Shown one piece after another: positions 1 to 64,000 of a DNA stretch of 64,000 nucleotides. The DNA comes from a bacterium. GTDB taxonomy: Bacteria > Desulfobacterota > Binatia > DP-6. Location of the stretch: the NCBI GenBank assembly GCA_026129405.1, contig JAHCID010000001.1, positions 1,395,237 through 1,459,236 on the forward strand, written 5' to 3'. The translations under genes and the position numbers were made by a program. The notes beneath the pieces are model-generated. The model did no database searches, was not told where the DNA came from, and saw only the letters and a program-made list of their open reading frames with translations. Each line of letters starts with the position of its first letter. The first letter of the stretch is position 1.

Positions 1-84
1 CGGCCCGGCCCGTGCCGCAGCAGGCGGCAGAGGGGTGAGCCGATCGGACGCCGGCCCCGCCGGCGTCCACATCCCTCCGCACCG

Positions 85-702
85 ATGCGGCAACGCCTGC
101 GCAGCGTGATCTACGACGCCGCGATCGTCGGCCTGACCGCCGGCTGGTATCGCGCCGTGCTGACGCGGCTGCCGGCCCGAAGCCGGCTCCTCGACGTCGG
201 CATCGGCACGGCCGGCGCGCTGGTCGCCAACGCGACCCTGGTCGTCGCGCGCGACCTGCGTGTGACCGGCGTCGACATCGACGCCGACTACGTGCGGCGT
301 GCCACCGCGGCGCTGGATCAGGCCGGTCTCGCGGACCGCGTCACGGCGCGCCTTGAGTCGATCCTCGACCATCGCGGCGGGCCGTACGACGCCGCGTACT
401 TCAGCGCGAGCTTCATGCTGATGCCCGACCCGCCGGCGGTCCTGCGCCACGTCGTCTCGCTCCTGCGGCCGGGGGCGCCGCTCTTCTTCACGCAGACGTT
501 CGAGCGCGAGCGCTCGCGCACCGCCGAGATCGTGAAGCCGCTCCTGCGCCTCGTGACCACGATCGACTTCGGCCGCGTCACCTACGAGGACGCGTTCCGC
601 CGCGCGCTCGCCGACGGCGGCGTCGTGCTGGAGTCGATGGAGACCCTCAACGCGAGCCGCAAGCGTGCCGGCGTGCTCGCCGTGGCACGCGCGGCGGGCT
701 GA
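85..702 (+). CDS. class I SAM-dependent methyltransferase
   Basis: Probable small-molecule or lipid methyltransferase using S-adenosylmethionine. The 205 residues fit a single Rossmann domain: motif I LLDVGIGTAG at residues 35-44 binds SAM, GVDID at 62-66 is the acidic end of strand 2 that contacts the ribose, YDAAYFSASFML at 101-112 is the motif IV region, and LRPGAPLFF at 127-135 is the usual post-helix strand. There is no signal peptide or membrane segment, so it should be cytosolic. The ATG at 85 has no clear ribosome-binding site. It stands before, but is 27 bases apart from, the nucleotidyltransferase gene. The substrate cannot be read from sequence. Confidence 0.8.
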   Translation: MRQRLRSVIYDAAIVGLTAGWYRAVLTRLPARSRLLDVGIGTAGALVANATLVVARDLRVTGVDIDADYVRRATAALDQAGLADRVTARLESILDHRGGPYDAAYFSASFMLMPDPPAVLRHVVSLLRPGAPLFFTQTFERERSRTAEIVKPLLRLVTTIDFGRVTYEDAFRRALADGGVVLESMETLNASRKRAGVLAVARAAG

Positions 703-729
703 GGCGCAGGCCGGCGGCATACCGCTGGC

Positions 730-1170
730 GTGCCGGGTCTGTCCCGGGTTACCGTGGACGTCGTGGGGCGGCGCTACGCGATTCTCGAGGACAACGACCG
801 GGCCATCGCCGGACGCCTCGAGGCGTTGCGCACCTGTCTGCCGGCGCTGATCGCCGACCGCGTCTGTGCGGTCATGGTGATCGGCAGCGTGTCCGAGGGG
901 CGGGCCCGCGACCACTCCGATCTCGACCTGTTGCTCGTGCTCCGCGCGGGGCTCCCGCGGCGGAGCGACTACACCTGGTGGGACGTCGTCGTGGCGCCAC
1001 ATCTTCCGGTTCCGGCGGCGGGTCCGAGCGGCTTTCCGATCGCGCCCGTGTTCGTCGGGCGCGGCGCGAAGTCTTCGGCGGAGCCGAACCTGCGGCGAGC
1101 CCTCGAGATCGGCATTCCGCTGTGGGATCCGGAGGGCTTCTTCCATGACGAATCCCGACCTCGGGCGTGA
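730..1170 (+). CDS. MNT-type nucleotidyltransferase (antitoxin-like)
   Basis: Minimal nucleotidyltransferase of 146 residues. The polymerase-beta-like signature is complete: GS at residues 52-53, then SDLD at 63-66, giving metal ligands D64 and D66, with D85 (WWDVVV) as the likely third carboxylate. In MNT/HEPN toxin-antitoxin modules this protein is the antitoxin and AMPylates its HEPN partner; that role is family knowledge and is supported here by the overlapping HEPN gene. The start is a GTG at 730; further in-frame GTG codons lie just downstream and the choice among them is uncertain. The last 26 bases overlap the HEPN reading frame, which implies translational coupling. Confidence 0.72.
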   Translation: MPGLSRVTVDVVGRRYAILEDNDRAIAGRLEALRTCLPALIADRVCAVMVIGSVSEGRARDHSDLDLLLVLRAGLPRRSDYTWWDVVVAPHLPVPAAGPSGFPIAPVFVGRGAKSSAEPNLRRALEIGIPLWDPEGFFHDESRPRA

Positions 1171-1453
1171 CTACGTCCAGCGGGCGCGGAAGCGGCTTCG
1201 CGCGCTCGACGTCCTGCTGGGCGAAGAGGCCTTCGCCGACGTGGTGCGCGAGAGCCAGGAGGTCGTGGAGCTGGCCCTGAAGGGGCTGCTGCGGACCTTC
1301 GGGGTCGCGGTACCGTTCGTGCACGACGTCTCCGACGTGCTGCGCGGCAGCGAGGACGTCACGCCGTCCGACTTCTACGGACGTGCGGAGGCCGAGGCCG
1401 CGCACGGCATGGCGCACGAGGTGGTGGCCGGCGTCCTGCCTCACGCCGGCTGA
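1145..1453 (+). CDS. HEPN-domain protein (toxin-like partner of MNT)
   Basis: Short all-helical HEPN protein of 102 residues. The typical core is visible: a first helix rich in Arg/Leu (DYVQRARKRLRALDVLL), a second helix RESQEVVELALKGLLRTFG, the HDVSDVL segment, and a last helix EAEAAHGMAHEVV. Active HEPN toxins are RNases with an RX4-6H motif; here the usual RYP-containing loop before the last helix is missing, and the only candidate is RAEAEAAH (R-x6-H). It could therefore be an inactive or unusual member. The start ATG lies inside the upstream nucleotidyltransferase gene, the standard layout of MNT/HEPN pairs. A perfect hairpin follows the stop. Confidence 0.68.
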   Translation: MTNPDLGRDYVQRARKRLRALDVLLGEEAFADVVRESQEVVELALKGLLRTFGVAVPFVHDVSDVLRGSEDVTPSDFYGRAEAEAAHGMAHEVVAGVLPHAG

Positions 1454-1473
1454 AGGCGGAGCCCGCAAACGAC

Positions 1474-1507
1474 GACGGGGATCCGGCGGCAGCGCCGGAT
1501 CCCCGTC
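1474..1507. terminator. bidirectional terminator-like hairpin
   Basis: Perfect 14-bp stem (1474-1487 paired with 1494-1507, GACGGGGATCCGGC) with a six-base loop. It sits between the convergent HEPN gene and the aldehyde dehydrogenase gene, where a shared terminator is expected. No U-tract follows on either strand, so it may be a weak or Rho-assisted terminator. Confidence 0.55.
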
Positions 1508-1534
1508 ACGATCACACGCGCGCACGCGCGCCGG

Positions 1535-2956
1535 CTACCAGCCGAGGACGGCCTTCAGCTCGAGGAACTCCTCGAAGCCCGCCTCGCCCCACTCGCGGCC
1601 GTTGCCCGACTGCTTGTAGCCGCCGAAGCAGGCGGCGAAGTCGGGGCCGGCGCCGTTCAGGTGCACGTTGCCGGCGCGGATCTGCCTCGCGACCTCGCGG
1701 GCGCGCTCCTGGTTCCCCGATGAGACGTAGCCGGAGAGGCCGTAGGCGGTGTCGTTGGCGATCTCGATCGCCTGCTTCTCGTCGTCGTACGGCAGGATCG
1801 ACAGCACCGGCCCGAATATCTCCTCGCGGGCGATGGTCATGTCGTTGCGCACGTCGCCGAAGATGGTCGGACGCACGAAGTAGCCGCGGCCGAGGCCCTC
1901 GGGGAGGCCGGGGCCGCCGGCGGCGAGCGTCGCGCCCTCCTCGATGCCCTTCTGGATGAGGCCCTGGATCTTGTCGAACTGCATCTTGCTGACGACCGGG
2001 CCCATCATCGTGCTGTCGCCGAACGGATCGCCGACGATGTACGACTCGGCGACGCTCTTCGCGATCGCGACCGCCTCGTCGTGCTGCTTGCGCGTGACCA
2101 GCATGCGCGTCGGCGCGTTGCACGACTGGCCGCTGTTCATGAGGACGGCGCGCACGCCGCCGGAGACGGCGCCCTCGAGGTCGACGTCGTCGAGGAGGAT
2201 GTTCGGCGACTTGCCGCCCAGCTCCTGCGTGACGCGCTTCACGGTGGGCGCGGCGGCGATCGCCACCGCGGTGCCCGCGCGCGTCGAGCCGGTGAACGAC
2301 ACCATGTCGACGCCGGGGTGCGAGCTGATCGCCTCGCCGACGGTCGGGCCGTCGCCGTGCACCAGGTTGAAGACACCGGCGGGGACGCCGGCCTCGTGGA
2401 GGATCTCGGCGAAGAGGATGGCGTTGAGCGGCGCGATCTCGGACGGCTTCAGCACCATCGTGCAGCCGGCGGCGATGGCCGGGAACACCTTGCAGGCGAT
2501 CTGGTTCACCGGCCAGTTCCACGGGGTGATGAAGCCGCACACGCCGATCGGCTCGCGGCGGAACATCGTGCTGCCCTTCTGGCGCTCGAACTGGTACTCG
2601 CGCAGCACGTCGAGGATGGTCGCGAGGTGGCCGAGCGGGGCGGCGGCCTGCGCGGCCTTCGCGAGGCCGAGCGGGGCGCCCATCTCCTTGGAGATCGTCT
2701 CGGCCATCTCGTCGTAGTGCGCCTGGTACGCTCCCATGATCTTCATGAGGAGGTCGAGACGCTCTTCACGCGTGGTCTGCGAGAAGCTCGGGAACGCACG
2801 CTTCGCGGCGGCCACCGCGTCGTCGACGTCGGCCTTGCTGCCGAGCGCGATGCTGGTGATCGTCTCTTCGGTGGCGGGGTTCAGGACGGGCAGCTCCTTG
2901 GGCGCCTTCGGGGCGACCCATTTCCCGTCGATGTAGAACTTGTGGGTTTCGCGCAT
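1535..2956 (-). CDS. NAD(P)-dependent aldehyde dehydrogenase
   Basis: Aldehyde dehydrogenase superfamily enzyme (473 residues, normal length) that oxidises an aldehyde to the acid or acyl product with NAD(P)+. The catalytic cysteine is C279 in NSGQSCNAP, and the general base is E245 in QELGGKSPN; the cofactor-binding stretch ITPWNWP is at 143-149 and FTGSTRAGT at 221-229. The start ATG at 2956 was chosen over an upstream in-frame ATG at 3013 because a GAGGAGG ribosome-binding site lies seven bases before it. A TTGCCT/TACGAC promoter is positioned 37 bases upstream. Soluble, cytosolic. It belongs to the broad group acting on aliphatic or aromatic aldehydes, so substrate is open. Confidence 0.88.
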   Translation of the reverse strand: MRETHKFYIDGKWVAPKAPKELPVLNPATEETITSIALGSKADVDDAVAAAKRAFPSFSQTTREERLDLLMKIMGAYQAHYDEMAETISKEMGAPLGLAKAAQAAAPLGHLATILDVLREYQFERQKGSTMFRREPIGVCGFITPWNWPVNQIACKVFPAIAAGCTMVLKPSEIAPLNAILFAEILHEAGVPAGVFNLVHGDGPTVGEAISSHPGVDMVSFTGSTRAGTAVAIAAAPTVKRVTQELGGKSPNILLDDVDLEGAVSGGVRAVLMNSGQSCNAPTRMLVTRKQHDEAVAIAKSVAESYIVGDPFGDSTMMGPVVSKMQFDKIQGLIQKGIEEGATLAAGGPGLPEGLGRGYFVRPTIFGDVRNDMTIAREEIFGPVLSILPYDDEKQAIEIANDTAYGLSGYVSSGNQERAREVARQIRAGNVHLNGAGPDFAACFGGYKQSGNGREWGEAGFEEFLELKAVLGW

Positions 2957-2992
2957 CGGGAATCCTCCTCGGGGGCTTCGAGTCCGACAGCG

Positions 2993-3021
2993 GTCGTACG
3001 AGAGGCCGGCCACCGAGGCAA
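2993..3021 (-). promoter_or_regulatory. promoter of aldehyde dehydrogenase gene
   Basis: On the minus strand TTGCCT (3021-3016), 17-bp spacer, TACGAC (2998-2993), followed by a leader of roughly 30 bases that carries the GAGGAGG site. Unlike most promoters in the window, this one is leadered. Confidence 0.45.
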
Positions 3022-3037
3022 CCGGGCGCGGGCGCCG

Positions 3038-3637
3038 CTATGCGTCGGAGTCGAGCCACCAGCGACGCGGGTCGATCTCGACGGCGTCGAAGGGGGGCAC
3101 GCGGCTGATCGCGTCGCCGGGGAGGACGGTCTCGACCGTCCAGCGCTCGCCGTCCAGGCGGTAGACCTCGATGGTGTGCCCGAGGGGCTCGACCAGCCAC
3201 AGGTGCCCGATGCCGGCCTTGGCGTACTTCGGCATCTTGCGGACCCGGTCGAGGCGGCCGCTCGACGGGGAGACGACCTCGCAGACCCAGTCCGGGGGAA
3301 GGTCGAACCAGGGAGCCAAGGGCATGACCGGCATGCGCTCGCGCCGCCACCCAGCGAGGTCGGGCACGAGGACGTCGGCGCCGAGGTGCAGCTCCGGCTC
3401 GTCGAGGATCCACCAGCCACCCGGCGCGCCCGGGCCCGCTTCGCTTCCGTCGAAGCGGTCGAACAGCACCGAGCCGATGCCGGAAGACGCCCGCGCGTGC
3501 GGCGAGGCGGGGCGGGGGCTCGTGATCAGCTCGCCGTCGAGGATCTCGGCGACCAGGTGCTCTGGCACCGCCATCAGATCTTCGTACGTCGCGGGCCGTC
3601 GTGCGTCGCCCATGTGACCGACCGTAGCATGCTCCAT
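3038..3637 (-). CDS. Uma2-family (DUF820) PD-(D/E)XK nuclease-like protein
   Basis: Member of the Uma2/DUF820 family, restriction-endonuclease-like fold proteins of unknown physiological role that are often present in many copies. Of 199 residues, the family signatures PDLAGWRRER and PDWVCEVVSPSS supply the expected Asp and Glu metal ligands, followed by KMPKYAKAGIGHLWLVEP and a typical TVYRL-like strand (IEVYRLDG). The start at 3637 was preferred to a longer open frame because GGAGG lies eight bases upstream; M9 is an alternative. It is transcribed divergently from the acyl-CoA dehydrogenase. A broken copy of the same family lies at 48472-48681. Confidence 0.78.
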   Translation of the reverse strand: MEHATVGHMGDARRPATYEDLMAVPEHLVAEILDGELITSPRPASPHARASSGIGSVLFDRFDGSEAGPGAPGGWWILDEPELHLGADVLVPDLAGWRRERMPVMPLAPWFDLPPDWVCEVVSPSSGRLDRVRKMPKYAKAGIGHLWLVEPLGHTIEVYRLDGERWTVETVLPGDAISRVPPFDAVEIDPRRWWLDSDA

Positions 3638-3706
3638 CGCCGTGCCTCCACCCGGTTCCCGGTAGACGGTGGGGCGAGCCGGCGACATCCCTGCGAGCGG
3701 AACACG

Positions 3707-3736
3707 TTGACCCTCGCCACCGCACCCGGGCACAAC
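3707..3736 (+). promoter_or_regulatory. promoter of acyl-CoA dehydrogenase gene
   Basis: TTGACC at 3707-3712, 18-bp spacer, CACAAC at 3731-3736, seven bases before the GTG at 3744. The second acyl-CoA dehydrogenase (43524) has a matching TTGACG / GACAAC pair with the same 18-bp spacer. The -10 lacks the TA start seen elsewhere, so confidence is limited. Confidence 0.35.
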
Positions 3737-3743
3737 GCCCGCC

Positions 3744-4916
3744 GTGGACCTGACCTTCTCCCCCGCGGAGGAAGCCTTCCGCGCCGAGCTGCGCACCTGG
3801 CTCGACGCCAACGTCCCCGCCGACTGGCGCGCCGGCGAGCCGCCCGAGCTCGCGACCCTCGCCGACGAGGTGACGTTCCTGCGCGCCTGGCAGAAACGCC
3901 TCGCCGCGGGCGGCTGGGTCGGCATCCACTGGCCGCGCGACTACGGCGGCCGCGGCGCGACCGTGATCGAGAACTACCTGTTCCAGGAGGAGATCGCGGC
4001 GGCGCGGGCGCCGGAGATCATCAATCGCATCGGCGTGAACCTCGTCGGTCCGACGCTGATCGCGCACGGCACCGAGGCGCAGAAGCAGCGCTTCCTGCCG
4101 GCGATCCTCTCCGCCGACGAGCTGTGGTGCCAGCTCTTCTCCGAGCCCGGCGCCGGCTCCGACCTGACGGCGCTGCGCACGCGCGCCGAGCGGCGCGGCG
4201 ACGGCTGGGTCGTCAGCGGCCAGAAGGTGTGGACCAGCTACGCGCAGTTCGCGCGCTGGGGCATCCTGCTCGCGCGCACCGATCCGGCGGCGGCGAAGGC
4301 GAAGGGCATCAGCTACTTCATCCTCGACATGGAGGCGCCGGGCGTCTCGGTGCGGCCGCTGCGCCAGATGACCGGCAGCGAGGAGTTCAACGAGGTCTTC
4401 CTCGAAGACGTGCTCATCCCCGCGGATCGCCTCGTCGGCCGCGAGCACGAGGGCTGGGCGATCGCCAACACGACGCTGGCGCACGAGCGCGGCACGTCGC
4501 CGCGCCAGCTCGTCATCCACCGCATGCTGCTGAACGATCTCCTGCGTCTGGCCCGCGAGCAGGACGCCGACCCCGTGCTGCGCCAGCGCATCGCGCAGCA
4601 CTTCATCGAGGTCGAGATCACACGCCTCAACAACTGGCGCACGCTGACACGTCTCGCGCAGAAGCGGCCGCTCGGGCCGGAGTCGAGCTTCGTGAAGCTC
4701 TTCTGGAGCGAGATGAGCCAGCGCATGCACGAGACCGTGATGCAGCTGCTCGGCCCGCGCGGGCTCTGCTGGCAGCCCGGGCCGTACGCGGTCGCGAACG
4801 GGCGGCTGTCGCGCTCGTGGCTGTACTATCGCGCCGCGAGCCTGTTCGCCGGCTCGTCGGAGATCCAGCGCAACATCCTGGCCGAGCGCGTGCTGGGGCT
4901 GCCGCGCTCGCGGTGA
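3744..4916 (+). CDS. acyl-CoA dehydrogenase
   Basis: FAD-dependent acyl-CoA dehydrogenase (390 residues), which introduces an alpha,beta double bond into an acyl-CoA thioester. The N-terminal helical domain starts LTFSPAEEAFRAELR, the central beta domain has FSEPGAGSDL and GQKVWTSYAQFARWG, and the C-terminal domain ends in GSSEIQRNILAERVLGLPR. The position matching the catalytic Glu of medium-chain enzymes (EGTSQIQR) is Ala here (FAGSSEIQR), so the base must come from elsewhere, as in isovaleryl/long-chain types. A close paralogue lies at 43524. The GTG start gives the usual family N-terminus. Its stop codon abuts the stop of the convergent Yip1-like gene with no gap. Confidence 0.88.
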   Translation: MDLTFSPAEEAFRAELRTWLDANVPADWRAGEPPELATLADEVTFLRAWQKRLAAGGWVGIHWPRDYGGRGATVIENYLFQEEIAAARAPEIINRIGVNLVGPTLIAHGTEAQKQRFLPAILSADELWCQLFSEPGAGSDLTALRTRAERRGDGWVVSGQKVWTSYAQFARWGILLARTDPAAAKAKGISYFILDMEAPGVSVRPLRQMTGSEEFNEVFLEDVLIPADRLVGREHEGWAIANTTLAHERGTSPRQLVIHRMLLNDLLRLAREQDADPVLRQRIAQHFIEVEITRLNNWRTLTRLAQKRPLGPESSFVKLFWSEMSQRMHETVMQLLGPRGLCWQPGPYAVANGRLSRSWLYYRAASLFAGSSEIQRNILAERVLGLPRSR

Positions 4917-5450
4917 TCAGGACGCGTTGGACGCGACCATGAGCGGCGTCAGCACCGCGATGGTCGCGATGATGTAGGCGAGGAAGCCGAGCACGCAGAC
5001 GCCGACGGCGCGGCCGGTGCTGGTGTAGTCGAGCGCCTGGCGCACGGCGACGACCGTGGCGGCGAGCTGCCAGATCGTCGCCACCAGCGCGATGATCGCG
5101 CCCAGCAGCGGGATGAAGCCCGCCGCCATGAGGATGCCCGGGGCGGCGGCGAAGCCGATGCAGCGCAGCACCTGGCCGAGGTCGGCGTCGGTGCTCGGCT
5201 CGGGCAGGATCATGGTGCCGACGACGAAGATGATGGCGGCCCAGATGAACCACCCGACCAGCGCGCCGACGACGCCGAGCAGGATCATGCCGACGCCGCC
5301 CTGTGCCGCGCCGATGCCCGAGCACAGCGCCGCGAGCGCGACCACCGCCATCGCCTGCCCGAGGGCCGTCGGATCCTTCTCGACGTCCTCGTACACCGCC
5401 GGATCGAGCCGCGCGGCCCCGATCGCCCGCTCCACCATCGACGCGCCCAT
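4917..5450 (-). CDS. Yip1-family integral membrane protein
   Basis: Small membrane protein of 177 residues resembling the Yip1 domain family. A cytoplasmic N-terminal segment (VERAIGAARLDPAVYEDVEKDP) precedes about five hydrophobic helices, the first at QAMAVVALAALCSGIG and the last at VGVCVLGFLAYIIATIAVL. LDPAVYEDVEKDPTA is typical of the bacterial group. The start ATG at 5450 has GGGAGGGACG directly upstream; the open frame continues to 5522 without a better site. A perfect TTGACA hexamer on the minus strand (5522-5517) could be the -35 of its promoter. No enzymatic role is known for the family; envelope or vesicle-like trafficking roles are speculative. Confidence 0.7.
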   Translation of the reverse strand: MGASMVERAIGAARLDPAVYEDVEKDPTALGQAMAVVALAALCSGIGAAQGGVGMILLGVVGALVGWFIWAAIIFVVGTMILPEPSTDADLGQVLRCIGFAAAPGILMAAGFIPLLGAIIALVATIWQLAATVVAVRQALDYTSTGRAVGVCVLGFLAYIIATIAVLTPLMVASNAS

Positions 5451-5572
5451 CGTCCCTCCCCGGGCGGCCGGACCGGCGCCGCCACCTTGCGCGCGTGTCT
5501 CGCGTTCGACGCAGGCTGTCAAGGCGACGTCCGCTCTCGCCAGGAGCGCGCGGACGTGCTCCCCTGCCCGAC

Positions 5573-8500
5573 GTGGCAGCGGAGCATCCCGCGCACGCGC
5601 GCTTCTCGCCGGCGACCCGGGCCTGGTTCGCCTCCGCGTTCGCGGCGCCGACGCCCGCGCAGACGCAGGCCTGGGCCGCGATCGCCGAGGGGGCGCATGT
5701 GCTCGTCAGCGCGCCGACCGGATCCGGCAAGACGCTGGCCGCCTTCCTCTGGGCGATCGATCGGCTGGCGGCGGCGCCCCCGACCCTGCCGGGTGTGCGG
5801 CTGCTGTACGTGTCGCCGCTGAAGGCGCTGGCGGTCGACATCGAGCAGAACCTGCGCACGCCGCTCGCCGGCATCCGCGGCGCGGCCACGCGGCTCGGAC
5901 TGCCGGTGCCCGACCTCGGCGTCGGGCTGCGCACCGGCGACACCACCGCCGGCGAGCGCCGGCGCATGACGAAGGACGCGCCCGAGATACTCGTCACCAC
6001 GCCGGAGTCGCTCTTCCTCCTCCTCACCTCGGCGGCGCGCGAGGTGCTGCGCGGTGTCGAGACGGTTATCGTCGACGAGGTGCACGCCGTCGCCGGCACC
6101 AAGCGCGGCAGCCACCTGGCGCTGAGCCTCGAGCGCCTCGACGCGCTCCTCGCGCAGCCGGCGCAGCGCATCGGCCTGTCGGCGACCGTGCGTCCGCTGG
6201 AGGAGGTGGCGCGCTACCTCGGCGGGGCCGCGCCGGTGGCGATCGTGCAGGCTCCGGTCGAGAAGCGCTTCGATCTCACCATCGAGGTGCCGGTCGAGGA
6301 TCTCGCCGCGATGGGCCAGCCGATCGGCACGTCGAAGAGCGGCAGCGCCTCGGGCGCCGAGGAGCGTACGGGCATCTGGCCGCACGTGGAGGAGCGGCTG
6401 CTGGCGCTGATCCGTGCGCACCGCAGCACCATCGTCTTCGCCAACTCGCGCCGGCTCGCCGAGCGGCTGTCGGCGCGCCTCAACGAGCTGGCGGAGACGG
6501 AGGTCGCGCGCGCGCACCACGGCTCGGTCAGCCGCGAGCAGCGGCTCCAGATCGAGGACGCGCTGCGCGCCGGGGCGCTGCCGTGCGTGGTGGCGACCTC
6601 GTCGCTGGAGCTGGGCATCGACATGGGAGCCGTCGACCTGGTCGTGCAGGTCGAGGCGCCGTCGTCCGTCGCGGCCGGTCTCCAGCGCATCGGCCGCGCC
6701 GGCCATCGGGTGGGGGCGACGAGCCGCGGCGTCTTCTTCCCGAAGTACCGCGGCGACCTCCTCGAGACGACGGTCGTCGTCGAGCGCATGCGCGCGGGCG
6801 CGATCGAGGCGCTGCGCTACCCGCGCAACCCGCTCGACGTGCTGGCGCAGCAGATCGTCGCGATGGTGGCGATGGACGACTGGACGGTCGATCGGCTGGA
6901 GGAGGTCGTGCGGCGCACGGCGCCGTTCGCCGAGCTGCCGCGCGCCGCCTACGAGGGCGTGCTCGACATGCTCGCGGGGCGCTATCCGTCCGAGGCGTTC
7001 GCCGAGCTGCGGCCGCGGCTCAACTGGGACCGCACCACGAACCGCCTGACGCCGCGGCCGAACGCGCAGCGCCTCGCGGTGACGTCCGGCGGCACGATCC
7101 CCGACCGCGGCCTCTACGGCGTCTTCCTCGCCGGCGAGCATCCGACCCGCGTGGGCGAGCTCGACGAGGAGATGGTGTTCGAGAGCCGTGTCGGCGAGGT
7201 GTTCCTGCTCGGCGCGTCGAGCTGGCGCATCGAGGACATCACCCACGACCGCGTACTGGTCTCGCCCGCGCCCGGCGAGCCGGGGAAGATGCCGTTCTGG
7301 CGCGGCGACGCCCCCGGGCGCGACGTCGAGCTGGGGCAGGGGATCGGCGCCTTCGTGCGCGAGCTGGCTGCACTGCCCGACGCCGCGCGCACGGCCCGGC
7401 TGCGCGCGGTCGGGCTCGACCGGCGCGCCGCCGGCAACCTCGCCCGCTACCTCGCCGAGCAGCGCGAGGCGACGGGCGTCCTGCCCGACGATCGCACGCT
7501 CGTCGTCGAGCGCTTCCGCGACGCCGTCGGCGACTGGCGTGTCTGCATCCACTCGTTCTTCGGCGCCCGCGTGCACGCGCCGTGGGCGCGGGCCATCGAG
7601 GCGCGCCTGCGCCAGCGTCTCGGCCTCCAGGTGCAATCGCTCTGGACCGACGACGGCATCGTCCTGCGCATCCCCGACGCCGACGACGTGCCGCCCGCCG
7701 ACGCGATCCTCTTCGACCCCGAGGAGATCGACGACCTCGTCACCGCCGAGATCGCCGACTCGGCGCTGTTCGCGAGCCGCTTCCGCGAGTGCGCCGCCCG
7801 CGCGCTCCTGCTGCCGCGGCGCCGGCCGGGGGCGCGCACGCCGCTCTGGCAGCAGCGGCAGCGCAGCGCGCTGCTCCTCCAGCAGGCGAGCAAGCATCCG
7901 TCGTTCCCGATCGTGCTCGAGACCTATCGCGAGTGCCTCCAGGACGCCTTCGACCTGCCGGCCCTCCAGGCCCTGCTCGGCGCGGTGCGCAGCCGCGACG
8001 TGCGCGTGGTCGAGGTCGACACGCCGTTCCCGTCGCCGTTCGCGAGCGCGCTGCAGTTCTCCTACGTCAGCGTCTTCATGTACGAGGGCGACGCGCCGCT
8101 CGCCGAACGGCGTGCGCAGGCGCTGTCGCTCGACCGCGCGCTGCTCGCCGAGCTGCTCGGTCGCACCGAGCTGCGCGAGCTGCTCGACGACGACGCGCTC
8201 GCGGCGCTCGAGCTGGAGCTGCAGCGGCTCGACGCCGGGCACCGCGTCCGCGACCCCGACGACCTGCACGACGCGCTGCGGATGCTCGGCGACCTGTCCC
8301 GCGACGAGGTCGCGCCGCGGCTCCCCGATCCGGCGGCGGCCGACGCCATGCTGGCGGGGCTCGAGCGCGCGCATCGCGTGCTGCAGGTCCGCGTCGCCGG
8401 CGTGGCGCGCTGGATCGCGATCGAGGACGCCGCGCGCTACCGCGACGCGCTCGGCGTCGCCATGCCGCTCGGTGTACCGCGCGCGTTTCTCGAGCCGGTG

Positions 8501-9997
8501 GCGGCGCCGCTGGACGACCTCGTCGGCCGCTGGGCTCGCCGCCACGGCCCGTTCCGGTCCGCGGACGTGGCGGCCCGCTTCGGGCTCGGCGTCGCCGTGG
8601 CCGAGGAGGCGCTGCGCCGGCTGGAGGTGGAGGGCCGCGTCGTCGAGGGCGAGTTCCGCCCGGGCGGGAGCGGGCGCGAGTGGATCGACGTCGACGTGCT
8701 GCGCCGCCTGCGCCGGCGCTCGCTGGCCGTGCTGCACAAGGAGGTCGAGCCGGTCGCGCCCGAGCAGCTCACGCGCTTCGCGCTCGGCTGGCACGGCGTC
8801 CGCGCGCGGCCGCTCGGGATGCGGCCGGAGCGCCCGTCGCTCGACGCCGTGCTGCGCGCCGTCGAGCAGCTCCAGGGCGTGCCCATCCCGGCGTCGGCTC
8901 TGGAGACGCAGGTGCTGCCGGCCCGGTTGCCCGGCTACGCGCCGGTGCTGCTCGATCAGCTCGGTGCGGCGGGCGAGCTGGTCTGGGCCGGTGCCGGCGC
9001 GCTCGGGCACAACGACGGCTGGGTGGTCCTGGCGCTCGCCGACCGCGCCCCGGTGCTGCTGCCGCCGGCGCTGGAAGTCCCGCCGTCGCCGCTCGCGCCG
9101 CGCGTCCTCGAGGTGCTGGCCGGCGGCGGGGCGCTCTTCTTCCGCCAGATCGCGGCGGCGACGCGCAGCGAGGACGACGCCGAGGTCGTGCTCGCGCTCT
9201 GGGACCTCGTGTGGGCAGGGCTCGTGAGCAACGACACGCTCGCGCCGCTGCGCGCGTTCCTCCAGCGCCGGCGCACGAAGGCGCGGCCGGCGGGCGGCGG
9301 CCTGCGACGACGTCCGCCGCGCCTGACGCGCCTCGGACCACCCGCCGGGGCCGGACGCTGGAGCCTCGTGCCGGCGCGCGAGGCGGCGACCACGCGCCAG
9401 CTGCACGCGCAGGTCGAGCAGCTGCTGCTCCGCCACGGCGTGGTCACGCGCGGCGCGGTGCTCGCCGACCGCGTGCCGGGCGGCTTCGCCGCCGTGTATC
9501 CCGTGCTGAAGGCGATGGAGGAGGCGGGGCGCTGCCGCCGCGGCTACTTCGTCGAGGGCCTCGGTGGAGCGCAGTTCGCGCACGCCGGCGCCGTCGATCG
9601 GCTGCGCGCGGCGGCGTCAGAGCCGGGCCGTGCGCAGGTGCTGGCGGCGACCGATCCCGCGAGCCCGTGGGGCGCGGCGCTGCCCTGGCCCGAGCGCGGG
9701 CCGGAGGACGCCGGCCATCGGCCCGGCCGCAAGGCGGGCGCGTTCGTCGTCCTCGTCGACGGCCGCCTCGCGCTCTACGTCGAGCGCGGCGGGCGCACGC
9801 TGCTCTCGTACGCCGGCGACCCTGCCGTGGTGGAGCCGGCGGCCGAGGCGTTGGCCGAGGCCGCGCGCGCCGGCCTGCTCGGCCGCCTCGAGGTGCAGCG
9901 TGCCGACGGCGAGGCGGTGCTCGACACGCCGCTCGCGCGTGCGCTGGCGCAGGCCGGCTTCCACCCGACGCCGTGGGGGATGCGGGTACGTGCCTGA
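5573..9997 (+). CDS. lhr: Lhr-family ATP-dependent DNA helicase
   Basis: Large superfamily 2 helicase of 1474 residues, the length of full bacterial Lhr (helicase core plus the long C-terminal extension) rather than the short core form. Walker A APTGSGKT lies near residues 47-54, the DEVH box at 168-171 (VDEVHAVAG), and motif VI QRIGRAGHR at 371-379; a winged-helix and Lhr-specific beta-barrel region follow, and the last third is the tetramerising C-terminal domain. Lhr translocates 3'-5' on DNA and is linked to repair of crosslinks and oxidative damage. The GTG at 5573 gives the family-like N-terminus ending RFSPATRAWF; an upstream in-frame GTG at 5495 cannot be excluded. Confidence 0.92.
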   Translation: MAAEHPAHARFSPATRAWFASAFAAPTPAQTQAWAAIAEGAHVLVSAPTGSGKTLAAFLWAIDRLAAAPPTLPGVRLLYVSPLKALAVDIEQNLRTPLAGIRGAATRLGLPVPDLGVGLRTGDTTAGERRRMTKDAPEILVTTPESLFLLLTSAAREVLRGVETVIVDEVHAVAGTKRGSHLALSLERLDALLAQPAQRIGLSATVRPLEEVARYLGGAAPVAIVQAPVEKRFDLTIEVPVEDLAAMGQPIGTSKSGSASGAEERTGIWPHVEERLLALIRAHRSTIVFANSRRLAERLSARLNELAETEVARAHHGSVSREQRLQIEDALRAGALPCVVATSSLELGIDMGAVDLVVQVEAPSSVAAGLQRIGRAGHRVGATSRGVFFPKYRGDLLETTVVVERMRAGAIEALRYPRNPLDVLAQQIVAMVAMDDWTVDRLEEVVRRTAPFAELPRAAYEGVLDMLAGRYPSEAFAELRPRLNWDRTTNRLTPRPNAQRLAVTSGGTIPDRGLYGVFLAGEHPTRVGELDEEMVFESRVGEVFLLGASSWRIEDITHDRVLVSPAPGEPGKMPFWRGDAPGRDVELGQGIGAFVRELAALPDAARTARLRAVGLDRRAAGNLARYLAEQREATGVLPDDRTLVVERFRDAVGDWRVCIHSFFGARVHAPWARAIEARLRQRLGLQVQSLWTDDGIVLRIPDADDVPPADAILFDPEEIDDLVTAEIADSALFASRFRECAARALLLPRRRPGARTPLWQQRQRSALLLQQASKHPSFPIVLETYRECLQDAFDLPALQALLGAVRSRDVRVVEVDTPFPSPFASALQFSYVSVFMYEGDAPLAERRAQALSLDRALLAELLGRTELRELLDDDALAALELELQRLDAGHRVRDPDDLHDALRMLGDLSRDEVAPRLPDPAAADAMLAGLERAHRVLQVRVAGVARWIAIEDAARYRDALGVAMPLGVPRAFLEPVAAPLDDLVGRWARRHGPFRSADVAARFGLGVAVAEEALRRLEVEGRVVEGEFRPGGSGREWIDVDVLRRLRRRSLAVLHKEVEPVAPEQLTRFALGWHGVRARPLGMRPERPSLDAVLRAVEQLQGVPIPASALETQVLPARLPGYAPVLLDQLGAAGELVWAGAGALGHNDGWVVLALADRAPVLLPPALEVPPSPLAPRVLEVLAGGGALFFRQIAAATRSEDDAEVVLALWDLVWAGLVSNDTLAPLRAFLQRRRTKARPAGGGLRRRPPRLTRLGPPAGAGRWSLVPAREAATTRQLHAQVEQLLLRHGVVTRGAVLADRVPGGFAAVYPVLKAMEEAGRCRRGYFVEGLGGAQFAHAGAVDRLRAAASEPGRAQVLAATDPASPWGAALPWPERGPEDAGHRPGRKAGAFVVLVDGRLALYVERGGRTLLSYAGDPAVVEPAAEALAEAARAGLLGRLEVQRADGEAVLDTPLARALAQAGFHPTPWGMRVRA

Positions 9998-10174
9998 GGG
10001 CGCCGCCGCCGACCCGCCTGCACGCTGCGCTCGCCGGGGCGACGCTCCTCCGCACCGCCTCCCGCGTCCCGCAGGCCGGCTGGTGCCCGCGCTCTCAGCC
10101 GGCGGTCTGCGGCGCGCCGCCGGTTCGGGTCGCGCGCGTCGAAGCCGCCGGGGACGTCGGGCAGCTCCGCGCCT

Positions 10175-10786
10175 CTACCGATGACGCTCGATGCTCGCCG
10201 CGGCGCTGCCGGCGTCGAGCATGGCGGTGACGCCGGTGCGGATCATCATGACCGCGATGCCGGCGAGGAACAGCGCGGTGACCTTCGCCACGGCGCGCCC
10301 GCCGCCGCGACCGAGCACGCGCGTGACCGGGCGGGCGGCGCGGAACACCAGCCAGACGACGAGCAGGTTCGCGCACAGCGACCCGGCGGTCCACGTCCAG
10401 CCGTAGGCGTCGTGCAGCAGCAGGATCGTCGTCAGCGCGGCCGGCCCCATGATGAGCGGCACGCCGATCGGCACGATGCCGACGTCGCGGTCGGGGCTGC
10501 GCTCGGCCTCGGACGAGCTCAGCAGCTCGCGTACCGCGAGCGTCAGGAGGACGATGCCGCCGCCGACGCGGAAGTCGTGCGACGAGATGCCGAGGAAACG
10601 GAAGATCGCCGACCCCGCGGCGAGGAACACGACCGAGATGGCGAACGCCGTGAGCGTCGCCTCGCCTGCGAGGCGCCGTTGGGCCTCCGCGTCGAGGCGC
10701 TGCGTCAGCGCGACGAAGAGCGGCAGGACGCCGATCGCGTCGATGGCGACGAAGAGGGGGATGAAGGCGAGGAGGAAGGTCTCCAC
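10175..10786 (-). CDS. marC: MarC-family integral membrane protein
   Basis: Six-helix inner-membrane protein of 203 residues. The N-terminus FIPLFVAIDAIGVLPLFVAL is the hallmark of MarC, and VPIGVPLIMGPAALTTILLL in the middle is the second conserved block. MarC proteins were once linked to multiple antibiotic resistance but have no settled function; they resemble transporters. The start is a GTG at 10786, ten bases after the stop of the short-chain dehydrogenase gene, so the two genes are probably one transcript and this GTG is reached by re-initiation. Confidence 0.85.
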   Translation of the reverse strand: METFLLAFIPLFVAIDAIGVLPLFVALTQRLDAEAQRRLAGEATLTAFAISVVFLAAGSAIFRFLGISSHDFRVGGGIVLLTLAVRELLSSSEAERSPDRDVGIVPIGVPLIMGPAALTTILLLHDAYGWTWTAGSLCANLLVVWLVFRAARPVTRVLGRGGGRAVAKVTALFLAGIAVMMIRTGVTAMLDAGSAAASIERHR

Positions 10787-10796
10787 GCCGCCGCGC

Positions 10797-11753
10797 TCAA
10801 CCGGCGACGCGTGCGCCGACCGCCGCCTCCGACAGTGCCCACAGCCGGTCCGCCAGGGCCGGGTCGATCGCGTAGGACTTGACGCCGTCCAGCGCGCCCT
10901 CGGCGTCGTTCACCTGCGCCACGTGGCAATCCTCGAGGTAGAGGCCGCCGCGACCCTCGAGCTCGGGCGCGGTGGCCGCGAACGCCGAGGTCGCGGCGCC
11001 GGCGGGGACGGTCTTCAGGCGGAGCCCGCCGGGGCCGCTGCGCTGCTGCAGGAAGGCCATGTCCTCCGGGACCAGGTGGCGGCCGAGCTCGGTCACGATC
11101 GCACCGGGATGGAGCGCGAGCGCATGGATGCCCTGCGCGGAGAGCCGGCGCTCGAGGCCGACGGCGAAGAGCACGTTGGCGGTCTTCGACTGCCCGTAGG
11201 CGAGCCACTTGTCGTAGGGCCGCGTCGCGAAGTGGACGTCCTCGAAGACGACGGGCGACAGGTGGTGGCCGCGCGAGCTGACCGAGACGATGCGCGCCGG
11301 CGCGCCGCGGCGCAGCGCCGGCAGCAGCAGGCCCGTCAGCAGGAAGTGGCCCAGGTGGTTCGTGCCGAGCTGTCGCTCGAAGCCGTCGGCGGTGTGCGCG
11401 AGCGGGCACGCCATGACGCCGGCGTTGTTGACGAGCACGTGCAGCGTGTCCCAGCGCGCGAGGAAGCGGGCGGCGAAGTCGCGGACGCTCGCCAGCGAGC
11501 CGAGCTTGACGGACTCGACGACCACGCGCGGGTTCCCCGCGCTCTCGCGGATGCCGGCGGCGACGGCCTCGCCCTTCGCCACGTCGCGCGCCGTCAGGAT
11601 CACCTCGGCGCCGTGGGCCGCGAGGGCGCGTGCGGTCTCCTGGCCGATGCCGCTCGAGGCGCCGGTGACCAGCACGCGGCGTCCAGTGAGGTCGATGCCC
11701 TCGAGAACCTGATCGGCCGTCGTCGCCTCACCGAACCTGGATGCGTCACGCAT
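10797..11753 (-). CDS. short-chain dehydrogenase/reductase (retinol-dehydrogenase type)
   Basis: NAD(P)-dependent SDR of 318 residues. TGASSGIG (about residues 31-38) binds the dinucleotide, NNAG is the structural motif of strand 4, SVSS carries the catalytic Ser, and YGQSK is the YxxxK catalytic pair. The overall pattern, with the HPGAIVTELGRHL segment and a C-terminal extension (LYLEDCHVA), matches the retinol-dehydrogenase/WWOX-like group that acts on bulky hydrophobic alcohols. An AGGAGG site precedes ATG 11753. It heads a two-gene unit with marC and is transcribed divergently from another SDR gene. Confidence 0.87.
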   Translation of the reverse strand: MRDASRFGEATTADQVLEGIDLTGRRVLVTGASSGIGQETARALAAHGAEVILTARDVAKGEAVAAGIRESAGNPRVVVESVKLGSLASVRDFAARFLARWDTLHVLVNNAGVMACPLAHTADGFERQLGTNHLGHFLLTGLLLPALRRGAPARIVSVSSRGHHLSPVVFEDVHFATRPYDKWLAYGQSKTANVLFAVGLERRLSAQGIHALALHPGAIVTELGRHLVPEDMAFLQQRSGPGGLRLKTVPAGAATSAFAATAPELEGRGGLYLEDCHVAQVNDAEGALDGVKSYAIDPALADRLWALSEAAVGARVAG

Positions 11754-11775
11754 GTGGACGTGCCCTCCTGGGCGT

Positions 11776-11804
11776 CGACTATCTACGCCCCGAGGTCATG
11801 GCAA
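11776..11804 (-). promoter_or_regulatory. promoter of SDR-marC unit
   Basis: Minus strand TTGCCA (11804-11799), 17-bp spacer, TAGTCG (11781-11776); a 22-base stretch with AGGAGG then leads to ATG 11753. Confidence 0.42.
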
Positions 11805-11814
11805 TCCGGAACGG

Positions 11815-11844
11815 TGGACACTGCCTGCGCGGCCGCGCTACTCG
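11815..11844 (+). promoter_or_regulatory. promoter of second SDR gene (leaderless type)
   Basis: TGGACA at 11815-11820, 18-bp spacer, TACTCG at 11839-11844, seven bases before ATG 11852. No Shine-Dalgarno sequence is present. The element lies about 10 bp from the -35 of the divergent promoter, so both could share regulation. Confidence 0.45.
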
Positions 11845-11851
11845 CTCGGGG

Positions 11852-12805
11852 ATGCAGAGCTTCCGAGGCAAGATCGCGGTCGTCACCGGCGGCGGCACGG
11901 GCATGGGACGCGAGCTGGCGAAGCAGCTCGCCGCCGACGGCTGTCACGTCGCCATCTGCGACGTCTCGACCGACAACATGGCGGAGACGAAGGCGCAGGC
12001 CGAGGCGCTGGCCATCGCCGGCGCGCGCATCACCACGCACGTCTGCGACGTGTCGGACGAGCCGCAGGTGCTGGCGTTCCGCGACGCGGTGCTGTCCGCG
12101 CACGGCACGTCGCACCTGAACCTGCTCTTCAACAACGCCGGCATCGCCGGCGGCGGCAGCTTCGTGCGTGACGATCGTGCGGAGTGGGAGCGGACGTTCG
12201 CGGTGTGCTGGTACGGCGTCTACTACTGCACGCGCGCCTTCCTGCCGCTGCTGATCGCGAGCGACGAGGGCTACGTGATCAACACCAGCAGCGTGAACGG
12301 CTTCTGGGCGTCGCTCGGCCCGGCGGTGTCGCACACCGCCTACAGCACGGCGAAGTTCGCGGTGAAGGGCTTCACCGAGGCGCTGATCACCGATCTGCGC
12401 CTGAACGCCCCGCACGTGAAGGCGGCCCTGGTGATGCCGGGGCATGTCGGCACCTCGATCGTCTTCAACACCGGCGCGGTGCACGGCACCACCGATGCGG
12501 AGACGGCGGCGCGGATGCGCGAGATGCTCTCCCGGCGCGGTCTGCCGGCCGACCAGCTCACCGACGAGCAGCTGGTCGCGGCGATGCAGCAGATGGCGAC
12601 CGCGTTCCGCGACCTCGCGCCGACGTCGGCGGGGCAGGCGGCGACGACGATCCTCGACGGCGTGCGCACCGACCGGTGGCGCATCCTCGTCGGCGAGGAC
12701 GCGCGCGTCCTCGACCGCATGGTACGCGAGCAGCCCGAGCTGGCCTACGAGGCGCCCTTCGCGCAGGCCCTGAACGACCAGGGCCACATGCGGCTCCTCG
12801 AGTAG
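11852..12805 (+). CDS. short-chain dehydrogenase/reductase
   Basis: Classical SDR of 317 residues. Cofactor motif TGGGTGMGR sits at about residues 11-19, NNAG at 91-94, the catalytic Ser in NTSSVNGF and the catalytic pair in YSTAK; the C-terminal half is longer than in minimal SDRs. Residue D35 after the second strand (AICDVS) favours NAD(H). The open frame extends upstream to 11741, but ATG 11852 gives the family start MQSFRGKIAVVTGGG and is placed seven bases from a -10 hexamer. It is not closely similar to the divergent SDR gene, so the pair is not a recent duplication. Substrate unknown. Confidence 0.87.
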   Translation: MQSFRGKIAVVTGGGTGMGRELAKQLAADGCHVAICDVSTDNMAETKAQAEALAIAGARITTHVCDVSDEPQVLAFRDAVLSAHGTSHLNLLFNNAGIAGGGSFVRDDRAEWERTFAVCWYGVYYCTRAFLPLLIASDEGYVINTSSVNGFWASLGPAVSHTAYSTAKFAVKGFTEALITDLRLNAPHVKAALVMPGHVGTSIVFNTGAVHGTTDAETAARMREMLSRRGLPADQLTDEQLVAAMQQMATAFRDLAPTSAGQAATTILDGVRTDRWRILVGEDARVLDRMVREQPELAYEAPFAQALNDQGHMRLLE

Positions 12806-12858
12806 GCGGAACGACGGCGCGCCGGGGCCCGGATCCCGGCACGCCGCCGCCTCCGGGC

Positions 12859-15084
12859 TCACGGAACGGTCGTGAGCTCGAAGATGCTGGTCCGTGTCGG
12901 CAGCGCCGTGCCCGGTTGGTCGGCCTCGTGGGCGACGAAGAGCAGCGGCTTGCCGGTCCAGCTCTGCGCCGCCGGCACGAAGGCGAGGCCCTCGGGAGCG
13001 AGGTCGCCGGCCGGCTGCGCGCCGGCGGTGACGAGGTCGCCGTCGAACACCACCTGCGTGCGCTCCCACTCCTGGAAGATCGGGGCGGCGGGGTCGGTCA
13101 CGTCCCACACCATGATGCCGTTCGCGCGCTCGAGGCCGACGAACACGAGGGTGCGCCCCTCGGCCTCGCCGACCACGAGGCCCTCGGGCTCGGGCCCCTT
13201 GTTGTCGGAGCGCGTGTCGAAGCCGTCGCCGGGCGACTTGCCGACGCCCGAGTTGTGGAAGGCGGGAAGCTGGGCGGCCACGATCTGCTCGATCTGGTCG
13301 CCCGAGTCGAAGACGAGCGCGCCGGTGGCCGGGTTCCAGATCGACATCGACCGGCCGCCGAAGACGTAGAGGCTCGCGATCGGATTCGGCGCGGCCGGCA
13401 GCGGGAACTGGTTCGTGACCTGGAGGCGCGACAGCTCGTCGTTGTCGGCCAGCGCCGGGATGCCGTCGCCGTCGCGGTCGAGACCCGCGAGGCCGCCCGC
13501 GAGCGTGCGGCCGGCGAGGTCGCCGCCGCGAACCTCCTCGTTGCCGCCGCAGGCGGCGTAGTCGCCGCGGCTGTCGCCCTCGTTGGCGGTGGCGAGATAC
13601 GTGACGCCGCCGATCGTGAACGTCCCGATGCCGTCGGGCTGGTACATGCCGAGCACCGGCCAGGTCGCGATGGCCAGGGCAGGATCGTTGCCGCTGCCGT
13701 CGCGGTCGCTCGGGTCGAGCGCGTTCCCGGCGAGGCTGTGGTCCTTGTAGCCGAACGAGCGGATCGACGTCAGCGACGCGCTGGCGACGTCGATCGTCGC
13801 GTAGGCGTTCGCCTCCTGGAGCGAGGTGTAGAGCGTCGTGCCGTCCGGCGAGAAGGCGACCGACTCCGGCTCGAGGTCGTGCGCGGCGTCGATGCCGAGG
13901 CCGAAGATGCGGATGCCGGCGGCCCGCAGCGCGTTCTCGGTGCCGTTCAGCGAGGCGAACGAGACGGTCGTCACGTCGGTCTGTGTGATCGGGTCGGACG
14001 ACAGGTCGATCAGCGAGATCGAGCCGACCGGGTCGACGTAGGTGGAGCCGTCGCAGCGCGGCTCGCCCTCGTTCGCGACCGCGAGCACGAGGCCGTTCGG
14101 GCTGTGCACCACCATGTCCGGGACGGCGCCGACGGCGACCGACGTGATCAGGTTGCCGTCGACGTCGAGGAACACGACCCTGCCGGGGTTCTCCTTGACG
14201 CCGTTGACGACGGCGACCGCGACGCGGCCGTTGCGCACCGAGACGCTGGTCGTGTCGCTGCCGAACGCGGCCATGCTGACCGAGGTGACGAGGGTCGGGC
14301 TGGTCACGTCGGCGACATCGACGATGTCGACGCGGTTGCCCGCGGCGATGAACATGCGCCGGCTGGCCGGGTCGACGGTGACGATCTCGGCGCCGCGCAC
14401 GGGCGGGTCGTACGAGCCCTTCCACACGAGGTCGAACCGCGGCGGCGTGGTCGTGGTCGTCGTGGTGCTGGTCGTGGTCGTCGTCGTGGGTGGGGGGAAG
14501 AGCGCGCCGTCGACGGCGGCGAGGAAGGCGTCGATCATGCCGGCGATCGCGGCGACGTCGCCGGCGGTCGTGCAGCCGCCCTTGGCTTCGGCGCGCGCGA
14601 ACCCGGCCGCGAGCGCGCTCGCGCAGCGGGCGGCGCGGGTCGGGGGGAGATCGCCGCCCTGCGCGGCCTGCCGCGCTTCCAGGGCGCCGGTGCAGTAGAC
14701 CCTGCGGGCAGCGGCACGCAGCTTCTCGGCCTGGCAGGCGTTCGGGATGCCGACCGACAGCTGCGCGCCGAGGTCGGCGACCAACGCCGTCGCGAGCCCG
14801 CCGGCGGTCGCGGCGTCGGCGGTCGTGGGGCAGCCGCCGCGGCGATCCCACTTCGCGAAGGCTCCGGCGAGCTTCCCCGCGCAGGCCGCGACCTTGGCCG
14901 CGTCGGGGGGGAGCCCGGTCGCGGTCTGCTTGCCGGCGAGCTTCGCGGCGCACGTAGCGGCGCGCACGGTGGCGCGGATCTTCGCCGCGGCGCAGGCGTT
15001 GGGTGCCTGCGCGTGCGCGGGAGCCGGAGCAGCCACGAGCCCGGCGAGCGCCATTGCCGCAAGGGTCCACGTCCTGATCGTCAT
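12859..15084 (-). CDS. secreted choice-of-anchor-I family beta-propeller with duplicated four-Cys N-terminal domain
   Basis: Exported protein of 741 residues. Residues 1-25 are a signal peptide (TLAAMALAGLVAAPAPAHAQ). Residues 31-171 hold two tandem copies of a helical domain with identical cysteine spacing, CX13CX22CX16C. A poly-Thr linker (about 200-213) leads to a seven-blade-like propeller of the choice-of-anchor-I family, related to alkaline-phosphatase-associated and mesenchyme-type repeats; LEPESVAFSPDGTTLYTSLQ and YLATANEGDSRGDY are its hallmarks. No C-terminal anchor is present. The ATG at 15084 has GAGAGGTGACC upstream. The propeller may bind ligand or have phosphoesterase-like activity; this is not shown. 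Confidence 0.8.
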   Translation of the reverse strand: MTIRTWTLAAMALAGLVAAPAPAHAQAPNACAAAKIRATVRAATCAAKLAGKQTATGLPPDAAKVAACAGKLAGAFAKWDRRGGCPTTADAATAGGLATALVADLGAQLSVGIPNACQAEKLRAAARRVYCTGALEARQAAQGGDLPPTRAARCASALAAGFARAEAKGGCTTAGDVAAIAGMIDAFLAAVDGALFPPPTTTTTTSTTTTTTTPPRFDLVWKGSYDPPVRGAEIVTVDPASRRMFIAAGNRVDIVDVADVTSPTLVTSVSMAAFGSDTTSVSVRNGRVAVAVVNGVKENPGRVVFLDVDGNLITSVAVGAVPDMVVHSPNGLVLAVANEGEPRCDGSTYVDPVGSISLIDLSSDPITQTDVTTVSFASLNGTENALRAAGIRIFGLGIDAAHDLEPESVAFSPDGTTLYTSLQEANAYATIDVASASLTSIRSFGYKDHSLAGNALDPSDRDGSGNDPALAIATWPVLGMYQPDGIGTFTIGGVTYLATANEGDSRGDYAACGGNEEVRGGDLAGRTLAGGLAGLDRDGDGIPALADNDELSRLQVTNQFPLPAAPNPIASLYVFGGRSMSIWNPATGALVFDSGDQIEQIVAAQLPAFHNSGVGKSPGDGFDTRSDNKGPEPEGLVVGEAEGRTLVFVGLERANGIMVWDVTDPAAPIFQEWERTQVVFDGDLVTAGAQPAGDLAPEGLAFVPAAQSWTGKPLLFVAHEADQPGTALPTRTSIFELTTVP
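14572..14994 (-). repeat. tandem four-cysteine (CX13CX22CX16C) domain repeat
   Basis: Encodes two copies, 86 residues apart, of an Ala/Lys-rich helical unit. Copy 1 has Cys at 31, 45, 68 and 85; copy 2 at 117, 131, 154 and 171, so all three spacings are identical although the residues between have diverged. This points to two conserved disulfides and an old internal duplication. Confidence 0.75.
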
Positions 15085-15215
15085 CTGGTCACCTCTCGGA
15101 AGTTCGCAGGGCACGCCGGGTGCGGCGGCCGCCGGACTTCTATGAGCGGCGTGTTAGGGGAGGGTGACCGATCGCGGACGATCCGACGAAACGTCGGCCG
15201 GCGGGCGACGCGCGG

Positions 15216-17189
15216 TCAGCCGGCCAACCGGCAGACGAGCGCGCGCCCGACGAGCGACAGCTGCGCGCGCAGCTCCGCGGCGCAGCCGGCACCGAGGGCG
15301 CCGCGCGCGCTCTTCTTGTCGACGATGCGCAGGCCCTTCGCGAGTCGGCGTCCGGCGGCGGTCAGCCGCTTCGCGGTCTTGCGCGCGGACTTCACCGGTG
15401 CGACCAGGCTGGCCCGCGCCGCGCGGTAGCCCGCCGTCGCGGGCTTCGGCGGCCGCTCGCCGGCGCACGTGGCCTGCGCCGGCAACGCGGCCGCGTCGAG
15501 GCACGGCACGGCGCCGACCGCGGCACGCGCGTCGAGCCGGCCGGCGCCGGAGAGCCGATCGAAGCCGGGCGCCTCGATGTCCACCGCCGTCGCCTGCATG
15601 AGCTGCTTCACCTGCGCCGGCGACAGCGTCGGGTTCTTCCCGAGCATGAGCGCCGCGACGGCGCCGGCGTGCGGCGCCGCGGCCGAGGTGCCGAAGAACG
15701 TCTCGAAGCCCGGCACGCTGGTGGCGACGCCGTCGAACGACGCGAGGTCCGGCTTCTCGCGGATCTCGAAGGCGGGGAAGCGGATCGTCGCGGGTCCCGG
15801 CGAGCTCTCGGCCTCGATGGTGTCGTGGCCCGGGTCGGCGACGTCGATCGACGCCACCGCGACCACCTCGGGCGGGGACTGCTGGCCGTAGATCGCCCCC
15901 TCGAGCGACACGTGCTCCATGTGGACCGAGCGGAAGCAGACGAGGCGGATCGTGCGCGCCGGGTTGCCGGAGAAGAGCGTCACGACCAGCGACACGACCT
16001 GCTCCGTGCTCGTCGGGTTGCCGATCGACACGACCTCGACGGGATCCTGCGTGCCGGTCTGCGGGTTGGTGCTCTGCGCGATGACGTTGGCGGCCGAGCC
16101 CTGGACGACGACGAGATCGAGGTCCGTGCCGGCGCCGCCGAACGGCTCGTCCCACTGGAGCGCGCAGGTCGCGCCGCCGCCAGGCGCGAGCCTGATCTCG
16201 TTGCCGGGGTCGCCGGGCCCGCCCGCGGCGGCGCCGAAGTCGTGGATCACGCCGAGCGGCGGCCCGTAGAACGCCGGCGCGAGCGCGTGCTCCATGAACT
16301 CCCGCCGGCGGTTGCCCGCGGACGTGTGGTACGAGACGCCGCGCCCGACCACCTCGCGGGCCGCGTTCGCCAGCGGGCCGTCCTGGAAGAACGGCTCGTC
16401 CGGGAAGGTCACGTCGTCGACGATCACGCGCGCGCCGGCGTCGGCGAGGCAGCGGACGGTCTCGCCCATCTGCGCGCCGCTCTGCCCGAACGACCCGAAG
16501 AGGAGCGCGGCGCCGGGCGCGACGTCGTGCACGATCTCGAGCATCGCCGTGCCCTCGTCGCCGCCGAAGGCGTTGCAGCGCGGGTCGCTCGGCACCGTCA
16601 CCGCCGGCAGCTCGCCCGCCGCCTGCGAGCGCGCCAGCGAGTCGATGCCGTCGGAGATCAGCCCGAGGACGACGCCCGCGCCGGTCCAGCCGGCGGCGCG
16701 CACGGCGTCGGCGCCGAGCCCGGCGTCGCCGGCGCTGACGACGGCGCCCGCCTGCGTGATCGGCGGCGCCACGGGGCGGATCATGGTCACGGCCGGCAGG
16801 TCGGCGAGCGCGTCCAGCGTCGCGACGTCCGTCCAGCCGTCGACGAGGCCGCCGAAGGCGTCGCTCGCGGTGACGATCTCGAGGCCGCGGCGGCGCAGCG
16901 TCTCGAGCGTGCCCGGGTCGACGCCGGTCACGCGCACGTAGACGTGCATGCGGTCGCCGCGGCGCCAGGCGTCGGCGGGGCCGACCCCGGCGCGGGTGCG
17001 CGGGACGGGTGGGGCGTGGCGCAGCTCGCGCGCGACCTTGTGGCTCACCGGATCGGGACCGTGCTCGGCCGCGACCGGGCCGGCGAGCAGCGGGCTCGCC
17101 AGCAGCAGGGCGGCGAGCACGGCGGTGCACCCCCGGGCCGGGTCGGCCGGCGCGCAACCGGTGTCTGCGATCTGCTCCCGCGTCCCCAT
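15216..17189 (-). CDS. secreted S8/S53-like serine protease (Glu in place of catalytic His)
   Basis: Exported subtilase of 657 residues, signal peptide about residues 20-41 (CTAVLAALLLASPLLAGPVA). The Asp motif is VLGLISDGID (D180) and the Ser motif FFGTSAAAPHAGA (S502). Where subtilisins have HGTHVAG this protein has GGDEGTAMLEIVHDVAPGA, putting E212 in the His position, and VIVDDV (D258/D259) supplies a sedolisin-like oxyanion Asp. This is the S53-like Glu-Asp-Ser arrangement. A jelly-roll-like insert (about 330-450) separates the halves. The C-terminal 90 residues carry four Cys and a Lys/Arg-rich helix. Likely extracellular and probably active at low pH by analogy with sedolisins. Confidence 0.8.
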   Translation of the reverse strand: MGTREQIADTGCAPADPARGCTAVLAALLLASPLLAGPVAAEHGPDPVSHKVARELRHAPPVPRTRAGVGPADAWRRGDRMHVYVRVTGVDPGTLETLRRRGLEIVTASDAFGGLVDGWTDVATLDALADLPAVTMIRPVAPPITQAGAVVSAGDAGLGADAVRAAGWTGAGVVLGLISDGIDSLARSQAAGELPAVTVPSDPRCNAFGGDEGTAMLEIVHDVAPGAALLFGSFGQSGAQMGETVRCLADAGARVIVDDVTFPDEPFFQDGPLANAAREVVGRGVSYHTSAGNRRREFMEHALAPAFYGPPLGVIHDFGAAAGGPGDPGNEIRLAPGGGATCALQWDEPFGGAGTDLDLVVVQGSAANVIAQSTNPQTGTQDPVEVVSIGNPTSTEQVVSLVVTLFSGNPARTIRLVCFRSVHMEHVSLEGAIYGQQSPPEVVAVASIDVADPGHDTIEAESSPGPATIRFPAFEIREKPDLASFDGVATSVPGFETFFGTSAAAPHAGAVAALMLGKNPTLSPAQVKQLMQATAVDIEAPGFDRLSGAGRLDARAAVGAVPCLDAAALPAQATCAGERPPKPATAGYRAARASLVAPVKSARKTAKRLTAAGRRLAKGLRIVDKKSARGALGAGCAAELRAQLSLVGRALVCRLAG

Positions 17190-17199
17190 GCCGCGTGTC

Positions 17200-17229
17200 C
17201 TCGTAACGACATGCCGGGTGCCGCGGCGA
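17200..17229 (-). promoter_or_regulatory. possible leaderless promoter of protease gene
   Basis: Minus strand TCGCCG (17229-17224), 18-bp spacer, TACGAG (17205-17200), ten bases before ATG 17189. A GAGG overlapping the -10 could instead act as ribosome-binding site. Confidence 0.32.
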
Positions 17230-17308
17230 GTTGCGAGCAGCGGCGCCGGCTGCCCGCCGGCGGCTCGCGGGGCGGCGCGAACGTGCCCGCGCGCACGCGT
17301 CGAGCGGG

Positions 17309-17460
17309 TCGCGGCGACGCGGGCACGGGCATCGGCACGTCCTCGCGGAGCGCCGCTACGTCTCGCGGTGCACGTCGAGCAGGGCGCGCTCCCCGAAGCG
17401 AACGGCGACCGGGACGTAGGCCGTCGTCGCCAGGGCGAAGACGAGGTGCGCGCCGGGCAT
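17309..17460 (-). pseudogene. remnant of isoprenylcysteine/NnrU-type membrane methyltransferase 3' end
   Basis: From 17460 the minus strand encodes MPGAHLVFALATTAYVPVAV followed by RFGERALLDVHRET, which resembles the last membrane helix and the conserved xxEERDLxxxHGExY segment of isoprenylcysteine carboxyl-methyltransferase-like proteins. A stop follows at 17356; restoring one lost base would continue the frame as Y-AALREDVPMPVP, matching the family end YxxYRxxVPMLVP. No upstream part of the gene is present, so this is a decayed tail. The rest of the 436-bp gap 17190-17625 holds no other recognisable coding sequence; 17495-17530 is an AT-richer stretch that might contain a promoter. Confidence 0.4.
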
Positions 17461-17625
17461 CGGTGGTGTCGCTCAGAAGGCGAGCAGGCAGGGCTTATGA
17501 CCTTTCCTGTCCATTTCAATCCCTCTTGAACCGGATCACATTGAGGCCATCTCGACGGCGGCGGCGTGTGTTCGCCGAGGTGCGGGTGGCAGCCGCGGGT
17601 GTCTCTGTGGTACGGCCGGCCGCGC

Positions 17626-18648
17626 ATGTTGCACCCGGAGCTGTCCGTCGTCGTTCCGGTCTACGAGGAAGCGCTCGTGCTGGCGGAGTTGCACCGGCGT
17701 CTCGTCGCCGCGCTCGACGGCTGCACCGGTCGGTGGGAGATCGTGTACGTCGACGACGGCTCCCACGACGCGTCTCCGCTCGTCCTGGGCGGCGTCGTGG
17801 CCAACGACGCCCGCGTCCGCGTTCTGCGCTTCAGCCGCAACTTCGGGCACCAGGCCGCGGTGACGGCCGGGCTCGAGCACGCGATGGGTGAGGCGGTGAT
17901 CACCATCGACGGCGATCTACAGGATCCGCCGGAGCTGATCCCCGAGCTGGTCGCGCGCTGGCGCGACGGCTTCCAGGTGGTGTCGGCGGTGCGGACGGTG
18001 CGCGAGGGCGAGAGCCCCGTGCGGCTGGTGCTGATCCGCGCATTCTACCGCCTGCTGGGTGCGCTCGCGTCGCTCCCCCTGACGCCCGACTCGGGTGACT
18101 ACCGGCTGCTCGATCGGCGCGTCGTCGACGTGCTGTGCCGCCTGCCGGAACGGCACCGCTACGTGCGCGGCCTCGCGCAGTGGGTCGGCTTTCGGCAATG
18201 CACCGTCGCGTATCGCCGCCAGCCGCGGTTCGCGGGCCAGACGAAATATCCGTATCGCAAGCTCGTCGGGCTGGCGCTCGACGGCATCACGAGCTTCTCG
18301 ACCGCGCCGCTGCGTTTCGCGACGTACATGGGCTTCGCGCTCTCGCTCGCGAGCCTGGCGCTGATCCTCTTCGCGCTCTGGGCCAAGCTCATTCTCGGCA
18401 CGGGGCCGCAGGGCTGGGCGTCGGTCGTGCTCGCCGTCGGTCTGCTGTCGGGTGCGCAGCTACTCGCGCTCGGCATCATCGGGCTCTACGTCGGGCGCAT
18501 TCTCGACGAGGTGCGCGGGCGGCCGCTCTACGTGCTCGCCGACGACGATCCGAATGCAGCGCGCCGGCCGCCCCAGAGCATGGCGCCGAGCACGAGCAGC
18601 GCCCCGCCCGTGAGTGCGCCGCCGGCGACGAGACCCGGCGGCCGATAG
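17626..18648 (+). CDS. GtrB/DPM1-type polyprenyl-phosphate glycosyltransferase
   Basis: Family 2 glycosyltransferase of 340 residues that should load a sugar from a nucleotide donor onto polyprenyl phosphate at the inner face of the membrane. The GT-A motifs are SVVVPVYEE (7-15), YVDDGS (41-46) and the metal-binding DGDLQDPPE (96-104); RGLAQWVGF is the usual acceptor-loop motif. Two C-terminal membrane helices (FATYMGFALSLASLALILF and VVLAVGLLSGAQLLALGIIG) are typical of GtrB/CsbB. The last ~35 residues, after RGRPLYVLADD, are an odd Pro/Ser-rich tail that is antisense to the final helix of the convergent YfhO gene, with which it overlaps by 121 bp. Confidence 0.87.
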   Translation: MLHPELSVVVPVYEEALVLAELHRRLVAALDGCTGRWEIVYVDDGSHDASPLVLGGVVANDARVRVLRFSRNFGHQAAVTAGLEHAMGEAVITIDGDLQDPPELIPELVARWRDGFQVVSAVRTVREGESPVRLVLIRAFYRLLGALASLPLTPDSGDYRLLDRRVVDVLCRLPERHRYVRGLAQWVGFRQCTVAYRRQPRFAGQTKYPYRKLVGLALDGITSFSTAPLRFATYMGFALSLASLALILFALWAKLILGTGPQGWASVVLAVGLLSGAQLLALGIIGLYVGRILDEVRGRPLYVLADDDPNAARRPPQSMAPSTSSAPPVSAPPATRPGGR

Positions 18649-20810
18649 CGGAACGCGACGCGCGACGCGCCCGCGGGCACCGGCAGCAGGCGGAAGGCGT
18701 AGTTCGCGCGCTCGATCGACACCGGTCGGCCGTCGACCGTCGCCGACCAGCCCGGATTCCACTGGTCCGCGAGGACGAGGAAGCCCGGGGCCGGCGCCGT
18801 TACCTGTAGCTCGACATGCTCGGGGTCGTCGCGCTCGAACACCACGGTACCGGTCGTGCCGGACGGGGCGATGCCGGGCCCGCCCGCGAGTGGGGCTTCG
18901 ACGAGCGCCACGGTGGCGAGATCGAGGTCGGCCGTCGCCAGGTGCTCGAGGAGGCGGGTCGGCGGCGTGACGATCTCGACCCGCGGCACCCAGCGTGCGC
19001 GCGGCTGTGCGTCCGGATTCTCGTAGATGCGCAAACCGTCGGCCTCCTCGACCAGGTGGATGCCCGAGCCGAGGACGTCGGGTCGATCGACGCTCGCCGC
19101 CACTACGATGAAGCGCACGGCGGCGACGTCGAGCAGCTGCGGTCGCATACCGGGCGCGAAGGTCCATGGCTGATAGTACCACTGGTTGATGCTGCGGTAC
19201 TCGGCTCCCGTCCACAGCTTGATCATATACGGCGCCCAGCGTCCGCCCGGCTGCGGCTCGTTGTCGTGGAGCGAGCGAACGCCGTGTAGCAGCGCCGTCT
19301 TGTGCATGAAGGCGAAGCCGCTGGCCCCCGGATTCCGGAACGCCTGGTATATCCGGAACTGGCTTCCGGTCCAGTCGCGCAGCCGCGCGTATGTGTCGGC
19401 GTGACGCCAGAGCCGCTCGGAGTCGGCGAGCTCGAAGAGCGTCGGCCGCATGGGCACGAGGCCGACGGCGAGCGCGATCACGACGGCGAGCGCGACGCCG
19501 GCGGCGCTGCGCTGCGGTGTCCACGCAGCGAACGCCCCGCACGCGACGACCGCCGCGCCGAGCACGCGCTCCGATGGCGAGAGTCCGAGCGTGAGGTCGG
19601 CGATCAGCACGGCGAGCGCCGACGCCGCGACCGCGAGCGTCGTCGCGAGGCGGCCGAGCCGCGTGCGTCCCGCAAGCGCCTCGACGCCGAGCGCGCACAG
19701 CGTGGCCAGCGCGAGGCTCACGATCCACGCGAAGCGCTGCGGCAGGCGGAACATCGCGCCGCCGGGAAGCGCCGTGTAGAGGCCGTAGAGCGGCGTCGCC
19801 GGCCCGAGCATGAGGGCGCCGTAGAGCACCGCGAGCACGAGATGGAACGCCGCGACCCGTCGCCAGCGCGGGGCGAAGAGCGCCGCCGCCGCGAGGAACA
19901 GGGGCACGAGCATCACCGGCTGCCCGTGCGCGGCGCGGCGGGCGAGCTGCCCCAGCCATCCGGTCAGCGTCATCACCTGGCCTGGCATGAGCTCGGCGGC
20001 GGTCAGCGGGCCGCTCCGTGCAGAGCCGAGGGCCGACATCGCGTTCGGCAGGAACTGGATCGCCGCCAGCGCCGGCCCCAGCGCGAGCGCGCCGCCGAAG
20101 GCGAGGAGGGCGCGCCGCGTGACCGCGTGGCGGCTCGTCAGCACCTCCCATGCGACGCGCAGCGTGACGACCTGATAGGTGAAGAAGACCGTCTGCGGAT
20201 AGCCGGCGAGCAGGCCGAGGCAGAGCATGACGGCGAGGCCCGCCGCCGGGCGTGTGCCGCCCCGCCGCAGCAGCCGTTCCGTGCACCACAACGCGCCGGC
20301 CATCCAAGGATACGGCGCCAGCATCTGCGGCGCCCAGCTGGCGAGCGCGATCGCCGAGTTGCCGAGCTCGAACGCCAGCGTGCCCGCGACCGCCGCGGGG
20401 ACGCCGAGGCTCATCTCACGGCAGAGGAGATAGAAGAAGAGGCCGCCGGCAGCGAGGTTCAGGAGGATCGCGAGGCGTACGGCGAGGTCGACGTCGGGCA
20501 GCAGCGCGAGAAGGCTCGTCGGATAGAGGAGGCCCTGCGCGGCGTAGAGAGGCTGTCCGGCGTTCAGGAGCGGCGACCAGAAGAGCCCGCTGCCGCCGGC
20601 GACGAGCGCGCGGCGGAGCTGGATCATCTGCGGCAAAAAGTAGGCGTAGAGGTCGTGCGAGGCCGTGCGGCCGTCGGGGGCGACGAGCGGCGGTTGCGCC
20701 GTGTCGAGCCCGTCGCCGACCCAGAGATCGAACGGCACGGCGCCGGCGCGCACGAAGGCGAACCAGGCGCCGGCAGCGAGTACGACGAGCAGCGGCACGA
20801 GGCGTCTCAC
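18528..20810 (-). CDS. YfhO-family GT-C-like membrane glycosyltransferase
   Basis: Polytopic membrane protein of 760 residues with roughly a dozen helices and a large C-terminal outside domain, ending in a last helix (LVAGGALTGGALLVLGAML). It matches the YfhO family, in which the Bacillus member transfers sugars from undecaprenyl phosphate to an extracytoplasmic polymer using the lipid-sugar made by a GtrB-type enzyme. The facing GtrB gene fits that pairing. The first outside loop DLYAYFLPQMIQLRRAL carries acidic residues like those of GT-C enzymes. The GTG start at 20810 overlaps the stop of the upstream methyltransferase by four bases (GTGA), so translation is coupled. Confidence 0.8.
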   Translation of the reverse strand: MRRLVPLLVVLAAGAWFAFVRAGAVPFDLWVGDGLDTAQPPLVAPDGRTASHDLYAYFLPQMIQLRRALVAGGSGLFWSPLLNAGQPLYAAQGLLYPTSLLALLPDVDLAVRLAILLNLAAGGLFFYLLCREMSLGVPAAVAGTLAFELGNSAIALASWAPQMLAPYPWMAGALWCTERLLRRGGTRPAAGLAVMLCLGLLAGYPQTVFFTYQVVTLRVAWEVLTSRHAVTRRALLAFGGALALGPALAAIQFLPNAMSALGSARSGPLTAAELMPGQVMTLTGWLGQLARRAAHGQPVMLVPLFLAAAALFAPRWRRVAAFHLVLAVLYGALMLGPATPLYGLYTALPGGAMFRLPQRFAWIVSLALATLCALGVEALAGRTRLGRLATTLAVAASALAVLIADLTLGLSPSERVLGAAVVACGAFAAWTPQRSAAGVALAVVIALAVGLVPMRPTLFELADSERLWRHADTYARLRDWTGSQFRIYQAFRNPGASGFAFMHKTALLHGVRSLHDNEPQPGGRWAPYMIKLWTGAEYRSINQWYYQPWTFAPGMRPQLLDVAAVRFIVVAASVDRPDVLGSGIHLVEEADGLRIYENPDAQPRARWVPRVEIVTPPTRLLEHLATADLDLATVALVEAPLAGGPGIAPSGTTGTVVFERDDPEHVELQVTAPAPGFLVLADQWNPGWSATVDGRPVSIERANYAFRLLPVPAGASRVAFRYRPPGLVAGGALTGGALLVLGAMLWGGRRAAFGSSSAST

Positions 20811-21415
20811 GTTCGTGGCCGGCCCTTCAGGTAGACGAGCTCCCAGAGCGTCACGCCCCCGATTCCGAGGGGAAACGGTTCGACGACGACCGGCTCGAAC
20901 GCCTCCGCGAAGAGCGCCCGCCAGGCGGCGAGCGGCCGCGGAAAGCGGCCGCGGTCGAGGCGCGCCATCAGCCGCGGCAGCCCACTGCGCTCGGGCAGCA
21001 CGAGGTCGATGACGTGCACGTGGCCGTCGGCGTCGAGGAGGCCGGCCAGACGTCGCAGGATGCGGCTCACGCCGTCTGTATCGACGTGGTGGAGAAAGCT
21101 GTTCACGAGGATGCAGTCGAAGCGCGCGCCGGCGCGTGGGACGAACGACACCGCGTCGGCGGTGACGAAATGCGGCCCGTAGCGCGCGGCGGCCCATGCG
21201 GTATAGCGCGGGTTGACGTCGAGCCCGGTGTAATCGGCGTGATGGAAATGCGGCGTGTTGCTGCCGGGGCCGCAGCCGACGTCGAGCACGCGACGCACGC
21301 GGCCGAGGTCGGTGTGCGCGCGGACGGCGTCGAGCTTCCCCTCGACGAACGGACCCTGCCACAGACGATAGACGGTCTCGTGCTCCAGCAGGCGGTCGAC
21401 GAAGCGTCGCAGCAT
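20807..21415 (-). CDS. class I SAM-dependent methyltransferase
   Basis: Methyltransferase of 202 residues. Motif I VLDVGCGPGSNTPHF, the ribose-binding GLDVNPRY, and the motif IV region FDCILVNSFLHHVDTDGV are clear. It is the middle gene of a three-gene unit: 14 bases after the upstream methyltransferase and coupled by GTGA to the YfhO gene. The placement suggests methylation of a glycan, lipid carrier or glycosylated acceptor, but that is inference. The much longer open frame upstream to 22261 is antisense or out-of-frame to the neighbouring methyltransferase and was not used; ATG 21415 gives MLRRFVDRLLEHETVYRLWQ, a typical start for the family. Confidence 0.82.
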   Translation of the reverse strand: MLRRFVDRLLEHETVYRLWQGPFVEGKLDAVRAHTDLGRVRRVLDVGCGPGSNTPHFHHADYTGLDVNPRYTAWAAARYGPHFVTADAVSFVPRAGARFDCILVNSFLHHVDTDGVSRILRRLAGLLDADGHVHVIDLVLPERSGLPRLMARLDRGRFPRPLAAWRALFAEAFEPVVVEPFPLGIGGVTLWELVYLKGRPRT

Positions 21416-21429
21416 CGTCGCGTCGCGCC

Positions 21430-22230
21430 TCAGGCGGACGCCGTCGTCGCGGCCGGCTTCTGGGCGGCGGCGAGCAGCGACGTACCCATCGGCGGCCGTC
21501 GCACGACGGCGGTCTCGCAGCGCATGAGCTGCAGAAGGGCGCGGTTCATCCAAGCGGCCGGCGGCTCGAAGCCGCTGCGGATGACGTCGCCGGTCCCGTC
21601 GCGCGTCGCCGTCCACACCGTGCGTGCCAGGAGGACGGGCACCAGCGTGAGCCCCCAGTAGCGCAGGTCGCGCACGACGAGGCCATGGGGCGCGAGCGTC
21701 GCGCGCATCGTCGGGCGGTCGTAGCGGCGCAGGTGGCCGGTGGCGCGATCGTAAGCGCTGCGAAGCGCCTCCAGCGCGGGCACGTTCACGAAGAGCCATC
21801 CGCCCGGCTTCAGGTGGAAGAGAACCGAGTCGAGGAAGGGTCCCGGCTCGTGGACGTGCTCCAGCACGTCGAAAAGCACGATCGCGTCCCAACGATCGGC
21901 GAAGGCCGGCAGCCGGTCGTGCACGTCGTAGAAGAGGGTCTCGCCCCGCGTCGCGACGCTTTGCTCGAGCGCGGTCGTGTTGAGGTCGGTGCCGTCGGTG
22001 GTCCATCGCGTCGCACGTTCCAGCTGACGGCGCAGCACACCGTTGCCGCAGCCGACTTCGAGCACGTGCAGCGGCACGCCCACGTCCACGCCGAGCGCGC
22101 GCAGCTGCCGGACGAAGGCCGCGACCCGCCACGCCATCCAGAAGTGCTCCGCCGTCGCGAGGCCGTACCACTCGCTCGGGAACTCGGATGCGACCGGGCG
22201 TGAGAGCACGCGGATCCGCGGTGACGGCAT
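21430..22230 (-). CDS. class I SAM-dependent methyltransferase (UbiG-like fold)
   Basis: First gene of the glycosylation operon, 266 residues. Motif I is HVLEVGCGNGVLRRQLE, followed by TDLN for ribose binding, and the motif IV segment WDAIVLFDVLEHVHEPGPFL is strongly conserved in methyltransferases that act on polysaccharide or isoprenoid substrates. The C-terminal part (YWGLTLVPVLLARTVW) contains one weakly hydrophobic helix that could associate with the membrane. A perfect TTGACA hexamer on the minus strand (22289-22284) is a good -35, though the -10 is poor. The ATG at 22230 lacks a clear ribosome-binding site. It is divergent from the CoA-transferase gene. Confidence 0.82.
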   Translation of the reverse strand: MPSPRIRVLSRPVASEFPSEWYGLATAEHFWMAWRVAAFVRQLRALGVDVGVPLHVLEVGCGNGVLRRQLERATRWTTDGTDLNTTALEQSVATRGETLFYDVHDRLPAFADRWDAIVLFDVLEHVHEPGPFLDSVLFHLKPGGWLFVNVPALEALRSAYDRATGHLRRYDRPTMRATLAPHGLVVRDLRYWGLTLVPVLLARTVWTATRDGTGDVIRSGFEPPAAWMNRALLQLMRCETAVVRRPPMGTSLLAAAQKPAATTASA

Positions 22231-22314
22231 GGGTGACCCGCCGCGAGGCGAGCTTCGCCATCGTGCGCGGCCGCCGTCGAGGGTGTCAAGGTCCGCGGCT
22301 CCACGGCTCGCGCC

Positions 22315-22344
22315 TTGCCGCGTGGCGGCGCGGCTTGGTACTGC
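22315..22344 (+). promoter_or_regulatory. leaderless promoter of CoA-transferase gene
   Basis: TTGCCG at 22315-22320, 18-bp spacer, TACTGC at 22339-22344, six bases before ATG 22351; no Shine-Dalgarno sequence. Confidence 0.5.
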
Positions 22345-22350
22345 CGGCGC

Positions 22351-23562
22351 ATGTCCGGCCCGCTCGCAGGTCTGCGCATCCTCGACCTCGGCACGCGCAT
22401 CGGTGCGCCGTTCGCCGCCACCCTGCTCGGCGACCTCGGTGCCGAGGTCATCAAGGTGGAGCTGCCGGGGCAGGGCGACTTCATGCGCACCATCGGCCCC
22501 TTCGTGGGCGGCCACTCGCTCTTCTGGGCGGTCGAGGGGCGGAGCCGCAAATCGATCACCCTCGACCTGCGCAAGCCGGACGGCCAGGCGCTCCTGAAGC
22601 GCCTCGTGCCGCTCGCCGACGCCATCGTCGAGAACTTCCAGCCGGGCACGCTCGAGGGCTGGGGGCTCGGCTACGAGGTCCTCGCGCAGCTGAACCCCGG
22701 CATCGTGCTGACGCGGGTCTCGGTCTACGGCCAGACCGGGCCGTACCGCGATCGCCCCGGGCTCGATCGCAACGGCATCGCCATGGGCGGGCTCATGTAC
22801 GTGACCGGCTATCCGGACCGCCCGCCGGTGCGGCCCGGCGTCATCGTCTCGGACTACCTCACCGGCGTCTTCAACGCCTTCTCGATCCTGGCCGCGATCT
22901 ACGAGCGCGACCGCCGCGCACGCGAGACCGGGGCGCCGCCGCGCGGGCAGTGGGTCGACCTGTCGCTCTACGAGTCGATCCTGCGGATCATGGAGCACAC
23001 GCTCGCGACCTACGACCGGCTCGGTGTCGTGCGCGAGCGCGAGGGCAACCGGCTGCGCAATTCGGCGCCGCTCGACAACTGGGAGACGGCCGACGGCAAA
23101 TGGCTGTGCATCATCGCCGCCGGTGACGGCCTGTTCCCGCGTCTCTGTCGCGCGATGGAGCGTCCCGACCTGCTGGAGGACCCGCGCTTCCGCTCGATGG
23201 CGACGCGGGCCGAGCACGGCGACGTGATCAACGCGATCGTCGCCGAGTGGGTGCGGGGCCGCACCTCGGCCGAGCTGCAGGCGATCCTCGAGCGGCACGA
23301 GGTGCCGTTCGGCGTCGCCTACTCGGTGGCCGACATCTTTGCGGACCCGCACGTCGCGGCGCGCGGCGCGATCGCGACGGTCGACGATCCGGTGATCGGC
23401 CCCACTCGCATGCAGGGCGTCTATCCGCGCTTCTCGCGCACGCCGGGCGACGCGCCCCACGGCGCGCCGACGCTGGGCGCCGACAACGACGCCGTGTACG
23501 GCGAGCTCCTCGGGCTCTCGGCCGAGGAGCGGGATCGGCTGCGCCGCGACGGCGTGATCTAG
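22351..23562 (+). CDS. CaiB/BaiF family (class III) CoA-transferase
   Basis: Class III CoA-transferase of 403 residues that moves CoA between acyl groups by a mixed-anhydride/aspartyl mechanism. The N-terminal signature GLRILDLGTRIGAPFAA and GDLGAEVIKVELPGQGD are typical; the catalytic Asp is expected in the segment LDRNGIAMGGLMYVTG/RPGVIVSDYLTGVF. The C-terminal part VPFGVAYSVADIFADPHV is the usual domain-swapped end. It probably activates a carboxylic acid for the beta-oxidation-like genes elsewhere in the window. Its TAG stop is the first three bases of a 58-bp dispersed repeat that occurs again at the end of pdxT. Confidence 0.88.
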   Translation: MSGPLAGLRILDLGTRIGAPFAATLLGDLGAEVIKVELPGQGDFMRTIGPFVGGHSLFWAVEGRSRKSITLDLRKPDGQALLKRLVPLADAIVENFQPGTLEGWGLGYEVLAQLNPGIVLTRVSVYGQTGPYRDRPGLDRNGIAMGGLMYVTGYPDRPPVRPGVIVSDYLTGVFNAFSILAAIYERDRRARETGAPPRGQWVDLSLYESILRIMEHTLATYDRLGVVREREGNRLRNSAPLDNWETADGKWLCIIAAGDGLFPRLCRAMERPDLLEDPRFRSMATRAEHGDVINAIVAEWVRGRTSAELQAILERHEVPFGVAYSVADIFADPHVAARGAIATVDDPVIGPTRMQGVYPRFSRTPGDAPHGAPTLGADNDAVYGELLGLSAEERDRLRRDGVI

Positions 23563-23617
23563 TGTCCCGAGTCCGAAGCTCGTTGCCGGAGATCGGGTGG
23601 GATCGCGCCGCCCGGCG
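23560..23617 (+). repeat. 58-bp dispersed repeat, copy A
   Basis: Begins with the TAG stop of the CoA-transferase gene (TAGTGTCCCGAGTCCGAAGC...) and ends in GCGCCGCCCGGCG. 56 of 58 bases match copy B at 48700-48757, which is inverted and also begins with a gene's TAG stop. Upstream sequences are unrelated, so the repeat boundary falls at the stop codon. Confidence 0.8.
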
Positions 23618-23677
23618 CGACCGCGGCCTTGCGGAGCCCCGCGCCGGGACGCGACCGGCGGTCTCGCACGGGGCGAT

Positions 23678-23706
23678 TTGTCGCCGCGCGCCGACCCTGG
23701 TAGCGA
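23678..23706 (+). promoter_or_regulatory. leaderless promoter of slyD-LLM unit
   Basis: TTGTCG at 23678-23683, 17-bp spacer, TAGCGA at 23701-23706, six bases before ATG 23713; no Shine-Dalgarno sequence. Confidence 0.5.
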
Positions 23707-23712
23707 GCCCGA

Positions 23713-24213
23713 ATGACGAATCCGTCCGCGGTCGAGAAGGGCAAGGTCGTCGGCCTCCGCTACACGCTCCGCAACGCCTCCGGCACGGTGCTCGACGAGT
23801 GCACCGACGAGGCGCCGATGGAATACCTGCACGGCGCCGGCAACATCGTCCCCGGGCTCGAGCGCGCGCTCGAAGGCCGCTCGCTCGGCGACAAGCTGCG
23901 CGTCCAGGTGCCCGCCGTCGACGGCTACGGGGAGCGCCAGAGCAAGGGCCCGCAGGCGGTGCCGCGCAGCGCCTTCCCGTCCGACGCCCCCATCGAGCCC
24001 GGCATGCAGTTCATCGCCGACGAGGGCGAAGGCCGGCAGGTGATGCTGTGGGTGACGAAGGTCGACGCGACCACCGTCCACGTCGACATCGACCACCCGC
24101 TCGCCGGCGTCGACCTCGACTTCGAGGTCGAAATCGCTACCCTGCGCGACGCCACCTCGACCGAGATCGAGCACGGGCACCCGCACGGCGGCGACCACGA
24201 TCATCATCACTGA
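23713..24213 (+). CDS. slyD: SlyD-like FKBP-type peptidyl-prolyl isomerase
   Basis: FKBP-fold prolyl isomerase and chaperone of 166 residues. The FKBP half-strands KVVGLRYTLRNASGTVLDE and the flap GAGNIVPGLERALEGRSLGD are followed by the IF (insert-in-flap) chaperone region with the family motif VPRSAFP, then the returning FKBP strands HPLAGVDLDFEVEI. The His-rich tail EHGHPHGGDHDHHH is like the nickel-binding tail of SlyD. Cytosolic. It is followed after eight bases by an LLM oxidoreductase gene, so both are probably one transcript; a functional link between them is not evident. Confidence 0.87.
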   Translation: MTNPSAVEKGKVVGLRYTLRNASGTVLDECTDEAPMEYLHGAGNIVPGLERALEGRSLGDKLRVQVPAVDGYGERQSKGPQAVPRSAFPSDAPIEPGMQFIADEGEGRQVMLWVTKVDATTVHVDIDHPLAGVDLDFEVEIATLRDATSTEIEHGHPHGGDHDHHH

Positions 24214-24221
24214 GGCGCGCC

Positions 24222-25238
24222 ATGCGCATCGACGCCGGTCTCACGATCACCCAGCTCGCGGACGTGCCGCAGCGCGCCCGCGAGCTGGAGGCGCTCGGCT
24301 ACGACGGCCTCTTCACCTTCGAGGGCCAGACCGATCCGTTCCTGCCGCTGGTGCTCGCCGCCGAGCACACGACGCGGCCGCAGCTGATGACCGCCGTCGC
24401 GCTCGCGTTCCCGCGCAGCCCGATGACGCTGGCCTACGTCGGCCACGACCTCCAGGTGCAGTCGAGCGGGCGCTTCGTGCTCGGGCTCGGCGCGCAGATC
24501 CGGGTCCACGTCGAGAAGCGCTACGGCGCGGCGTGGAACCCGCCCGTCGCCCGCATGCGCGAGTACGTGCTCGCCCTGCGCGCCATCTGGCGCTGCTGGA
24601 ACGAGGGCGAGCGTCTCGACTTCCGCGGCAAGTACTGGACGCACACCCTGATGACGCCGATCTTCGTGCCGCCGCCGTCGCCGTGGGGGCCGCCGAAGGT
24701 CTTCCTCGCCGCCGTCCAGCCGCGCATGACCGAGGTGGCGGGCGAGGTCGCGGACGGCGTCTTCGTCCACCCGTTCCACTCGACGCGCTTCCTCGACGAG
24801 CGTCTGCTGCCGGCGCTCGGCCTCGGCCTCGCGAAGAGCGGGCGCGCGCGCGGCGACGTCGAGATCGGCGCCCAGGTGCTGCTCGTCACCGGCGTCGACG
24901 ACGAGGCCATGGCGCAGAGCGCCGTGATGGTGCGCCAGCAGCTCGCGTTCTACGCCTCCACGCCGGCGTACCGTCCCGTGCTCGAGGTGCACGGCTGGGG
25001 CGATCTCCAGACCGAGCTGCACGCGCTCACCAAGCAGGGGCGGTGGGTCGAGATGGGCGATCGCATCACCGACGACATGCTCGACACCTTCGCCGTGCGC
25101 GGCACCCCCGAGGAGCTGCCGGCGAAGCTACGGGCGCGCTACGGCCGCCGCGTCGAGCGCCTCAGCCTGTCGACCTACTCGGGGCTCGAGACCAGCGACC
25201 GGGCGCGGTGGCGCGCGGTCGTCGCGGCGCTGCGCTAG
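24222..25238 (+). CDS. LLM-class F420-dependent oxidoreductase
   Basis: Luciferase-like monooxygenase-fold enzyme of 338 residues. The TIM-barrel landmarks are ALGYDGLFTFEGQTDPFLPL near the N-terminus, GRFVLGLGAQIRVHVEKRYG (about residues 85-104) and the PPKVFLAAVQPRMTEVAGEVADG strand. The pattern matches the subgroup predicted to use coenzyme F420 rather than FMN, best known from mycobacteria and related actinobacteria; F420 dependence is family knowledge, not shown here. If correct, the organism must make F420. It is cotranscribed with slyD, eight bases downstream of its stop. A possible role is reduction or oxidation of a hydrophobic substrate in lipid or xenobiotic metabolism. Confidence 0.83.
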   Translation: MRIDAGLTITQLADVPQRARELEALGYDGLFTFEGQTDPFLPLVLAAEHTTRPQLMTAVALAFPRSPMTLAYVGHDLQVQSSGRFVLGLGAQIRVHVEKRYGAAWNPPVARMREYVLALRAIWRCWNEGERLDFRGKYWTHTLMTPIFVPPPSPWGPPKVFLAAVQPRMTEVAGEVADGVFVHPFHSTRFLDERLLPALGLGLAKSGRARGDVEIGAQVLLVTGVDDEAMAQSAVMVRQQLAFYASTPAYRPVLEVHGWGDLQTELHALTKQGRWVEMGDRITDDMLDTFAVRGTPEELPAKLRARYGRRVERLSLSTYSGLETSDRARWRAVVAALR

Positions 25239-25461
25239 CGCTCGTGGCCACGTCACCGGCCGGCCGCGTCGCGGCCGCCGGGCCGAGCCCGGCGACGACG
25301 AGCGCTCGCCGGACCGCGTAGACCCTGCCACGCCGGCGCGCCCGTCTGCACAATGTACAGCCCCTCCGTGCCGCCGCACGCGGGGCGCCACGCGCCGCCG
25401 TCCGGCACGCGGTGTGCACCGTGTGCTCGCGAATCGATCGCTCGCGACACGGAGCACGCAC

Positions 25462-25743
25462 ATGGCGCCATCCGATCTGCACGACGTTCCCCCGACGCTC
25501 GCGGCCCGCGGCGTTCCCCGTCCGGAATCGCGTCCCGGCGACGACGGTCCCGGGGCGCCGGCGCGACGGCGGCGCCTCGGCCCCCTCGGCCTGTCGCTCG
25601 TCCTCGTCCTGGCGGGGACGTCGCTGGCGTTGATGATCGCCCCCGCGGGCATGCTCGTGGTCGGAATCGGAATCGCGCTCGGCGCGTGGAGCCTGCTCGC
25701 CGGCGCCACGGACGGCCCCGGCGGACGCACGCGCCGCCGCTGA
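25462..25743 (+). CDS. small two-helix membrane protein, unknown
   Basis: Predicted 93-residue protein that I do not recognise. A charged, Pro/Arg-rich N-terminal half (about residues 1-45) is followed by two hydrophobic helices forming a hairpin, LGLSLVLVLAGTSLALMIAP and GMLVVGIGIALGAWSLLAGA, and a short basic end. The ATG at 25462 has GGAGCAC ten bases upstream. The helix-hairpin composition, clear ribosome-binding site and lack of any overlapping gene support it as real, but no homology was recognised. The 223 bases before it hold nothing else I can identify. Confidence 0.45.
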   Translation: MAPSDLHDVPPTLAARGVPRPESRPGDDGPGAPARRRRLGPLGLSLVLVLAGTSLALMIAPAGMLVVGIGIALGAWSLLAGATDGPGGRTRRR

Positions 25744-25792
25744 CGCCGAGCCCGCGACCCGCGAGCGGGGCGTCGTCGGCCCGGGGCGGACC

Positions 25793-27412
25793 TCAGCGCC
25801 ACGGGCCGTCGCGCAGCGCGCGCTTCACGATCTTGCCGCTGGCGGTGCGTGGAAACGCGTCGACGATCGCGAGCCGCTCGGGCAGCTTGCGCTTCGACAG
25901 ACCGCGAGCGAGCAGATGTGTCGCGAGCTCCGCGAGCGTCGGCGACGGCGCGCCGGGATGGAGGCGCAGCACCGCGCCGATCAGCTCGCCCGCGGCAGCG
26001 TCGGGGACGCCGACCAGCGCCGCCTCGGCCACGGCGGGATGCGTGACGAGCAGCTCCTCGACCTCGCGCGCGCTCACGTTCTCGCCCTTGCGGATGAGGA
26101 TGTCCTTCTTGCGGCCGGTGATGCGCAGGAAGCCGTCGGCGTCGGCGACGCCGAGGTCGCCGGTGCGGAACCAGCCGTCGGGCGTGAAGGCCTCGGCGTT
26201 GGCGGTGGCGTCGAGATAGCCGAGGAAGCACTCCGGCCCGACGGCGACGACCTCGCCCTCGGCGCCGGCGGCGACCGGCGCGCCGTCCTCGTCGACGACG
26301 CGCATCTCCGCGGCGCCGATCGCGCGGCCCTCGGAGTCGACGCGGCGCGCGGGCGGGTCGTCGGGCGCGGTGGTCGTGATCGTCGGGAACTCGGTGGAGC
26401 CGTAGACGCGCTTCGCGACGCAGCCGAGGCGTGCGGCCGCCTCGGCGACGAGCGCGGGGTCGACGTCGGCGCCGCCGCACGAGAAGAGGCGGAAGGACGT
26501 GACGTCGGTGTCCGCGAGCGCCGGATGCGAGGCGAGGTCGCGCAGGAAGGTCGGGGCGCCCACCATGTAGGTGACGTGCTCCGCCGCGATCAGCGCGAGC
26601 GCCCGCGCCGGATCCCAGCGCGGCATCAGCACCGCCGTCGTGCCGAGCGCCGCGGGCACGAGCATCGCGTGCACGATCCCCGAGACGTGCGTCAGCGGCG
26701 ACGGCATCAGCGTCACGTCGCCGGGAGCGAGGCCGTGCACCGGACCCAGGCTGTGCGCCTCCGCGAGCAGCGTCGCGTGCGTGTGCAGCACGCCCTTCGG
26801 CTCGGCCGTCGTGCCCGAGGTATAGATGAGGAGCGCGACGGCGTCGGGATCGTGCGGCGGGGACGGCGCCACGGCAACGCCGGCGGCGACGACGTCCCAC
26901 GTCTCCATCGCGGCGGACGGTGCGTCGCGCACGACGACGACGTGCGCGAGCGCGGGCAGGTCGGCGCGGACCGTCGCGACGAGGGCGCGATGGTCGACGT
27001 CGCGCCAGCGGCCCGGCACGAAGAGCGCGCGCGCGCCGCTCTGGCGCAGCATGAAACGCAGCTCGTGCGCGCCCGCGATCGGCAGCACCGGCTGCGCCGT
27101 CGCACCGAGGCGGGCCGCGGCGAAGAAGACGACCACCGTCTCCCACCAGTTCGGCAGCTGAAACGCGACCACGTCGCCCGCGCCGATGCCGCGCGCGGCG
27201 AGGCCGGCGGCGAGCCGCTCCGCGCGCGCGGCGAGGGTCGCGAAGTCGAGCCGGTGCGCGTCTTCGATCAGTGCCGTGCAGGCGGGCGCGCGCGCGACCG
27301 TCGCCGCGAACGCCTCCCACAGCGTCTCGTCGCGCCAGGCCCCGCTCGCGCGCCACGCGGCGGCGCGCGCCGGCGGGCGGGTCGAGCGAAGCGGCGGCAC
27401 GAGGCTCGTCAT
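25793..27412 (-). CDS. acyl-CoA synthetase (AMP-forming)
   Basis: ANL-superfamily ligase of 539 residues that activates a carboxylic acid as acyl-AMP and then the CoA thioester. The AMP-binding P-loop is LLIYTSGTTAEPKGVLHTHA, the A5 motif YGSTEFPTI, the A7 hinge RTGDLGVADADGFLRITGRK, and the catalytic lysine lies in PRTASGKIVKRAL near the C-terminus. The relatives are medium-chain or cyclohexanecarboxylate-type ligases. A TTGACC hexamer sits at 27437-27432 on the minus strand; if the spacing seen elsewhere applies, translation would begin at the GTG at 27400 rather than the ATG at 27412, so the start is uncertain by four codons. Confidence 0.88.
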   Translation of the reverse strand: MTSLVPPLRSTRPPARAAAWRASGAWRDETLWEAFAATVARAPACTALIEDAHRLDFATLAARAERLAAGLAARGIGAGDVVAFQLPNWWETVVVFFAAARLGATAQPVLPIAGAHELRFMLRQSGARALFVPGRWRDVDHRALVATVRADLPALAHVVVVRDAPSAAMETWDVVAAGVAVAPSPPHDPDAVALLIYTSGTTAEPKGVLHTHATLLAEAHSLGPVHGLAPGDVTLMPSPLTHVSGIVHAMLVPAALGTTAVLMPRWDPARALALIAAEHVTYMVGAPTFLRDLASHPALADTDVTSFRLFSCGGADVDPALVAEAAARLGCVAKRVYGSTEFPTITTTAPDDPPARRVDSEGRAIGAAEMRVVDEDGAPVAAGAEGEVVAVGPECFLGYLDATANAEAFTPDGWFRTGDLGVADADGFLRITGRKKDILIRKGENVSAREVEELLVTHPAVAEAALVGVPDAAAGELIGAVLRLHPGAPSPTLAELATHLLARGLSKRKLPERLAIVDAFPRTASGKIVKRALRDGPWR

Positions 27413-27461
27413 GCGGCAGCGTCCGGCATGGGGTCAAGGAACGAGCTGACGCGCCGTTCTG

Positions 27462-27490
27462 TTGACGGCCGAGTAGCGCGTATGTAACGA
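27462..27490 (+). promoter_or_regulatory. leaderless promoter of YCF48-RND operon
   Basis: TTGACG at 27462-27467, 17-bp spacer, TAACGA at 27485-27490, nine bases before ATG 27500; no Shine-Dalgarno sequence. Confidence 0.48.
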
Positions 27491-27499
27491 CCCCCACCG

Positions 27500-28567
27500 A
27501 TGCGGCGTCCGTGCGCCCGGGTACTGGTGTGGGGGCTGCTCGTCTGTGCCCCGGTGCTCGCCCATGCGGCCGACGTGCGCGACAACTTCTATGGCGTGAA
27601 GGCGCTGTCCGCCACGGAAGCCTGGGCGGCCGGCAACTTCGGCACCCTCTATCGCACCGACGACGGCGGCAAGTCGTGGACGCTCGCCGAGAGCGGCACG
27701 AAGCTCCCGCTTTTCGGCATCGACTTCGCCGACCAAACAGTTGGTTGGGCGGTCGGCAAGTCGGGCGTCATCCTGGGGACGAGCGACGGCGGCAAGCGCT
27801 GGAAGCTCCAGGAAAGCCCCATTCCGACAGACAAACACTTGTTCAAGGTCGAGGCGATCGACGCCAGGACCGCCTGGGCGGTGGGCGATTGGGGCGCCAT
27901 CGCGGTCACCGACGACGGCGGCGCCACCTGGCAGGACCGCTCGCTCGGCAAGCTCACGGTGGCTCCGCCGGCGGCCGCGGGCGACCAGGCGCCGCTGCCC
28001 GTCTCCGACGACACCATCCTCTACGACGTCTCCTTCCCCGACCCGAAGCACGGGTTCATCGGGGGCGAGTTCGGCACCGTGCTCGCCACCGACGACGCCG
28101 GGGCCACCTGGCGCCAGCTGCGGACGCCGACCGAAAAGACGCTCTTCGGCCTCCACTTCACGACCCCGCGCGAGGGCTGGGCGGTCGGCATCGACGGCCT
28201 CGTGCTCCACACCACGGACGGCGGCGAGACCTGGAACGTCCAGCGCGGGCATCCCGAGGCGGCGGCGGTCGACGAGATCAGCTTCGTCGAGTCGATGCAG
28301 AACCCGGGCATGTACGCCGTGCGCGTCGACGGCCGCAACGGCGTCATCGTCGGCGACGTCGGCATGCTGCTCGTGTCGACGGACGGCGGACGCACGTGGC
28401 AGCGCCGCGAGCTCCCCGGCAAGGATCAGCTGCTCTGGCTGCGCGACGTTAGCTTCGCACCGGGGATGGGCGGGTTCCTCGTCGGTGCGGGCGGATTCGC
28501 GGCGCAGGTGCAGGACGGCACGGTCACGGTTCCCCGAACGGGTAAGGCAGCCGTTCCAGCGTCGTAG
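27500..28567 (+). CDS. YCF48-related secreted beta-propeller
   Basis: Exported 355-residue protein with signal peptide RVLVWGLLVCAPVLAHA. At least six short blades follow, each with the YCF48/HCF136 pattern WAxGxxGTxxxTxDGGxxW, for example GNFGTLYRTDDGGKSWTL, GDWGAIAVTDDGG and GIDGLVLHTTDGGETW. In plants and cyanobacteria the family assembles photosystem II, but in non-photosynthetic proteobacteria it is regularly encoded just before an RND exporter, as here (15 bases). A periplasmic accessory role for that exporter is the best inference. No membrane anchor other than the signal peptide is seen. Confidence 0.85.
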   Translation: MRRPCARVLVWGLLVCAPVLAHAADVRDNFYGVKALSATEAWAAGNFGTLYRTDDGGKSWTLAESGTKLPLFGIDFADQTVGWAVGKSGVILGTSDGGKRWKLQESPIPTDKHLFKVEAIDARTAWAVGDWGAIAVTDDGGATWQDRSLGKLTVAPPAAAGDQAPLPVSDDTILYDVSFPDPKHGFIGGEFGTVLATDDAGATWRQLRTPTEKTLFGLHFTTPREGWAVGIDGLVLHTTDGGETWNVQRGHPEAAAVDEISFVESMQNPGMYAVRVDGRNGVIVGDVGMLLVSTDGGRTWQRRELPGKDQLLWLRDVSFAPGMGGFLVGAGGFAAQVQDGTVTVPRTGKAAVPAS

Positions 28568-28582
28568 GCGTCGCGAGGTCGC

Positions 28583-31321
28583 ATGCTCTCCCGTAAGACG
28601 ATCGAGGCCTATCTCTTCTTCCTGCTCCGCCACAAAGTGGCGGTCTCCCTGGTCGTCGCGGCGATGACCCTCGGCCTGGCGTGGCTCACCTACACGCGGA
28701 TGCACGTGCGGCCGGACTTCGCGAGCCTCTATCCGCCGAAGCATCCGTACATTCAGCTCTACAACGCCTACCGGCACATGTTCGGGACGGCGTTCACGGT
28801 CCAGATCGTCGTCGAGGTGAAGGACGGCACGATCTTCGACGACCCCGAGACGGTCCGGAAGGTCGACCGCATCACCGTCGAGCTGCTCCAGGAAGTGCCG
28901 GGCGTGAACGGCGAGCAGATCATCTCGATCACGCACCCGAAGCTGAAGACGACGATGACCGCGGGCTCGGGCATCAAGGTCGTGCCGCTGATGTATCCGC
29001 GGCTGCCCGAGACCGCCGAGGATTTGGCCTTCCTGAAGCAGAAGGTCTACACGACCGAGGGCGTCCACGGCTTCTTCGTCTCGGAGGACGACAAGGCCAC
29101 CCAGATCGTCGCCGGCTTCTGGGAGGAGTACTTCGACGTCGAGACGATGTGGAAGAAGCTCCAGGCGATGAAGGAGCGCGAAGAGGACGCCAATCATCAC
29201 ATCTACATCACCGGCATGCCGGTGCTGTTCGGCTACTTCCAGGAGATCATGCCGCAGATGGTGAACGTCCTCGCGGCGTCCATCGTCATGATCCTCCTGA
29301 TCCTCTGGATCGAGTTCCGCAGCTGGCAGGGGGTCGTCATCCCCGCCTTCTCGGGCGCGCTGTCGGCGATCTGGGGGCTCGGATTCGCGGCGATGTTCGG
29401 GATCAACCTCGATCCGCTGGTCCTCGTGATTCCGCTGCTCATCACGGCCAGAGCGCATTCGCACTCCGTGCAGTCGATGGAGCGCTATCACGAGGAGTAC
29501 CATCGCCTGCGCGACAAGAATCAGGCGATCGTCAAGTCGTACACCGAGATCTACGCGCCGGCGATGGTGTCGCTCGCCGCCGACGGCCTCGCGGTCCTGA
29601 CCCTCCTCGTGGCCCGCATCCCGATCATCCAGAAGCTCGCGTTGCTGTGCTTCTTCTGGATCGCGTCCATCTTCGTCAGCGTCGTCACGCTGCACCCGAT
29701 CATCCTCGCCTACACGCCGCCGCCCGAGGAGGCCGACATCGGCAAGCCGGGGCCGCTCGAGCGCTTCATGTCGTGGATGGTGCTGGTGTCGATCGGGTGG
29801 ATCGTGTGGCTCTACGGCTGGATGCCGGGAGAGCCGCTGGTCGCCATGCTGGCCTTCACGGCGCTCGGTGCGCTGGCCGACTTCCTCGGCTTCGTGCTGC
29901 CGGTCTACAGCCATGTCGGCCGCGCCGTCAGCCTCTTCCTCGACGCGTTCGGGTCGCTCTGCGGCATGCTCTACCTCCGGATCGAGCGCTCCCTCATCTG
30001 GTGCTCCGGCGGCTGGCGGCGCATCGGCATGGGGCTCTCGCTGGTCGCCCTGCTCGTCGTCGGCCTCTACTACCAGCACCAGCTGAAGGTCGGCGACACC
30101 ACGCCCGGGGCGGCGCTGCTCTACGCCGACCATCCGTACAACGTGGCCTTCGCGCGCGTGAACCAGAAGTTCACCGGCGCGAGCCAGCTCGTCATCATCG
30201 CCGAGGGACTCGCGTACTGCACCGTCGGCGAGAAGCCCTGCGAGGGCGACGCCTGCACGCAGTGCGATCCCGACGTCGCGGGCGTGTGCGGGGCGACGGA
30301 GAAGTGCGTCCAGCGCGAGGGCGCGATCAAGAACGCCGACACGCTCGACAACCTCGACCTGTTCGCGCGCTACATGGGGCAACGCGACGAGGTCGGCGGC
30401 ACGGTCACCGCGGCGTCGCTCCTCAAGAAGATCTTCCGCACGTTCCGCGAAGGCGATCCCAAGTGGGAGATGCTGCCGACGCGCAACGACCACATCGCGC
30501 AGCTCTTCTTCCTGCTGACGTCGAACACGCGGCGCGGCGAGATGGACCGCTTCTTCGACGCCGACTACAAGAACGCGACCGTCGCGATCTTCTACAAGGA
30601 CTACACCCACGAGACGATCATGTCGTCGATCGCCCGCGCCAAGGAGTACATCGCGGCGCACGCGAACGACGAGCACCACGTCCGCTATCGTCTGGCCGGC
30701 GGCCTCATCGGCATCCTCGCCGCGGTCAACGAGGAGGTGGAGTGGTCGTACAAGGTCAACCTCCTCCTGATCCTCGTGGTGGTGTTCCTCTTGAGCTACG
30801 CGACCTACGTATCGGTGGTCGGCGCGCTCATCGTGATGCTGCCGTCGCTGGTGGCGCAGCCGCTCAGCGAGGCGATGATGTATCTGCTCGGCATCGACTT
30901 CAACATCAACTCGCTGCCCGTCGCCGCGGTCGGCATCGGCATCGGCATCGACTACGGCTACTACGTGCTCTCGCGCATCGTGGAGGAGCTGAAGGCGGGC
31001 GACGAGGAGGGCTTCGACAGCGCCATCCGCGCGATGTTCGAGACCACCGGGAAGACGGTGCTCTTCACCGGCGTCTCGCTCACCGCCAGCATCATCTTCT
31101 GGTGCTTCTTCCCGATGAAGTTCCAGGCGGACATGGCGCTGCTGCTGGTGCTGCTGCTCGGCTTCCACCTTCTCGGCGCGCTCATGTTCATCCCGCCCAT
31201 GGTGTCGCTCTTCAAGCCGCACTTCGCGGTGAAGTACGCCGAGGAGCGCCGCCGGATCCAGCGCGCCGAGCACGCCGCGGCCGAGGCGATGACCCCGCGC
31301 ATGGGCGCGACGGGCGCATAG
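28583..31321 (+). CDS. RND/MMPL-family hydrophobe exporter
   Basis: Inner-membrane transporter of 912 residues built from two repeats, each with one helix, a large outside domain and five more helices. The first helix is VAVSLVVAAMTLGLAWLTY; the first SSD-like block is VNVLAASIVMILLILWIEFRS and the second, GIGIGIDYGYYVLSRI, holds the acidic residue of the proton relay. A Cys-rich insert in the second periplasmic domain (CTVGEKPCEGDACTQC, around residue 550) with six or more cysteines is unusual for the family. The group transports lipids, hopanoids or other hydrophobic molecules driven by the proton gradient. Cotranscribed with the YCF48 gene. Confidence 0.86.
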   Translation: MLSRKTIEAYLFFLLRHKVAVSLVVAAMTLGLAWLTYTRMHVRPDFASLYPPKHPYIQLYNAYRHMFGTAFTVQIVVEVKDGTIFDDPETVRKVDRITVELLQEVPGVNGEQIISITHPKLKTTMTAGSGIKVVPLMYPRLPETAEDLAFLKQKVYTTEGVHGFFVSEDDKATQIVAGFWEEYFDVETMWKKLQAMKEREEDANHHIYITGMPVLFGYFQEIMPQMVNVLAASIVMILLILWIEFRSWQGVVIPAFSGALSAIWGLGFAAMFGINLDPLVLVIPLLITARAHSHSVQSMERYHEEYHRLRDKNQAIVKSYTEIYAPAMVSLAADGLAVLTLLVARIPIIQKLALLCFFWIASIFVSVVTLHPIILAYTPPPEEADIGKPGPLERFMSWMVLVSIGWIVWLYGWMPGEPLVAMLAFTALGALADFLGFVLPVYSHVGRAVSLFLDAFGSLCGMLYLRIERSLIWCSGGWRRIGMGLSLVALLVVGLYYQHQLKVGDTTPGAALLYADHPYNVAFARVNQKFTGASQLVIIAEGLAYCTVGEKPCEGDACTQCDPDVAGVCGATEKCVQREGAIKNADTLDNLDLFARYMGQRDEVGGTVTAASLLKKIFRTFREGDPKWEMLPTRNDHIAQLFFLLTSNTRRGEMDRFFDADYKNATVAIFYKDYTHETIMSSIARAKEYIAAHANDEHHVRYRLAGGLIGILAAVNEEVEWSYKVNLLLILVVVFLLSYATYVSVVGALIVMLPSLVAQPLSEAMMYLLGIDFNINSLPVAAVGIGIGIDYGYYVLSRIVEELKAGDEEGFDSAIRAMFETTGKTVLFTGVSLTASIIFWCFFPMKFQADMALLLVLLLGFHLLGALMFIPPMVSLFKPHFAVKYAEERRRIQRAEHAAAEAMTPRMGATGA

Positions 31322-31398
31322 GCCGCGCGCTCGCGGCGCTCGTCCGGGTGCCCACGGGCGGCCCGGCTTGCTAGAGGCGGAGCCAAGGAGGGTTCCGC

Positions 31399-32034
31399 AT
31401 GCGCGCGTTCGTCCGGACGATCGTCACCATCCTCGTTGGTGGACTGCTCTTTCTCGTTCCCGTGGTCCTGAGCGTCCTCGTGGTCAGCCAGGCCCTGCGG
31501 CTGGCGGCGAGGGTTCTCGCGCCGATCGCGCACGTCCTGCCGCTCGGCAGCGTGGCGGGCTTCGCGGCGGCCAACGTCATCGCCGGCGTGCTGCTGCTGG
31601 TCGCCTGCTTCGTCGCCGGGCTCGTCGCGCGGACGCGACCGGGCGTCCTCGTCGGGCGGCGGCTCGAGCATGCGGTCCTGCGCAAGATGCCGGGCTTCAC
31701 GTTCCTCAAGAGCGCGGCGCAGGGATTCGTCGGCCTCGAGGGCACGTCCGAGGTGCAGACGGCGCTCGCGCGGGTCGAGGACGGCTGGGTGCCGGCGTTC
31801 ATCGTCGAGCGCCACCGCAGCGGGCTCTGCACGGTCTTCGTGCCGAGCGTGCCGACGCCGGCGGCGGGCACCGTCTACCTGCTTCCGCCGGACCGCGTCC
31901 GGCCGCTCGACGTGCCGGTCGCGACGATGGCCGGCGTGGTGATGCGGCTCGGCGTCGGGCTCCGCGATCTCGTGGAGCCCGACGGCCGCCCGGCTCAGGG
32001 CTTGTCGACGGCGATCGCGACCGCCTCGGTGTAG
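31399..32034 (+). CDS. DUF502 membrane protein
   Basis: Two-helix membrane protein of 211 residues in the DUF502 family. The helices are VTILVGGLLFLVPVVLSVLVV and AANVIAGVLLLVACFVAGLVAR; the C-terminal half is soluble and includes the conserved VFVPSVPTPAAGTVYLLPPDRV segment. No biochemical role is known. AAGGAGG lies seven to eight bases before ATG 31399, a strong ribosome-binding site that sets it apart from the leaderless genes around it. The last 40 bases overlap the 3' end of the convergent lipoprotein gene. Confidence 0.85.
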   Translation: MRAFVRTIVTILVGGLLFLVPVVLSVLVVSQALRLAARVLAPIAHVLPLGSVAGFAAANVIAGVLLLVACFVAGLVARTRPGVLVGRRLEHAVLRKMPGFTFLKSAAQGFVGLEGTSEVQTALARVEDGWVPAFIVERHRSGLCTVFVPSVPTPAAGTVYLLPPDRVRPLDVPVATMAGVVMRLGVGLRDLVEPDGRPAQGLSTAIATASV

Positions 32035-32600
32035 GTGATCTCGAGCAGGTCGCCGGCCTTCACCTTCTCGAGGTTGGCAGGGTCCTGGACGTCGACGGTC
32101 GTGGTGCTGCCGTCGCCGCCCTGGAGGGTCAGCGTCTGCCGCTCCTTGTCGACCTTCTTCACCTTGGCGACGATGGTGAGGGTGGTCGCGCCGGCGCCGC
32201 CGGGCTTCTGTCCGGGCGGGGCGGTCTGGATGTCGTCCGTGGCGACGATGCCCGGCTTCACCTCGCCGGGCTTCTTCACGCTGACGGCGAGCGATTCGTA
32301 GTACGCGGCGGTGACCTGGTCGCCCTTGCGGACCTGGGCGAGGTTCTTCACCTCGTCGCCGACCTTCAGCGTGGCCTCGTTGCCCTCGGGTCCGCGCAGC
32401 GTGACCGTGCGCTTCGCCTGGTCGATGGCGACGACCTCGGCCGTCATGGTCGTGATCTTGCGCTGCTCGATGCCGGTCTGGCTCGTGCTGCTGGTGACGG
32501 TGGTCGTGGGCGCCGGCAGCGCCTCGGGCTGCCTCTTGGCGCAGCCGGCGGCGAGGACGGCGGTGAGGGCGAGGGTGGAGGCCGCGAGGTGACGGGTCAT
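31995..32600 (-). CDS. lipoprotein with two OB-like repeats
   Basis: Predicted outer-envelope lipoprotein of 201 residues. The signal peptide ends in the lipobox LAAGC (Cys about residue 20). Two similar units of about 65 residues follow: ITTMTAEVVAIDQAKRTVTL...VTAAYYESLAV and TTLTIVAKVKKVDKERQTLT...LEITYTEAVAI. Each has the alternating strand pattern of small OB-like barrels (DUF5666-like); the two are joined by a Pro/Gly-rich linker. The function is unknown. The start at 32600 is eight bases from a -10 hexamer and has no Shine-Dalgarno sequence. Convergent 40-bp overlap with DUF502. Confidence 0.7.
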   Translation of the reverse strand: MTRHLAASTLALTAVLAAGCAKRQPEALPAPTTTVTSSTSQTGIEQRKITTMTAEVVAIDQAKRTVTLRGPEGNEATLKVGDEVKNLAQVRKGDQVTAAYYESLAVSVKKPGEVKPGIVATDDIQTAPPGQKPGGAGATTLTIVAKVKKVDKERQTLTLQGGDGSTTTVDVQDPANLEKVKAGDLLEITYTEAVAIAVDKP

Positions 32601-32608
32601 CGTCTCGC

Positions 32609-32637
32609 GCCTTATGCGGATTCGGCCGAGCTGTCTA
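32609..32637 (-). promoter_or_regulatory. leaderless promoter of lipoprotein gene
   Basis: Minus strand TAGACA (32637-32632), 17-bp spacer, TAAGGC (32614-32609), eight bases before ATG 32600. On the plus strand TATCGA ends six bases before the divergent ATG 32680, another possible leaderless start. Confidence 0.48.
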
Positions 32638-32679
32638 CGCTGTCTGGCGCGACGCCGCGCCGCCATCTATCGAGAGACG

Positions 32680-35367
32680 ATGTCCGCCGAGCACGAGCGA
32701 CTCGAAGCATGCCGCCGCGAGGCGGTCCCGTGGCGCCGCTGGGGGCCGTACCTCAGCGAGCGCCAGTGGGGCACCGTGCGCGAGGACTACAGTCCCGACG
32801 GCTCGGCCTGGGAGTCGTTTCCGCACGATCATGCGCGCTCGCGCGCGTATCGTTGGGGCGAGGACGGCATCGCCGGCTGGTCCGACGACCAGCAGCGGCT
32901 CTGCTTCGCGCTCGCGCTCTGGAACGGCAAGGACCCGATCCTGAAGGAGCGCATGTTCGGGCTCGCCAACGGCGAGGGCAACCACGGCGAGGACGTGAAG
33001 GAGTACTGGTTCTACCTCGACGGCACGCCGACCCATTCGTACATGCGCTGCCTCTACAAATACCCGCAGCGCGCCTTCCCCTATGCCGACCTCGTCGAGA
33101 CCAACCGCGCGCGCACGCGCACCGAGCTCGAGTACGAGCTGCTCGACACGGGCGTCTTCGCCGACGACCGCTACTTCGACGTCGAGGTCGAGTACGCGAA
33201 GGCGTCGCCCGAGGACACCCTGGTGCGCATCACGGCGCACAACCGCGGCCCCGACGCGGCGGTGCTGCACCTCCTGCCGACGCTGTGGTTCCGCAACACG
33301 TGGTCCCATCGGCCCGACGCCGAGCGCCCTCTCCTCTGGGACGCGGCCGGCGTGGTGATCGCCGAGCACCCGGCGCTCGGCACGATGCACCTCCACGTCG
33401 AGGACGTCGCGACGCTCGTCTTCACCGAGAACGAGACCAACACCGCGCGCCTCGGCGGACGACCCAACGCGACGCCGTGGGTGAAGGACGCCTTCCACAC
33501 CTGGCTCGTCGACGGCCGTCCCGGCGCGGTGAATCCGGGCCGCCGCGGTACGAAGGCGGCGGCACACCGCCGCGCCGAGGTGCCGGCGGGCGGGACGATG
33601 GTGATGCGCCTGCGCCTGCGGCGCCCCGACGCGACCGACCCGTTCGCCGACTTCGACGCCAGCGTCGCGACGCGCCGGGCGGAGGCCGACGCCTTCCACG
33701 ACACGCTCGCGCCCGCGGCCCTCGGCGAGGACGGCCGCCGCGTGCTGCGCCAGTCGGTCGCCGGGATGCTCTGGGGCAAGCAGTACTACTACTTCGACGT
33801 CGACCAGTGGCTGCGCGAGCACGGCGCCAGCCCGTCGCTGCCGCGCCGCCTCGGGCAGCGCAACGGCGACTGGTTCCACATGCTCAACGACGACGTCATC
33901 TCGATGCCCGACAAGTGGGAGTACCCGTGGTACGCGGCGTGGGACCTCGCCTTCCACGCGGTCGCGCTGGCGCCCGTCGACGTCGACTTCGCGAAGAGCC
34001 AGCTCACGCTCATGCTGCGCGAGCTGTACCTCCACCCGAACGGCCAGATGCCCGCCTACGAGTGGAACTTCGGCGACGTCAACCCGCCGGTGCACGCGTG
34101 GGCCGTCTATCACGTGTGGGCGATGGAGCGGGCGATGCGCGGCACCGGCGACCACGCCTTCCTGCGCGACGCCTTCCACAAGCTGCTCGTCAACTTCACC
34201 TGGTGGGTGAACCGCAAGGATCCGACCGGGCGCAACGTCTTCGAGGGCGGCTTCCTCGGGCTCGACAACATCGGCGTCTTCGACCGCTCGAAGCCGCTGC
34301 CGACCGGCGGCCACCTCGAGCAGGCCGACGGCACGGCGTGGATGGCGCTCTTCTGCCAGAGCATGCTCCAGATCGCGCTCGAGCTGGCTGCCGACGATCC
34401 GTTGTACGAGGATCTCGCCCTCAAGTTCGTCGAGCACTTCCTGTGGATCGCCGCCGCGATGGACCGCATGGGCGAGGCGCACGACGACCTCTGGGACGAC
34501 GAGGACGGCTTCTTCTACGACCTGCTGCGCCTGCCCGACGGCACGGCGATGCGCCTCAAGGTGCGCTCGCTCGTCGGGCTCCTGCCGCTCTGCGCGACCA
34601 CGGTCTTCCCCGCCGGGCTCGAGACGCGCTTCCCGAACCTGCTCGCGCGCATCCGGCGCTTCCTCGCGCGGCGGCCGGAGGTCACGGAAGGCATCGCGCC
34701 GCTGGCGCCGGGGCTCGGCGGGCGGCGGATGCTCGGCATCCTCGGGCCCGACAAGCTCCGCCGCGTGCTGGCCCGTCTCCTCGACGAAGACGAGTTCCTC
34801 TCGCCGCACGGCATTCGCGCGCTCTCGCGCCACCACCTGCGCCACCCGTTCGTCTTCGTCGCCGGCGGCGAGGAGCACCGCGTGGCCTACGAGCCGGCGG
34901 AGTCGACGTCGGGCCTCTTCGGCGGCAACTCCAACTGGCGCGGTCCGGTGTGGATGCCGATGAACCTCCTCATCGTGCGCGCGCTGGTGCAGCTGTACGC
35001 CTACCACGGCGACGATTTCCGGGTGGAATGTCCGACCGGCTCGGGGCGGATGTGCACGCTCTACGAGGTCGCCATGGAGGTGGTGCGCCGGCTGAACGGC
35101 ATCTTCCTGCGCGGCGCCGACGGCCGCCGTCCCGTGTTCGGCGGCGCGGAGAAGTTCCAGGCCGATCCGTACTGGCGCGATCACCTGCTCTTCTACGAGT
35201 ACTTCCACGGCGACGACGGTGCCGGCATCGGCGCCAGCCACCAGACGGGGTGGACCGGGCTCGTCGGCCGCCTGATCGCACTCTCCGCGGACATGACGCC
35301 CGAGGCAGCACGCAGCCACGAGGGCGTGGTCGCCGTCGTGCGGCCGGCGCTGCCGGGGCGGGCGTAG
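32680..35367 (+). CDS. GH63-type glucosidase (MGH1-like)
   Basis: Large cytosolic glycoside hydrolase of 895 residues, without signal peptide, related to GH63 alpha-glucosidases and the bacterial mannosylglycerate/glucosylglycerate-hydrolase group. The N-terminal beta-sandwich begins RRWGPYLSERQWGTVREDYS; the (alpha/alpha)6 barrel carries WEYPWYAAWDLAFHAVALAP, EWNFGDVNPPVHAWA, SNWRGPVWMPMN and the final block GASHQTGWTGLVGRLI, which are the conserved blocks of the family. A role in breaking down a compatible solute or storage glucoside is the likeliest guess. The ATG at 32680 was chosen over an upstream in-frame ATG (32614) because TATCGA ends six bases before it and the family start MSAEHERLEACR follows. 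Confidence 0.85.
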   Translation: MSAEHERLEACRREAVPWRRWGPYLSERQWGTVREDYSPDGSAWESFPHDHARSRAYRWGEDGIAGWSDDQQRLCFALALWNGKDPILKERMFGLANGEGNHGEDVKEYWFYLDGTPTHSYMRCLYKYPQRAFPYADLVETNRARTRTELEYELLDTGVFADDRYFDVEVEYAKASPEDTLVRITAHNRGPDAAVLHLLPTLWFRNTWSHRPDAERPLLWDAAGVVIAEHPALGTMHLHVEDVATLVFTENETNTARLGGRPNATPWVKDAFHTWLVDGRPGAVNPGRRGTKAAAHRRAEVPAGGTMVMRLRLRRPDATDPFADFDASVATRRAEADAFHDTLAPAALGEDGRRVLRQSVAGMLWGKQYYYFDVDQWLREHGASPSLPRRLGQRNGDWFHMLNDDVISMPDKWEYPWYAAWDLAFHAVALAPVDVDFAKSQLTLMLRELYLHPNGQMPAYEWNFGDVNPPVHAWAVYHVWAMERAMRGTGDHAFLRDAFHKLLVNFTWWVNRKDPTGRNVFEGGFLGLDNIGVFDRSKPLPTGGHLEQADGTAWMALFCQSMLQIALELAADDPLYEDLALKFVEHFLWIAAAMDRMGEAHDDLWDDEDGFFYDLLRLPDGTAMRLKVRSLVGLLPLCATTVFPAGLETRFPNLLARIRRFLARRPEVTEGIAPLAPGLGGRRMLGILGPDKLRRVLARLLDEDEFLSPHGIRALSRHHLRHPFVFVAGGEEHRVAYEPAESTSGLFGGNSNWRGPVWMPMNLLIVRALVQLYAYHGDDFRVECPTGSGRMCTLYEVAMEVVRRLNGIFLRGADGRRPVFGGAEKFQADPYWRDHLLFYEYFHGDDGAGIGASHQTGWTGLVGRLIALSADMTPEAARSHEGVVAVVRPALPGRA

Positions 35368-35372
35368 GCGCA

Positions 35373-35693
35373 ATGCGCGCGCCCGACGGTGCCAGCTCAT
35401 CGCCCTTGCGTCCTGGTTCATCCTTACAATTCCTGAAGCTCCCCGGCCGGCGGAAGCCGTGGGCCATCGAGATCAAGCGCGGTCTCGCGCCGAGGTTCGA
35501 GCGCGGCTTTCAGCTCGCCTGTGAAACGGTGCGCCCGGATCGGCGCCTCATCGTGTATGGCGGCACCGAACGCTTCCCCATCGCCGACGGCGTGGAGGCG
35601 GTGCCGCTCGTCGAGCTGTGCGAGGAGGTAGGCGGCGTGAGGCGTCGAGCCGCTTTACGGAGCACTGCGGCCGGCGCTCGAGCCGTGGCGTGA
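35373..35693 (+). pseudogene. C-terminal remnant of DUF4143-type ATPase
   Basis: An open frame of 106 codons whose centre, LKLPGRRKPWAIEIKRGLAP, RFERGFQLACETVRPDRRLI and ERFPIADGVEAVPLVELCEE, is the typical C-terminal nuclease-like end of AAA-ATPase/DUF4143 proteins (PGGxxWAIEIKRsLAPkxxRGF). The ATPase core and the DUF4143 helices, about 300 residues, are absent: the frame starts only six bases after the GH63 stop. It is therefore a truncated gene rather than a functional one. It lies next to another broken defence-type gene. Confidence 0.65.
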
Positions 35694-36013
35694 ACCTGAA
35701 CGCCGCGTTCTCCTGCAGGTCGCCACGTTCGGAGTGATAGGCGCCGCAATTGCCGTCGGACCGCTCGTGTCCCGCAAGGTCGACCCGGTCCGTCGCTACC
35801 GCCTACGGCACGTGTGGCTGTCCGATGGAGTCATATCCAGGAAGAGGCAAGTCTGACGTCACGCCGAGGGCAAGCCAGGCCGCGGTTGTCGCGGACGGCT
35901 CTGCGCGCCGCCGCTGAACCGCAGGGTCGTTGGCGCACCAGCAACCCCAGTACCCGGTTGTCGACTCGGAAGCTCGATGCCGCCATGCGCTTCCGAGTTC
36001 GTTGCCGAGCGCC
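35694..36013. other. 320-bp non-coding gap between two gene remnants
   Basis: No convincing gene. A short plus-strand frame without a start (35644-35856) encodes a hydrophobic stretch VATFGVIGAAIAVGPLVS but matches nothing I know. At 35964-35998 there is a perfect 10-bp inverted repeat (ACTCGGAAGC / GCTTCCGAGT) around a 15-base loop, just before the chimeric fragment. The base composition is less GC-skewed than in flanking genes. Confidence 0.4.
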
Positions 36014-36487
36014 GTGGACTTGGTCGAGATCCTCGAGCGCCCCGAGGGCAAGACGCTGGAGTTCAAGCGTGACCTGTTCTCCCCGGACGGGGCGCTCAAG
36101 ACCATCGTCGCCTTCGCCAACACGTCGGGCGGCACGCTCAAGCACTTCACGCTCAAGACCAAGCGCATGACGCGCGCCGACCTCGACGAGTTCGTCGCGT
36201 GCTACCGCCCCGGAGATCGGAACCAGCGGCAGGCGACGTGGTCCGAGGCGACGCCGGACGGCCGCTGGCGACCGTACGCCCACGACGAGATCCTCGCCCG
36301 CGACAAGGTGAGCCTCGACCTCTTCTGGCTGCGCGACGAGAGCCTGGAGGATTCGGCGAGCCTCCCCGAGCCGCACCTCTTGGCGCAGGAGATCGCCGAC
36401 GACCTGCGCTCGGCGCTGGCGCAGATCGAGGACGTGCTCGGGGATCTGGAGCAGCGGGTGGATGCCGGCGCCAGCGAGGAGGCATAG
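36014..36487 (+). pseudogene. in-frame chimera of AlbA_2 N-terminus and HsdM C-terminus
   Basis: An open frame of 157 codons from GTG 36014. Residues 1-42 (VDLVEILERPEGKTLEFKRD...AFANTSGGTL) are the start of an AlbA_2/Schlafen-type ATP-binding domain protein. From residue 43 on (KHFTLKTKRMTRADLDEFVA...FWLRDESLEDSASLPEP) it is the conserved C-terminal end of the type I DNA methyltransferase subunit HsdM. The two families are normally separate proteins of type I restriction islands, so a deletion has fused the head of one gene to the tail of the other in frame. A 10-bp direct repeat CACGCTCAAG (36133-36142 and 36148-36157) flanks the junction. Probably non-functional. Confidence 0.7.
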
Positions 36488-36609
36488 GCGGTGGGCATCG
36501 CACGCCCGGTGCTCGTCGATGAGCTTCGGGCAACGCGCTGACCGACGGTTGCGCTGGGCGGTTCGATGCCCGAGTCCGACAGGGGTTCCTCGGGGGCGTT
36601 CGTCGAGGG

Positions 36610-37614
36610 CTACGGTGCAGGGTCCGGCCACGGCGGCGGCACTGCGACGCCGTCGCGGATGCGATCGGAGAACGCCGGGTCCTGGTCGGCCGCCTTCGCC
36701 CGCGCGTCGATCGAGGCGTTGGCACGCACCAGCTCGAAGGGGCGGCTCGTGTCGATCGCCTCGCGCTCGTAGAGGAGCTGGTCGGAGTAGCCGTTCGCGA
36801 GCAGGCGGTAGTCGAGCGGCATCGAGCCGCCGATGTGCAGGATGTGCGTGCGGATCGTCGTCGTGCAGTTCTGCGTCAGGGTGTTGTAGAACGCCGGCTG
36901 GGTGACGAGGGCGTTCATGCGCGCCACGTAGTCGAGCAGCACCTTGCGTGCGCGCGAGGCGGGCATGCGCAGCGGGTAGACGAAGACGTTCTCGCCTCGA
37001 TAGTTGGTGCGCAGGCGCACGAGATCCCGCTCGTCGGCGACGACGTAGTACAGCTCGTAGTGCCGGAAGAAGCCGGCGATGGGCGAGTACACCTCGCCGA
37101 CCTCCTTGCGCAGCTCGATCGAGATCGCGAGATGCTGCCTGTCCGAGAACCGCCAGCTCATGATCGTGTGCGCGATCGCGGGCGACCCCCAGTAGGAGAG
37201 GAACAGGTCGACGCCCTCGAGCTTCGCGAGGTCGTAGGTGCGCGTCTCCCAGCGCTCGGTCCAGTCCGTTTCGGAGCGATAGTCGAAGTCGCGGACGTCG
37301 TGGAGCGTGAGCAGGTCGCCGTGCACCTCGCCGTGGGGCAGGCGGGCGACGTCGGGCGACCAGTTGCGGTCGTTGCTCGGCAGGACCGTGGCCCACCAGC
37401 CGAAGAGGAGCGCGACGGCGAGCCCGAAGGCCACCATCTTGCGGCCGAAGGGCCGTACCGCGCCGAGGATCGCGAGCGTGCCGGCGACCCAGACGCCTGC
37501 CAGCACGTCGGGAACGTGCCCGCCGCCGGGTCCGGCGAAGTGCAGCGCGCCCGCGCCCCACGCGACGACGGCGAGGGCGACGAGGACGACGAGTCCCCGC
37601 CCGACGACGCGCAT
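36610..37614 (-). CDS. DUF4105 membrane-anchored protein
   Basis: Predicted 334-residue envelope protein. Three hydrophobic helices lie in the first 80 residues (LVVLVALAVVAWGAGAL, VLAGVWVAGTLAILGAV, MVAFGLAVALLFGWWATVL), followed by a periplasmic DUF4105 domain with the conserved segments LFLSYWGSPAIAHTIMSW and FYNTLTQNCTTTIRTHIL. The invariant Asn-Cys-Thr-Thr and His residues look like a papain-type or NlpC-like catalytic centre, but no activity is known. The ATG at 37614 shares its A with the TGA of the upstream hydrolase gene (TGATG), so the two are translated together and probably act in one pathway. Confidence 0.82.
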   Translation of the reverse strand: MRVVGRGLVVLVALAVVAWGAGALHFAGPGGGHVPDVLAGVWVAGTLAILGAVRPFGRKMVAFGLAVALLFGWWATVLPSNDRNWSPDVARLPHGEVHGDLLTLHDVRDFDYRSETDWTERWETRTYDLAKLEGVDLFLSYWGSPAIAHTIMSWRFSDRQHLAISIELRKEVGEVYSPIAGFFRHYELYYVVADERDLVRLRTNYRGENVFVYPLRMPASRARKVLLDYVARMNALVTQPAFYNTLTQNCTTTIRTHILHIGGSMPLDYRLLANGYSDQLLYEREAIDTSRPFELVRANASIDARAKAADQDPAFSDRIRDGVAVPPPWPDPAP

Positions 37615-39500
37615 CACGACGGCGACGCGCCCACGTGCTCGGGCTCCGGCGGCGTCGTGCTGCGGTGCTCGTACTGGTCGAGGTGGAGCTTCAGGATGCG
37701 CCGCACCTCCGCGATCGTCGCCGGATTCGACTGGCACGAGTGCGGCGAGCGCACGACGATCTCCGAGTCGACGTCGGTGCGGTGCGCGCTCTGGTACTCG
37801 ACGACGCCGTCGTCGCCGTTCTCGACCGGCCCGTTGCCCTGTACCGCCACGATCGAGTGCGAGGCGATGCCCGGCGCGACGGACATCTTGCCGAGCGCCT
37901 TCACGAACGGATTCGTGGGCGTCATGTTGTCGACCGCGGTCGGGGCGCGAAACGACGCCAGCTCGGGGTTGCCCTTCACCACCTCGGCGACCGAGTTCAT
38001 CACGCGCGCGGGCATCTGGATGAAGCGCGCCACCTGGTGCGCGATCCAGTTGCCGGCGATGTAGCTGCCGCCGTGCGGCGTGGCGATGAAGATCACGCGC
38101 GTCACGAAGGGCAGGGGCCGGAGGAAGAGGATGCGGCGGAAGTACTCGCGCGTCTCGGGCTTCATCTTCAGCTGATCGAGCGGCGTCTTCCAGTAGTAGA
38201 AGGCGTCGCCGCTGTCGATCGCGGTGGTCTTCGTCAGCAGCCCGCCCTGGCTGTGACCGATGACGACCATGTCGCGCAGCGCGGCGTCGGTGCCGTCGGG
38301 ATCGAGGCGCTCGACGGCCTCGCGCAGCAGCTGGCGGAGCTGGTCGGCGGTGAACAGGATCGGGTTGCCGGTGTCGTAGCCGAAGTACCAGAACTGGAAG
38401 TGGTCGCGGATCTGCGGATCGTTCGAGAGATCGTTCACCATGTCTGCCCAGCGCGCGGGGCTCGACGCGGTGCCGTGGACGAAGACGACGGGGATGCGGC
38501 CGCGGCGGTAGGGCTGGACGGCCCGCAGCCGCGTGGGCTCGGTGATGCCGGGGAGCGCGCCGCCGAAGAAGCCCTTCAGCTCGAGCTCCCAGGGTCGCTG
38601 CTCCGTCAGCATGTAGGCGAGCGCCGCGGTGGGCTCGACCTCGAGGGGCACGTCGCGGTCGCCGACACGCACGGTCTCGGTGACCAGGGCGTCGAGCAGC
38701 TCGAGCGTGCCGTGCACCGTGCCGCTCGCGATCTGCTTGCGCGGCTCGGGGATGCGCAGCAGCGCCGTGACCGGGACGCGCGTGCGCGGCGGGATGAACT
38801 GGTCGGGCTCGCGCGCTGGGTCGAGCGGCACCGTGCCGGCGGCGAGCGGCGCGCCGAGACCCGTCCGCCGATACCGCTCCGCGAGCCCGTGTACCTGGAG
38901 CTCGGCGGCGGGCGCGAAGTCGGCGAGCTTGCGGTCGCCCCAGTGGAGCTGGGATTCGTCGAACGTGACCTCGAGCGTGCCGAAGGGCAGCGGATACGTT
39001 CCGGCCTGGATGGCGACGTGCTTGCCGCCGTCCGCCTCGAGGCCGTTCGTGAGCCCGAGGTTGTAGAGGTCGGCGGCGAGGCGGACCCGCGGGTCGAAGC
39101 GGTGCGGCACGAAGTCGCGGCGCACCGGGAACAGGAACGCCCAGGCGTAGACCGCGGACGCCAGGTAGTGCGACGGGGCCTTCGCCCGCTCCGCGTGGGC
39201 GAACGACAGCTCGGCGAGCGCGAAGACGACGTCGGGGTCGCCGTCGCCGCCCGCGACGTCGGCGTGCAGCGCGGTCATGACCGCCACCGGGTCCTTCTCG
39301 AACTGCTCGATCATGCCGAAGCGATGGAGGACGTTGTGGGTCGGTCCGCTCAGCGCGCGGCTGGTCAGCACGCTGCGCGTGAGCTCGCGGTGGACGGTCC
39401 TCGGGTCGCCGCGGTGGACGCGGACCGGAGCCGCGCACGCGGCGAGCAGGACGAGCGCCAGGCCGACCGTCGCGACGCGGGCGTGTGCGAGTCGTGGCAC
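37614..39500 (-). CDS. lipoprotein alpha/beta hydrolase
   Basis: Exported lipoprotein of 628 residues with lipobox LLAAC about residue 21. The N-terminal 250 residues are a helical/beta region of unknown fold; the C-terminal alpha/beta hydrolase has the oxyanion segment VVFVHGTASSPARW, the nucleophile elbow VIGHSQGGLL and, near the end, DGVVEYQSAH with the likely acid and His. The pattern is that of PGAP1/lipase-like esterases. The GTG start at 39500 is set by a promoter whose -10 ends six bases before it; no ATG is available nearby. Coupled by TGATG to the DUF4105 gene. Likely periplasmic face or outer membrane; possible lipid or lipoprotein esterase. Confidence 0.82.
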   Translation of the reverse strand: MPRLAHARVATVGLALVLLAACAAPVRVHRGDPRTVHRELTRSVLTSRALSGPTHNVLHRFGMIEQFEKDPVAVMTALHADVAGGDGDPDVVFALAELSFAHAERAKAPSHYLASAVYAWAFLFPVRRDFVPHRFDPRVRLAADLYNLGLTNGLEADGGKHVAIQAGTYPLPFGTLEVTFDESQLHWGDRKLADFAPAAELQVHGLAERYRRTGLGAPLAAGTVPLDPAREPDQFIPPRTRVPVTALLRIPEPRKQIASGTVHGTLELLDALVTETVRVGDRDVPLEVEPTAALAYMLTEQRPWELELKGFFGGALPGITEPTRLRAVQPYRRGRIPVVFVHGTASSPARWADMVNDLSNDPQIRDHFQFWYFGYDTGNPILFTADQLRQLLREAVERLDPDGTDAALRDMVVIGHSQGGLLTKTTAIDSGDAFYYWKTPLDQLKMKPETREYFRRILFLRPLPFVTRVIFIATPHGGSYIAGNWIAHQVARFIQMPARVMNSVAEVVKGNPELASFRAPTAVDNMTPTNPFVKALGKMSVAPGIASHSIVAVQGNGPVENGDDGVVEYQSAHRTDVDSEIVVRSPHSCQSNPATIAEVRRILKLHLDQYEHRSTTPPEPEHVGASPS

Positions 39501-39506
39501 GTGCTG

Positions 39507-39535
39507 CCTGTAGCGAAGCCCCGGACGCGCGGCAA
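39507..39535 (-). promoter_or_regulatory. leaderless promoter of hydrolase-DUF4105 operon
   Basis: Minus strand TTGCCG (39535-39530), 17-bp spacer, TACAGG (39512-39507), six bases before the GTG at 39500. No Shine-Dalgarno sequence. One of the clearest cases in the window. Confidence 0.55.
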
Positions 39536-39645
39536 TGCAGCCCCACACCCCATGCGCGAGAGGATCGTCTGACTGGATTGCGGAGTGACCAACAACCCGT
39601 CTAGGAGGGATCCGAGACCTCGACTCGCGGTGAGGAGAAGGGCCG

Positions 39646-40966
39646 ATGACGACGAGACGATGGCAAAGGCTCTTCGCGGCGGCGGCCGTCCTGCTGCCGC
39701 TGCTGGCGGGCGTCGCCCGAGCGGCCGACGGCGCGAAGCTGACGAACGACCAGCTCGACGAGCTGGTGGCCCCGGTCGCCCTGTATCCCGATTCGCTGTT
39801 GAGCCAGGTGTGCATCGCGGCCACGTACCCCCTCGAGATCGTCGAGGCCGACCGCTGGGCGAAGCAGTCGAAGCTCACCGGCGACGCGCTCGACGAGGCC
39901 CTCGAGGGACAGGACTGGGACGCGAGCGTGAAGTGGCTCTGCCACTTCCCCGACGTGCTCGAGCGCATGTCGGCGAATCTCGACTGGACCCAGGCGCTCG
40001 GCAACGCCTTCCTCGACCAGCAGGCCGCCGTCATGGACGCCGTACAACGCATGCGCGCCAAGGCCGACGCGGCCGGCACGCTGAAGAGCGACGCCAAGCA
40101 GACGGTGGTGAAGGAGCAGCAGACGATCGTCATCCAGCCGGCCGATCCGCAGGTCGTCTACGTGCCGACGTATCCGCCCACGGTCTACGGCCCCACCTAC
40201 GCCGCCGCTCCGGTCGCCTATCCGGCCCTCTATCCGCCGACCGCGACCTGGGGCGGGACGCTGCTCACCTTCGGCGCCGGCATGGCGACCGGCGCTCTCA
40301 TCGCGGGTGCCTTCGACTGGCACGACCACGACGTCTACGTGAACAACCACTACGGCGGCGGTGGCGGCGGCAAGAACAACGTCAACGTCAACAAGAACGT
40401 CAACGTCAACAACGTCCGCGTGAACGGGAAGAAGTGGCAGCACGACCCGGAGCACCGCCGCGGCGTCGGCTACGACAACGCGCGGGACCGCGACCGCTAC
40501 GCCGCCAGGGACCGCGCGGCGACGCGCGATCGCGCGCAGCGCGACGCGGCCCGCGGCTTCGGCGAGGCGGGCCGCTCGCGGCCGGGGCAAGTCCCGGTCG
40601 CCCCGAGCGACAGGCGGACGTCCCGAGACCGGGCGTCCCGGCGGCGGGCGTCCCGAGGCGGGCGGCGGTGCGGCCGGGCGGGCGTCCCGAGGCGGGCGGC
40701 GGTGCGCGGCCGGGCGGGCGTCCCGAGCGGCCCGGCGGCAATCGTCCGAGACCCGACCCGGTGGGCGTCCGAGCACGGCGGCGGCGTTCGGCGGCTACGG
40801 CGACGGCAACCGCACGCGCGAGGCCAGCAACCGCGGCGCGGCCAGCCGCGGGCGGCCGTCCTACTCCGGCGGTGGGGGCGTGCAACGCGGGGGCGGGGGC
40901 GGCATGCACCGCGGGGGTGGCGGTGGAGGCGGTCGCCGCGGCGGCGGCGGCGGGAGGAGGCGCTGA
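39646..40966 (+). CDS. DUF3300 envelope protein, frameshifted in its repetitive tail
   Basis: Exported DUF3300 protein with signal peptide LFAAAAVLLPLLAGVARA. The DUF3300 core is intact (about residues 30-180): LDELVAPVALYPDSLLSQVC, LDWTQALGNAFLDQQAAVMD and VVYVPTYPPTVYGPTY, then a Gly/Asn-rich NNVNVNKNVNVNN segment and an Arg-rich tail. In the low-complexity tract 40585-40760 the coding phase moves three times; the true tail (AAFGGYGDGNRTREASNRGA, then Gly-rich, ending GGRRR) is in another phase and stops at 40964-40966. Read without correction, the frame runs into the next gene. Either sequence errors or real mutation. AGGAGAAGGG precedes ATG 39646. First gene of an envelope operon. Confidence 0.75.
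40655..40724 (+). repeat. 34/36-bp minisatellite in DUF3300 tail
   Basis: Two tandem units, 40655-40688 (34 bp) and 40689-40724 (36 bp), identical except for a CG dinucleotide missing from the first. The 36-bp unit is 12 codons (EAGGGARPGGRP); the 34-bp unit shifts the frame. Related partial units lie just upstream. Confidence 0.7.
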
Positions 40967-41880
40967 TGCGCACGTCGATGCTCACGCTCGTGCTCGTGCT
41001 CGGGGTCGCGGCCGGCGTCCGGGCTGCCCCGCCGCCGGGCCAGCCGCACTACAAGACTCCCGAGCAGGCGATCCGCGCCCTGGCTGACGCCGCCCGCAAG
41101 GGCGACGCGGCGAGGGTGGCGGCGATCCTCGGGCCGGAGAGCGAGGACGTCGTCGCGTCGGGCGACCCCGTCGCCGACAAGGCCGCCCGGGTGCGCTTCG
41201 CGAACGCCGTCGGCCAGCGGGTCCGCATCGACGAGGTCGACGCCACGCACCGCGTGGCCATCCTCGGTCGCGAAGACTGGCCGTTCCCGATCCCGCTCGT
41301 GAAGGACGCCGGCGGCTGGCGCTTCGACACCGCCGCGGGCCGTGACGAGATCGTCAACCGGCGCATCGGCAACAACGAGCTGGGCGCCATCGACGTCGCG
41401 CGCGCCTACGTCGAGGCGCAGCGCGAATACGCGGCCGCCGATCGTGGCGCCGGCACGGGCGTCTACGCCCAGAAGGTGCGCAGCACGCCCGGACAGCGCG
41501 ACGGCCTCTACTGGGACGACCCCGACGGCAAGGCCCCGAGCCCGCTCGGCCCGTTCCTGGCCGACGCCGACGCCGAGGGCTATCGGGCCGCCGAGCCCGG
41601 CGCCGCGCCGCGGCCCTACCACGGCTATCTCTTCCGCATCCTGACCGCCCAGGGCGCGAGCGCACCGGGCGGCGCGCACAGCTACGTCGCCGACGGCAAG
41701 ATGACGGGCGGCTTCGCGCTCGTCGCCTGGCCGGCCGAGTACGGCGTCAGCGGCATCCAGACGTTTCTCGTGAACCAGCAGGGCATCGTCTTCCAGAAAG
41801 ACCTCGGCGCGCAGACCGCCGAGCTGGTGCCGAAGATCACCGCCTTCGACCCCGACGCCACCTGGACGCCGGTGCGCTGA
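40966..41880 (+). CDS. DUF2950 secreted protein
   Basis: Exported 304-residue protein of the DUF2950 family, signal peptide MLTLVLVLGVAAGVRA. Family landmarks are YKTPEQAIRALADAARKGD, WPFPIPLVKDAGGWRFDTAA, GNNELGAIDVARAYVEAQRE and the terminal block GGFALVAWPAEYGVSGIQTF. DUF2950 genes usually follow DUF3300 genes; both are thought to act in the cell envelope but have no known function. The ATG overlaps the DUF3300 stop as TGATG, so it is translated by coupling. That overlap, and the complete signal peptide, show that the apparent continuous DUF3300-DUF2950 reading frame is not a natural fusion. Confidence 0.85.
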   Translation: MRTSMLTLVLVLGVAAGVRAAPPPGQPHYKTPEQAIRALADAARKGDAARVAAILGPESEDVVASGDPVADKAARVRFANAVGQRVRIDEVDATHRVAILGREDWPFPIPLVKDAGGWRFDTAAGRDEIVNRRIGNNELGAIDVARAYVEAQREYAAADRGAGTGVYAQKVRSTPGQRDGLYWDDPDGKAPSPLGPFLADADAEGYRAAEPGAAPRPYHGYLFRILTAQGASAPGGAHSYVADGKMTGGFALVAWPAEYGVSGIQTFLVNQQGIVFQKDLGAQTAELVPKITAFDPDATWTPVR

Positions 41881-41923
41881 TCCCGCCCCGACGACCCGCT
41901 TCGACCAGAGAGGGAGGACCGCC

Positions 41924-42733
41924 ATGAACGTCCAGGAAGTGTGGACCGCCACCGCCGCGGTGCTCGTGGCCTTCGGGCTGAAGGTCGTCGGCGCGATCGT
42001 CGTCTGGATGCTCGGCCGCTGGCTGATCGGCCTGGCCGTGCGCCTGCTCTCGCGCGCGCTGACGCGCCAGCACGTCGATCCGACGATCATGCGCTGGGTC
42101 GGCAACGTCATCACCGTCGCGCTGAACATCATCCTGGTCGTCGCCATCCTCGGCTACTTCGGGGTCGAGACGACGTCGTTCGCGGCCCTGGTCGCCGGCA
42201 TCGGCGTCGCCATCGGCGCGGCGTGGGGCGGCCTGCTCTCGAACCTCGCGGCCGGGACGTTCCTCATCACCCTGCGGCCGTTCAAGGTCGGCGACTACGT
42301 CAGCGCCGGCGGCGTCGAAGGCACGGTCATGGAGATCGGGCTGTTCGCGACCCACATCAACACGCCGGACAACGTCGTCACGCTGGTCGGCAACGCGAAG
42401 ATCTTCAGCGACACGATCCAGAACTACTCCGCCAACCCCTATCGGCGCGTCGACCGCACGGCGCAGATCGCGCACGGCGTCGACGTGCAGGACGCCATCC
42501 GCCGCCTGCAGGAGGCGCTCGCCAAGATCCCGAACGTGGTGACTTCGCCGGGGCCCGACGTCTCGGTGATCGACTTCACCCCAATGGGCCCCGTGCTGGC
42601 GGTGCGGCCCTACACCCACACCGACCACTACTGGCAGGTCTACTTCGACACCAACCGCACGATCGTCGACACCTTCGGCGGCGCCGGCTACCCCGTGCCG
42701 GAGACGCATTACCGCTTCCACCAGACGACCTGA
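41924..42733 (+). CDS. MscS-type small mechanosensitive channel
   Basis: Inner-membrane mechanosensitive channel of 269 residues. Three membrane helices: TAAVLVAFGLKVVGAIVVWML, ITVALNIILVVAILGYFGV and the pore helix TM3 (FAALVAGIGVAIGAAWGGLLSNL), with the Gly/Ala packing pattern of MscS. The cytoplasmic cage follows with RPFKVGDYVSAGGVEGTVMEI and the YFDTNRTIVDTF segment. It opens under membrane tension to release solutes during osmotic downshock. GAGAGGGAGGACC precedes ATG 41924. Its place in the DUF3300/DUF2950 operon suggests the whole set responds to envelope stress. Confidence 0.9.
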   Translation: MNVQEVWTATAAVLVAFGLKVVGAIVVWMLGRWLIGLAVRLLSRALTRQHVDPTIMRWVGNVITVALNIILVVAILGYFGVETTSFAALVAGIGVAIGAAWGGLLSNLAAGTFLITLRPFKVGDYVSAGGVEGTVMEIGLFATHINTPDNVVTLVGNAKIFSDTIQNYSANPYRRVDRTAQIAHGVDVQDAIRRLQEALAKIPNVVTSPGPDVSVIDFTPMGPVLAVRPYTHTDHYWQVYFDTNRTIVDTFGGAGYPVPETHYRFHQTT

Positions 42734-42781
42734 GCTCGTCCGGTCTCGACCGGCGCAGCGGTGCGACGTACAGGAGGGCTC

Positions 42782-43195
42782 ATGCGCATCGGACGACTGG
42801 CGCTCGCGTTCGCCTCCGCCCTCCTTGCGGCGGCGCCTGTGCACGCGCTCCTCACCCGCGAGGACTTCGTCGTGAAGACGACGCAGGACCTGATCGCCCT
42901 CTGCGAGGTCGCCGACGACGACCCGCTGCGGCTCGCCGGCATCGGCTTCTGCCACGGCTACCTCGTCGGCGCGTACCAGTACATGCAGGCGCTCACCGAC
43001 GGCCCGAAGGCGAAGCCCTGGGTCTGCCCGCCCTCGCCGCCGCCGACGCGCGTCGAGGCGGTGAAGATGTTCGTCGCGTGGTGCAAGGCGCATCCGCAGT
43101 ACCTGGGCGACGTGCCGGTCGAGACGCTCGGCCGCTTCCTCGGCGAGACCTGGCCCTGCCCGCAGGAGAAGCGCCACGAGAAGGGGAAGAAGTGA
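42782..43195 (+). CDS. Rap1a/Tai-family secreted protein
   Basis: Exported 137-residue protein with signal peptide LALAFASALLAAAPVHA. The mature part matches the Rap1a/Tai fold: TTQDLIALCEV, GIGFCHGYLVGAYQYMQAL, WVCPPSPPPTRVEAVKMFV and PVETLGRFLGETWPC, with four conserved cysteines likely paired in the periplasm. Founding members neutralise type VI effectors (amidases, Ssp toxins), but here no effector or T6SS gene is near and the gene sits in an envelope operon, so a housekeeping role is more likely. CAGGAGG lies six bases before ATG 42782. Confidence 0.78.
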   Translation: MRIGRLALAFASALLAAAPVHALLTREDFVVKTTQDLIALCEVADDDPLRLAGIGFCHGYLVGAYQYMQALTDGPKAKPWVCPPSPPPTRVEAVKMFVAWCKAHPQYLGDVPVETLGRFLGETWPCPQEKRHEKGKK

Positions 43196-43470
43196 TGCGA
43201 CGCTCGACGTGCGGCGCGCTGGCGCTGTCCCTCGCCCTCACCGCCGCCGGCTGTGCCGGCATGACCCAGACGCAGCAGCGCACGCTCTCGGGCGCCGCCA
43301 TCGGCGCCGGCGGCGGCGCGATCATCGGCGCCATCGCCGGCGACGCCGGTCTCGGCGCTGCGGTGGGCGCGGGCGCCGGCGCGCTCGGCGGCTTCCTCTA
43401 CGGCAAGCACGAGGAGTCGCAGAACCAGGCCTACCAGCAGGGCTACCGGGCCGGGCAGCAGTCGCGATAG
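43195..43470 (+). CDS. glycine-zipper lipoprotein
   Basis: Small outer-membrane lipoprotein of 91 residues. The lipobox is LTAAGC (Cys at 20). The central stretch LSGAAIGAGGGAIIGAIAG is a glycine zipper like those of OmpA-associated Rcp/SlyB-type lipoproteins, followed by a second Gly-rich helix and the polar tail KHEESQNQAYQQGYRAGQQS. The ATG overlaps the Rap1a/Tai stop (TGATG). It is the last gene of the operon; a hairpin follows five bases after the stop. Confidence 0.82.
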   Translation: MRRSTCGALALSLALTAAGCAGMTQTQQRTLSGAAIGAGGGAIIGAIAGDAGLGAAVGAGAGALGGFLYGKHEESQNQAYQQGYRAGQQSR

Positions 43471-43474
43471 CGCC

Positions 43475-43497
43475 GGCCGCGGCTTGACGCCGTGGCC
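43475..43497 (+). terminator. terminator-like hairpin after envelope operon
   Basis: GGCCGCGG (43475-43482) pairs with CCGTGGCC (43490-43497), one G-T wobble, seven-base loop. It begins five bases after the stop of the glycine-zipper gene. No U-tract. Confidence 0.4.
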
Positions 43498-43513
43498 GTC
43501 CATCGCCGACAAC
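43484..43513 (+). promoter_or_regulatory. possible promoter of second acyl-CoA dehydrogenase
   Basis: TTGACG at 43484-43489 (in the loop of the preceding hairpin), 18-bp spacer, GACAAC at 43508-43513, ten bases before ATG 43524. Matches the arrangement before the paralogue at 3744. Confidence 0.35.
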
Positions 43514-43523
43514 CGCCGGCGCG

Positions 43524-44702
43524 ATGGACCTGCGTCTCAGCCCGGCCGAGGAGGCCTTCCAGCGTCGCGTCGGCGAGTGGCTGGCCGCGCATCTTCCCGC
43601 GGGCTGGGGCACGCCGGCCTGCCACAAGCCCGAGGAGCCGGCCGAGAAGATCGCCTTCGCGCGCCGCTGGCAGCGCACGCTGCACGACGGCGGCTGGGCG
43701 GGGCTGCACTGGCCGCGCGAGTACGGCGGCCGCGGTGCGACGCCCGTCGAGCAGTTCCTCTTCGCCGAGGAGTACACGCGGCGCGGCGCGCCGCCGATGA
43801 TCGACATCGGCGTCGGCCCCGGGCTCACCGGCCCGACGCTGATCCACCACGGTACCGAGGCCCAGAAGCGTCGCTTCCTGCCGCGCATCCTCACCGGTGA
43901 CGACGTGTGGTGCCAGGGCTTCTCCGAGCCGAACGCCGGCTCCGACCTCGCCGCCTGCCGCACGCGCGCCGAGCTGGTGGGCGACGTCTTCCACGTGACG
44001 GGCCAGAAGATCTGGACCAGCTACGCGCGCTTCGCCGACTGGTGCATCCTCATCGTCCGCACCGACCCGCAGGCGCCGAAGCACAAGGGGCTGACGTTCC
44101 TGCTCGTCGACATGAAGAGCCCGGGCATCACCATCCGGCCGCTCGTCGAGATGACCGGCGTCGCGTGGTTCAACGAGGTCTTCTTCGACGACGTGCGGGT
44201 GCCGCGCGAGCACATGGTCGGTGGGCTGAACCAGGGCTGGCACATCGCCATCACGACGCTGGCGCACGAGCGCGGCGGCTCGGCGCCGCACGCGCGGCTC
44301 GCGGGCGAGCTGCAGGGCGTGCTCGGCCTCGTGCGCGGTCGCGACCGCGTCGCGTCGGATCCGCTCGTGCGTCAACGCTGCGCGCAGGCGTGGATCGAGA
44401 CGGAGATCGTACGCCTGGTCGCCTGGCGGCAGGTGACGGAGATGATGCGGAAGGGCGAGCCGGGACCCGAGGGCTCGTACCTGAAGCTGCTGTGGAGCGA
44501 GACCGACCAGCGCATGAAGGATCTCGCCATCGAGGTGGAAGGCGCCTACGGCGCGCTCGAGCGCGGCGATCCGCGAGCGCCGGACGGGGGGCGCTGGCAG
44601 TACGAGTACCTGTGGGCGCGCGCGGCGAGCATCTATGCCGGCAGCAGCGAGGTGCAGCGCAACATCATCGCCCAGCGCGTGCTGGGCCTGCCGAGAGGAT
44701 AG
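43524..44702 (+). CDS. acyl-CoA dehydrogenase
   Basis: FAD-dependent acyl-CoA dehydrogenase of 392 residues, a paralogue of the protein at 3744. Landmarks: DLRLSPAEEAFQRRVGEWLA, FSEPNAGSDLAACRTRAE, GQKIWTSYARFADWCILI and the C-terminal GSSEVQRNIIAQRVLGLPRG. As in the paralogue, the position of the medium-chain catalytic Glu is Ala (YAGSSEVQR). It is followed after nine bases by an amidohydrolase gene and then an enoyl-CoA hydratase, which suggests a dedicated degradation route in which this enzyme performs the first desaturation. ATG 43524 gives the normal family start. Confidence 0.88.
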   Translation: MDLRLSPAEEAFQRRVGEWLAAHLPAGWGTPACHKPEEPAEKIAFARRWQRTLHDGGWAGLHWPREYGGRGATPVEQFLFAEEYTRRGAPPMIDIGVGPGLTGPTLIHHGTEAQKRRFLPRILTGDDVWCQGFSEPNAGSDLAACRTRAELVGDVFHVTGQKIWTSYARFADWCILIVRTDPQAPKHKGLTFLLVDMKSPGITIRPLVEMTGVAWFNEVFFDDVRVPREHMVGGLNQGWHIAITTLAHERGGSAPHARLAGELQGVLGLVRGRDRVASDPLVRQRCAQAWIETEIVRLVAWRQVTEMMRKGEPGPEGSYLKLLWSETDQRMKDLAIEVEGAYGALERGDPRAPDGGRWQYEYLWARAASIYAGSSEVQRNIIAQRVLGLPRG

Positions 44703-44711
44703 CCAAGAGCC

Positions 44712-45515
44712 ATGTCCACACACGGCATCGTCGACGTCTGGACGCAGTACATCTCCCCGACCCCGCCCGGCGTGAACCCGGCCGGCGAGAACGTCTTTCG
44801 CAACTACGGCATGCTCGACGTCTTCCACCACGGCACCGACGTCGCGAAGATGATCGACACCATGGACCGCCACGGCGTGCAGGTGGCGCTCATGGCCGGC
44901 GACAACGAGCTGGTCGCCAAGGCGCAGAACGCGCATCCGGGTCGCATCTTCGGCCAGTACCACGCCGACCCGCGCCACATCATGAAGGCGGTGCGCGAGC
45001 TCGACCACTACGTCCGCAACTGCGGCTTCGTGTGCCTGCGCATCGAGCCGTTCATGTGGAAGAAGGTCCCGACCGACCGCGTCTACTACCCGCTCTACGC
45101 CAAGGCCGCCGAGCTCGACGTGGCGTTCCAGACGCAGGTCGGCCACACGGGCCCGCTGTTCCCGTCCGAGACCGGCCGCCCGCTCTACATCGACGAGGTG
45201 GCGCTCGACTTCCCCGAGCTGCGCATCGTCTGCGGCCACATCGGCTGGCCGTGGACCGAGGAGATGATCGCCGTCGCCTGGAAGCACCAGAACGTCTGGA
45301 TCGACACCTCGGCGCACGTGCCGAAGCACTACCCGCCGGCGTTCGTCCACTTCATGAAGACCTTCGGCAAGACCAAGGTCTGCTTCGCCACCGACTACCC
45401 GCTGCTGCAGTGGGAGCGCGTGCTGGCGGAGGTCGACGGTCTCGAGCTGGGCGAGCAGGCGAAGCAGAACTTCCTGCGCGACAACGCGCTGCGGGCCTTC
45501 AAGCTGAAGATCTGA
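44712..45515 (+). CDS. amidohydrolase-2 family protein lacking the HxH motif
   Basis: TIM-barrel protein of 267 residues of the amidohydrolase-2 (ACMSD-like) family. The strand-5 and strand-6 His and the final Asp are recognisable in QVGHTGPLFPSETG, VCGHIGWPWTEEM and CFATDYPLLQWE. However the first strand, normally xDxHxH, reads IVDVWTQYISP, so the usual HxH metal ligands are missing. The protein may bind metal weakly or act as a hydratase or decarboxylase with altered chemistry. It lies nine bases after the acyl-CoA dehydrogenase stop and 47 bases before the enoyl-CoA hydratase. Cytosolic. Confidence 0.8.
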   Translation: MSTHGIVDVWTQYISPTPPGVNPAGENVFRNYGMLDVFHHGTDVAKMIDTMDRHGVQVALMAGDNELVAKAQNAHPGRIFGQYHADPRHIMKAVRELDHYVRNCGFVCLRIEPFMWKKVPTDRVYYPLYAKAAELDVAFQTQVGHTGPLFPSETGRPLYIDEVALDFPELRIVCGHIGWPWTEEMIAVAWKHQNVWIDTSAHVPKHYPPAFVHFMKTFGKTKVCFATDYPLLQWERVLAEVDGLELGEQAKQNFLRDNALRAFKLKI

Positions 45516-45524
45516 GCAACCCGC

Positions 45525-45554
45525 TTGCGGCCAGGCCGCGGCCGGACGTACTGA
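45525..45554 (+). promoter_or_regulatory. leaderless promoter of enoyl-CoA hydratase gene
   Basis: TTGCGG at 45525-45530, 18-bp spacer, TACTGA at 45549-45554, eight bases before ATG 45563; no Shine-Dalgarno sequence. It shows that the hydratase can be expressed apart from the two genes before it. Confidence 0.48.
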
Positions 45555-45562
45555 CGACGCCC

Positions 45563-46360
45563 ATGAGCGACACGCTGCGCTTCACGATCGAGGACGGGGT
45601 GGGTTGGATCGTCCTCAACCGCCCCGAGGCCCGCAACGCCCTGAACGCGGAGATGCGCGAGGCCTATCTCGCGGCCCTCCAGACCTGCGCCGAGGATCCC
45701 GAGATCCGGGCGGTCGTGCTGACCGCCACGGGGAAGGGCTTCTGTACCGGCGCCGACCTCTCCGGCTCGCGCGCCGCCACCGGCGCCGCCGGCCCGCCGC
45801 ATCCGGGCGGTACGCGCGACGCGATGAAGCCGAGCCAGCGCGTCATCCGCGCGCTGTGGGATCTCGAGAAGCCGATCGTGTGCGGCGTGAACGGCGTCGC
45901 CGCCGGCCTCGGCGCGCACCTCGCCTACGCCTGCGACCTCGTGATCGCGTCCGAGGAGGCGCGCTTCATCGAGGTGTTCGTGCGCCGCGGCATCGCGCTC
46001 GACGCGGGCGGCGGCTTCCTCCTCCCGCGCCACCTCGGCCTGCACAAGGCGAAGGAGCTGGTCTTCTTCGGCGACGACCTCACGGCGCAGGACGCCGAGC
46101 GCCTCGGCCTCGTCAACAAGGTCGTGCCGGCGGCGGAGCTGGAGGCGACCGTGCGGGCGTGGGCCAAGCGGCTGGCCGAGGGGCCGACGTTCGCCCTCGG
46201 GCTCTCGAAGCGGATGCTCAACCGCTCGCTGCAGGCCGACATGGACACGCTCTTCGCCGAGGAGGCGTTCACCCAGGCCCTGGTCGCGAACAGCGACGAC
46301 ATGCGCGAGGGCATCCGCTCGTTCATGGAGAAGCGTCCCCCGGCGTTCAAGGGACGCTGA
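45563..46360 (+). CDS. enoyl-CoA hydratase/isomerase
   Basis: Crotonase-fold enzyme of 265 residues. The first beta strand motif WIVLNRPEARNALN, the oxyanion-hole segments GKGFCTGADLSG and VNGVAAGLGAHLAYACDLVI, and the catalytic region GIALDAGGGFLLPRHLG are present; the Asp in LDAGGG takes the position used by PaaG/isomerase-type members rather than the Glu of classic hydratases. It may therefore isomerise or hydrate a branched or cyclic enoyl-CoA. Convergent with the next gene and overlapping it by 14 bases at the 3' end. Confidence 0.86.
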   Translation: MSDTLRFTIEDGVGWIVLNRPEARNALNAEMREAYLAALQTCAEDPEIRAVVLTATGKGFCTGADLSGSRAATGAAGPPHPGGTRDAMKPSQRVIRALWDLEKPIVCGVNGVAAGLGAHLAYACDLVIASEEARFIEVFVRRGIALDAGGGFLLPRHLGLHKAKELVFFGDDLTAQDAERLGLVNKVVPAAELEATVRAWAKRLAEGPTFALGLSKRMLNRSLQADMDTLFAEEAFTQALVANSDDMREGIRSFMEKRPPAFKGR

Positions 46361-47762
46361 CGACCCCGGGGGGGCAGGCGCGCTTGCAGAAGAGGCCGCG
46401 GTCGCGGATGACCGCGGCCGCCGCCGCCGGCACCTGTGCCTCCCAACGCGCGTCGCGCGTGCCGATCAACTGGCAGACGGCGTCCTGGTCGATGTCGAGC
46501 AGCGCGGGATCGCTCGGCGCCGTCGCGACCAGCTGGCCGGTCTCGACGAGGTAGGCGAGCAGGTGCTGCGCCGGACCGGTCAGGGCGAAGTCCGCCAGCC
46601 CGGTCACCCTACCGCTCCCCGCGTCGCGGCGCGGGTAGACGAACGCCCGCACCTGGTTCGTGAACAGGCGCCCCGCGGACTCGATCAGCCCGCCGCGCAG
46701 GTCCTGGTAGAAGCGGGCATCGGCGAGCTGCTCGAGCGTGGGGATGCCCATGGCCAGGCCGATCGGCCGGTTCGTGTAGTGCGCGAGGTACTGCGACAGC
46801 GCGTAGTAGGGCGCGAAGCGCGAGATGAGGACGTGATGGCCGAGCGCACCCAGCGCGTCGGCGCGCGAGAGGAAGTCCTCGTGGTCGATCTGCTCCGCGA
46901 CCGTGAGATCGCGCAGCGTCATCTCGAGCACGACCAGCGGCTCCTCGCCGGCGACGTCGGGCAGCGCCTTCAGCGCCTCGACGCCGCGGTGGAGGATGTC
47001 GTGCGTGAGGCGCGTGATCGGGCGGAACTGCCCGCGCTCGACGACGACGGGGCGCTTGTAGAGGACGTCGGCGGGCTGCACGACCTCGCCGGCGGCGGTG
47101 AACAGCGCCGCGTCCGTACGCTCCTGCTCGACCAGCTGGAGTGCCATCAGGCGGTTGTCCACACCGGCGAACGCCGGGCCGCGGAAGTCGATGACGTCGA
47201 CCTCGATGCGGTCGCGTGAGAGGTCGTCGAGCAGCTCCTGGATGATGCGCGCCGGCTCGGCGTGGTGACGCAGCGCCGCCCAGAGGAGGTTGACGCCGAG
47301 CACGCCGAGCGCCTCCTGCTCGCGGACCGTCTCGCCGTCGCGGCAGAAGGCGTGGATGATCACGTCGGACGGCTCGGCGCCCGGCGCGGTCTGGAAGCGC
47401 ACCCCGACCCAGCCGTGCCCGTCGTCGTGGCGCGACCAGCTCCGCTGCGCCACCGTGTTCGCGAACACGAAGAAGCTGGTGTGGTCGCCGCGCTGCGGGC
47501 CGAGCTTCTCGACCAGCTTGTCCCACTCCTGCGCCAGCATCGCGCGCAGCCGCTTGCGGGTGACGAAGCGCGGCGTGGCGCCGTAGCGCAGGTCGCTGAC
47601 CGCCTTGTCGTAGGCCGAGATGGCCTCGGCCACGGTCCCGGCCGCCCCGCCGACGCGGAAGAACCAGCGCGCCGTCTCCTGGCCGGCGCCGATCTCGGCG
47701 AAGGTCCCGTACCAGCTCTTCTCGAGATTGATCTCCAGCGCCTTCTGATGCGTCGACGGCAT
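46347..47762 (-). CDS. conserved protein of unknown function (about 470 residues)
   Basis: I recognise this as a widespread, highly conserved bacterial family of 470-490 residues without a known function; annotations seen for it (for example nucleotide adenylyltransferase or TonB receptor) are not supported by anything in the sequence. The N-terminus THQKALEINLEKSWYGTFAE and GAGQETARWFFRVGGAAGTV is nearly invariant in the family, and GPAFAGVDNRLMALQLVEQE and the LISRFAPYYALSQYLAHYT segment are further blocks. No signal peptide or membrane helix; cytosolic. ATG 47762 is seven bases from a -10 hexamer with no Shine-Dalgarno sequence. Length is normal for the family. Confidence 0.75.
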   Translation of the reverse strand: MPSTHQKALEINLEKSWYGTFAEIGAGQETARWFFRVGGAAGTVAEAISAYDKAVSDLRYGATPRFVTRKRLRAMLAQEWDKLVEKLGPQRGDHTSFFVFANTVAQRSWSRHDDGHGWVGVRFQTAPGAEPSDVIIHAFCRDGETVREQEALGVLGVNLLWAALRHHAEPARIIQELLDDLSRDRIEVDVIDFRGPAFAGVDNRLMALQLVEQERTDAALFTAAGEVVQPADVLYKRPVVVERGQFRPITRLTHDILHRGVEALKALPDVAGEEPLVVLEMTLRDLTVAEQIDHEDFLSRADALGALGHHVLISRFAPYYALSQYLAHYTNRPIGLAMGIPTLEQLADARFYQDLRGGLIESAGRLFTNQVRAFVYPRRDAGSGRVTGLADFALTGPAQHLLAYLVETGQLVATAPSDPALLDIDQDAVCQLIGTRDARWEAQVPAAAAAVIRDRGLFCKRACPPGVVSVP

Positions 47763-47769
47763 GGCAGGT

Positions 47770-47799
47770 GCTTTAGCGCCGGGCGCGGGCCGTGGGCAA
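47770..47799 (-). promoter_or_regulatory. leaderless promoter of conserved unknown gene
   Basis: Minus strand TTGCCC (47799-47794), 18-bp spacer, TAAAGC (47775-47770), seven bases before ATG 47762. Confidence 0.52.
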
Positions 47800-47806
47800 C
47801 GCGGGG

Positions 47807-47847
47807 CCGTAGGTGCCTACGGGTTTCTCCGTGGTTGACCCCTACGG
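47807..47847. promoter_or_regulatory. CCTACGG palindrome and third half-site (operator candidate)
   Basis: CCGTAGG-TG-CCTACGG is a perfect palindrome at 47807-47822, and a third CCTACGG half-site lies at 47841-47847, 25 bp from the second. They fall in the divergent gap between the conserved unknown gene and the small secreted protein, 8 bp upstream of the -35 of the former, and TTGACC (47835-47840) lies between half-sites. The cognate regulator is unknown. Confidence 0.45.
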
Positions 47848-47919
47848 ATTCGCCCGGAATCCTGGCCGGACACCATCGATCCGGCGGCGTCCATCCCGTC
47901 GGGCAGAAGGAGCGTGATC

Positions 47920-48432
47920 GTGACCGTTCGCTGGAAGACGTTCGTCGGCGCCGCCGTGGTGGCGGCGCTCGTGATGGGGCCCGTCGCCGCCGGGCCTGCG
48001 CTGGCCAAGAAGAAAAAGAAGGAGTCGATGAAGGCGTCGCTGAGCGCCGGCGGCAAGTTCAACGGGCAGAAGAAGTTCCTATTCGCCGTCTACAGCGCGC
48101 CGGGCAACGTCGTCACGCTGAGCGGGACGTCGATCAAGAGGCGCGGCCGCAGCGTCCTCACGCGCATCCTCAACATGGGCTGCTCGGCCGACATCAAGGG
48201 ACCCCTGCCGGTGACGGTCGGGTGCGCGTCCCAGTATGCGGAGACCGGCTTCAAGGGCCGCACGGTGATCGACAAGGGCTGGGGCGGAGAGGGCCTCTCG
48301 GTCACGTTCACGTCCTACGACGGTACGCGCGTCACGGGCACGTTCTCCGGCACGCTGGTGGCCAACAACGGCGGGCTCGCGCCGCTCACCTTCAGCAACG
48401 GCTCGTTCTCGCTGATCCTCGACGCGCAGTGA
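47920..48432 (+). CDS. small secreted protein, unknown
   Basis: Predicted exported protein of 170 residues. A signal peptide WKTFVGAAVVAALVMGPVAAG is followed by a run of lysines (KKKKKES) and a beta-rich domain with two cysteines (LNMGCSADIKG, VTVGCASQYAE) and conserved-looking aromatic/Gly positions; the end SFTFSNGSF-like stretch (PLTFSNGSFSLILDAQ) suggests a small sandwich. I do not recognise the family. The GTG at 47920 was preferred to one at 47914 because AAGGAG (47907-47912) then has a seven-base spacing. A 16-bp hairpin follows the stop. Confidence 0.6.
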   Translation: MTVRWKTFVGAAVVAALVMGPVAAGPALAKKKKKESMKASLSAGGKFNGQKKFLFAVYSAPGNVVTLSGTSIKRRGRSVLTRILNMGCSADIKGPLPVTVGCASQYAETGFKGRTVIDKGWGGEGLSVTFTSYDGTRVTGTFSGTLVANNGGLAPLTFSNGSFSLILDAQ

Positions 48433-48435
48433 CGG

Positions 48436-48470
48436 CCGGGGGGCGCCGCCGGCTCGGCGGTGCCCCCCGG
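48436..48470. terminator. strong bidirectional terminator-like hairpin
   Basis: A 16-bp stem (48436-48451 with 48455-48470), one G-T wobble, three-base loop GCT. It begins three bases after the stop of the small secreted protein and ends one base before the stop of a Uma2 remnant on the other strand. No U-tract. Confidence 0.6.
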
Positions 48471-48471
48471 G

Positions 48472-48681
48472 TCACGCGGCGCCTTCGACCTGCGGGAAGA
48501 GGTCGTCGACCGCCGGTGCCAGCGCCGGCAGTGCCGCGTGCGCCGGCAGCGTCGCGCCGAGCCCGTACGTCGCGTCGCCCTCGGGCGTGACCACGACCAC
48601 GCGACGCTCGTCGACCAGGACGATCCACACGACGCGCGTCCCGGCGTCGAGGTACCAGCGCGCCCACCACGTCCGCGCCCG
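48472..48681 (-). pseudogene. C-terminal remnant of a Uma2-family gene
   Basis: Sixty-nine codons without a start encode RTWWARWYLDAGTRVVWIVL followed by VDERRVVVVTPEGDATYGLG, and end near VDDLFPQVEGAA. This is the C-terminal part of Uma2/DUF820 proteins (WLxAGxRxVWVVDPxxRTVxVYxPxG). An in-frame TGA at 48684-48682 closes it upstream, and the catalytic N-terminal two thirds are absent. The break lies just 16 bases from the edge of the dispersed repeat copy B, so repeat insertion or recombination at the repeat may have removed the rest. Confidence 0.6.
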
Positions 48682-48699
48682 TCATCTGCGGCAACGTCC

Positions 48700-48757
48700 C
48701 GCCAGGCGGCGCGATCCCACCCGATCTTCGGCAACGAGCTTCGGACTCGGGACACTA
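48700..48757 (-). repeat. 58-bp dispersed repeat, copy B
   Basis: Inverted relative to copy A at 23560-23617, 56 of 58 bases identical. Read on the minus strand it starts with the TAG stop codon of pdxT and ends next to the Uma2 remnant. Confidence 0.8.
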
Positions 48758-49348
48758 ACCCGCGACGACGCCGTGGTGGCGGCCGACGAGGTCGGCGAGC
48801 CAGCGCGTCAGCAGGCGGTCGTCGTCGGTGAGCTCGGGGTGGAATGTCGCCGCCCAGATCGGGCCCTGGCGCACGAGCACCGGGTCGCCGCGGTGGCGGG
48901 CGAGGACGCAGACGCCGTCGCCGACGCGGGTGATGCGCGGCGCTCGGATGAAGACGCCGTGCAGGCCGGCGAGGTCGGGCGTGGTCTCGAGCGGCGCGGC
49001 GAACGAGTCGACCTGGGTGCCGTAGCTGTTGCGCTCGATGGTCACGTCGAGCGCGCCGAACGAGCGCTGCGCCGGGTTGGTCACCTCGCGCGCCAGCAGG
49101 ATGGCGCCGGCGCAGGTCCCGAGCACCGGCTTGCCGGTGCGCAGGAAGGCGGCGAGCGGCGCCTCCATGCCGTCGCGTGCCAGGCCGTGCAGCATCGCCG
49201 TCGACTCGCCGCCCGGCAGCACCAGCGCGTCGACGACGGCGAGGTCGCCCGGCCGCCGCACCCACGCCGTGCGCACGCCGAGGCGGGCGAGCGCACGGGC
49301 GTGGGCGGCGAAGTCGCCCTGGACCGCGAGGATGCCGGTCGTCACCAT
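48755..49348 (-). CDS. pdxT: pyridoxal 5'-phosphate synthase glutaminase subunit
   Basis: Glutamine amidotransferase of 197 residues that supplies ammonia to PdxS for deoxyxylulose-independent vitamin B6 synthesis. The triad is complete: Cys79 in [10 protein letters not shown], His170 and Glu172 in TFHPEL; the N-terminal [15 protein letters not shown] and LPGGESTAM are the other conserved blocks. Its start overlaps the pdxS stop by seven bases, matching the 24-mer complex in which both subunits are made together. The stop codon is the first three bases of the dispersed repeat. Confidence 0.95.
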
Positions 49349-50229
49349 CCGCGGCCCGCCAGCCGTTGCGCCTCGGGGATGGCGTCCATCGCCAGGCCCG
49401 GCATCGGCGCCCCGAGCCCGCGCGAGGCGTCGAGCACGGCCTTCGGGTCTTCCCAGTGCGTGACGGCGCGCACGATCGCCTTCGCCCGCGTCATCGGATC
49501 CTCGGCCTTGAAGATGCCCGAGCCGACGAACACGGCCTCGGCGCCGAGCGCCATGCACAGCGCCGCGTCGGCCGGCGTGGCGACGCCGCCCGCGGCGAAT
49601 ACCGGCACCGGCAGCTTGCCCGCCTCGGCCACCTGCGCCACCAGCTCGAGCGGCGCCTGCAGCGTCTTCGCGTGCGCGGCCCACTCGTCGCGCGACGCCG
49701 ACGCGAGCGCGCGCAGCTCGCGCCGCAGCTGGCGGAGATGGCGGACCGCCTCGACGATGTTGCCGGTGCCGGCCTCGCCCTTCGAGCGGATCATCGCCGC
49801 GCCCTCGCCGATGCGCCGCAGCGCCTCGCCGAGCCCGCGGCAGCCGCACACGAACGGCGCGCGGAAGGCGCGCTTGTCGACGTGGTGCTCGTCGTCGGCC
49901 GGCGTCAGCACCTCGCTCTCATCGATGAAGTCGACGCCGAGCGCCTCCAGCAGCTGCGCCTCCGCGAAGTGGCCGATGCGGCACTTGGCCATGACCGGGA
50001 TCGACACCGCGGCGCGCACCTCCTCGATCTTCTCGATGGCGCACATGCGGGCGACGCCGCCCTCGCGACGGATGTCGGCGGGCACGCGCTCGAGTGCCAT
50101 CACGGCGGCGGCCCCGGCCTCCTCGGCGATGCGGGCCTGGTCGGCGTCGACGACGTCGAGGATGACGCCGCCCTTCAGCATCTCGGCCAGGGCGACCTTC
50201 AGGCGGAAGGGCTCGTTCTCGGCGGTCAT
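49342..50229 (-). CDS. pdxS: pyridoxal 5'-phosphate synthase lyase subunit
   Basis: TIM-barrel PLP synthase of 295 residues that condenses ribose 5-phosphate, glyceraldehyde 3-phosphate and ammonia. The two catalytic lysines are K82 ([12 protein letters not shown]) and K150 ([12 protein letters not shown]); D25 in [11 protein letters not shown] is the third conserved residue. GAGGAG precedes ATG 50229 by about nine bases, so unlike most genes here it is translated from a classical site. It follows the pdxR stop by 24 bases on the same strand, and is coupled to pdxT. Confidence 0.96.
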
Positions 50230-50253
50230 GGGTATGCTCTCCTCGGTTGGGTT

Positions 50254-51765
50254 TCAGACGTGGACGGTGAGGCCCTCGGCGGGCGGGGTGGCGCGCCCGC
50301 GGGCGCGGGGCAGGGCGGCGCGTGCGACCTCGCCGAGCGCGCGGATGCCGCGCTCGAGATCGGCCGGGCCGGCCGCGGCGATGGACAGACGCAGCGCCGA
50401 CGAGCGGCGGCCGTCGGCGAAGAACGGGCCGCCGGGCGTGTAGACGACGCCGGCCTGCTTGGCCGCGGGCAGCAGCGCCGACGAGTCGAGCGCCTCGGGC
50501 AGCGTCACCCAGAGCGCGAGGCCGCCGTCGGGGCGGGTGAAGCTCGATCCCTTCGGCAGGTGCCGCTCGAGCGCCGCGCGCGCGGCCTCGTGTCGGCGGC
50601 GCAGCTCGACCTGGATGCGGCGCAGGTGCTTGTCGTACTCGCCCTCGGCGATCAGCCGGGCCAGCGCCGCCTGGAGCGGCGCGCTGCCGGAGAGGTCGCT
50701 CGCGCGCTTCAGCGCGATGACGGCGCGTGCGATCGGCGGCGGCGCCACGATCCATCCGACGCGCACCCCGGGGAACAGCGCCTTCGAGAACGTGCCGATC
50801 GCGACCACGCGACCGCTCGGATCCAGCGCGCGCAGCGACGGCTCGGGCCGTCCCGCCATGCGCAGGTCGAGCTGGAAGTCGTCCTCGAGCACCGGCACGC
50901 CGTAGCGCGCCGACAGCGCCAGCAGGCGGCGGCGGTGCTCGAGGCCGGTCGTGAGGCCGGTCGGATTCTGGAACGTCGGCATGGTGTAGACGAGCCGCGC
51001 CCCGCTGCGGGCGAGGAGGCCTTCGAGCGCGTCGAGGTCGAGCCCGGCGGCGTCCATCGGGACCGGGACGGCGCGCAGCCCGAGCGCGGCGAGCGTCGCG
51101 AGCGCGCCGGGGTAGGTGGGTGACTCGACGGCGACGGCGTCGCCCGGGTCGCAGAACGCGCGTACGCCGAGCGACAGCGCCTGCGTCGAGCCGCTCGTGA
51201 CGACGACGTCGTCGACGTCGGCCTCGATGCCGGCGCGCGCGAGCCGCGCGACGAGCGTGCGGCGCAGGCCGTCGTGGCCGCGCGGGTCGCCGTAGTCGAG
51301 GAGCGCGCGGCCGTCGCGGCCGAGCACGTGCGCGAGCGCCCGGCGAAACGGCTCGACCGGGTAGAGCGACGGGTCGGGGACCAGGCGCTCGAGGTGCACT
51401 GCGCCCGCCGGGGCCGTGTAGTCGACGGCCGGCAGGCCCGCGGTCGCGACCGCGGCGCGCGAGAGCAGCGGCAGGAACGGGCGCTGCACGACGGCGCCGT
51501 CGGCGGGCGGCGCCGCGGCGCCGCTCGGCCGCTCGACGACGAAGGTGCCGCGCCCCACGCCCGAGGTGGTGAGCCCGAGGGTCTCGAGCTCGCGGTACGC
51601 GGCGGCGACCGTCTCGCGGTTGACGTTGAGCTCGCTCGCGAGCTGGCGGATCGGGGGCAGCCGGGCACCGGCGGGCAGCCGGCCCGACTCCACGGCGCGC
51701 CGGAGGTAGTCCACGATCTGACGGAACACCGGCCGCGCGCCGCCCCGCTCCAGCGGAATCAGCAC
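50254..51765 (-). CDS. pdxR: PdxR/MocR-type regulator (GntR-aminotransferase fusion)
   Basis: Transcription regulator of 503 residues. An N-terminal GntR winged helix (PVFRQIVDYLRRAVESGRLP, LPPIRQLASELNVNRETVAA) is joined by a linker to a fold-type I aminotransferase domain with the PLP lysine in GTFSKALFPGVRVGW and EDDFQLDLR upstream. MocR/PdxR proteins sense PLP and control pdxST. Here the regulator is the first gene of the same operon rather than divergent. The GTG at 51765 is six bases from a -10 hexamer, and the promoter is overlapped by direct repeats that fit a MocR operator. Confidence 0.9.
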   Translation of the reverse strand: MLIPLERGGARPVFRQIVDYLRRAVESGRLPAGARLPPIRQLASELNVNRETVAAAYRELETLGLTTSGVGRGTFVVERPSGAAAPPADGAVVQRPFLPLLSRAAVATAGLPAVDYTAPAGAVHLERLVPDPSLYPVEPFRRALAHVLGRDGRALLDYGDPRGHDGLRRTLVARLARAGIEADVDDVVVTSGSTQALSLGVRAFCDPGDAVAVESPTYPGALATLAALGLRAVPVPMDAAGLDLDALEGLLARSGARLVYTMPTFQNPTGLTTGLEHRRRLLALSARYGVPVLEDDFQLDLRMAGRPEPSLRALDPSGRVVAIGTFSKALFPGVRVGWIVAPPPIARAVIALKRASDLSGSAPLQAALARLIAEGEYDKHLRRIQVELRRRHEAARAALERHLPKGSSFTRPDGGLALWVTLPEALDSSALLPAAKQAGVVYTPGGPFFADGRRSSALRLSIAAAGPADLERGIRALGEVARAALPRARGRATPPAEGLTVHV

Positions 51766-51772
51766 GCCGGAG

Positions 51773-51832
51773 CCTTAGCCCGGTCGAAATGGCCCGGTCA
51801 ATTGGGGCAATCCCCGCCGGGAATGGCCCGGT
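51773..51832 (-). promoter_or_regulatory. pdxR promoter with ACCGGGCCATT operator repeats
   Basis: Minus strand TTGACC (51801-51796), 17-bp spacer, CTAAGG (51778-51773), then seven bases to the GTG at 51765. ACCGGGCCATT occurs as a direct repeat at 51832-51822 and 51798-51788 (34 bp apart), with a partial third copy ACCGGGC at 51784-51778; the second overlaps the -35. Widely spaced direct repeats are typical of MocR/PdxR binding sites. Confidence 0.5.
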
Positions 51833-52057
51833 ATTGTCCTGGTTGGAGGCGGCGCGCTCATCCGACGAGCACCATCGCGTCTGCCGGCCAGGGGCTCGCG
51901 CCGGCGGACGGCGAGCGCACGACGCGCGCAAACCTCGGTGCGCCCTCGCGCGATCCGCAGCTCGGCGCGAGGTCACGCCGCCGTACGGCGCGCAGCTCCT
52001 CGCGGAGCGGGTCCGCGCCGTGCGCCGGGGATCGGCTGCGCTGCGCCCCGCCGATTC
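51833..52057. other. intergenic region, nothing recognised
   Basis: Between the pdxR operator and the promoter of the HMG-CoA-synthase-like gene. Frames on both strands lack a start with a ribosome-binding site, any family motif or a signal peptide. I see no repeat or hairpin of note. Confidence 0.4.
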
Positions 52058-52087
52058 TTGCACTCCGGCCGGGGGGCATCGTAGCTT
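52058..52087 (+). promoter_or_regulatory. leaderless promoter of HMGS-like gene
   Basis: TTGCAC at 52058-52063, 18-bp spacer, TAGCTT at 52082-52087, nine bases before ATG 52097. Near-identical elements precede the thiolase gene. Confidence 0.52.
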
Positions 52088-52096
52088 CCGCCGACC

Positions 52097-53506
52097 ATGG
52101 TCGGAATCACCGCGTACGGCGCCTACGTCCCGATGCTGCGTCTCTCCCTGTCCGCCATCGGCGGCGGTGCGCCGAAGCCCGGCGGCCCGGAGAAGGCGGT
52201 CGCGAACTGGGACGAGGACGCCGTCACGATGGCGGTCGCCGCCGCCACCGACGCGCTGCGCGGGATCGATCGGAGCACCGTCGACGCCGTGCTCTTCGCG
52301 TCCACGTCCTACGCCTTCAAGGAGAAGCAGGGCGCGGCGATCGTCGCCAAGGCGCTCGACCTCCGGCGCGACGTCTACACCGCCGACCTCGGCGACACGC
52401 TGCGCGCCGGCACCAACGCCCTGCGGGCGGCCTACGACATGGTGAAGGCCGGCTCGGCGAAGCGCGTGCTGGTGACCGTCGGCGAGACCCGCATGGCGGC
52501 GCCGCGCACCGGGCTCGAGGCCGCCATCGGCGACGGCGCCGCCGCCTTCCTCGTCGGTGACGAGGGTGTGGCGCTCGCGATCACCGCCGCGCACTCGATC
52601 AGCGACGAGATCATCGACGTCTGGCGTACCGAGGGCGACCCCTTCGTGCACGCCTGGGAGGACCGCTTCGTCGTCGACCACGGCTATCGCACCTGCGTGA
52701 AGGAGGCGGTCACGGGCCTCCTCCAGAAGGCGGGCCTGACGCCGAAGAGCGTCACCCGCGCCGTCTTCTACGGCCCCGACGCGCGTTCGCTCGGCACCGT
52801 CGCGAAGGAATGCGGGCTCGACCCGAAGACCCAGCTCGCGGATCCGCTCTTCGGCAAGGTCGGCAACTGCGGCGCCGCGTTCGCGCCGCTGCTGCTCGCG
52901 TCGGCGCTGGCGCAGACGAAGGCCGGCGAGACGCTGCTGCTCGCGAGCTACGGCGACGGCGCCGACGCCTTCGTGCTCGAGGCCACGCCGCAGGTCGAGC
53001 GCCTCGAGGGTCAGCGCGGCGTCGCCTGGCACCTCGCGCGCCGCGGCGAGTTCCGCAGCTACGACATGTACCTCCGCTTCCGCCAGCTGCTGGCCACCGA
53101 GCACGACCGCCGCGCCGGCGCCGGCCTCTCGGCAACCAAGCACTTCCGCGACCGCGACTCCGACGTCACGCTCCTCGCCCAGAAGTGCACGCAGTGCGGC
53201 CAGGCGCAGTTCCCGCGCCAGCGCGTCTGCTTCCAGTGCTACGCCAAGGACGCCTTCGAGCCGATCCGCCTCTCGGACCGCGTCGGCACGGTGAAGTCGT
53301 TCACCTTCGACAACTTCGCCGGCAGCCCCAATCCGCCGCTGGTCGCCGGCATCGTCGACGTCGAGGGCGCCCGCCTGTACCTCCAGATGACCGACGTCGA
53401 TCCGAAGGAGGTGAAGCTCGGCATGCCCGTCGAGCTGACCTTCCGGAAGATCCACGAGGCCGGCGGGACGCCGAACTACTTCTGGAAGTCGACGCCGCTG
53501 CGGTGA
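52097..53506 (+). CDS. HMG-CoA-synthase-like protein fused to DUF35 (Zn ribbon-OB), catalytic Cys missing
   Basis: Two-part protein of 469 residues. Residues 1-345 have the thiolase/KAS III fold of HMG-CoA synthase-like proteins; residues 360-469 are a DUF35 module with a rubredoxin-like zinc ribbon (C364, C367, C378, C381 in QKCTQCGQAQFPRQRVCFQC) and an OB fold. In archaeal HMG-CoA synthases the catalytic Cys sits in FACKAGT; the matching segment here is DTLRAGT, with Leu102 in its place, so Claisen condensation by this domain is unlikely. It probably acts as a scaffold or substrate-channelling partner for the thiolase encoded next. Cytosolic. Confidence 0.8.
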   Translation: MVGITAYGAYVPMLRLSLSAIGGGAPKPGGPEKAVANWDEDAVTMAVAAATDALRGIDRSTVDAVLFASTSYAFKEKQGAAIVAKALDLRRDVYTADLGDTLRAGTNALRAAYDMVKAGSAKRVLVTVGETRMAAPRTGLEAAIGDGAAAFLVGDEGVALAITAAHSISDEIIDVWRTEGDPFVHAWEDRFVVDHGYRTCVKEAVTGLLQKAGLTPKSVTRAVFYGPDARSLGTVAKECGLDPKTQLADPLFGKVGNCGAAFAPLLLASALAQTKAGETLLLASYGDGADAFVLEATPQVERLEGQRGVAWHLARRGEFRSYDMYLRFRQLLATEHDRRAGAGLSATKHFRDRDSDVTLLAQKCTQCGQAQFPRQRVCFQCYAKDAFEPIRLSDRVGTVKSFTFDNFAGSPNPPLVAGIVDVEGARLYLQMTDVDPKEVKLGMPVELTFRKIHEAGGTPNYFWKSTPLR

Positions 53507-53524
53507 GCAAACCCGCGCTGCGCC

Positions 53525-53553
53525 TTGCACTTTCCGGACCCCGGTCGTAGCCT
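53525..53553 (+). promoter_or_regulatory. leaderless promoter of thiolase gene
   Basis: TTGCAC at 53525-53530, 17-bp spacer, TAGCCT at 53548-53553, ten bases before ATG 53564. It shares both hexamers almost exactly with the promoter of the HMGS-like gene. Confidence 0.52.
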
Positions 53554-53563
53554 CCCGCCCGCC

Positions 53564-54721
53564 ATGAAGCCTGACGCCATCCGGGACAAGGTCGCGATCG
53601 TCGGTATGGGCTGCTCCAAGTTCGGCGAGAACTGGGACAAGGACCCGCAGGACATGATCGTCGAGGCCGCGTTCGAGGCCTACGCCGACGCGAAGATCGA
53701 GGATCCGCAGCGGCAGATCGAGGCGGTCTTCTGCGGGGCGCAGTACCCGTCGAAGGGCACGGCCGAGGTGGCGGACGCGCTCAAGCTCTACGACCGGCCC
53801 GTCAGCATGGTGGTGAACTACTGCGCCACCGGCACCGACGCCTTCCGCTACGGCGTCTTCGCGGTCGCGTCGGGCATGTACGACACGGTGCTGGTCGTCG
53901 GCTTCGACAAGCCGAAGGACCGCGGCGTCTCGGGGCCGAGCGTCGCGGTCACCGGCGTGCGCGGTCTCCCGGCGACGCCCGCCGGCTGGTTCTCGCTCTG
54001 CGCCGCGCAGTACTTCCAGACCTACGGCGCCGGCCGCGAGGACCTCGCCAGGATCGCCGTCAAGAACCACCACAACGGCACGCTCGCGCCGAAGTCGATG
54101 CTGAAGCGGGAGATCACGGTCGAAGACGCCCTGGGCGCGCGCATGATCTCCTGGCCCTTCGGCCTCTACGACTGCGCCGCGCAGTCCGACGGCGCCGCCG
54201 CGGCGATCATCACCAGCCGCGAGCTCGCGAAGTCCTACCGCGACGACTTCGTCCTCGTGCGCGGCATCGGCATCGCGCTGTCGCCGAACCCGCAGGAGGA
54301 TCCGGCCTTCGACTTCCTGCGCTGGCGCGCGAGCGAGATGGCCGCGAAGCAGGTCTACGCGCAGGCGGGCATCACCAACCCGCGCAAGGAGATCGACGTC
54401 GCCCAGGTGCACGACTGCTTCACGCTGACCGAGCTGCTCGCCTACGAGGATCTCGGCTTCTGCGAGAAGGGCTCCGCGAAGGAGCACATCCAGAGCGGCA
54501 CCTTCGCGCTCGACGGCGAGCTGCCGGTCAACACCGACGGCGGTCTCAAGACGTTCGGTCACCCGACGGGGGCCACCGGCGTCCGCATGATCTACGAGAA
54601 CTACAAGCAGCTGCAGGGCAAGGCCGAGAAGCGTCAGGTGAAGAACGCGACGGTGGGCCTGTCGCACAACATCGGCGGCGCGCCGCAGGCGTGCGGCATC
54701 TGCATCGTCGCGATGCCCTGA
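53564..54721 (+). CDS. thiolase (SCP-x/acetyl-CoA acetyltransferase-like)
   Basis: Thiolase-fold enzyme of 385 residues. The nucleophilic cysteine is C87 in VVNYCATGTDAF, the His of the second motif is in AQVHDCFTLTELLAYEDLG, and TFGHPTGATGVR is the conserved third block; the last Cys lies in PQACGICIV. It resembles SCP-x-type thiolases used in sterol or branched-chain degradation and the thiolases that pair with DUF35 proteins. With the preceding HMGS-like/DUF35 fusion it forms a probable complex like the archaeal thiolase-DUF35-HMG-CoA synthase assembly. Cytosolic. ATG 53564 preferred to the upstream in-frame ATG 53525, which is inside the promoter. Confidence 0.87.
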   Translation: MKPDAIRDKVAIVGMGCSKFGENWDKDPQDMIVEAAFEAYADAKIEDPQRQIEAVFCGAQYPSKGTAEVADALKLYDRPVSMVVNYCATGTDAFRYGVFAVASGMYDTVLVVGFDKPKDRGVSGPSVAVTGVRGLPATPAGWFSLCAAQYFQTYGAGREDLARIAVKNHHNGTLAPKSMLKREITVEDALGARMISWPFGLYDCAAQSDGAAAAIITSRELAKSYRDDFVLVRGIGIALSPNPQEDPAFDFLRWRASEMAAKQVYAQAGITNPRKEIDVAQVHDCFTLTELLAYEDLGFCEKGSAKEHIQSGTFALDGELPVNTDGGLKTFGHPTGATGVRMIYENYKQLQGKAEKRQVKNATVGLSHNIGGAPQACGICIVAMP

Positions 54722-54744
54722 ACGGGCGTCGCGCCCGCCGTCGG

Positions 54745-54773
54745 TTGTGACGGCGGTGGCCGCCATCTAGATC
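54745..54773 (+). promoter_or_regulatory. promoter of MATE exporter gene
   Basis: TTGTGA at 54745-54750, 17-bp spacer, TAGATC at 54768-54773, twelve bases before ATG 54786. Confidence 0.45.
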
Positions 54774-54785
54774 GGGCGGTCACGC

Positions 54786-56183
54786 ATGCGCGCGCCCTCG
54801 CTTCCCCGGGCCGGCTCCGGTCCCGTCTCGCTCGCCGAGGAGCTGGCCGGCGCCCCGTGGCCCGCCCGGGCGCGCGCCACCTGGGGCCTCGCGTGGCCGG
54901 TCATCCTGGCCTTCTCGCTCGAGTCGATCGTCGGGCTGATCGACGCCCTGCTCGTGGGGCGGCTCGGGGCCAATGCCACGGCCGCGGTCGGGCTCGGCGT
55001 CCAGATGCTGTCGGCGATGAACCTCGCCATGTTCGCCGTCGGCACCGGGGCGCTGGCGATCGTCGCGCGGCACGTGGGGGCGGGCGAGCGCGCCGCGGCC
55101 GAAGCGGCGGTCGGACAGTCGCTGCTGGCGGCGGCGGGGCTCGGGCTCGCGACCGCGGCGGTCGTCGTCCCGTGTGCGCCGCTGCTGATCGGCCTCTTCC
55201 GCATCGAGCCGGGCGTCGCGGCGGAGGCGGTGCCGTTCATCCGCCTGCTGATGCTGGGGCTGGCGCCGTCGGCGGTGGTGTTCACGGTGTCGGCGAGCCT
55301 GCGGGCGGCGGGCGACACGCGCACGCCGCTGCTCATCGGCGCGGTCGTCGGCCTCACCAACGTCGTTCTCGCCTGGGGCCTCATCTTCGGGCACTTCGGC
55401 CTGCCGGCGCTCGGCGTGCGCGGTGCGGGTCTGGCGACGGCGTCGGCGTTCACGGTCGGCGCGGCGCTCGGGGTGGGGCTTCTCCTGCGCGGCCGGCTCG
55501 CGCTCGCCGTGCACTGGCGCTCGCTGCGGCCGCGGCCGGCGATCGTCGGCCGCGTGCTGCGCGTCGGCTACCCGGCGGCGATCGAGCACGCGATCATGCA
55601 GGCCGGGTTCCTCGCCTACATGGCCTTCGCGGCGCACTACGGCACCGGCGCGGTGGCGGCCTACTTCATCGGCGTGCGCGTCCTGGCGCTGGCCTTCCTG
55701 CCCGGGCTCGGGTTCGGCGCCGCCGCCGGTGCGCTCGTCGGCCAGTCGCTCGGCGCGCGTCGCGCCGACGACGCCACGCGCGACGGCTGGATGGCCGTGT
55801 GGCTGTCGATGGCCTTCATGACGACGGGCGGCCTCGTGCTGTTCGCGGTGGCGCGCCCGGTGGCGCAGCTCTTCGTCGACGACGCCGCGGTGGTCGACGC
55901 CGCCGTGCCCTTCATCCAGGTGCTGGCGCTCGTGCACCCGCTCATGGCCATCGACTTCACGCTGAGCGGCGCGCTGCGCGGCGCCGGCGACACGCGCTTC
56001 CCGCTGCTGGTGGCGCTGCTCGGCTTCTACGTCGGGCGCCTCGGCGCGTCGTACGTCGTGACCTTCGTGCTCGGCCTGCCGATCCTGTGGCTGTGGCTGA
56101 CCCTCGTCCTCGACTACATCGTGCGCGCGAGCCTCAAGAGCTGGCGCTTCCGCTCCGGCGCCTGGCAGCGCATGCGGGTGTGA
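54786..56183 (+). CDS. MATE-family multidrug efflux transporter
   Basis: Twelve-helix exporter of 465 residues. The first helix block WGLAWPVILAFSLESIVGLIDALLV and GRLGANATAAVGLGVQML are the MATE N-terminal signature; VPFIRLLMLGLAPSAVVF and LRAAGDTRTPLLIGAVVG close the first half, and the second half repeats the pattern (IDFTLSGALRGAGDTRFPLL). Such proteins export drugs or metabolites driven by Na+ or H+ gradients. No regulator gene is adjacent, so its natural substrate may be a metabolite made by the neighbouring genes. Confidence 0.9.
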   Translation: MRAPSLPRAGSGPVSLAEELAGAPWPARARATWGLAWPVILAFSLESIVGLIDALLVGRLGANATAAVGLGVQMLSAMNLAMFAVGTGALAIVARHVGAGERAAAEAAVGQSLLAAAGLGLATAAVVVPCAPLLIGLFRIEPGVAAEAVPFIRLLMLGLAPSAVVFTVSASLRAAGDTRTPLLIGAVVGLTNVVLAWGLIFGHFGLPALGVRGAGLATASAFTVGAALGVGLLLRGRLALAVHWRSLRPRPAIVGRVLRVGYPAAIEHAIMQAGFLAYMAFAAHYGTGAVAAYFIGVRVLALAFLPGLGFGAAAGALVGQSLGARRADDATRDGWMAVWLSMAFMTTGGLVLFAVARPVAQLFVDDAAVVDAAVPFIQVLALVHPLMAIDFTLSGALRGAGDTRFPLLVALLGFYVGRLGASYVVTFVLGLPILWLWLTLVLDYIVRASLKSWRFRSGAWQRMRV

Positions 56184-56190
56184 GTCGCCC

Positions 56191-56219
56191 TTGAGGCGGC
56201 CGCGGCCCGCGTGCTAGCC
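56191..56219 (+). promoter_or_regulatory. leaderless promoter of aldolase gene
   Basis: TTGAGG at 56191-56196, 17-bp spacer, CTAGCC at 56214-56219 (or TAGCCG one base later), eight bases before the GTG at 56228. Confidence 0.48.
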
Positions 56220-56227
56220 GGCAGCCC

Positions 56228-57064
56228 GTGCGCGCGCGCCTCCATCGGCTCCTCGGTCCGGACGGCAACTGCTTCGACGTCGCGATCGACCACGGTGTCT
56301 TCAACGAGCCGACGTTCCTCGGCGGCATCGCCGACATGCCGCGGGCCGTCGCCGCGATCGTCGCCGCGGGGCCCGACGCCATCCAGCTGACCCCCGGCCA
56401 GGCGCCGCTGCTCCAGAACGTCCCGGGCAGGACCAAGCCGGCGCTCGTGCTGCGCACCGACGTCGCCAACGTCTACGGCACGACGCTGCCGCGCGCGCTC
56501 TTCTGCGAGCCGATGACCGACGCGGTCGAGCAGGCCGTGCGGCTCGACGCCGCCGCCGTCGTCGTGAACCTGCTGTTGCTGCCCGACCAGCCCGAGCTGC
56601 ACCGGCAGTGCGTGCGCAACGTGGTCGCGCTGAAGCCGGTCTGCGAGCGCTTCGGCATGCCGCTCATGGTCGAGCCGATCGCCATGAAGCTGCCGTCGGC
56701 GCAGGGCGGGTATGCGGTCGACGGCGACGTCGCGAAGATCGTGCCGCTCGTGCGTCAGGCGGTCGAGCTCGGCGCCGACCTCATCAAGGCCGATCCGCCG
56801 GACGAGCCCGCCGACCTCGCGCGCGTCCTCGAGGTCGCGGGGGCGGTGCCGGTGCTCGTGCGCGGCGGCGGCAAGGCGGACGAGGCGGAGATCCTGCGCC
56901 GCACCCACGCCGTCATGCGCGCCGGCGCCCGCGGCATCGTCTACGGTCGCAACGTCATCCAGCACCCGAACCCGACCGCCATGACCCGGGCCTTCATGGC
57001 CATCGTCCACGACGGCGCCACGCCCGAGCAGGCGCTCGCGATCCTCCGGGGGAGCCATGCGTAG
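56228..57064 (+). CDS. class I (DhnA/FbaB/DeoC-LacD superfamily) aldolase
   Basis: TIM-barrel aldolase of 278 residues. VAIDHGVFNEP (about residues 18-28) is the conserved Asp-His start of the family, the Schiff-base lysine is in ADLIKADPPDEP (near residue 190), and VLVRGGGKADEAEILRR is the C-terminal phosphate-binding loop. The group includes archaeal-type fructose bisphosphate aldolases and enzymes of aromatic amino-acid or autoinducer metabolism, so the substrate is uncertain. The start is a GTG placed by the promoter. Its last eight bases overlap the next gene. Confidence 0.8.
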   Translation: MRARLHRLLGPDGNCFDVAIDHGVFNEPTFLGGIADMPRAVAAIVAAGPDAIQLTPGQAPLLQNVPGRTKPALVLRTDVANVYGTTLPRALFCEPMTDAVEQAVRLDAAAVVVNLLLLPDQPELHRQCVRNVVALKPVCERFGMPLMVEPIAMKLPSAQGGYAVDGDVAKIVPLVRQAVELGADLIKADPPDEPADLARVLEVAGAVPVLVRGGGKADEAEILRRTHAVMRAGARGIVYGRNVIQHPNPTAMTRAFMAIVHDGATPEQALAILRGSHA

Positions 57065-57476
57065 GCTCGTCCTGCTGGTCCTGGTCCTGCCAGTCGCCAT
57101 CTTCGGCGCCTTCATCGGCGCGCTGCTGCTGGCGTCCGAGACGGTGGGCGAGGTCGTCGTCGTGCACAGCAGGGCCGCCGACGGCGGCGAGAAGGCGACG
57201 CGCCTGTGGATCGCAGAGGACGACGCCGGCACCCTCTGGCTGCGCGGCAAGGACGGCTCGCCGTGGCTCGTCCACATCGCGACCAACCCGGTGATCCAGG
57301 TGGATCGCGGCGACGGCTCGACGGTTCCGATGCGGGCGACGGCGGTGGACGATCCCGCCACCCGCGAGAAGGTGCACGCGCTCATGCAGCGCGACTACGG
57401 CGCGGTCGACTCGGTGATCGCGGCGATGCGGGACCCCGACACCTCGGTGCCCGTCCGGCTCGAGCCGGCCTCGTAG
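57057..57476 (+). CDS. membrane-anchored PNPOx-like (nitroreductase-type) protein
   Basis: A 139-residue protein with one N-terminal membrane helix (LVLLVLVLPVAIFGAFIGALL) and a soluble domain that resembles split-barrel, PNPOx-like F420- or flavin-binding proteins: RLWIAEDDAGTLWLRGKDGS, WLVHIATNPVIQVDRGDG and MRATAVDDPATREKVHALMQ match the usual strands and the helix that follows. Homology is faint, so function is not assigned. It overlaps the aldolase gene by eight bases with ATG 57057 inside it, and GGGGGAG just upstream; the pair is coupled. The proposed F420 enzyme at 24222 makes an F420 partner plausible. Confidence 0.6.
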   Translation: MRRLVLLVLVLPVAIFGAFIGALLLASETVGEVVVVHSRAADGGEKATRLWIAEDDAGTLWLRGKDGSPWLVHIATNPVIQVDRGDGSTVPMRATAVDDPATREKVHALMQRDYGAVDSVIAAMRDPDTSVPVRLEPAS

Positions 57477-57579
57477 GGCGCGGCGTGAGCCAGCCCGTCC
57501 TGGGCGGCGCCGCGTCCGCGAAGCTCGCGAGGCCGACGGCTACGCCGTCGTCGCCGCCCGCGAAACGCATGCGGTGAGG

Positions 57580-57609
57580 CTGGACGCGGTGCGGCGCGTC
57601 CGATAGCCC
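57580..57609 (+). promoter_or_regulatory. leaderless promoter of tandem GST_N gene
   Basis: CTGGAC at 57580-57585, 18-bp spacer, TAGCCC at 57604-57609, six bases before ATG 57616. The -35 deviates from TTG in one position. Confidence 0.42.
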
Positions 57610-57615
57610 GAGGGC

Positions 57616-58314
57616 ATGCTGCGTGCCCTCGACGTCGCGACCTCGGTCGGCGCCTCCGCGGCGCGCGTCTTCACCGGCGCCTGGGTCGGCCCGCTCGGCC
57701 CGCGCCCCGCGCGTCCTCTCGAGCTCTACGAGTTCGAGGCCTGCCCGTTCTGTCGCAAGGTGCGCGAAGCGCTCTCGATCCTCGATCTCGAGGCCTTCGT
57801 CTATCCCTGCCCGAAGGGCGGCTCGCGCTACCGCGACGAGGTGGTGCGCTGGGGCGGCAGGGCGATGTTCCCATGGTTCCACGACCCGAACACCGGCGTG
57901 CGGATGTACGAGTCGAGCGACATCGTCCAGTACCTCTTCGCCAAGTACGGCACCGGCTCGGTACCGCTGCTGCTGCGCCTCGGCCCGCTGACGGTCGCAC
58001 AGTCGAGCCTGGCGTCCGCCTGGCGTCCGCTGCGCGGCGCGCGCGCCGTCGCCTCGAAGCGCCCGATCCATCCCCTCGAGCTGTGGAGCTTCGAGGCGTC
58101 GCCGTTCTGTCGTCTCGCCCGTGAAGCCCTGTGCGAGCTCGAGCTGCCGTACCTGCTCCACAACGTCGCCCACGGCAGCCCGTCGCGCGAGGCGTTCGTC
58201 GCCCGCTCGGGCAAGATGCAGGTGCCGTACCTGTACGATCCGAACACCGGGAAGGAGATGTTCGAGAGCGCGGGCATCGTGGCGTACCTGCGCGGGACGT
58301 ACGCGGCGGGCTGA
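57616..58314 (+). CDS. tandem glutathione S-transferase N-terminal (thioredoxin-fold) protein
   Basis: A 232-residue protein made of two thioredoxin-fold GST_N domains in tandem. Domain 1 (about 38-115) has the active-site motif ACPFCRKVREAL and DNPNTG-type loop FHDPNTGVRMYESSDIVQYL; domain 2 (about 150-230) has ASPFCRLAREAL and YDPNTGKEMFESAGIVAYL. Domain 1 keeps CxxC, domain 2 has SxxC. There is no GST C-terminal helical domain. The arrangement matches a family known from chloroplasts and bacteria; redox or glutathione-dependent function is inferred. Cytosolic. Confidence 0.82.
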   Translation: MLRALDVATSVGASAARVFTGAWVGPLGPRPARPLELYEFEACPFCRKVREALSILDLEAFVYPCPKGGSRYRDEVVRWGGRAMFPWFHDPNTGVRMYESSDIVQYLFAKYGTGSVPLLLRLGPLTVAQSSLASAWRPLRGARAVASKRPIHPLELWSFEASPFCRLAREALCELELPYLLHNVAHGSPSREAFVARSGKMQVPYLYDPNTGKEMFESAGIVAYLRGTYAAG

Positions 58315-58403
58315 CCGGGCGGGTGCCTCGCTCGGATCGCGTCGCCGCCGCCCCACCGCACGGACCACATACGCACCGCCGTGCGCACAGGGGCGGCATT
58401 CCC

Positions 58404-58421
58404 CCCGGCGCGTGCGCCGGG
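58404..58421. terminator. short GC palindrome, possible terminator
   Basis: CCCGGCGC-GT-GCGCCGGG at 58404-58421, 90 bases after the stop of the tandem GST_N gene. The two-base loop must open to four or more bases, leaving about seven pairs; no U-tract. Weak evidence. Confidence 0.25.
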
Positions 58422-58455
58422 AAGCGCCGGGTGCGCAGTGCCGTGCGGAAGTGCT

Positions 58456-58485
58456 TTGACCGGGCCGACCGGCGCGTGGTACCCG
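58456..58485 (+). promoter_or_regulatory. leaderless promoter of oxidoreductase operon
   Basis: TTGACC at 58456-58461, 18-bp spacer, TACCCG at 58480-58485, seven bases before ATG 58493; no Shine-Dalgarno sequence. Confidence 0.48.
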
Positions 58486-58492
58486 CGCGCGG

Positions 58493-59059
58493 ATGGAACG
58501 GGCCGTCGTCATGACCGGGCTCGGCGGCCAGGGGATCCAGCTGGCGGCCAAGCTGCTGGCCGAGGCGGCGATGCTCGAGGGCCGCGAGGTCATGATGTTC
58601 GGCATCTTCATGGGCATGATCCGCGGCGGGTCGAGCGAGTCGACGGTCGTGATCGGGGACCGGCCGATCGAGACGCCGCCCATCGTGCCGAGCGCCTGGG
58701 CCGTGCTCGCGATGCACGGCGACGGGCTGGCGAAGCTGGGGCCGAAGCTGGAGCCCGGCGGCATCGTCTGCACGAACCGGAGCCTCGTGACGTCGCCGCC
58801 GGCGTGGCCAGGGGTGCGCCAGGTGGACGTCGCGGCGACCGACCTCGCCAAGGAGATGGGGCAGCCGCTCGGCGCGAGCATGATCGCGCTCGGCGCCTTC
58901 GTGCGCGCCACCGGCATCGTCGGCCTCGAGGCGCTCGGGCGCGCGCTCGACACCGTGCTGCCGCCGCACCGGCGCAAGCACGCCGAGGCCAACCGGCGGT
59001 GTCTCGAGCGCGGTGCGGATGCCGTGGCGGCGCCGGCCGGCGAGACCGCCTGGACCTGA
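58493..59059 (+). CDS. korC: 2-oxoacid:ferredoxin oxidoreductase gamma subunit
   Basis: Gamma subunit (188 residues) of a 2-oxoacid:acceptor oxidoreductase, the domain that binds CoA. VVMTGLGGQGIQLAAKLLAE is the family N-terminus, and MMFGIFMGMIRGGSSESTVV carries the RGG motif. It starts the operon but is separated from the other three subunits by a flippase gene. Together the subunits decarboxylate a 2-oxoacid (most likely 2-oxoglutarate, from the KorABCD-like sizes) to acyl-CoA with reduction of ferredoxin. Assignment of the exact 2-oxoacid is uncertain. Confidence 0.86.
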   Translation: MERAVVMTGLGGQGIQLAAKLLAEAAMLEGREVMMFGIFMGMIRGGSSESTVVIGDRPIETPPIVPSAWAVLAMHGDGLAKLGPKLEPGGIVCTNRSLVTSPPAWPGVRQVDVAATDLAKEMGQPLGASMIALGAFVRATGIVGLEALGRALDTVLPPHRRKHAEANRRCLERGADAVAAPAGETAWT

Positions 59060-59064
59060 GCCCG

Positions 59065-60465
59065 GTGGCGGCGAAGAAGACGGGCGCCCAGCCGGCGAAG
59101 AAGTCGGCGAAGTCGGGGCCGGCGAAGCAGGCGGGGAGCGGCGACAATCGCTTCCTGCGCGACATCGTCCAGGTCTTCGGCGGCAACGTCGCGATGATGA
59201 TCATCGGCGTCGGCACGGGCGCGATCACCGCGCGCGCCCTGGGCCCGCACGATCGCGGTCTCTTCCAGCTCCTCGTGCTGCTGCCGGTGACGCTCGGCAA
59301 CTTCGCCAAGCTCGGCATCCCGCAGGCGAGCGTCTACTTCATGCGCCGCCGCGGCGCCTCGGCGTCGCAGGTGGCGTCGAACGCGTTCTGGGCGGCGCTG
59401 GTCATGGGCACGCTCATGGCGATCGCCTGCTGGTTCGGGCGCGACTGGATCCAGGAGCGGCTCCTCAAGGATGCGCCGCGCGACGTGCTGCTGCCGATCC
59501 TGATGCTGATCCCGGCGATCCTGCTCCAGACCTACTTCCTCGGCATCGCGCAGGCGCAGCAGCGCTTCCACGAGTACAACATCCAGCAGGTCGTCCCGAA
59601 CCTGCTCGCCCTGGTCGGCATGTTCGTCGTGCTGCTGGTGCTCGACCTCGGGCTGATCGGCGCGGTGCTCACCCACGTCGCGATCAACCTCTTCATGACG
59701 GTGTGGCTCGCGCTGCGCATCCATCGCGTGGCGCCGCTGCGCTGGCGCGTCGACACCACGCTCGCGCGCGACATGCTGGGCTTCGGCGGCAAGTCCTACG
59801 TGCAGACGCTGGCGGCGACGCAGCACCAGAAGATCGACCAGTACCTGATCGGCTACCTGCTGACGCCGGACCAGGTCGGCCTGTACGCCATCGCCGTCAA
59901 CATGACGAACATCCTCACCCGCATCTGGGAGGCGACGGGCACCGTGCTGTTCCCGCGGCTCGCCGCGTCCGACGACCGCACCGCCCATGCGGCGACGGCG
60001 CGCGTCGCCCGGCACACGGTGTTCATCACGGTGGTGGGGGCGCTCGGCCTGCTCGTCGCCGGGCCGATCGTCATTCCGCTGATCTACGGCCGGGACTTCG
60101 CGGGCGCCGTGCCGGCGTTGCTCTGGCTCCTGCCCAGCCTCGTGATGATGGCGCTCTACCAGATACTGACGCGCAACTTCACCAGCCGCGGCAAGCAGGA
60201 GATCAACATCATCGCCGCGGTGCTCGCCCTCGTCCTGAACGTCGGCTGCAACCTGTGGCTCATCCCGCGCTACGGCATCGTCGGCGCCGCGATCGCGAAC
60301 AACATCTCGTACTCGGTCGCCGCGATCCTCCTGCTCGTCGCCTTCGTGCGCGAATCCGGCCACGGGCTCGCCGAGGCGACCGTCCTGCGCGGGAACGAGG
60401 TGCGCGCCATGCTCCAGCGCATCCAGCGCCTCGGTCTCCAGCTCGTCGGCCGCGCCGGCGCCTGA
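59065..60465 (+). CDS. polysaccharide-type (MOP/Wzx-like) flippase
   Basis: Membrane protein of 466 residues with about 14 helices, a MATE/MOP superfamily flippase of the polysaccharide biosynthesis type. After a Lys-rich, Ala-rich N-terminal tail (residues 1-28) come DIVQVFGGNVAMMIIGVGTG and GPHDRGLFQLLVLLPVTLGN, typical for the first helices; ATQHQKIDQYLIGYLLTPDQ VGLYAIAV is the strongly conserved centre. It presumably moves lipid-linked oligosaccharides across the membrane. The GTG start lies five bases after the gamma-subunit stop, so it is in the oxidoreductase operon, an unexpected place. Start could alternatively be a nearby CTG. Confidence 0.82.
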   Translation: MAAKKTGAQPAKKSAKSGPAKQAGSGDNRFLRDIVQVFGGNVAMMIIGVGTGAITARALGPHDRGLFQLLVLLPVTLGNFAKLGIPQASVYFMRRRGASASQVASNAFWAALVMGTLMAIACWFGRDWIQERLLKDAPRDVLLPILMLIPAILLQTYFLGIAQAQQRFHEYNIQQVVPNLLALVGMFVVLLVLDLGLIGAVLTHVAINLFMTVWLALRIHRVAPLRWRVDTTLARDMLGFGGKSYVQTLAATQHQKIDQYLIGYLLTPDQVGLYAIAVNMTNILTRIWEATGTVLFPRLAASDDRTAHAATARVARHTVFITVVGALGLLVAGPIVIPLIYGRDFAGAVPALLWLLPSLVMMALYQILTRNFTSRGKQEINIIAAVLALVLNVGCNLWLIPRYGIVGAAIANNISYSVAAILLLVAFVRESGHGLAEATVLRGNEVRAMLQRIQRLGLQLVGRAGA

Positions 60466-60489
60466 CGCGACGCGCAGACCGCGCGCGCG

Positions 60490-60519
60490 TTGTGTCCCGC
60501 GCCGGGGCCGTGTTAGCGG
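60490..60519 (+). promoter_or_regulatory. internal leaderless promoter before ferredoxin subunit
   Basis: TTGTGT at 60490-60495, 18-bp spacer, TAGCGG at 60514-60519, nine bases before ATG 60529. It would let the delta, alpha and beta subunits be expressed separately from the gamma subunit and flippase. Confidence 0.48.
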
Positions 60520-60528
60520 TCGAAGCCG

Positions 60529-60753
60529 ATGCCGCGCCAGCCCGCGACGGTCACCATCGACGTCGAGACCTGCAAGGGGTGCGCCCTGTGCGTCGACGTC
60601 TGTCCGCCGAAGGTGCTGGCGATGACGACCCACGAGGTGAACCGTATCGGCTACCGCTACCCCGTCCTCTCGGACGGGTGCACGGGCTGCGAGCTGTGCT
60701 TCCGGATGTGCCCGGACTTCTGCTTCGAGGTGTACCGGGGGACCGAGGCATGA
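60529..60753 (+). CDS. korD: 2-oxoacid:ferredoxin oxidoreductase delta (ferredoxin) subunit
   Basis: A 74-residue two-cluster ferredoxin. CKGCALCVDVCP and CTGCELCFRMCP are two complete CX2CX2CX3CP [4Fe-4S] motifs, the electron path from the TPP site to external ferredoxin. The size and short linker (PKVLAMTTHEVNRIGYRYPV) match KorD-type subunits. The stop overlaps the alpha-subunit start as ATGA, so translation is coupled. Confidence 0.9.
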   Translation: MPRQPATVTIDVETCKGCALCVDVCPPKVLAMTTHEVNRIGYRYPVLSDGCTGCELCFRMCPDFCFEVYRGTEA

Positions 60754-61820
60754 GCCGGCGCGTCCTGATGGAGGGCAGCCACGCGATCGCGGAGGCCGCG
60801 ATCCAGGCCGGCTGCCGCTTCTACGCCGGCTACCCGATCACGCCGTCCACCGAGATCCTCGAGTACATGTCGCACCGCCTGCCGCAGGTCGGCGGCGTGT
60901 GCATGAACGCCGAGAGCGAGATCGAGGCGATCAACATGGTGTGGGGTGCCGCCGCGACCGGGGCGCGCGCCATGATCGCGTCGACGGGGCAGGGCATCAG
61001 CCTCATGCAGGAGTCCCTCGCCGAGCTGGCCAACGCGCAGCTGCCGTGCGTCGTGGTCAACATGATGCGCGGCCAGAGCGACTACTATCAGGCGACGCGC
61101 GGCGGCGGGCACGGCGACTATCGCCACATCGTGCTGGCGCCGCACACGGTGCAGGAGGCCGTCGACCTGGTCGGCCTCGCCTTCCACCTCGCCGATCGCT
61201 GGCGCGTGCCGGCGAACGTGCTCGGCGACTTCGTCCTGTCCCACACCTCGGAGGCGGTGACGTTCGCGCCGCGCGACGAGTCCGACCTGCCGCCGAAGAC
61301 GTGGGCCGCGACCGGCGCGCGCGGCCGGCGCGCCCACAACGTGACGCCGCTCGGCGCGCCCGAGAAGCTGAACCTCGACCCCGGCACCCACCACGCCGCC
61401 GTCGCCGAGAAGTACCCGAAGATCGCCGCTGCCGAGGTGCGCGTCGAGACGGGGCTCTGCGACGACGCGGAGGTGGTCGTCGTCGCCTTCGGGACGCCGG
61501 CGCGCTTCGCGAAGCACGCCGTCCGCCGCTGCCGCGAGCGCGGCATGAAGGTGGGCTGGGTGCGGCCGATCACGCTCTGGCCGTTCCCCCAAGCGGCGAT
61601 CGCCGAGGTGGCCGGGCGCGCGCGCGCCGTCGCCGTGTTCGAGCAGAACGCGGGGCAGATGATCGACGACGTCCGTCTCGCCGTGCTCGGGCGCTGCCCC
61701 GTCGTGCCGATCGGCGGCATCAGCCACGACCACTCCGGCTTCGGGGTCGGCCCGATGCTCGACACGAACGTCGTCGCGGAGCGCATCGCGGCGGTCTGGG
61801 AAGGACGAGCGGCCGCATGA
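60750..61820 (+). CDS. korA: 2-oxoacid:ferredoxin oxidoreductase alpha subunit
   Basis: Alpha subunit of 356 residues, the pyrimidine-binding half of the TPP site plus the transketolase C-terminal-like domain. The substrate-pocket motif YPITPSTEILEYM lies at residues 25-37, MNAESEIEAINMVWGAAATG holds the conserved Glu for TPP, and FEQNAGQMIDDVR is near the C-terminus. The separate gamma subunit (not fused to alpha) is consistent with the four-subunit KOR/VOR architecture. Its ATGA overlaps both the delta and the beta genes, keeping the subunits in strict ratio. Confidence 0.9.
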   Translation: MSRRVLMEGSHAIAEAAIQAGCRFYAGYPITPSTEILEYMSHRLPQVGGVCMNAESEIEAINMVWGAAATGARAMIASTGQGISLMQESLAELANAQLPCVVVNMMRGQSDYYQATRGGGHGDYRHIVLAPHTVQEAVDLVGLAFHLADRWRVPANVLGDFVLSHTSEAVTFAPRDESDLPPKTWAATGARGRRAHNVTPLGAPEKLNLDPGTHHAAVAEKYPKIAAAEVRVETGLCDDAEVVVVAFGTPARFAKHAVRRCRERGMKVGWVRPITLWPFPQAAIAEVAGRARAVAVFEQNAGQMIDDVRLAVLGRCPVVPIGGISHDHSGFGVGPMLDTNVVAERIAAVWEGRAAA

Positions 61821-62569
61821 CCGAGAAGCTGAAGAAGGTCTCCGCGAAGTCGGACCTGCTGCTGTCGACGGAGCACTCGCTGTGCCCCGGCTGCGGCGAG
61901 CCGCTCGCGCTGCGCACGATCCTCGAGCTGCTGACCGAGCTCGGCCAGCGCGACCAGACCGTCTGCGTGTGCGGCATCGGCTGCTACACGGCGTTCCCGT
62001 CGATCATCGACGTCGACGTCGTGCAGGCGCTGCACGGGCGCGCACCGTCGGTCGCGACGGGCGTGAAGCGCATGCTCCCCGACCGCTTCGTCTGGACGCT
62101 CCAGGGCGACGGCGACATGGTGAACGAGGGTCTCCAGGAGATCCTCCACTGCGCCGCCCGCGGCGAGAAGTTCACGGCGGTGCTTCTAAACAACGGCGTG
62201 TTCGGCGAAACCGGTGGACACATGACCGCCACCAGCGTCCTCGGTCAGAAGACCAAGACGACGATGGCGACCGGCCGCGTCCCCGAGCTGCACGGCTGGC
62301 CCATCAAGATCGCCGATCTGATCGCGCAGATCGACGGCGCCGTCTACGTCGCGCGCGGCGCGATGCACACCGCCGCCGCGGTGAAGTGGACGCAGCAGTG
62401 CCTGCGGGATGCGTTCCGGGCGCAGATCGAATCGCGGGGCTTCTCGTTCGTCGAGATCCTGACCATGTGCCCCACCGACTGGTACGTCGATCCGACGGAA
62501 ACGCCGAGCTGGGTCGAGCAGAACTTCTCGCCGACCTATCCACTGAAGGTTCTGAAGAGCCCGTCGTGA
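61817..62569 (+). CDS. korB: 2-oxoacid:ferredoxin oxidoreductase beta subunit
   Basis: TPP-binding beta subunit of 250 residues. HSLCPGCGEPLALRTI has the first two cluster cysteines, CVCGIGCYTAFPS further ones, and LQGDGDMVNEGLQEILHCAA is the GDGD TPP-Mg motif, followed by the conserved LLNNGVFGETGGHMTAT, the TGGQ-like segment. It is coupled to the alpha gene (ATGA) and its stop overlaps the next gene as TGATG. The full set would produce reduced ferredoxin for anaerobic or microaerobic metabolism. Confidence 0.9.
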   Translation: MTEKLKKVSAKSDLLLSTEHSLCPGCGEPLALRTILELLTELGQRDQTVCVCGIGCYTAFPSIIDVDVVQALHGRAPSVATGVKRMLPDRFVWTLQGDGDMVNEGLQEILHCAARGEKFTAVLLNNGVFGETGGHMTATSVLGQKTKTTMATGRVPELHGWPIKIADLIAQIDGAVYVARGAMHTAAAVKWTQQCLRDAFRAQIESRGFSFVEILTMCPTDWYVDPTETPSWVEQNFSPTYPLKVLKSPS

Positions 62570-63942
62570 TGCGCCGGCGGTGGTGGGGTGGGGTGGCCGC
62601 GGCGCTGGTCCTGGGATGGACGCAGCTGGCCGCGGCCCAGGGCAAGATCCTCCTCTCCGAGGTGCTCGGCAGCTGGCAGGGCGACGACACCGTCCAGTTC
62701 GTCGAGCTGCAGATGATCGCCGCCGGCCAGCACATGCTGGCCGGCGTCGGCGAGCTGGTGTTCGACGATGCCGCCGGCGACGCCGGCACGCGTCGCTTCT
62801 TCACGCTGACGGCCAACGTCCCGCGCGGCGTGATCAACGCCACGATCCTCGTCGCCACGGCGCGCTTCCGCCAGGTGGCGCCGAGCGTGGCTCCGGACTT
62901 CACGCTGCCCGACGGCATGATGGCGACGCGCCACGGGCGCGTCTGCTACCAGGTACGGAGCTCGAACGGCGGCGCGACGCTGGTCGACTGCATCGCGTAC
63001 GGCAGCTTCACCGGTCAGAACGGCTCCTTCGGCCGTCCCGAGGTCACGCCCGACAACCGCTCGCTCCAGCGCGTCGACCTCACCGGCGTGAACCGGCCCG
63101 ACTGGATCACGGCGCTCACCCCGGCGCCGCAGAACAACGCCGGCGCCATCACCACCATGGCCACGCTGTGCGGCGACGGGCGGATCTCGCAGGGGGAGGT
63201 CTGCGACGGCAGCGATCTCGGCGGGCAGACGTGCGCGAGCCTCGGCTACGCCAGGGGCAAGCTCCGCTGCGTCGAGTGCCACCTCGACACGCGCAACTGC
63301 ACCTTCTGCGGCAACGACGAGAAGGGCGACGACGAGGAGTGCGACGGCTCCGACTTCGGCGACACCACCTGCGGCGCGCTCGGCTTCACCGGCGGCACGC
63401 TCGCGTGCAGCGAGAAGTGTCGCATCTCCACGGCGGGCTGCGATCCGACCTTCCACATCCCCGGCGGCGGGCCGGCGAAGACGGACTGTACGGCCGAGTG
63501 GCGCATCACCAACGTCGCGCAGAAGCCGGGCAGCACCGGCAAGACGGCGCTGAAGCAGCGCTGTCGCGACGGCGACACGGGCTGCGATCACGACGCCGTG
63601 GCGGGCCAGTGCACGTTCGCCCTCGCGGCGTGCTTCGTGCGTGACGACGCGCGCCTCGCCAAGTGCACCGCGCCGGCCGTCGGCGACTGGACGCTGCTCG
63701 CGCCGGCGATCGACGTCGCCCCCGCCGCCGACCTCGTCGCCGCGGTCGCGGCGCTCGCACCGTCGACCGTCGTCGGCGGCGCCGTCACCTTCGCGACGCC
63801 GCTCGAGACGCCCGAGACCTGCACGGAGACCGTCGCCGTCGTGCTGCCGGTGGGCGGCAAGCTGAAGCTGCGGGCGCGCACCTCGGCCACCGCCGGCAAG
63901 CCGCGCGACCAGGACACGCTGAAGCTCCTCTGTCGGCCCTGA
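62569..63942 (+). CDS. secreted Cys-rich protein with lamin-tail-like domain
   Basis: Exported 457-residue protein, signal peptide GVAAALVLGWTQLAAAQ. Residues 28-190 resemble a lamin-tail-like beta domain (ILLSEVLGSWQGDDTVQFVE). Residues 201-247 and 247-291 are two Cys-rich modules of the delta-proteobacterial type (CGDGRISQGEVCDGSDLGGQ and CGNDEKGDDEECDGSDFGDT), each followed by TCxxLGx-G-L-C. The last 150 residues form a domain with six Cys (TDCTAEWRITN, QRCRDGDTGCDHDA, QCTFALAACF, RDQDTLKLLCRP) recurrent in secreted proteins of this lineage. No anchor is seen. Its ATG overlaps the korB stop (TGATG), an odd partner for a cytosolic enzyme. Confidence 0.75.
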   Translation: MRRRWWGGVAAALVLGWTQLAAAQGKILLSEVLGSWQGDDTVQFVELQMIAAGQHMLAGVGELVFDDAAGDAGTRRFFTLTANVPRGVINATILVATARFRQVAPSVAPDFTLPDGMMATRHGRVCYQVRSSNGGATLVDCIAYGSFTGQNGSFGRPEVTPDNRSLQRVDLTGVNRPDWITALTPAPQNNAGAITTMATLCGDGRISQGEVCDGSDLGGQTCASLGYARGKLRCVECHLDTRNCTFCGNDEKGDDEECDGSDFGDTTCGALGFTGGTLACSEKCRISTAGCDPTFHIPGGGPAKTDCTAEWRITNVAQKPGSTGKTALKQRCRDGDTGCDHDAVAGQCTFALAACFVRDDARLAKCTAPAVGDWTLLAPAIDVAPAADLVAAVAALAPSTVVGGAVTFATPLETPETCTETVAVVLPVGGKLKLRARTSATAGKPRDQDTLKLLCRP

Positions 63943-64000
63943 GCGGCCGGCGCCGGCCGGTGCCCGGGTGGGGCTTGCGTCCGGGCGCCGCACGGGCGAA

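Follow-up and report, generated by a model that had tools for sequence, protein, structure and literature searches.

The paired four-cysteine unit at the N-terminus of a secreted beta-propeller protein, encoded in a 64,000-nucleotide stretch of a Binatia genome (hereafter the window), belongs to a family of small helical modules on exported proteins that has not been described before. That this disulfide-laddered helical module tethers exported proteins at the cell surface or matrix is given about an even chance.

The carrier is an open reading frame of 741 amino acids on the minus strand of the window (12859-15084), with cysteines at residues 31, 45, 68, 85, 117, 131, 154, 171, 344 and 512. 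Its features are listed in Table 1. Both N-terminal units read CX13CX22CX16C with a period of 86 residues, and the cysteine positions agree to the residue with those of the initial annotation. Divergence of the copies with the cysteine spacing kept, also claimed there, was confirmed by a BLASTP comparison of the two copies (60.5 bits, 40% identity, 83 columns), and the central LPP, the basic residue preceding GGC and the Thr-rich linker after the copies were found as described. The signal peptide was read from the sequence as lacking a lipobox at C1. The propeller matched PF22494 (E 7.7e-100, 335.5 bits against a cut-off of 32) and NF038117 (E 4.2e-135, 451.2 bits against a cut-off of 300), which makes the protein a clear member of the choice-of-anchor I proteins over that domain. 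The choice-of-anchor name reflects the varying C-terminal anchors of such proteins; the window protein stops shortly after the propeller domain with no C-terminal sorting signal, and has the N-terminal module instead of a C-terminal anchor.

Table 1. Features of the module-bearing choice-of-anchor I protein
Feature	Residues	Window positions	Strand	Basis
Sec signal peptide, predicted cleavage AHA/QA	1-25	15010..15084	-	sequence
Module copy 1, Cys 31/45/68/85, three helices	28-111	14752..15003	-	profile match 2.5e-21; AlphaFold2
Helices of copy 1	H5-31, H37-56, H63-84 (numbering of construct starting at residue 26)			AlphaFold2
Module copy 2, Cys 117/131/154/171, three helices	114-197	14494..14745	-	profile match 1.5e-22; AlphaFold2
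Helices of copy 2	H91-117, H123-142, H152-170 (numbering of construct starting at residue 26)			AlphaFold2
Thr-rich linker PPTTTTTTSTTTTTTTPP	198-215	14440..14493	-	sequence
Choice-of-anchor I beta-propeller domain	231-720	12925..14394	-	PF22494, NF038117

Single-sequence searches revealed copies beyond the window protein in the genome that holds the window. A local profile, built by iteration from these copies and the sequences of 38 relatives, converged at 65 copies from that set, and a 45-row alignment (A4) was used as query for class-wide and phylum-wide genome searches. Against all 467 window ORFs, the family profile matched the carrier at E 1.1e-43 (best single copy 5.3e-23), with the runner-up at E 0.04. 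The family is defined by C1 and C4 with CxxxK, by middle cysteines in matched pairs and by a KAExxGxC-like segment preceding C4; both window copies have these features, in the register designated I below. Conservation falls mainly on structural positions (Cys, Gly, Ala and one Lys), and a binding site is not obvious.

The first 230 residues of the window protein gave no Pfam or NCBIfam match above the curated cut-off, in agreement with the initial view that the domain could not be named. The best Pfam-A hit on the module region was TetR_C_33 (E 0.11, 13.6 bits against a cut-off of 26.8), NCBIfam returned nothing up to E 10, and no description of the module was found in the literature. The module consists of 21% Ala and 14% Lys/Arg, a composition that would suit an Ala/Lys-rich helical sequence with cysteines placed by chance. 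Such a coincidence is refuted by the controls, in which reversed proteins and 2,460 shuffled copies gave no match to the family profile below 1e-4; with the exact cysteine pairing rule and two confident AlphaFold2 models (both below) also against it, its probability is negligible. A weak match of the profile (E 0.0072) to BmGPI12, the GPI-anchored surface antigen of Babesia in PDB 9ftd_A, which keeps the first cysteine alone and no pairing, was taken as compositional and rejected.

Pairing of the cysteines was counted by profile column in 95 non-redundant copies (<60% identity). Cysteines 21 and 36 occur together in 65 of 65 copies, 17 and 40 in 25 of 25, and those of an optional rung, 10 and 47, in five of six; a cysteine at column 17, 21, 36 or 40 is never without its partner among the 95. 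The outer pair C1/C4 (columns 3/57) is complete in 87 of 95 copies, the exceptions being mostly truncated or misframed. Alignment-free raw spacings agree: a cysteine at C1+18 goes with a C3-C4 distance of about 21, and one at C1+14 with about 17. By type, 56 copies are in register II, 21 in register I, four in both, five in register II with the extra rung and nine in neither. One correction to the initial annotation is that its CX13C/CX16C spacing is the minority register, most copies having CX17C/CX20C.

The paired columns have a constant sum (21+36 = 17+40 = 10+47 = 57), as would be expected of an antiparallel helical hairpin with C1-C4 and C2-C3 pairing, and with column steps of 7, 7 and 4 (columns 3, 10, 17 and 21) the cysteines all point to the same side of helix 1. 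The Fisher p values, calculated with kinship ignored (21/36, 2e-25; 17/40, 2e-23; 10/47, 1e-7), overstate the evidence, since the well-supported branches of a tree made without the cysteine columns hold 1-2 independent pairs and the independent-pair test is underpowered. On that tree the register switches at least six times. Taken with the structure models, the covariation strongly supports a predicted antiparallel helical hairpin with C1-C4 and C2-C3 disulfides, the bonds already anticipated in the initial annotation. A long form with the extra rung 10/47 and additional residues inserted into the second helical segment was seen in L006 and L011 (G000:C1:857457 and G000:C2:391771) and in L064; L006 and L011 also have a seventh cysteine in helix 3 of both copies. 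The copies of L064 (frames -2 and -0) and of L169 (G000:C4:128192) cross reading frames, as by frameshift or assembly error.

Structure prediction, likewise proposed at the outset, returned helical bundles. The AlphaFold2 model of the window tandem (9-row alignment) has six helices, three per copy, at a mean pLDDT of 87.5 and a pTM of 0.84; the tandem L123 reached a pLDDT of 92.1 and a pTM of 0.88. In the model, helix 1 holds C1 in its first turn and C2 at its middle, helix 2 holds C3, and C4 falls in the loop past helix 2. The module has no significant fold match in the PDB, an absence which is no proof of a new fold: the best Foldseek E values were 2.3 and 0.42, and the best VIA match, to Pfg27 (Z 9.1, rmsd 4.8, 149 aligned), is in the range common for helical bundles. 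The PDB matches were judged to be generic helical bundles and set aside.

Relations between the two copies of a protein were counted in 33 non-redundant tandems. A cysteine at column 15 is present in both copies of four tandems and in one copy alone of none, and at column 73 in both copies in three of four; L039 and L006 are examples with a cysteine at one of these columns in both copies. Tandems in which both copies have an odd number of cysteines are in excess (7 odd-odd, 3 mixed, 23 even-even; p 6e-5), and the total is even in 40 of all 44 tandems. These counts, which are small, suggest 15/15' and 73/73' as predicted inter-copy disulfides of a pseudo-symmetric block. The registers are mostly shared within tandems (22 II/II, 9 I/I). 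Descent from an ancestral N/C duplication was rejected, identities being equal for N-N (30.2%), C-C (30.0%) and N-C (29.5%) comparisons; the two copies of one protein are 38% identical versus about 30% between proteins, which suggests repeated duplication or homogenisation of the tandem copies. Tandem copies, predicted inter-copy disulfides and the presence of at least 29 copies in the richest Binatia genome could also speak for a block that oligomerises or docks, as a dockerin-type scaffold, into enzyme clusters or a surface lattice. We regard this as distinctly unlikely, as the predicted inter-copy bonds lie within a single chain, the modelled tandem is a closed compact block and no docking partner domain is known.

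The module was found by profile search in 50 of 148 genomes of Binatia; 13 copies, spread over 8 ORFs, belong to the genome of the window. In a phylum-wide sample, 6 of 297 genomes had copies, four of the six belonging to the window's class. The sole clear carrier outside that class, G165 (the only one to have the module among 85 genomes of its own class), has at least five diverged copies (L071, L077, L082, L087 and L092). All are C-terminal in exported proteins and are followed by an apparent second, yet more diverged copy. One weak, apparently misframed match was seen in G138, also of the phylum sample. Scanning 84,980 species with a sequence pattern, an insensitive method and the sole sampling of phyla outside the window's own, gave eight relatives, all traced to the window's class. 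By identical module coordinates, these are the same-family and same-class genomes already listed (G433=G006, G434=G400, G435=G001, G436=G384, G437=G379, G438=G031, G439=G004, G440=G432). Spread by plasmids was rejected, with no match among 72,556 plasmids. The lineage restriction that had been suspected applies, save for the diverged copies of G165, and the profile iterated from the two window copies, the check suggested initially, led to a class-restricted family on varied secreted domains.

Of the 77 carrier ORFs, 45 have two copies and the other 32 a single scored copy. In 68 of them a hydrophobic, signal-like stretch lies no more than 50 amino acids upstream of the module, and 62 have an AxA-like site; C1 as a lipoprotein cysteine was rejected, a lipobox-like C1 occurring in one of the 77. 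A Thr/Pro/Ser-rich linker (at least 13 of 20 residues) follows the module in 16. As had been expected, the module is combined with many unrelated domains: GSDH (8), Lcl_C (6), PETase/PAF-AH-like (5), DUF4215 (4) and pentapeptide (2), with single cases that include choice-of-anchor I, NHL, F5/8, pectinacetylesterase, GDSL, Ig and cadherin-like domains. TIGR02232 was found in 11 of 68 module carriers. Further carriers in the window's genome are a DUF900 hydrolase and an ORF judged metallo-beta-lactamase-like from its sequence, and some carriers are short proteins with little beyond the module. None of 67 complete carriers has a TM-like C-terminus, and no exosortase was found in the window's genome.

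Among these partners, the GSDH, PETase-like, pectinacetylesterase and GDSL hydrolases, together with a linker-joined layout typical of binding modules, would fit substrate targeting, in which the block, like a carbohydrate-binding module, would keep secreted hydrolases and dehydrogenases attached to a plant polymer, lipid or mineral outside the cell and not to the cell itself. We consider this unlikely, since no substrate is common to the pentapeptide, NHL, choice-of-anchor I, cysteine-rich repeat and short proteins. In nearly all carriers from Binatia the module comes immediately behind the signal peptide, a position that would also suit a propeptide or folding chaperone that helps export or folding of the next domain and is then removed. 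That role appears very unlikely: the C-terminal copies of G165 are ill-suited to a secretion-only propeptide, the partner folds are unrelated, and heavy disulfide bracing fits a lasting rather than a disposable part.

The initial annotation had also pointed to the tail of the neighbouring S8 protease (window 15216-17300, minus strand) as a related cysteine stretch. Its last ~100 residues are Ala/Lys/Arg-rich and have four cysteines; the tail is absent among the family profile matches listed, and both this relationship and its assignment as a further module copy were dropped. A C-terminal tail of similar style, 29% identical to that of the protease, is encoded at G000:C2:436587-436886, and used as query it found nothing strong elsewhere in the window's genome. 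The protease tail is possibly a second C-terminal module of the lineage.

The closest known systems share the principle of bracing. Plant alpha-hairpinins have the motif XnC1X3C2XnC3X3C4Xn, and the disulfides of EcAMP1 are 7-29 and 11-25 (PMC7191063). Like the module as predicted from covariation and model, they have two antiparallel helices joined by Cys1-Cys4 and Cys2-Cys3, and the EcAMP1 pairs follow the constant-sum rule of the module pairs. Alpha-hairpinins, however, are short free CX3C peptides, whereas the module forms 85-residue three-helix tandem units on large proteins, with spacings (CX13C/CX16C or CX17C/CX20C) outside their motif. The mitochondrial CHCH proteins, with twin CX3C or CX9C, are helix-loop-helix proteins with disulfides between two antiparallel helices (PMC7925007). 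They resemble the module in this predicted bridging of a helix pair but differ in their shorter spacings, mitochondrial location and dependence on Mia40; the twin CX9C or CX3C motif of CHCH and small Tim proteins is absent from the module, and a Pfam hint of zf-Tim10_DDP in the family (E 0.54) was under the cut-off. No sequence relation of the module to alpha-hairpinins or CHCH proteins was found. The TIGR02232/DUF4215 repeat is, like the module, a cysteine-rich repeat on secreted proteins, but it is a separate acidic domain with the motif CGNG..E.CDDGN and a profile of its own. The bracing principle was already known, and the module differs in spacing, size, tandem use and movable register.

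In the proposed mechanism, each unit is a three-helix module of ~85 residues whose first two helices are held as an antiparallel hairpin by a predicted disulfide ladder. C1-C4 would staple the open end of the hairpin, and C2-C3 would lie along the helices in either or both of the two registers, which differ by a single helical turn. Adjacent units would pack as one compact six-helix block, joined in some proteins by an inter-copy disulfide, and a flexible linker would lead from the block, which follows the signal peptide, to an exported domain of unrelated kind, the choice-of-anchor I propeller in the window protein. Most probably the block would then serve as a hard-wearing non-covalent tether of exported enzymes and propellers to the cell's own surface or a matrix polymer, replacing the C-terminal sorting signal. 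We infer the tethering role from the unrelated partners, the N- or C-terminal placement, the linkers and the missing C-terminal anchors; freely secreted proteins would equally be expected to lack such anchors. The absence of an obvious binding site among the conserved columns and a net charge that is only mildly positive (mean +2.1) also count against a tether. As the module is present in only about one third of class members, it is not a universal anchor. More tentatively, and possible rather than probable, the tandem may be a lineage-specific surface-display system, in which a disulfide-locked six-helix block would bind an envelope or matrix component specific to Binatia and would serve many exported proteins per genome in place of C-terminal sorting signals.

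The module marks exported proteins left blank by annotation in Binatia, a largely uncultured soil lineage, and the cysteine pairing makes its fold legible from sequence alone. The register shift, in which disulfide partners move together by one helical turn, and the predicted inter-copy disulfides offer a clear natural example of disulfide co-evolution. If the tethering role is true, the module would allow surface and matrix enzymes of Binatia to be recognised by sequence.

Follow-up and report, generated by a model that had tools for sequence, protein, structure and literature searches.

We consider it reasonably likely that P0001 and P0002, two consecutive forward-strand genes in the window (the whole 64,000-nucleotide stretch of DNA that was analysed), encode the two halves of one enzyme, in which P0001 is a non-catalytic, obligate partner of the degradative SCP2-type thiolase P0002. 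The thiolase probably needs the catalytically dead HMG-CoA-synthase-like (HMGS-like) domain of P0001 as a helper subunit, a reading which follows from the observation that the pair is kept together in many bacteria, mostly among genes for acyl-CoA breakdown. A sequence-only reading of this DNA had described an HMGS-like/DUF35 fusion followed by a thiolase, and both genes are indeed located there (Table 1).

Table 1. Positions of the genes, domains, catalytic-site codons and promoter-like boxes in the window
Feature	Position	Strand	Description
P0001	52097..53506	+	469 aa; HMGS-like domain, non-catalytic, and DUF35 in one open frame
HMGS-like (thiolase-fold) domain of P0001	52097..53095	+	residues 1-333; 6ESQ_I match
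DUF35 of P0001	53171..53446	+	residues 359-450; rubredoxin-like zinc ribbon (Cys364, 367, 378, 381) and OB fold
Thr70 codon	52304..52306	+	HMGS catalytic Glu position; Thr in 156/167 relatives, Glu never
Leu102 codon	52400..52402	+	HMGS catalytic Cys position; Gln 77, Leu 55, others 34, gap 1, Cys 0 (n=167)
Tyr225 codon	52769..52771	+	HMGS catalytic His position; Pro 109, Tyr 22, His 0 (n=167)
P0002	53564..54721	+	385 aa SCP2-type thiolase; Cys87, His283 (HDCFT), His333 (GHPTG)
TTGCAC-N18-TAGCTT box before gene 1	52058..52087	+	
TTGCAC-N17-TAGCCT box before gene 2	53525..53553	+	

Architecture and catalytic positions of P0001

P0001 has an HMGS/KAS-III-like plus DUF35 architecture, with the Pfam domains ACP_syn_III_C and ACP_syn_III followed by zf-ChsH2 and OB_ChsH2_C, all above their cut-offs. 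The DUF35 assignment passes the gathering scores of both PF12172 (29.5 vs. 23.2 bits) and PF01796 (34.3 vs. 27.1), and the four zinc cysteines are kept in 76/76 relatives from the phylum. The AlphaFold2 model (pLDDT 91.1, pTM 0.93) adopts the HMGS fold, matching the archaeal HMGS 6ESQ_I with Z 47.3 and rmsd 2.1 over 330 aligned residues, PhlA (5MG5_A) with Z 44.7, and the HMGS-like subunit of MucABC (9VBO/9VBT) with Z 41.5. By sequence profile, P0001 falls below the cut-offs for archaeal-type HMGS, i.e., TIGR00748 (158.6 vs. 353.35 bits) and NF003274 (212.3 vs. 244 bits).

The catalytic Cys114 of 6ESQ_I aligns with Leu102 of P0001, which agrees with the earlier proposal that the catalytic Cys is replaced by Leu102 and supports the view that the HMGS-like domain has lost the ability to catalyse covalently. 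This loss is conserved, as none of the 167 distinct relatives carries the catalytic Cys, Glu or His at its HMGS position; these 167 rows pool several sets of relative loci, including plasmid regions, with near-identical strains kept. A separate 84-row alignment of the catalytic positions includes the window copy and three paralogs, and its rows L032, L090 and L091 are partial. Judging from these alignments, the triple loss is a trait of the whole family, not of P0001 alone. A pocket Cys elsewhere, which would have spoken against the earlier proposal, was also looked for. Cys258 sits in the GN loop, in a column occupied by Thr in 94 and by Cys in 23 of the 167 relatives, and the seven nearest relatives among the matches listed have Ala or Ser there; Cys258 is ruled out as a replacement, since it varies even among the nearest relatives. 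No substitute conserved Cys or His and no new catalytic set stood out in the family alignment, and the suggested non-covalent action of the domain on thiolase intermediates is not supported.

Despite these losses, P0001 is not a decaying pseudogene, as its frame is intact and conserved across the 167 relatives. The HMGS-like domain has 42 positions that are at least 95% conserved among relatives, some of them absent from archaeal HMGS, and Thr70, Arg132 and Asp146 are conserved in the family, unlike in 6ESQ_I. In a tree with FabH as the outgroup, 164 of the 167 members separate from 6ESQ and PhlA with a group support of only 0.11, and the three divergent members L235-L237 are placed next to those two instead, again weakly supported (0.39-0.41); thus, a single origin of the family is not established.

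The thiolase, its linkage and its genomic setting

P0002 passes NCBIfam NF004810 (PRK06157) with 444.9 bits (cut-off 403), and its catalytic motifs NYCATG, HDCFT and GHPTG are intact. Among 71 rows of thiolase relatives, Cys87 is present in 69/69, and His283 and His333 in 66/66, of those with a residue at that position. The cut-offs for the benzoylsuccinyl-CoA thiolase BbsAB were not reached (NF053627, 34.2 vs. 250 bits; NF053628, 169.8 vs. 750 bits). P0002 probably starts with the ATG at 53564, as its relatives begin at the same place; the TTG at 53525, listed as the start of the open reading frame, falls within a −35-like box.

That box is one of two copies of the pattern TTGCAC-N17/18-TAGCYT in the window, which lie 9 and 10 bases 5' of the two ATGs and do not appear in any of 100 shuffles. 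The earlier reading took them as twin promoters. Both boxes exist, and they are the only two sites in the whole 5.6 Mb genome; however, a reversed control pattern also gives two sites, so that the boxes hint at promoters without proving them. Loci L029-L031 have a related box 5' of gene 1, but in L029 and L031, where the gap between the two genes is about 24 bases, there is no second box. A looser pattern, CTTGCRC-N14-17-TCGTAG, occurs at three genome sites versus six for its reversed control, and no promoter regulon is therefore claimed.

The linkage of the two genes, expected from the earlier reading, holds for most relatives, with a thiolase present in 71/80 relative loci versus 0/20 control stretches, a small set hand-placed at round coordinates in five genomes. 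A minority of 9/80 loci has no thiolase, six of which are cut off at that place by the end of the contig. Across the phylum, the thiolase lies at most 3 kb downstream of 70/80 HMGS-DUF35 copies, and among 148 genomes, counted without regard to kinship, 45 have both genes, two only the fusion, seven only the thiolase and 94 neither; the two genes have equal copy numbers in 41/47 genomes. The source genome itself carries four copies of each, and two of its four HMGS-DUF35 copies have no linked thiolase, which, like the seven genomes with only the thiolase, speaks against the proposed partnership. The distance matrices of fusion and thiolase are correlated (Mantel r 0.84; permutation maximum 0.36), with mean identities among relatives of 51% for the HMGS-like part, 54% for DUF35 and 71% for the thiolase. 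In nine of the 80 loci, an SDR dehydrogenase shares the reading frame of HMGS-DUF35, and one of them (L042) encodes by Pfam a single HMGS-DUF35-SDR-SCP2 chain.

The surroundings of the relatives point to catabolism. Comparison of 53 long relative loci with the same 20 control stretches gave acyl-CoA dehydrogenase genes in 24 vs. 1, MaoC in 19 vs. 0, SDR in 22 vs. 2 and CoA-transferase in 15 vs. 0, whereas neither enoyl-CoA hydratase (ECH; p 0.10) nor SCP2 (p 0.13) was significantly enriched. P0001 and P0002 themselves have pdxS-like and GntR/aminotransferase genes upstream and a MatE transporter gene downstream; that no other β-oxidation genes flank them counts against the degradative reading. 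The thiolase gene lies directly 3' of the fusion gene in 8/8 plasmid regions examined, and these annotated loci contain genes for ring-hydroxylating dioxygenases or a cluster of the estrogen type. Among the plasmid relatives, the one nearest to P0001 belongs to such an estrogen-type cluster in the estradiol degrader Novosphingobium sp. ES2-1, the thiolase of which is 67% identical to P0002. The source genome gave no match, in a search run without a positive control, to the ES2-1 indolepyruvate-ferredoxin oxidoreductase or VOC-family (extradiol-dioxygenase-like) protein, which are the EdcC and EdcB counterparts, respectively, by gene order and product. Estrogen degradation by the source organism is thus not supported, albeit on this weak negative evidence. 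Beyond the sequence-only reading, the analysis adds the loss of Glu and His, the family-wide extent of the loss, the PhlA precedent and a degradative β-oxidation rather than mevalonate context.

Known complexes and alternative explanations

The best sequence and structure match of P0001 is the archaeal acetoacetyl-CoA thiolase/DUF35/HMGS complex (6ESQ/6ET9), which has the same folds and a thiolase related to P0002, and which had been proposed as the template on sequence grounds, a choice the fold comparison bears out. The archaeal HMGS has the catalytic Cys, Glu and His and synthesises HMG-CoA, whereas P0001 is without all three and carries DUF35 in the same chain (PMC12329534). Another parallel is PhlACB of Pseudomonas protegens (5M3K/5MG5), a dodecameric C-acyl-transferring complex in which a Cys-less HMGS-like protein (PhlA), a DUF35 protein (PhlB) and a thiolase-like catalyst (PhlC) are likewise encoded together. 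PhlA lacks the Cys and Glu (Gly115, Cys83) and takes no part in acyl transfer, yet is needed by the complex, and its cavity borders on the active site of the catalyst PhlC (PMC6392133). The resemblance of the predicted P0001 fold to both archaeal HMGS and PhlA gives the principle a precedent and agrees with the earlier idea of a scaffold. PhlACB differs in that it consists of three separate chains and serves antibiotic biosynthesis, whereas here the HMGS-like and DUF35 parts form one chain and the context of the relatives is catabolic.

A fused DUF35 that docks onto a thiolase-fold enzyme is known from the steroid side-chain hydratase-aldolases ChsH1-ChsH2-Ltp2 and Shy-Sal, in which, however, MaoC takes the place of the HMGS-like domain and an aldolase, with a catalytic Tyr/Cys or Tyr/Tyr pair, that of the thiolase. 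The MaoC domain of ChsH2 is described as non-catalytic and as giving the steroid rings room, and the DUF35 parts of ChsH2 and Shy as unimportant or dispensable for the measured activities, a point against the role proposed for P0001 (PMC12329534, PMC11321319). In the estrogen (edc) cluster of Novosphingobium tardaugens, the 'HMG-CoA synthase' EGO55_13555, left unassigned by the authors, stands with the thiolase EGO55_13550 (PMC7793797). By annotation only, these are the same pair as P0001 and P0002, and the ES2-1 cluster is similar. The MucABC acyltransferase of Streptococcus macacae, judged by its structure match, shares the fold of the HMGS-like subunit. A literature search, with subscription papers largely outside its scope, returned none describing this HMGS-DUF35 fusion-thiolase pair as a complex.

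These comparisons also raise alternatives. That the nearest Cys-less HMGS-like solved fold, PhlA, belongs to an acyltransferase, with MucABC matching too, would fit a synthetic role of the pair as a condensing or C-acyl-transferring enzyme, but this is unlikely given that the neighbours of the relatives are acyl-CoA dehydrogenases, MaoC hydratases, SDRs and CoA-transferases, and that no polyketide genes are annotated in the eight plasmid regions with their dioxygenase or estrogen-type genes. The HMGS-like domain might instead remain enzymatic without its Cys, e.g., as a Gln-type decarboxylase or a hydrolase. Gln-type decarboxylases are found as KSQ or CLF domains, and the Gln that is frequent in the Cys column (77/167), together with the family-specific Thr70, Arg132 and Asp146, speaks for this option; P0001 has Leu rather than Gln, the His column holds mostly Pro, and nothing resembling a new catalytic set stands out, leaving it quite improbable.

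We assign a similarly small probability to the view that the part played by P0001 is limited to stabilising or regulating the thiolase, with its HMGS-like domain outside the substrate site. The faster divergence of this domain than of the thiolase would accord with such a role, as would the DUF35 parts of ChsH2 and Shy, which are reported to be dispensable (PMC12329534, PMC11321319), but the fold is kept, its highly conserved positions include some that archaeal HMGS does not have, and in PhlACB the cavity of PhlA lies next to the active site of PhlC (PMC6392133). Finally, the source genome matches HMG-CoA reductase twice and gives no match for DXR, which could suggest that P0001 is the genuine HMGS of a mevalonate pathway, or a decaying copy of it. 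This is already contradicted and has next to no probability left, as the three catalytic residues are gone in 167/167 relatives, the P0001 frame is intact and conserved, and another HMGS, in which Cys, Glu and His are all present, is encoded near one reductase gene.

Proposed role of the pair

For the helper-subunit reading, we infer how P0001 would assist the thiolase as follows. P0002 would cleave a 3-oxoacyl-CoA with CoA via Cys87, His283 and His333, and the DUF35 of P0001 may dock onto it, as in the archaeal HMGS, PhlACB, ChsH2-Ltp2 and Shy-Sal complexes, in keeping with the earlier suggestion that DUF35 is positioned over the thiolase. The dead HMGS-like part, which keeps the thiolase fold, would then contribute one wall of a joint CoA/substrate cavity, allowing the thiolase to hold bulky or cyclic acyl-CoA and to receive it from the preceding dehydrogenase.

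More tentatively, and with somewhat less confidence than doubt, this may extend to widespread two-chain thiolases in which a dead HMGS-DUF35 protein is an obligate subunit and shapes a joint pocket for the CoA and acyl parts of bulky or cyclic 3-oxoacyl-CoA, with some Desulfobacteraceae adding a dehydrogenase in the same chain and thereby coupling dehydrogenation to thiolysis; it would also explain the unassigned 'HMG-CoA synthase' of estrogen clusters.

Genes of this family are labelled HMG-CoA synthase, 3-oxoacyl-ACP synthase or OB-fold protein, and the first two labels imply a synthesis of which this protein is very probably incapable. If the proposal is true, many degradative thiolases have a required subunit without a name, testing the thiolase by itself could fail or give misleading results, and estrogen degradation gains a role for one of its orphan genes. 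The family is also a case of a dead enzyme domain that distant bacteria have retained next to a relative which shares its fold and is still active.

The fusion gene and the loss of its catalytic residues

The sequence-only reading described an HMG-CoA-synthase (HMGS)-like/DUF35 fusion beside a thiolase, and domain searches together with an alignment of the catalytic residues confirm this arrangement in the window. There the pair is isolated: its neighbours are genes with GntR/aminotransferase and SOR_SNZ (pdxS-like) domains upstream on the opposite strand and a MatE transporter gene downstream.

Features in the window and in two related loci (L042, L034; positions are those of each locus)
Feature	Positions	Strand	Description
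Gene 1 (P0001)	52097-53506	+	469 aa; HMG-CoA-synthase/KAS-III-like domain, then both parts of DUF35 (Pfam)
Gene 2 (P0002)	53564-54721	+	385 aa; SCP2-type thiolase, above NCBIfam NF004810 cut-off
POR-domain gene	58493-59059		Lone; 2-oxoacid:ferredoxin oxidoreductase gamma-type; ~4 kb downstream of thiolase; adjoins gene with two GST_N-type domains
Coding-like frame	46347-47762	-	471 aa; no Pfam family at E 0.001
L042 fusion	5989-8751		HMGS-DUF35-SDR-SCP2, domains confirmed by Pfam; Desulfobacteraceae/Desulfobacterales; thiolase downstream
L034 fusion	3767-8733		HMGS-DUF35-SDR-SCP2, with MFE-2-like hydratase-SDR-SCP2 gene upstream; Desulfobacteraceae/Desulfobacterales; thiolase downstream

The best solved relative of P0001 by sequence is the archaeal HMGS chain 6ESQ_I (E 3.7e-32), followed by PhlA, the Cys-less HMGS-like subunit of the acyltransferase PhlACB. 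In the alignment to 6ESQ_I, archaeal Cys114 falls on Leu102, as the sequence-only reading held, and the catalytic Glu and His are replaced by Thr70 and Tyr225. No Cys, Glu or His occupies these three columns in any of 84 members, a set made up of 80 loci from other genomes together with the window's own copy and three paralogs; the same holds for 76 further members from same-phylum genomes and eight from plasmids. With the sets pooled and duplicates removed, the count is 0/167 for each column; column 102 holds Gln (77), Leu (55), other residues (34) or a gap (one), column 70 is Thr in 156/167 and column 225 is Pro in 109/167. A search of P0001 and its relatives for an alternative pocket Cys found no conserved one. 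An AlphaFold2 model of P0001, built from 50 aligned members (mean pLDDT 91.1, pTM 0.93), matched 6ESQ_I best (Z 47.3, rmsd 2.1, 330 aligned), then PhlA and its Chromobacterium-type counterpart (Z 44–46), MucABC (Z 41.5) and canonical HMGS (Z 40 or less).

P0001 is very unlikely to be the HMGS of the mevalonate pathway. The window's organism probably uses this pathway, because its genome has no match to DXR; it also has two HMG-CoA reductase matches. The Cys-less proteins are not needed for HMG-CoA, because a separate HMGS with Cys, Glu and His all intact is encoded in the same genome. This intact HMGS lies near one of the reductase matches (loci L117 and L119, contig C7), beside a frame that by eye resembles a squalene-hopene cyclase.

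Linkage to the thiolase

A P0002-type thiolase is present in 71 of the 80 loci of relatives. Six of the nine others (L030, L032, L073, L090, L091, L101) have a contig end no more than 253 bases from the match, and L035, L064 and L094, over the sequence they contain, are genuine exceptions. Among 148 genomes of the phylum, the fusion occurs in 47 and the thiolase in 52, with both in 45 and neither in 94 (Fisher p 5.8e-28, uncorrected for kinship), and copy numbers are equal in 41/47. For 70/80 fusion genes of the phylum a thiolase follows on the same strand no more than 3 kb away, and four of the remaining ten sit at contig ends; the window's genome has four fusions and four thiolases, with two pairs linked. 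Family distances of HMGS-DUF35 and thiolase are correlated (Mantel r 0.84, permutation maximum 0.36), and over 2211 pairs from 67 loci identity is 71% for thiolases, 51% for HMGS-like domains and 54% for DUF35. Among 71 thiolase rows, Cys87 is kept in 69/69, and His283 and His333 in 66/66, of those with a residue there. Three divergent HMGS-DUF35 members (L235, L236, L237) share 33–34% identity with P0001, and two of them have no linked thiolase; the tree places all three, weakly supported, close to archaeal HMGS and PhlA.

The sequence-only reading also proposed twin promoters for the pair. Both promoter-like boxes exist in the window, but genome-wide they are no commoner than a reversed control pattern, the second box, between the genes, is absent in L029 and L031, and a regulon search of the genome found none.

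Metabolic context

In 53 long loci from the 80, set against 20 similarly long control stretches taken from five genomes, genes for acyl-CoA dehydrogenase (24 vs 1), MaoC hydratase (19 vs 0), SDR (22 vs 2) and type III CoA-transferase (15 vs 0) are enriched, whereas enoyl-CoA hydratase (11 vs 1) and SCP2 (6 vs 0) are not significantly so. Among the closest relatives of the window locus, L033 has acyl-CoA dehydrogenase and enoyl-CoA hydratase nearby, L032 enoyl-CoA hydratase, and L029 and L031 the thiolase only; the L029 locus, 71% identical to the window's, comes from a record titled as a Klebsiella pneumoniae MAG, probably a mislabel. In 9/80 loci an SDR dehydrogenase follows in the HMGS-DUF35 reading frame within 15 bases, and in L034 an MFE-2-type hydratase-SDR-SCP2 gene (Pfam) lies just upstream of the fusion. 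A dehydrogenase joined to the HMGS-DUF35 chain, with the thiolase gene next, suggests hand-over of a 3-oxoacyl-CoA.

Relatives of P0001 also occur in 29 plasmid records. In the eight plasmid regions inspected, acetyl-CoA acetyltransferase is always the next gene, and in seven of them genes close by encode a ring-hydroxylating dioxygenase or an acyl-CoA dehydrogenase. The best plasmid match is from Novosphingobium sp. ES2-1, called an estradiol degrader in a review. Its cluster contains a P450, VOC-family proteins, indolepyruvate-ferredoxin oxidoreductase, acyl-CoA dehydrogenases, an SDR, a lipid-transfer protein and a thiolase 67% identical to P0002, and closely resembles the edc cluster of N. 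tardaugens, whose authors assign no role to the edc 'HMG-CoA synthase' and judged a condensation senseless there (PMC7793797). Two other proteins of the ES2-1 cluster have no match in the window's genome, and therefore estrogen is not claimed as a substrate of its organism.

A possible joint active site

The family fits the pattern of three described systems. In PhlACB, acyl transfer involves PhlC residues only; PhlA has neither the Cys nor the Glu, yet its cavity connects with the active site of PhlC, and all components have to be co-expressed (PMC6392133). The archaeal complex has a CoA site common to thiolase and HMGS (PMC12329534), and in ChsH2 the MaoC domain that is fused to DUF35 is non-catalytic and gives the steroid rings room (PMC11321319). 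By analogy, the thiolase would be the catalyst, DUF35 the dock and the dead HMGS-like domain a wall of the joint site. The interpretation offered by the sequence-only reading is supported in part, with PhlA as the clear precedent for a Cys-less HMGS-like subunit; what is new here is a fused, widespread and apparently catabolic variant.
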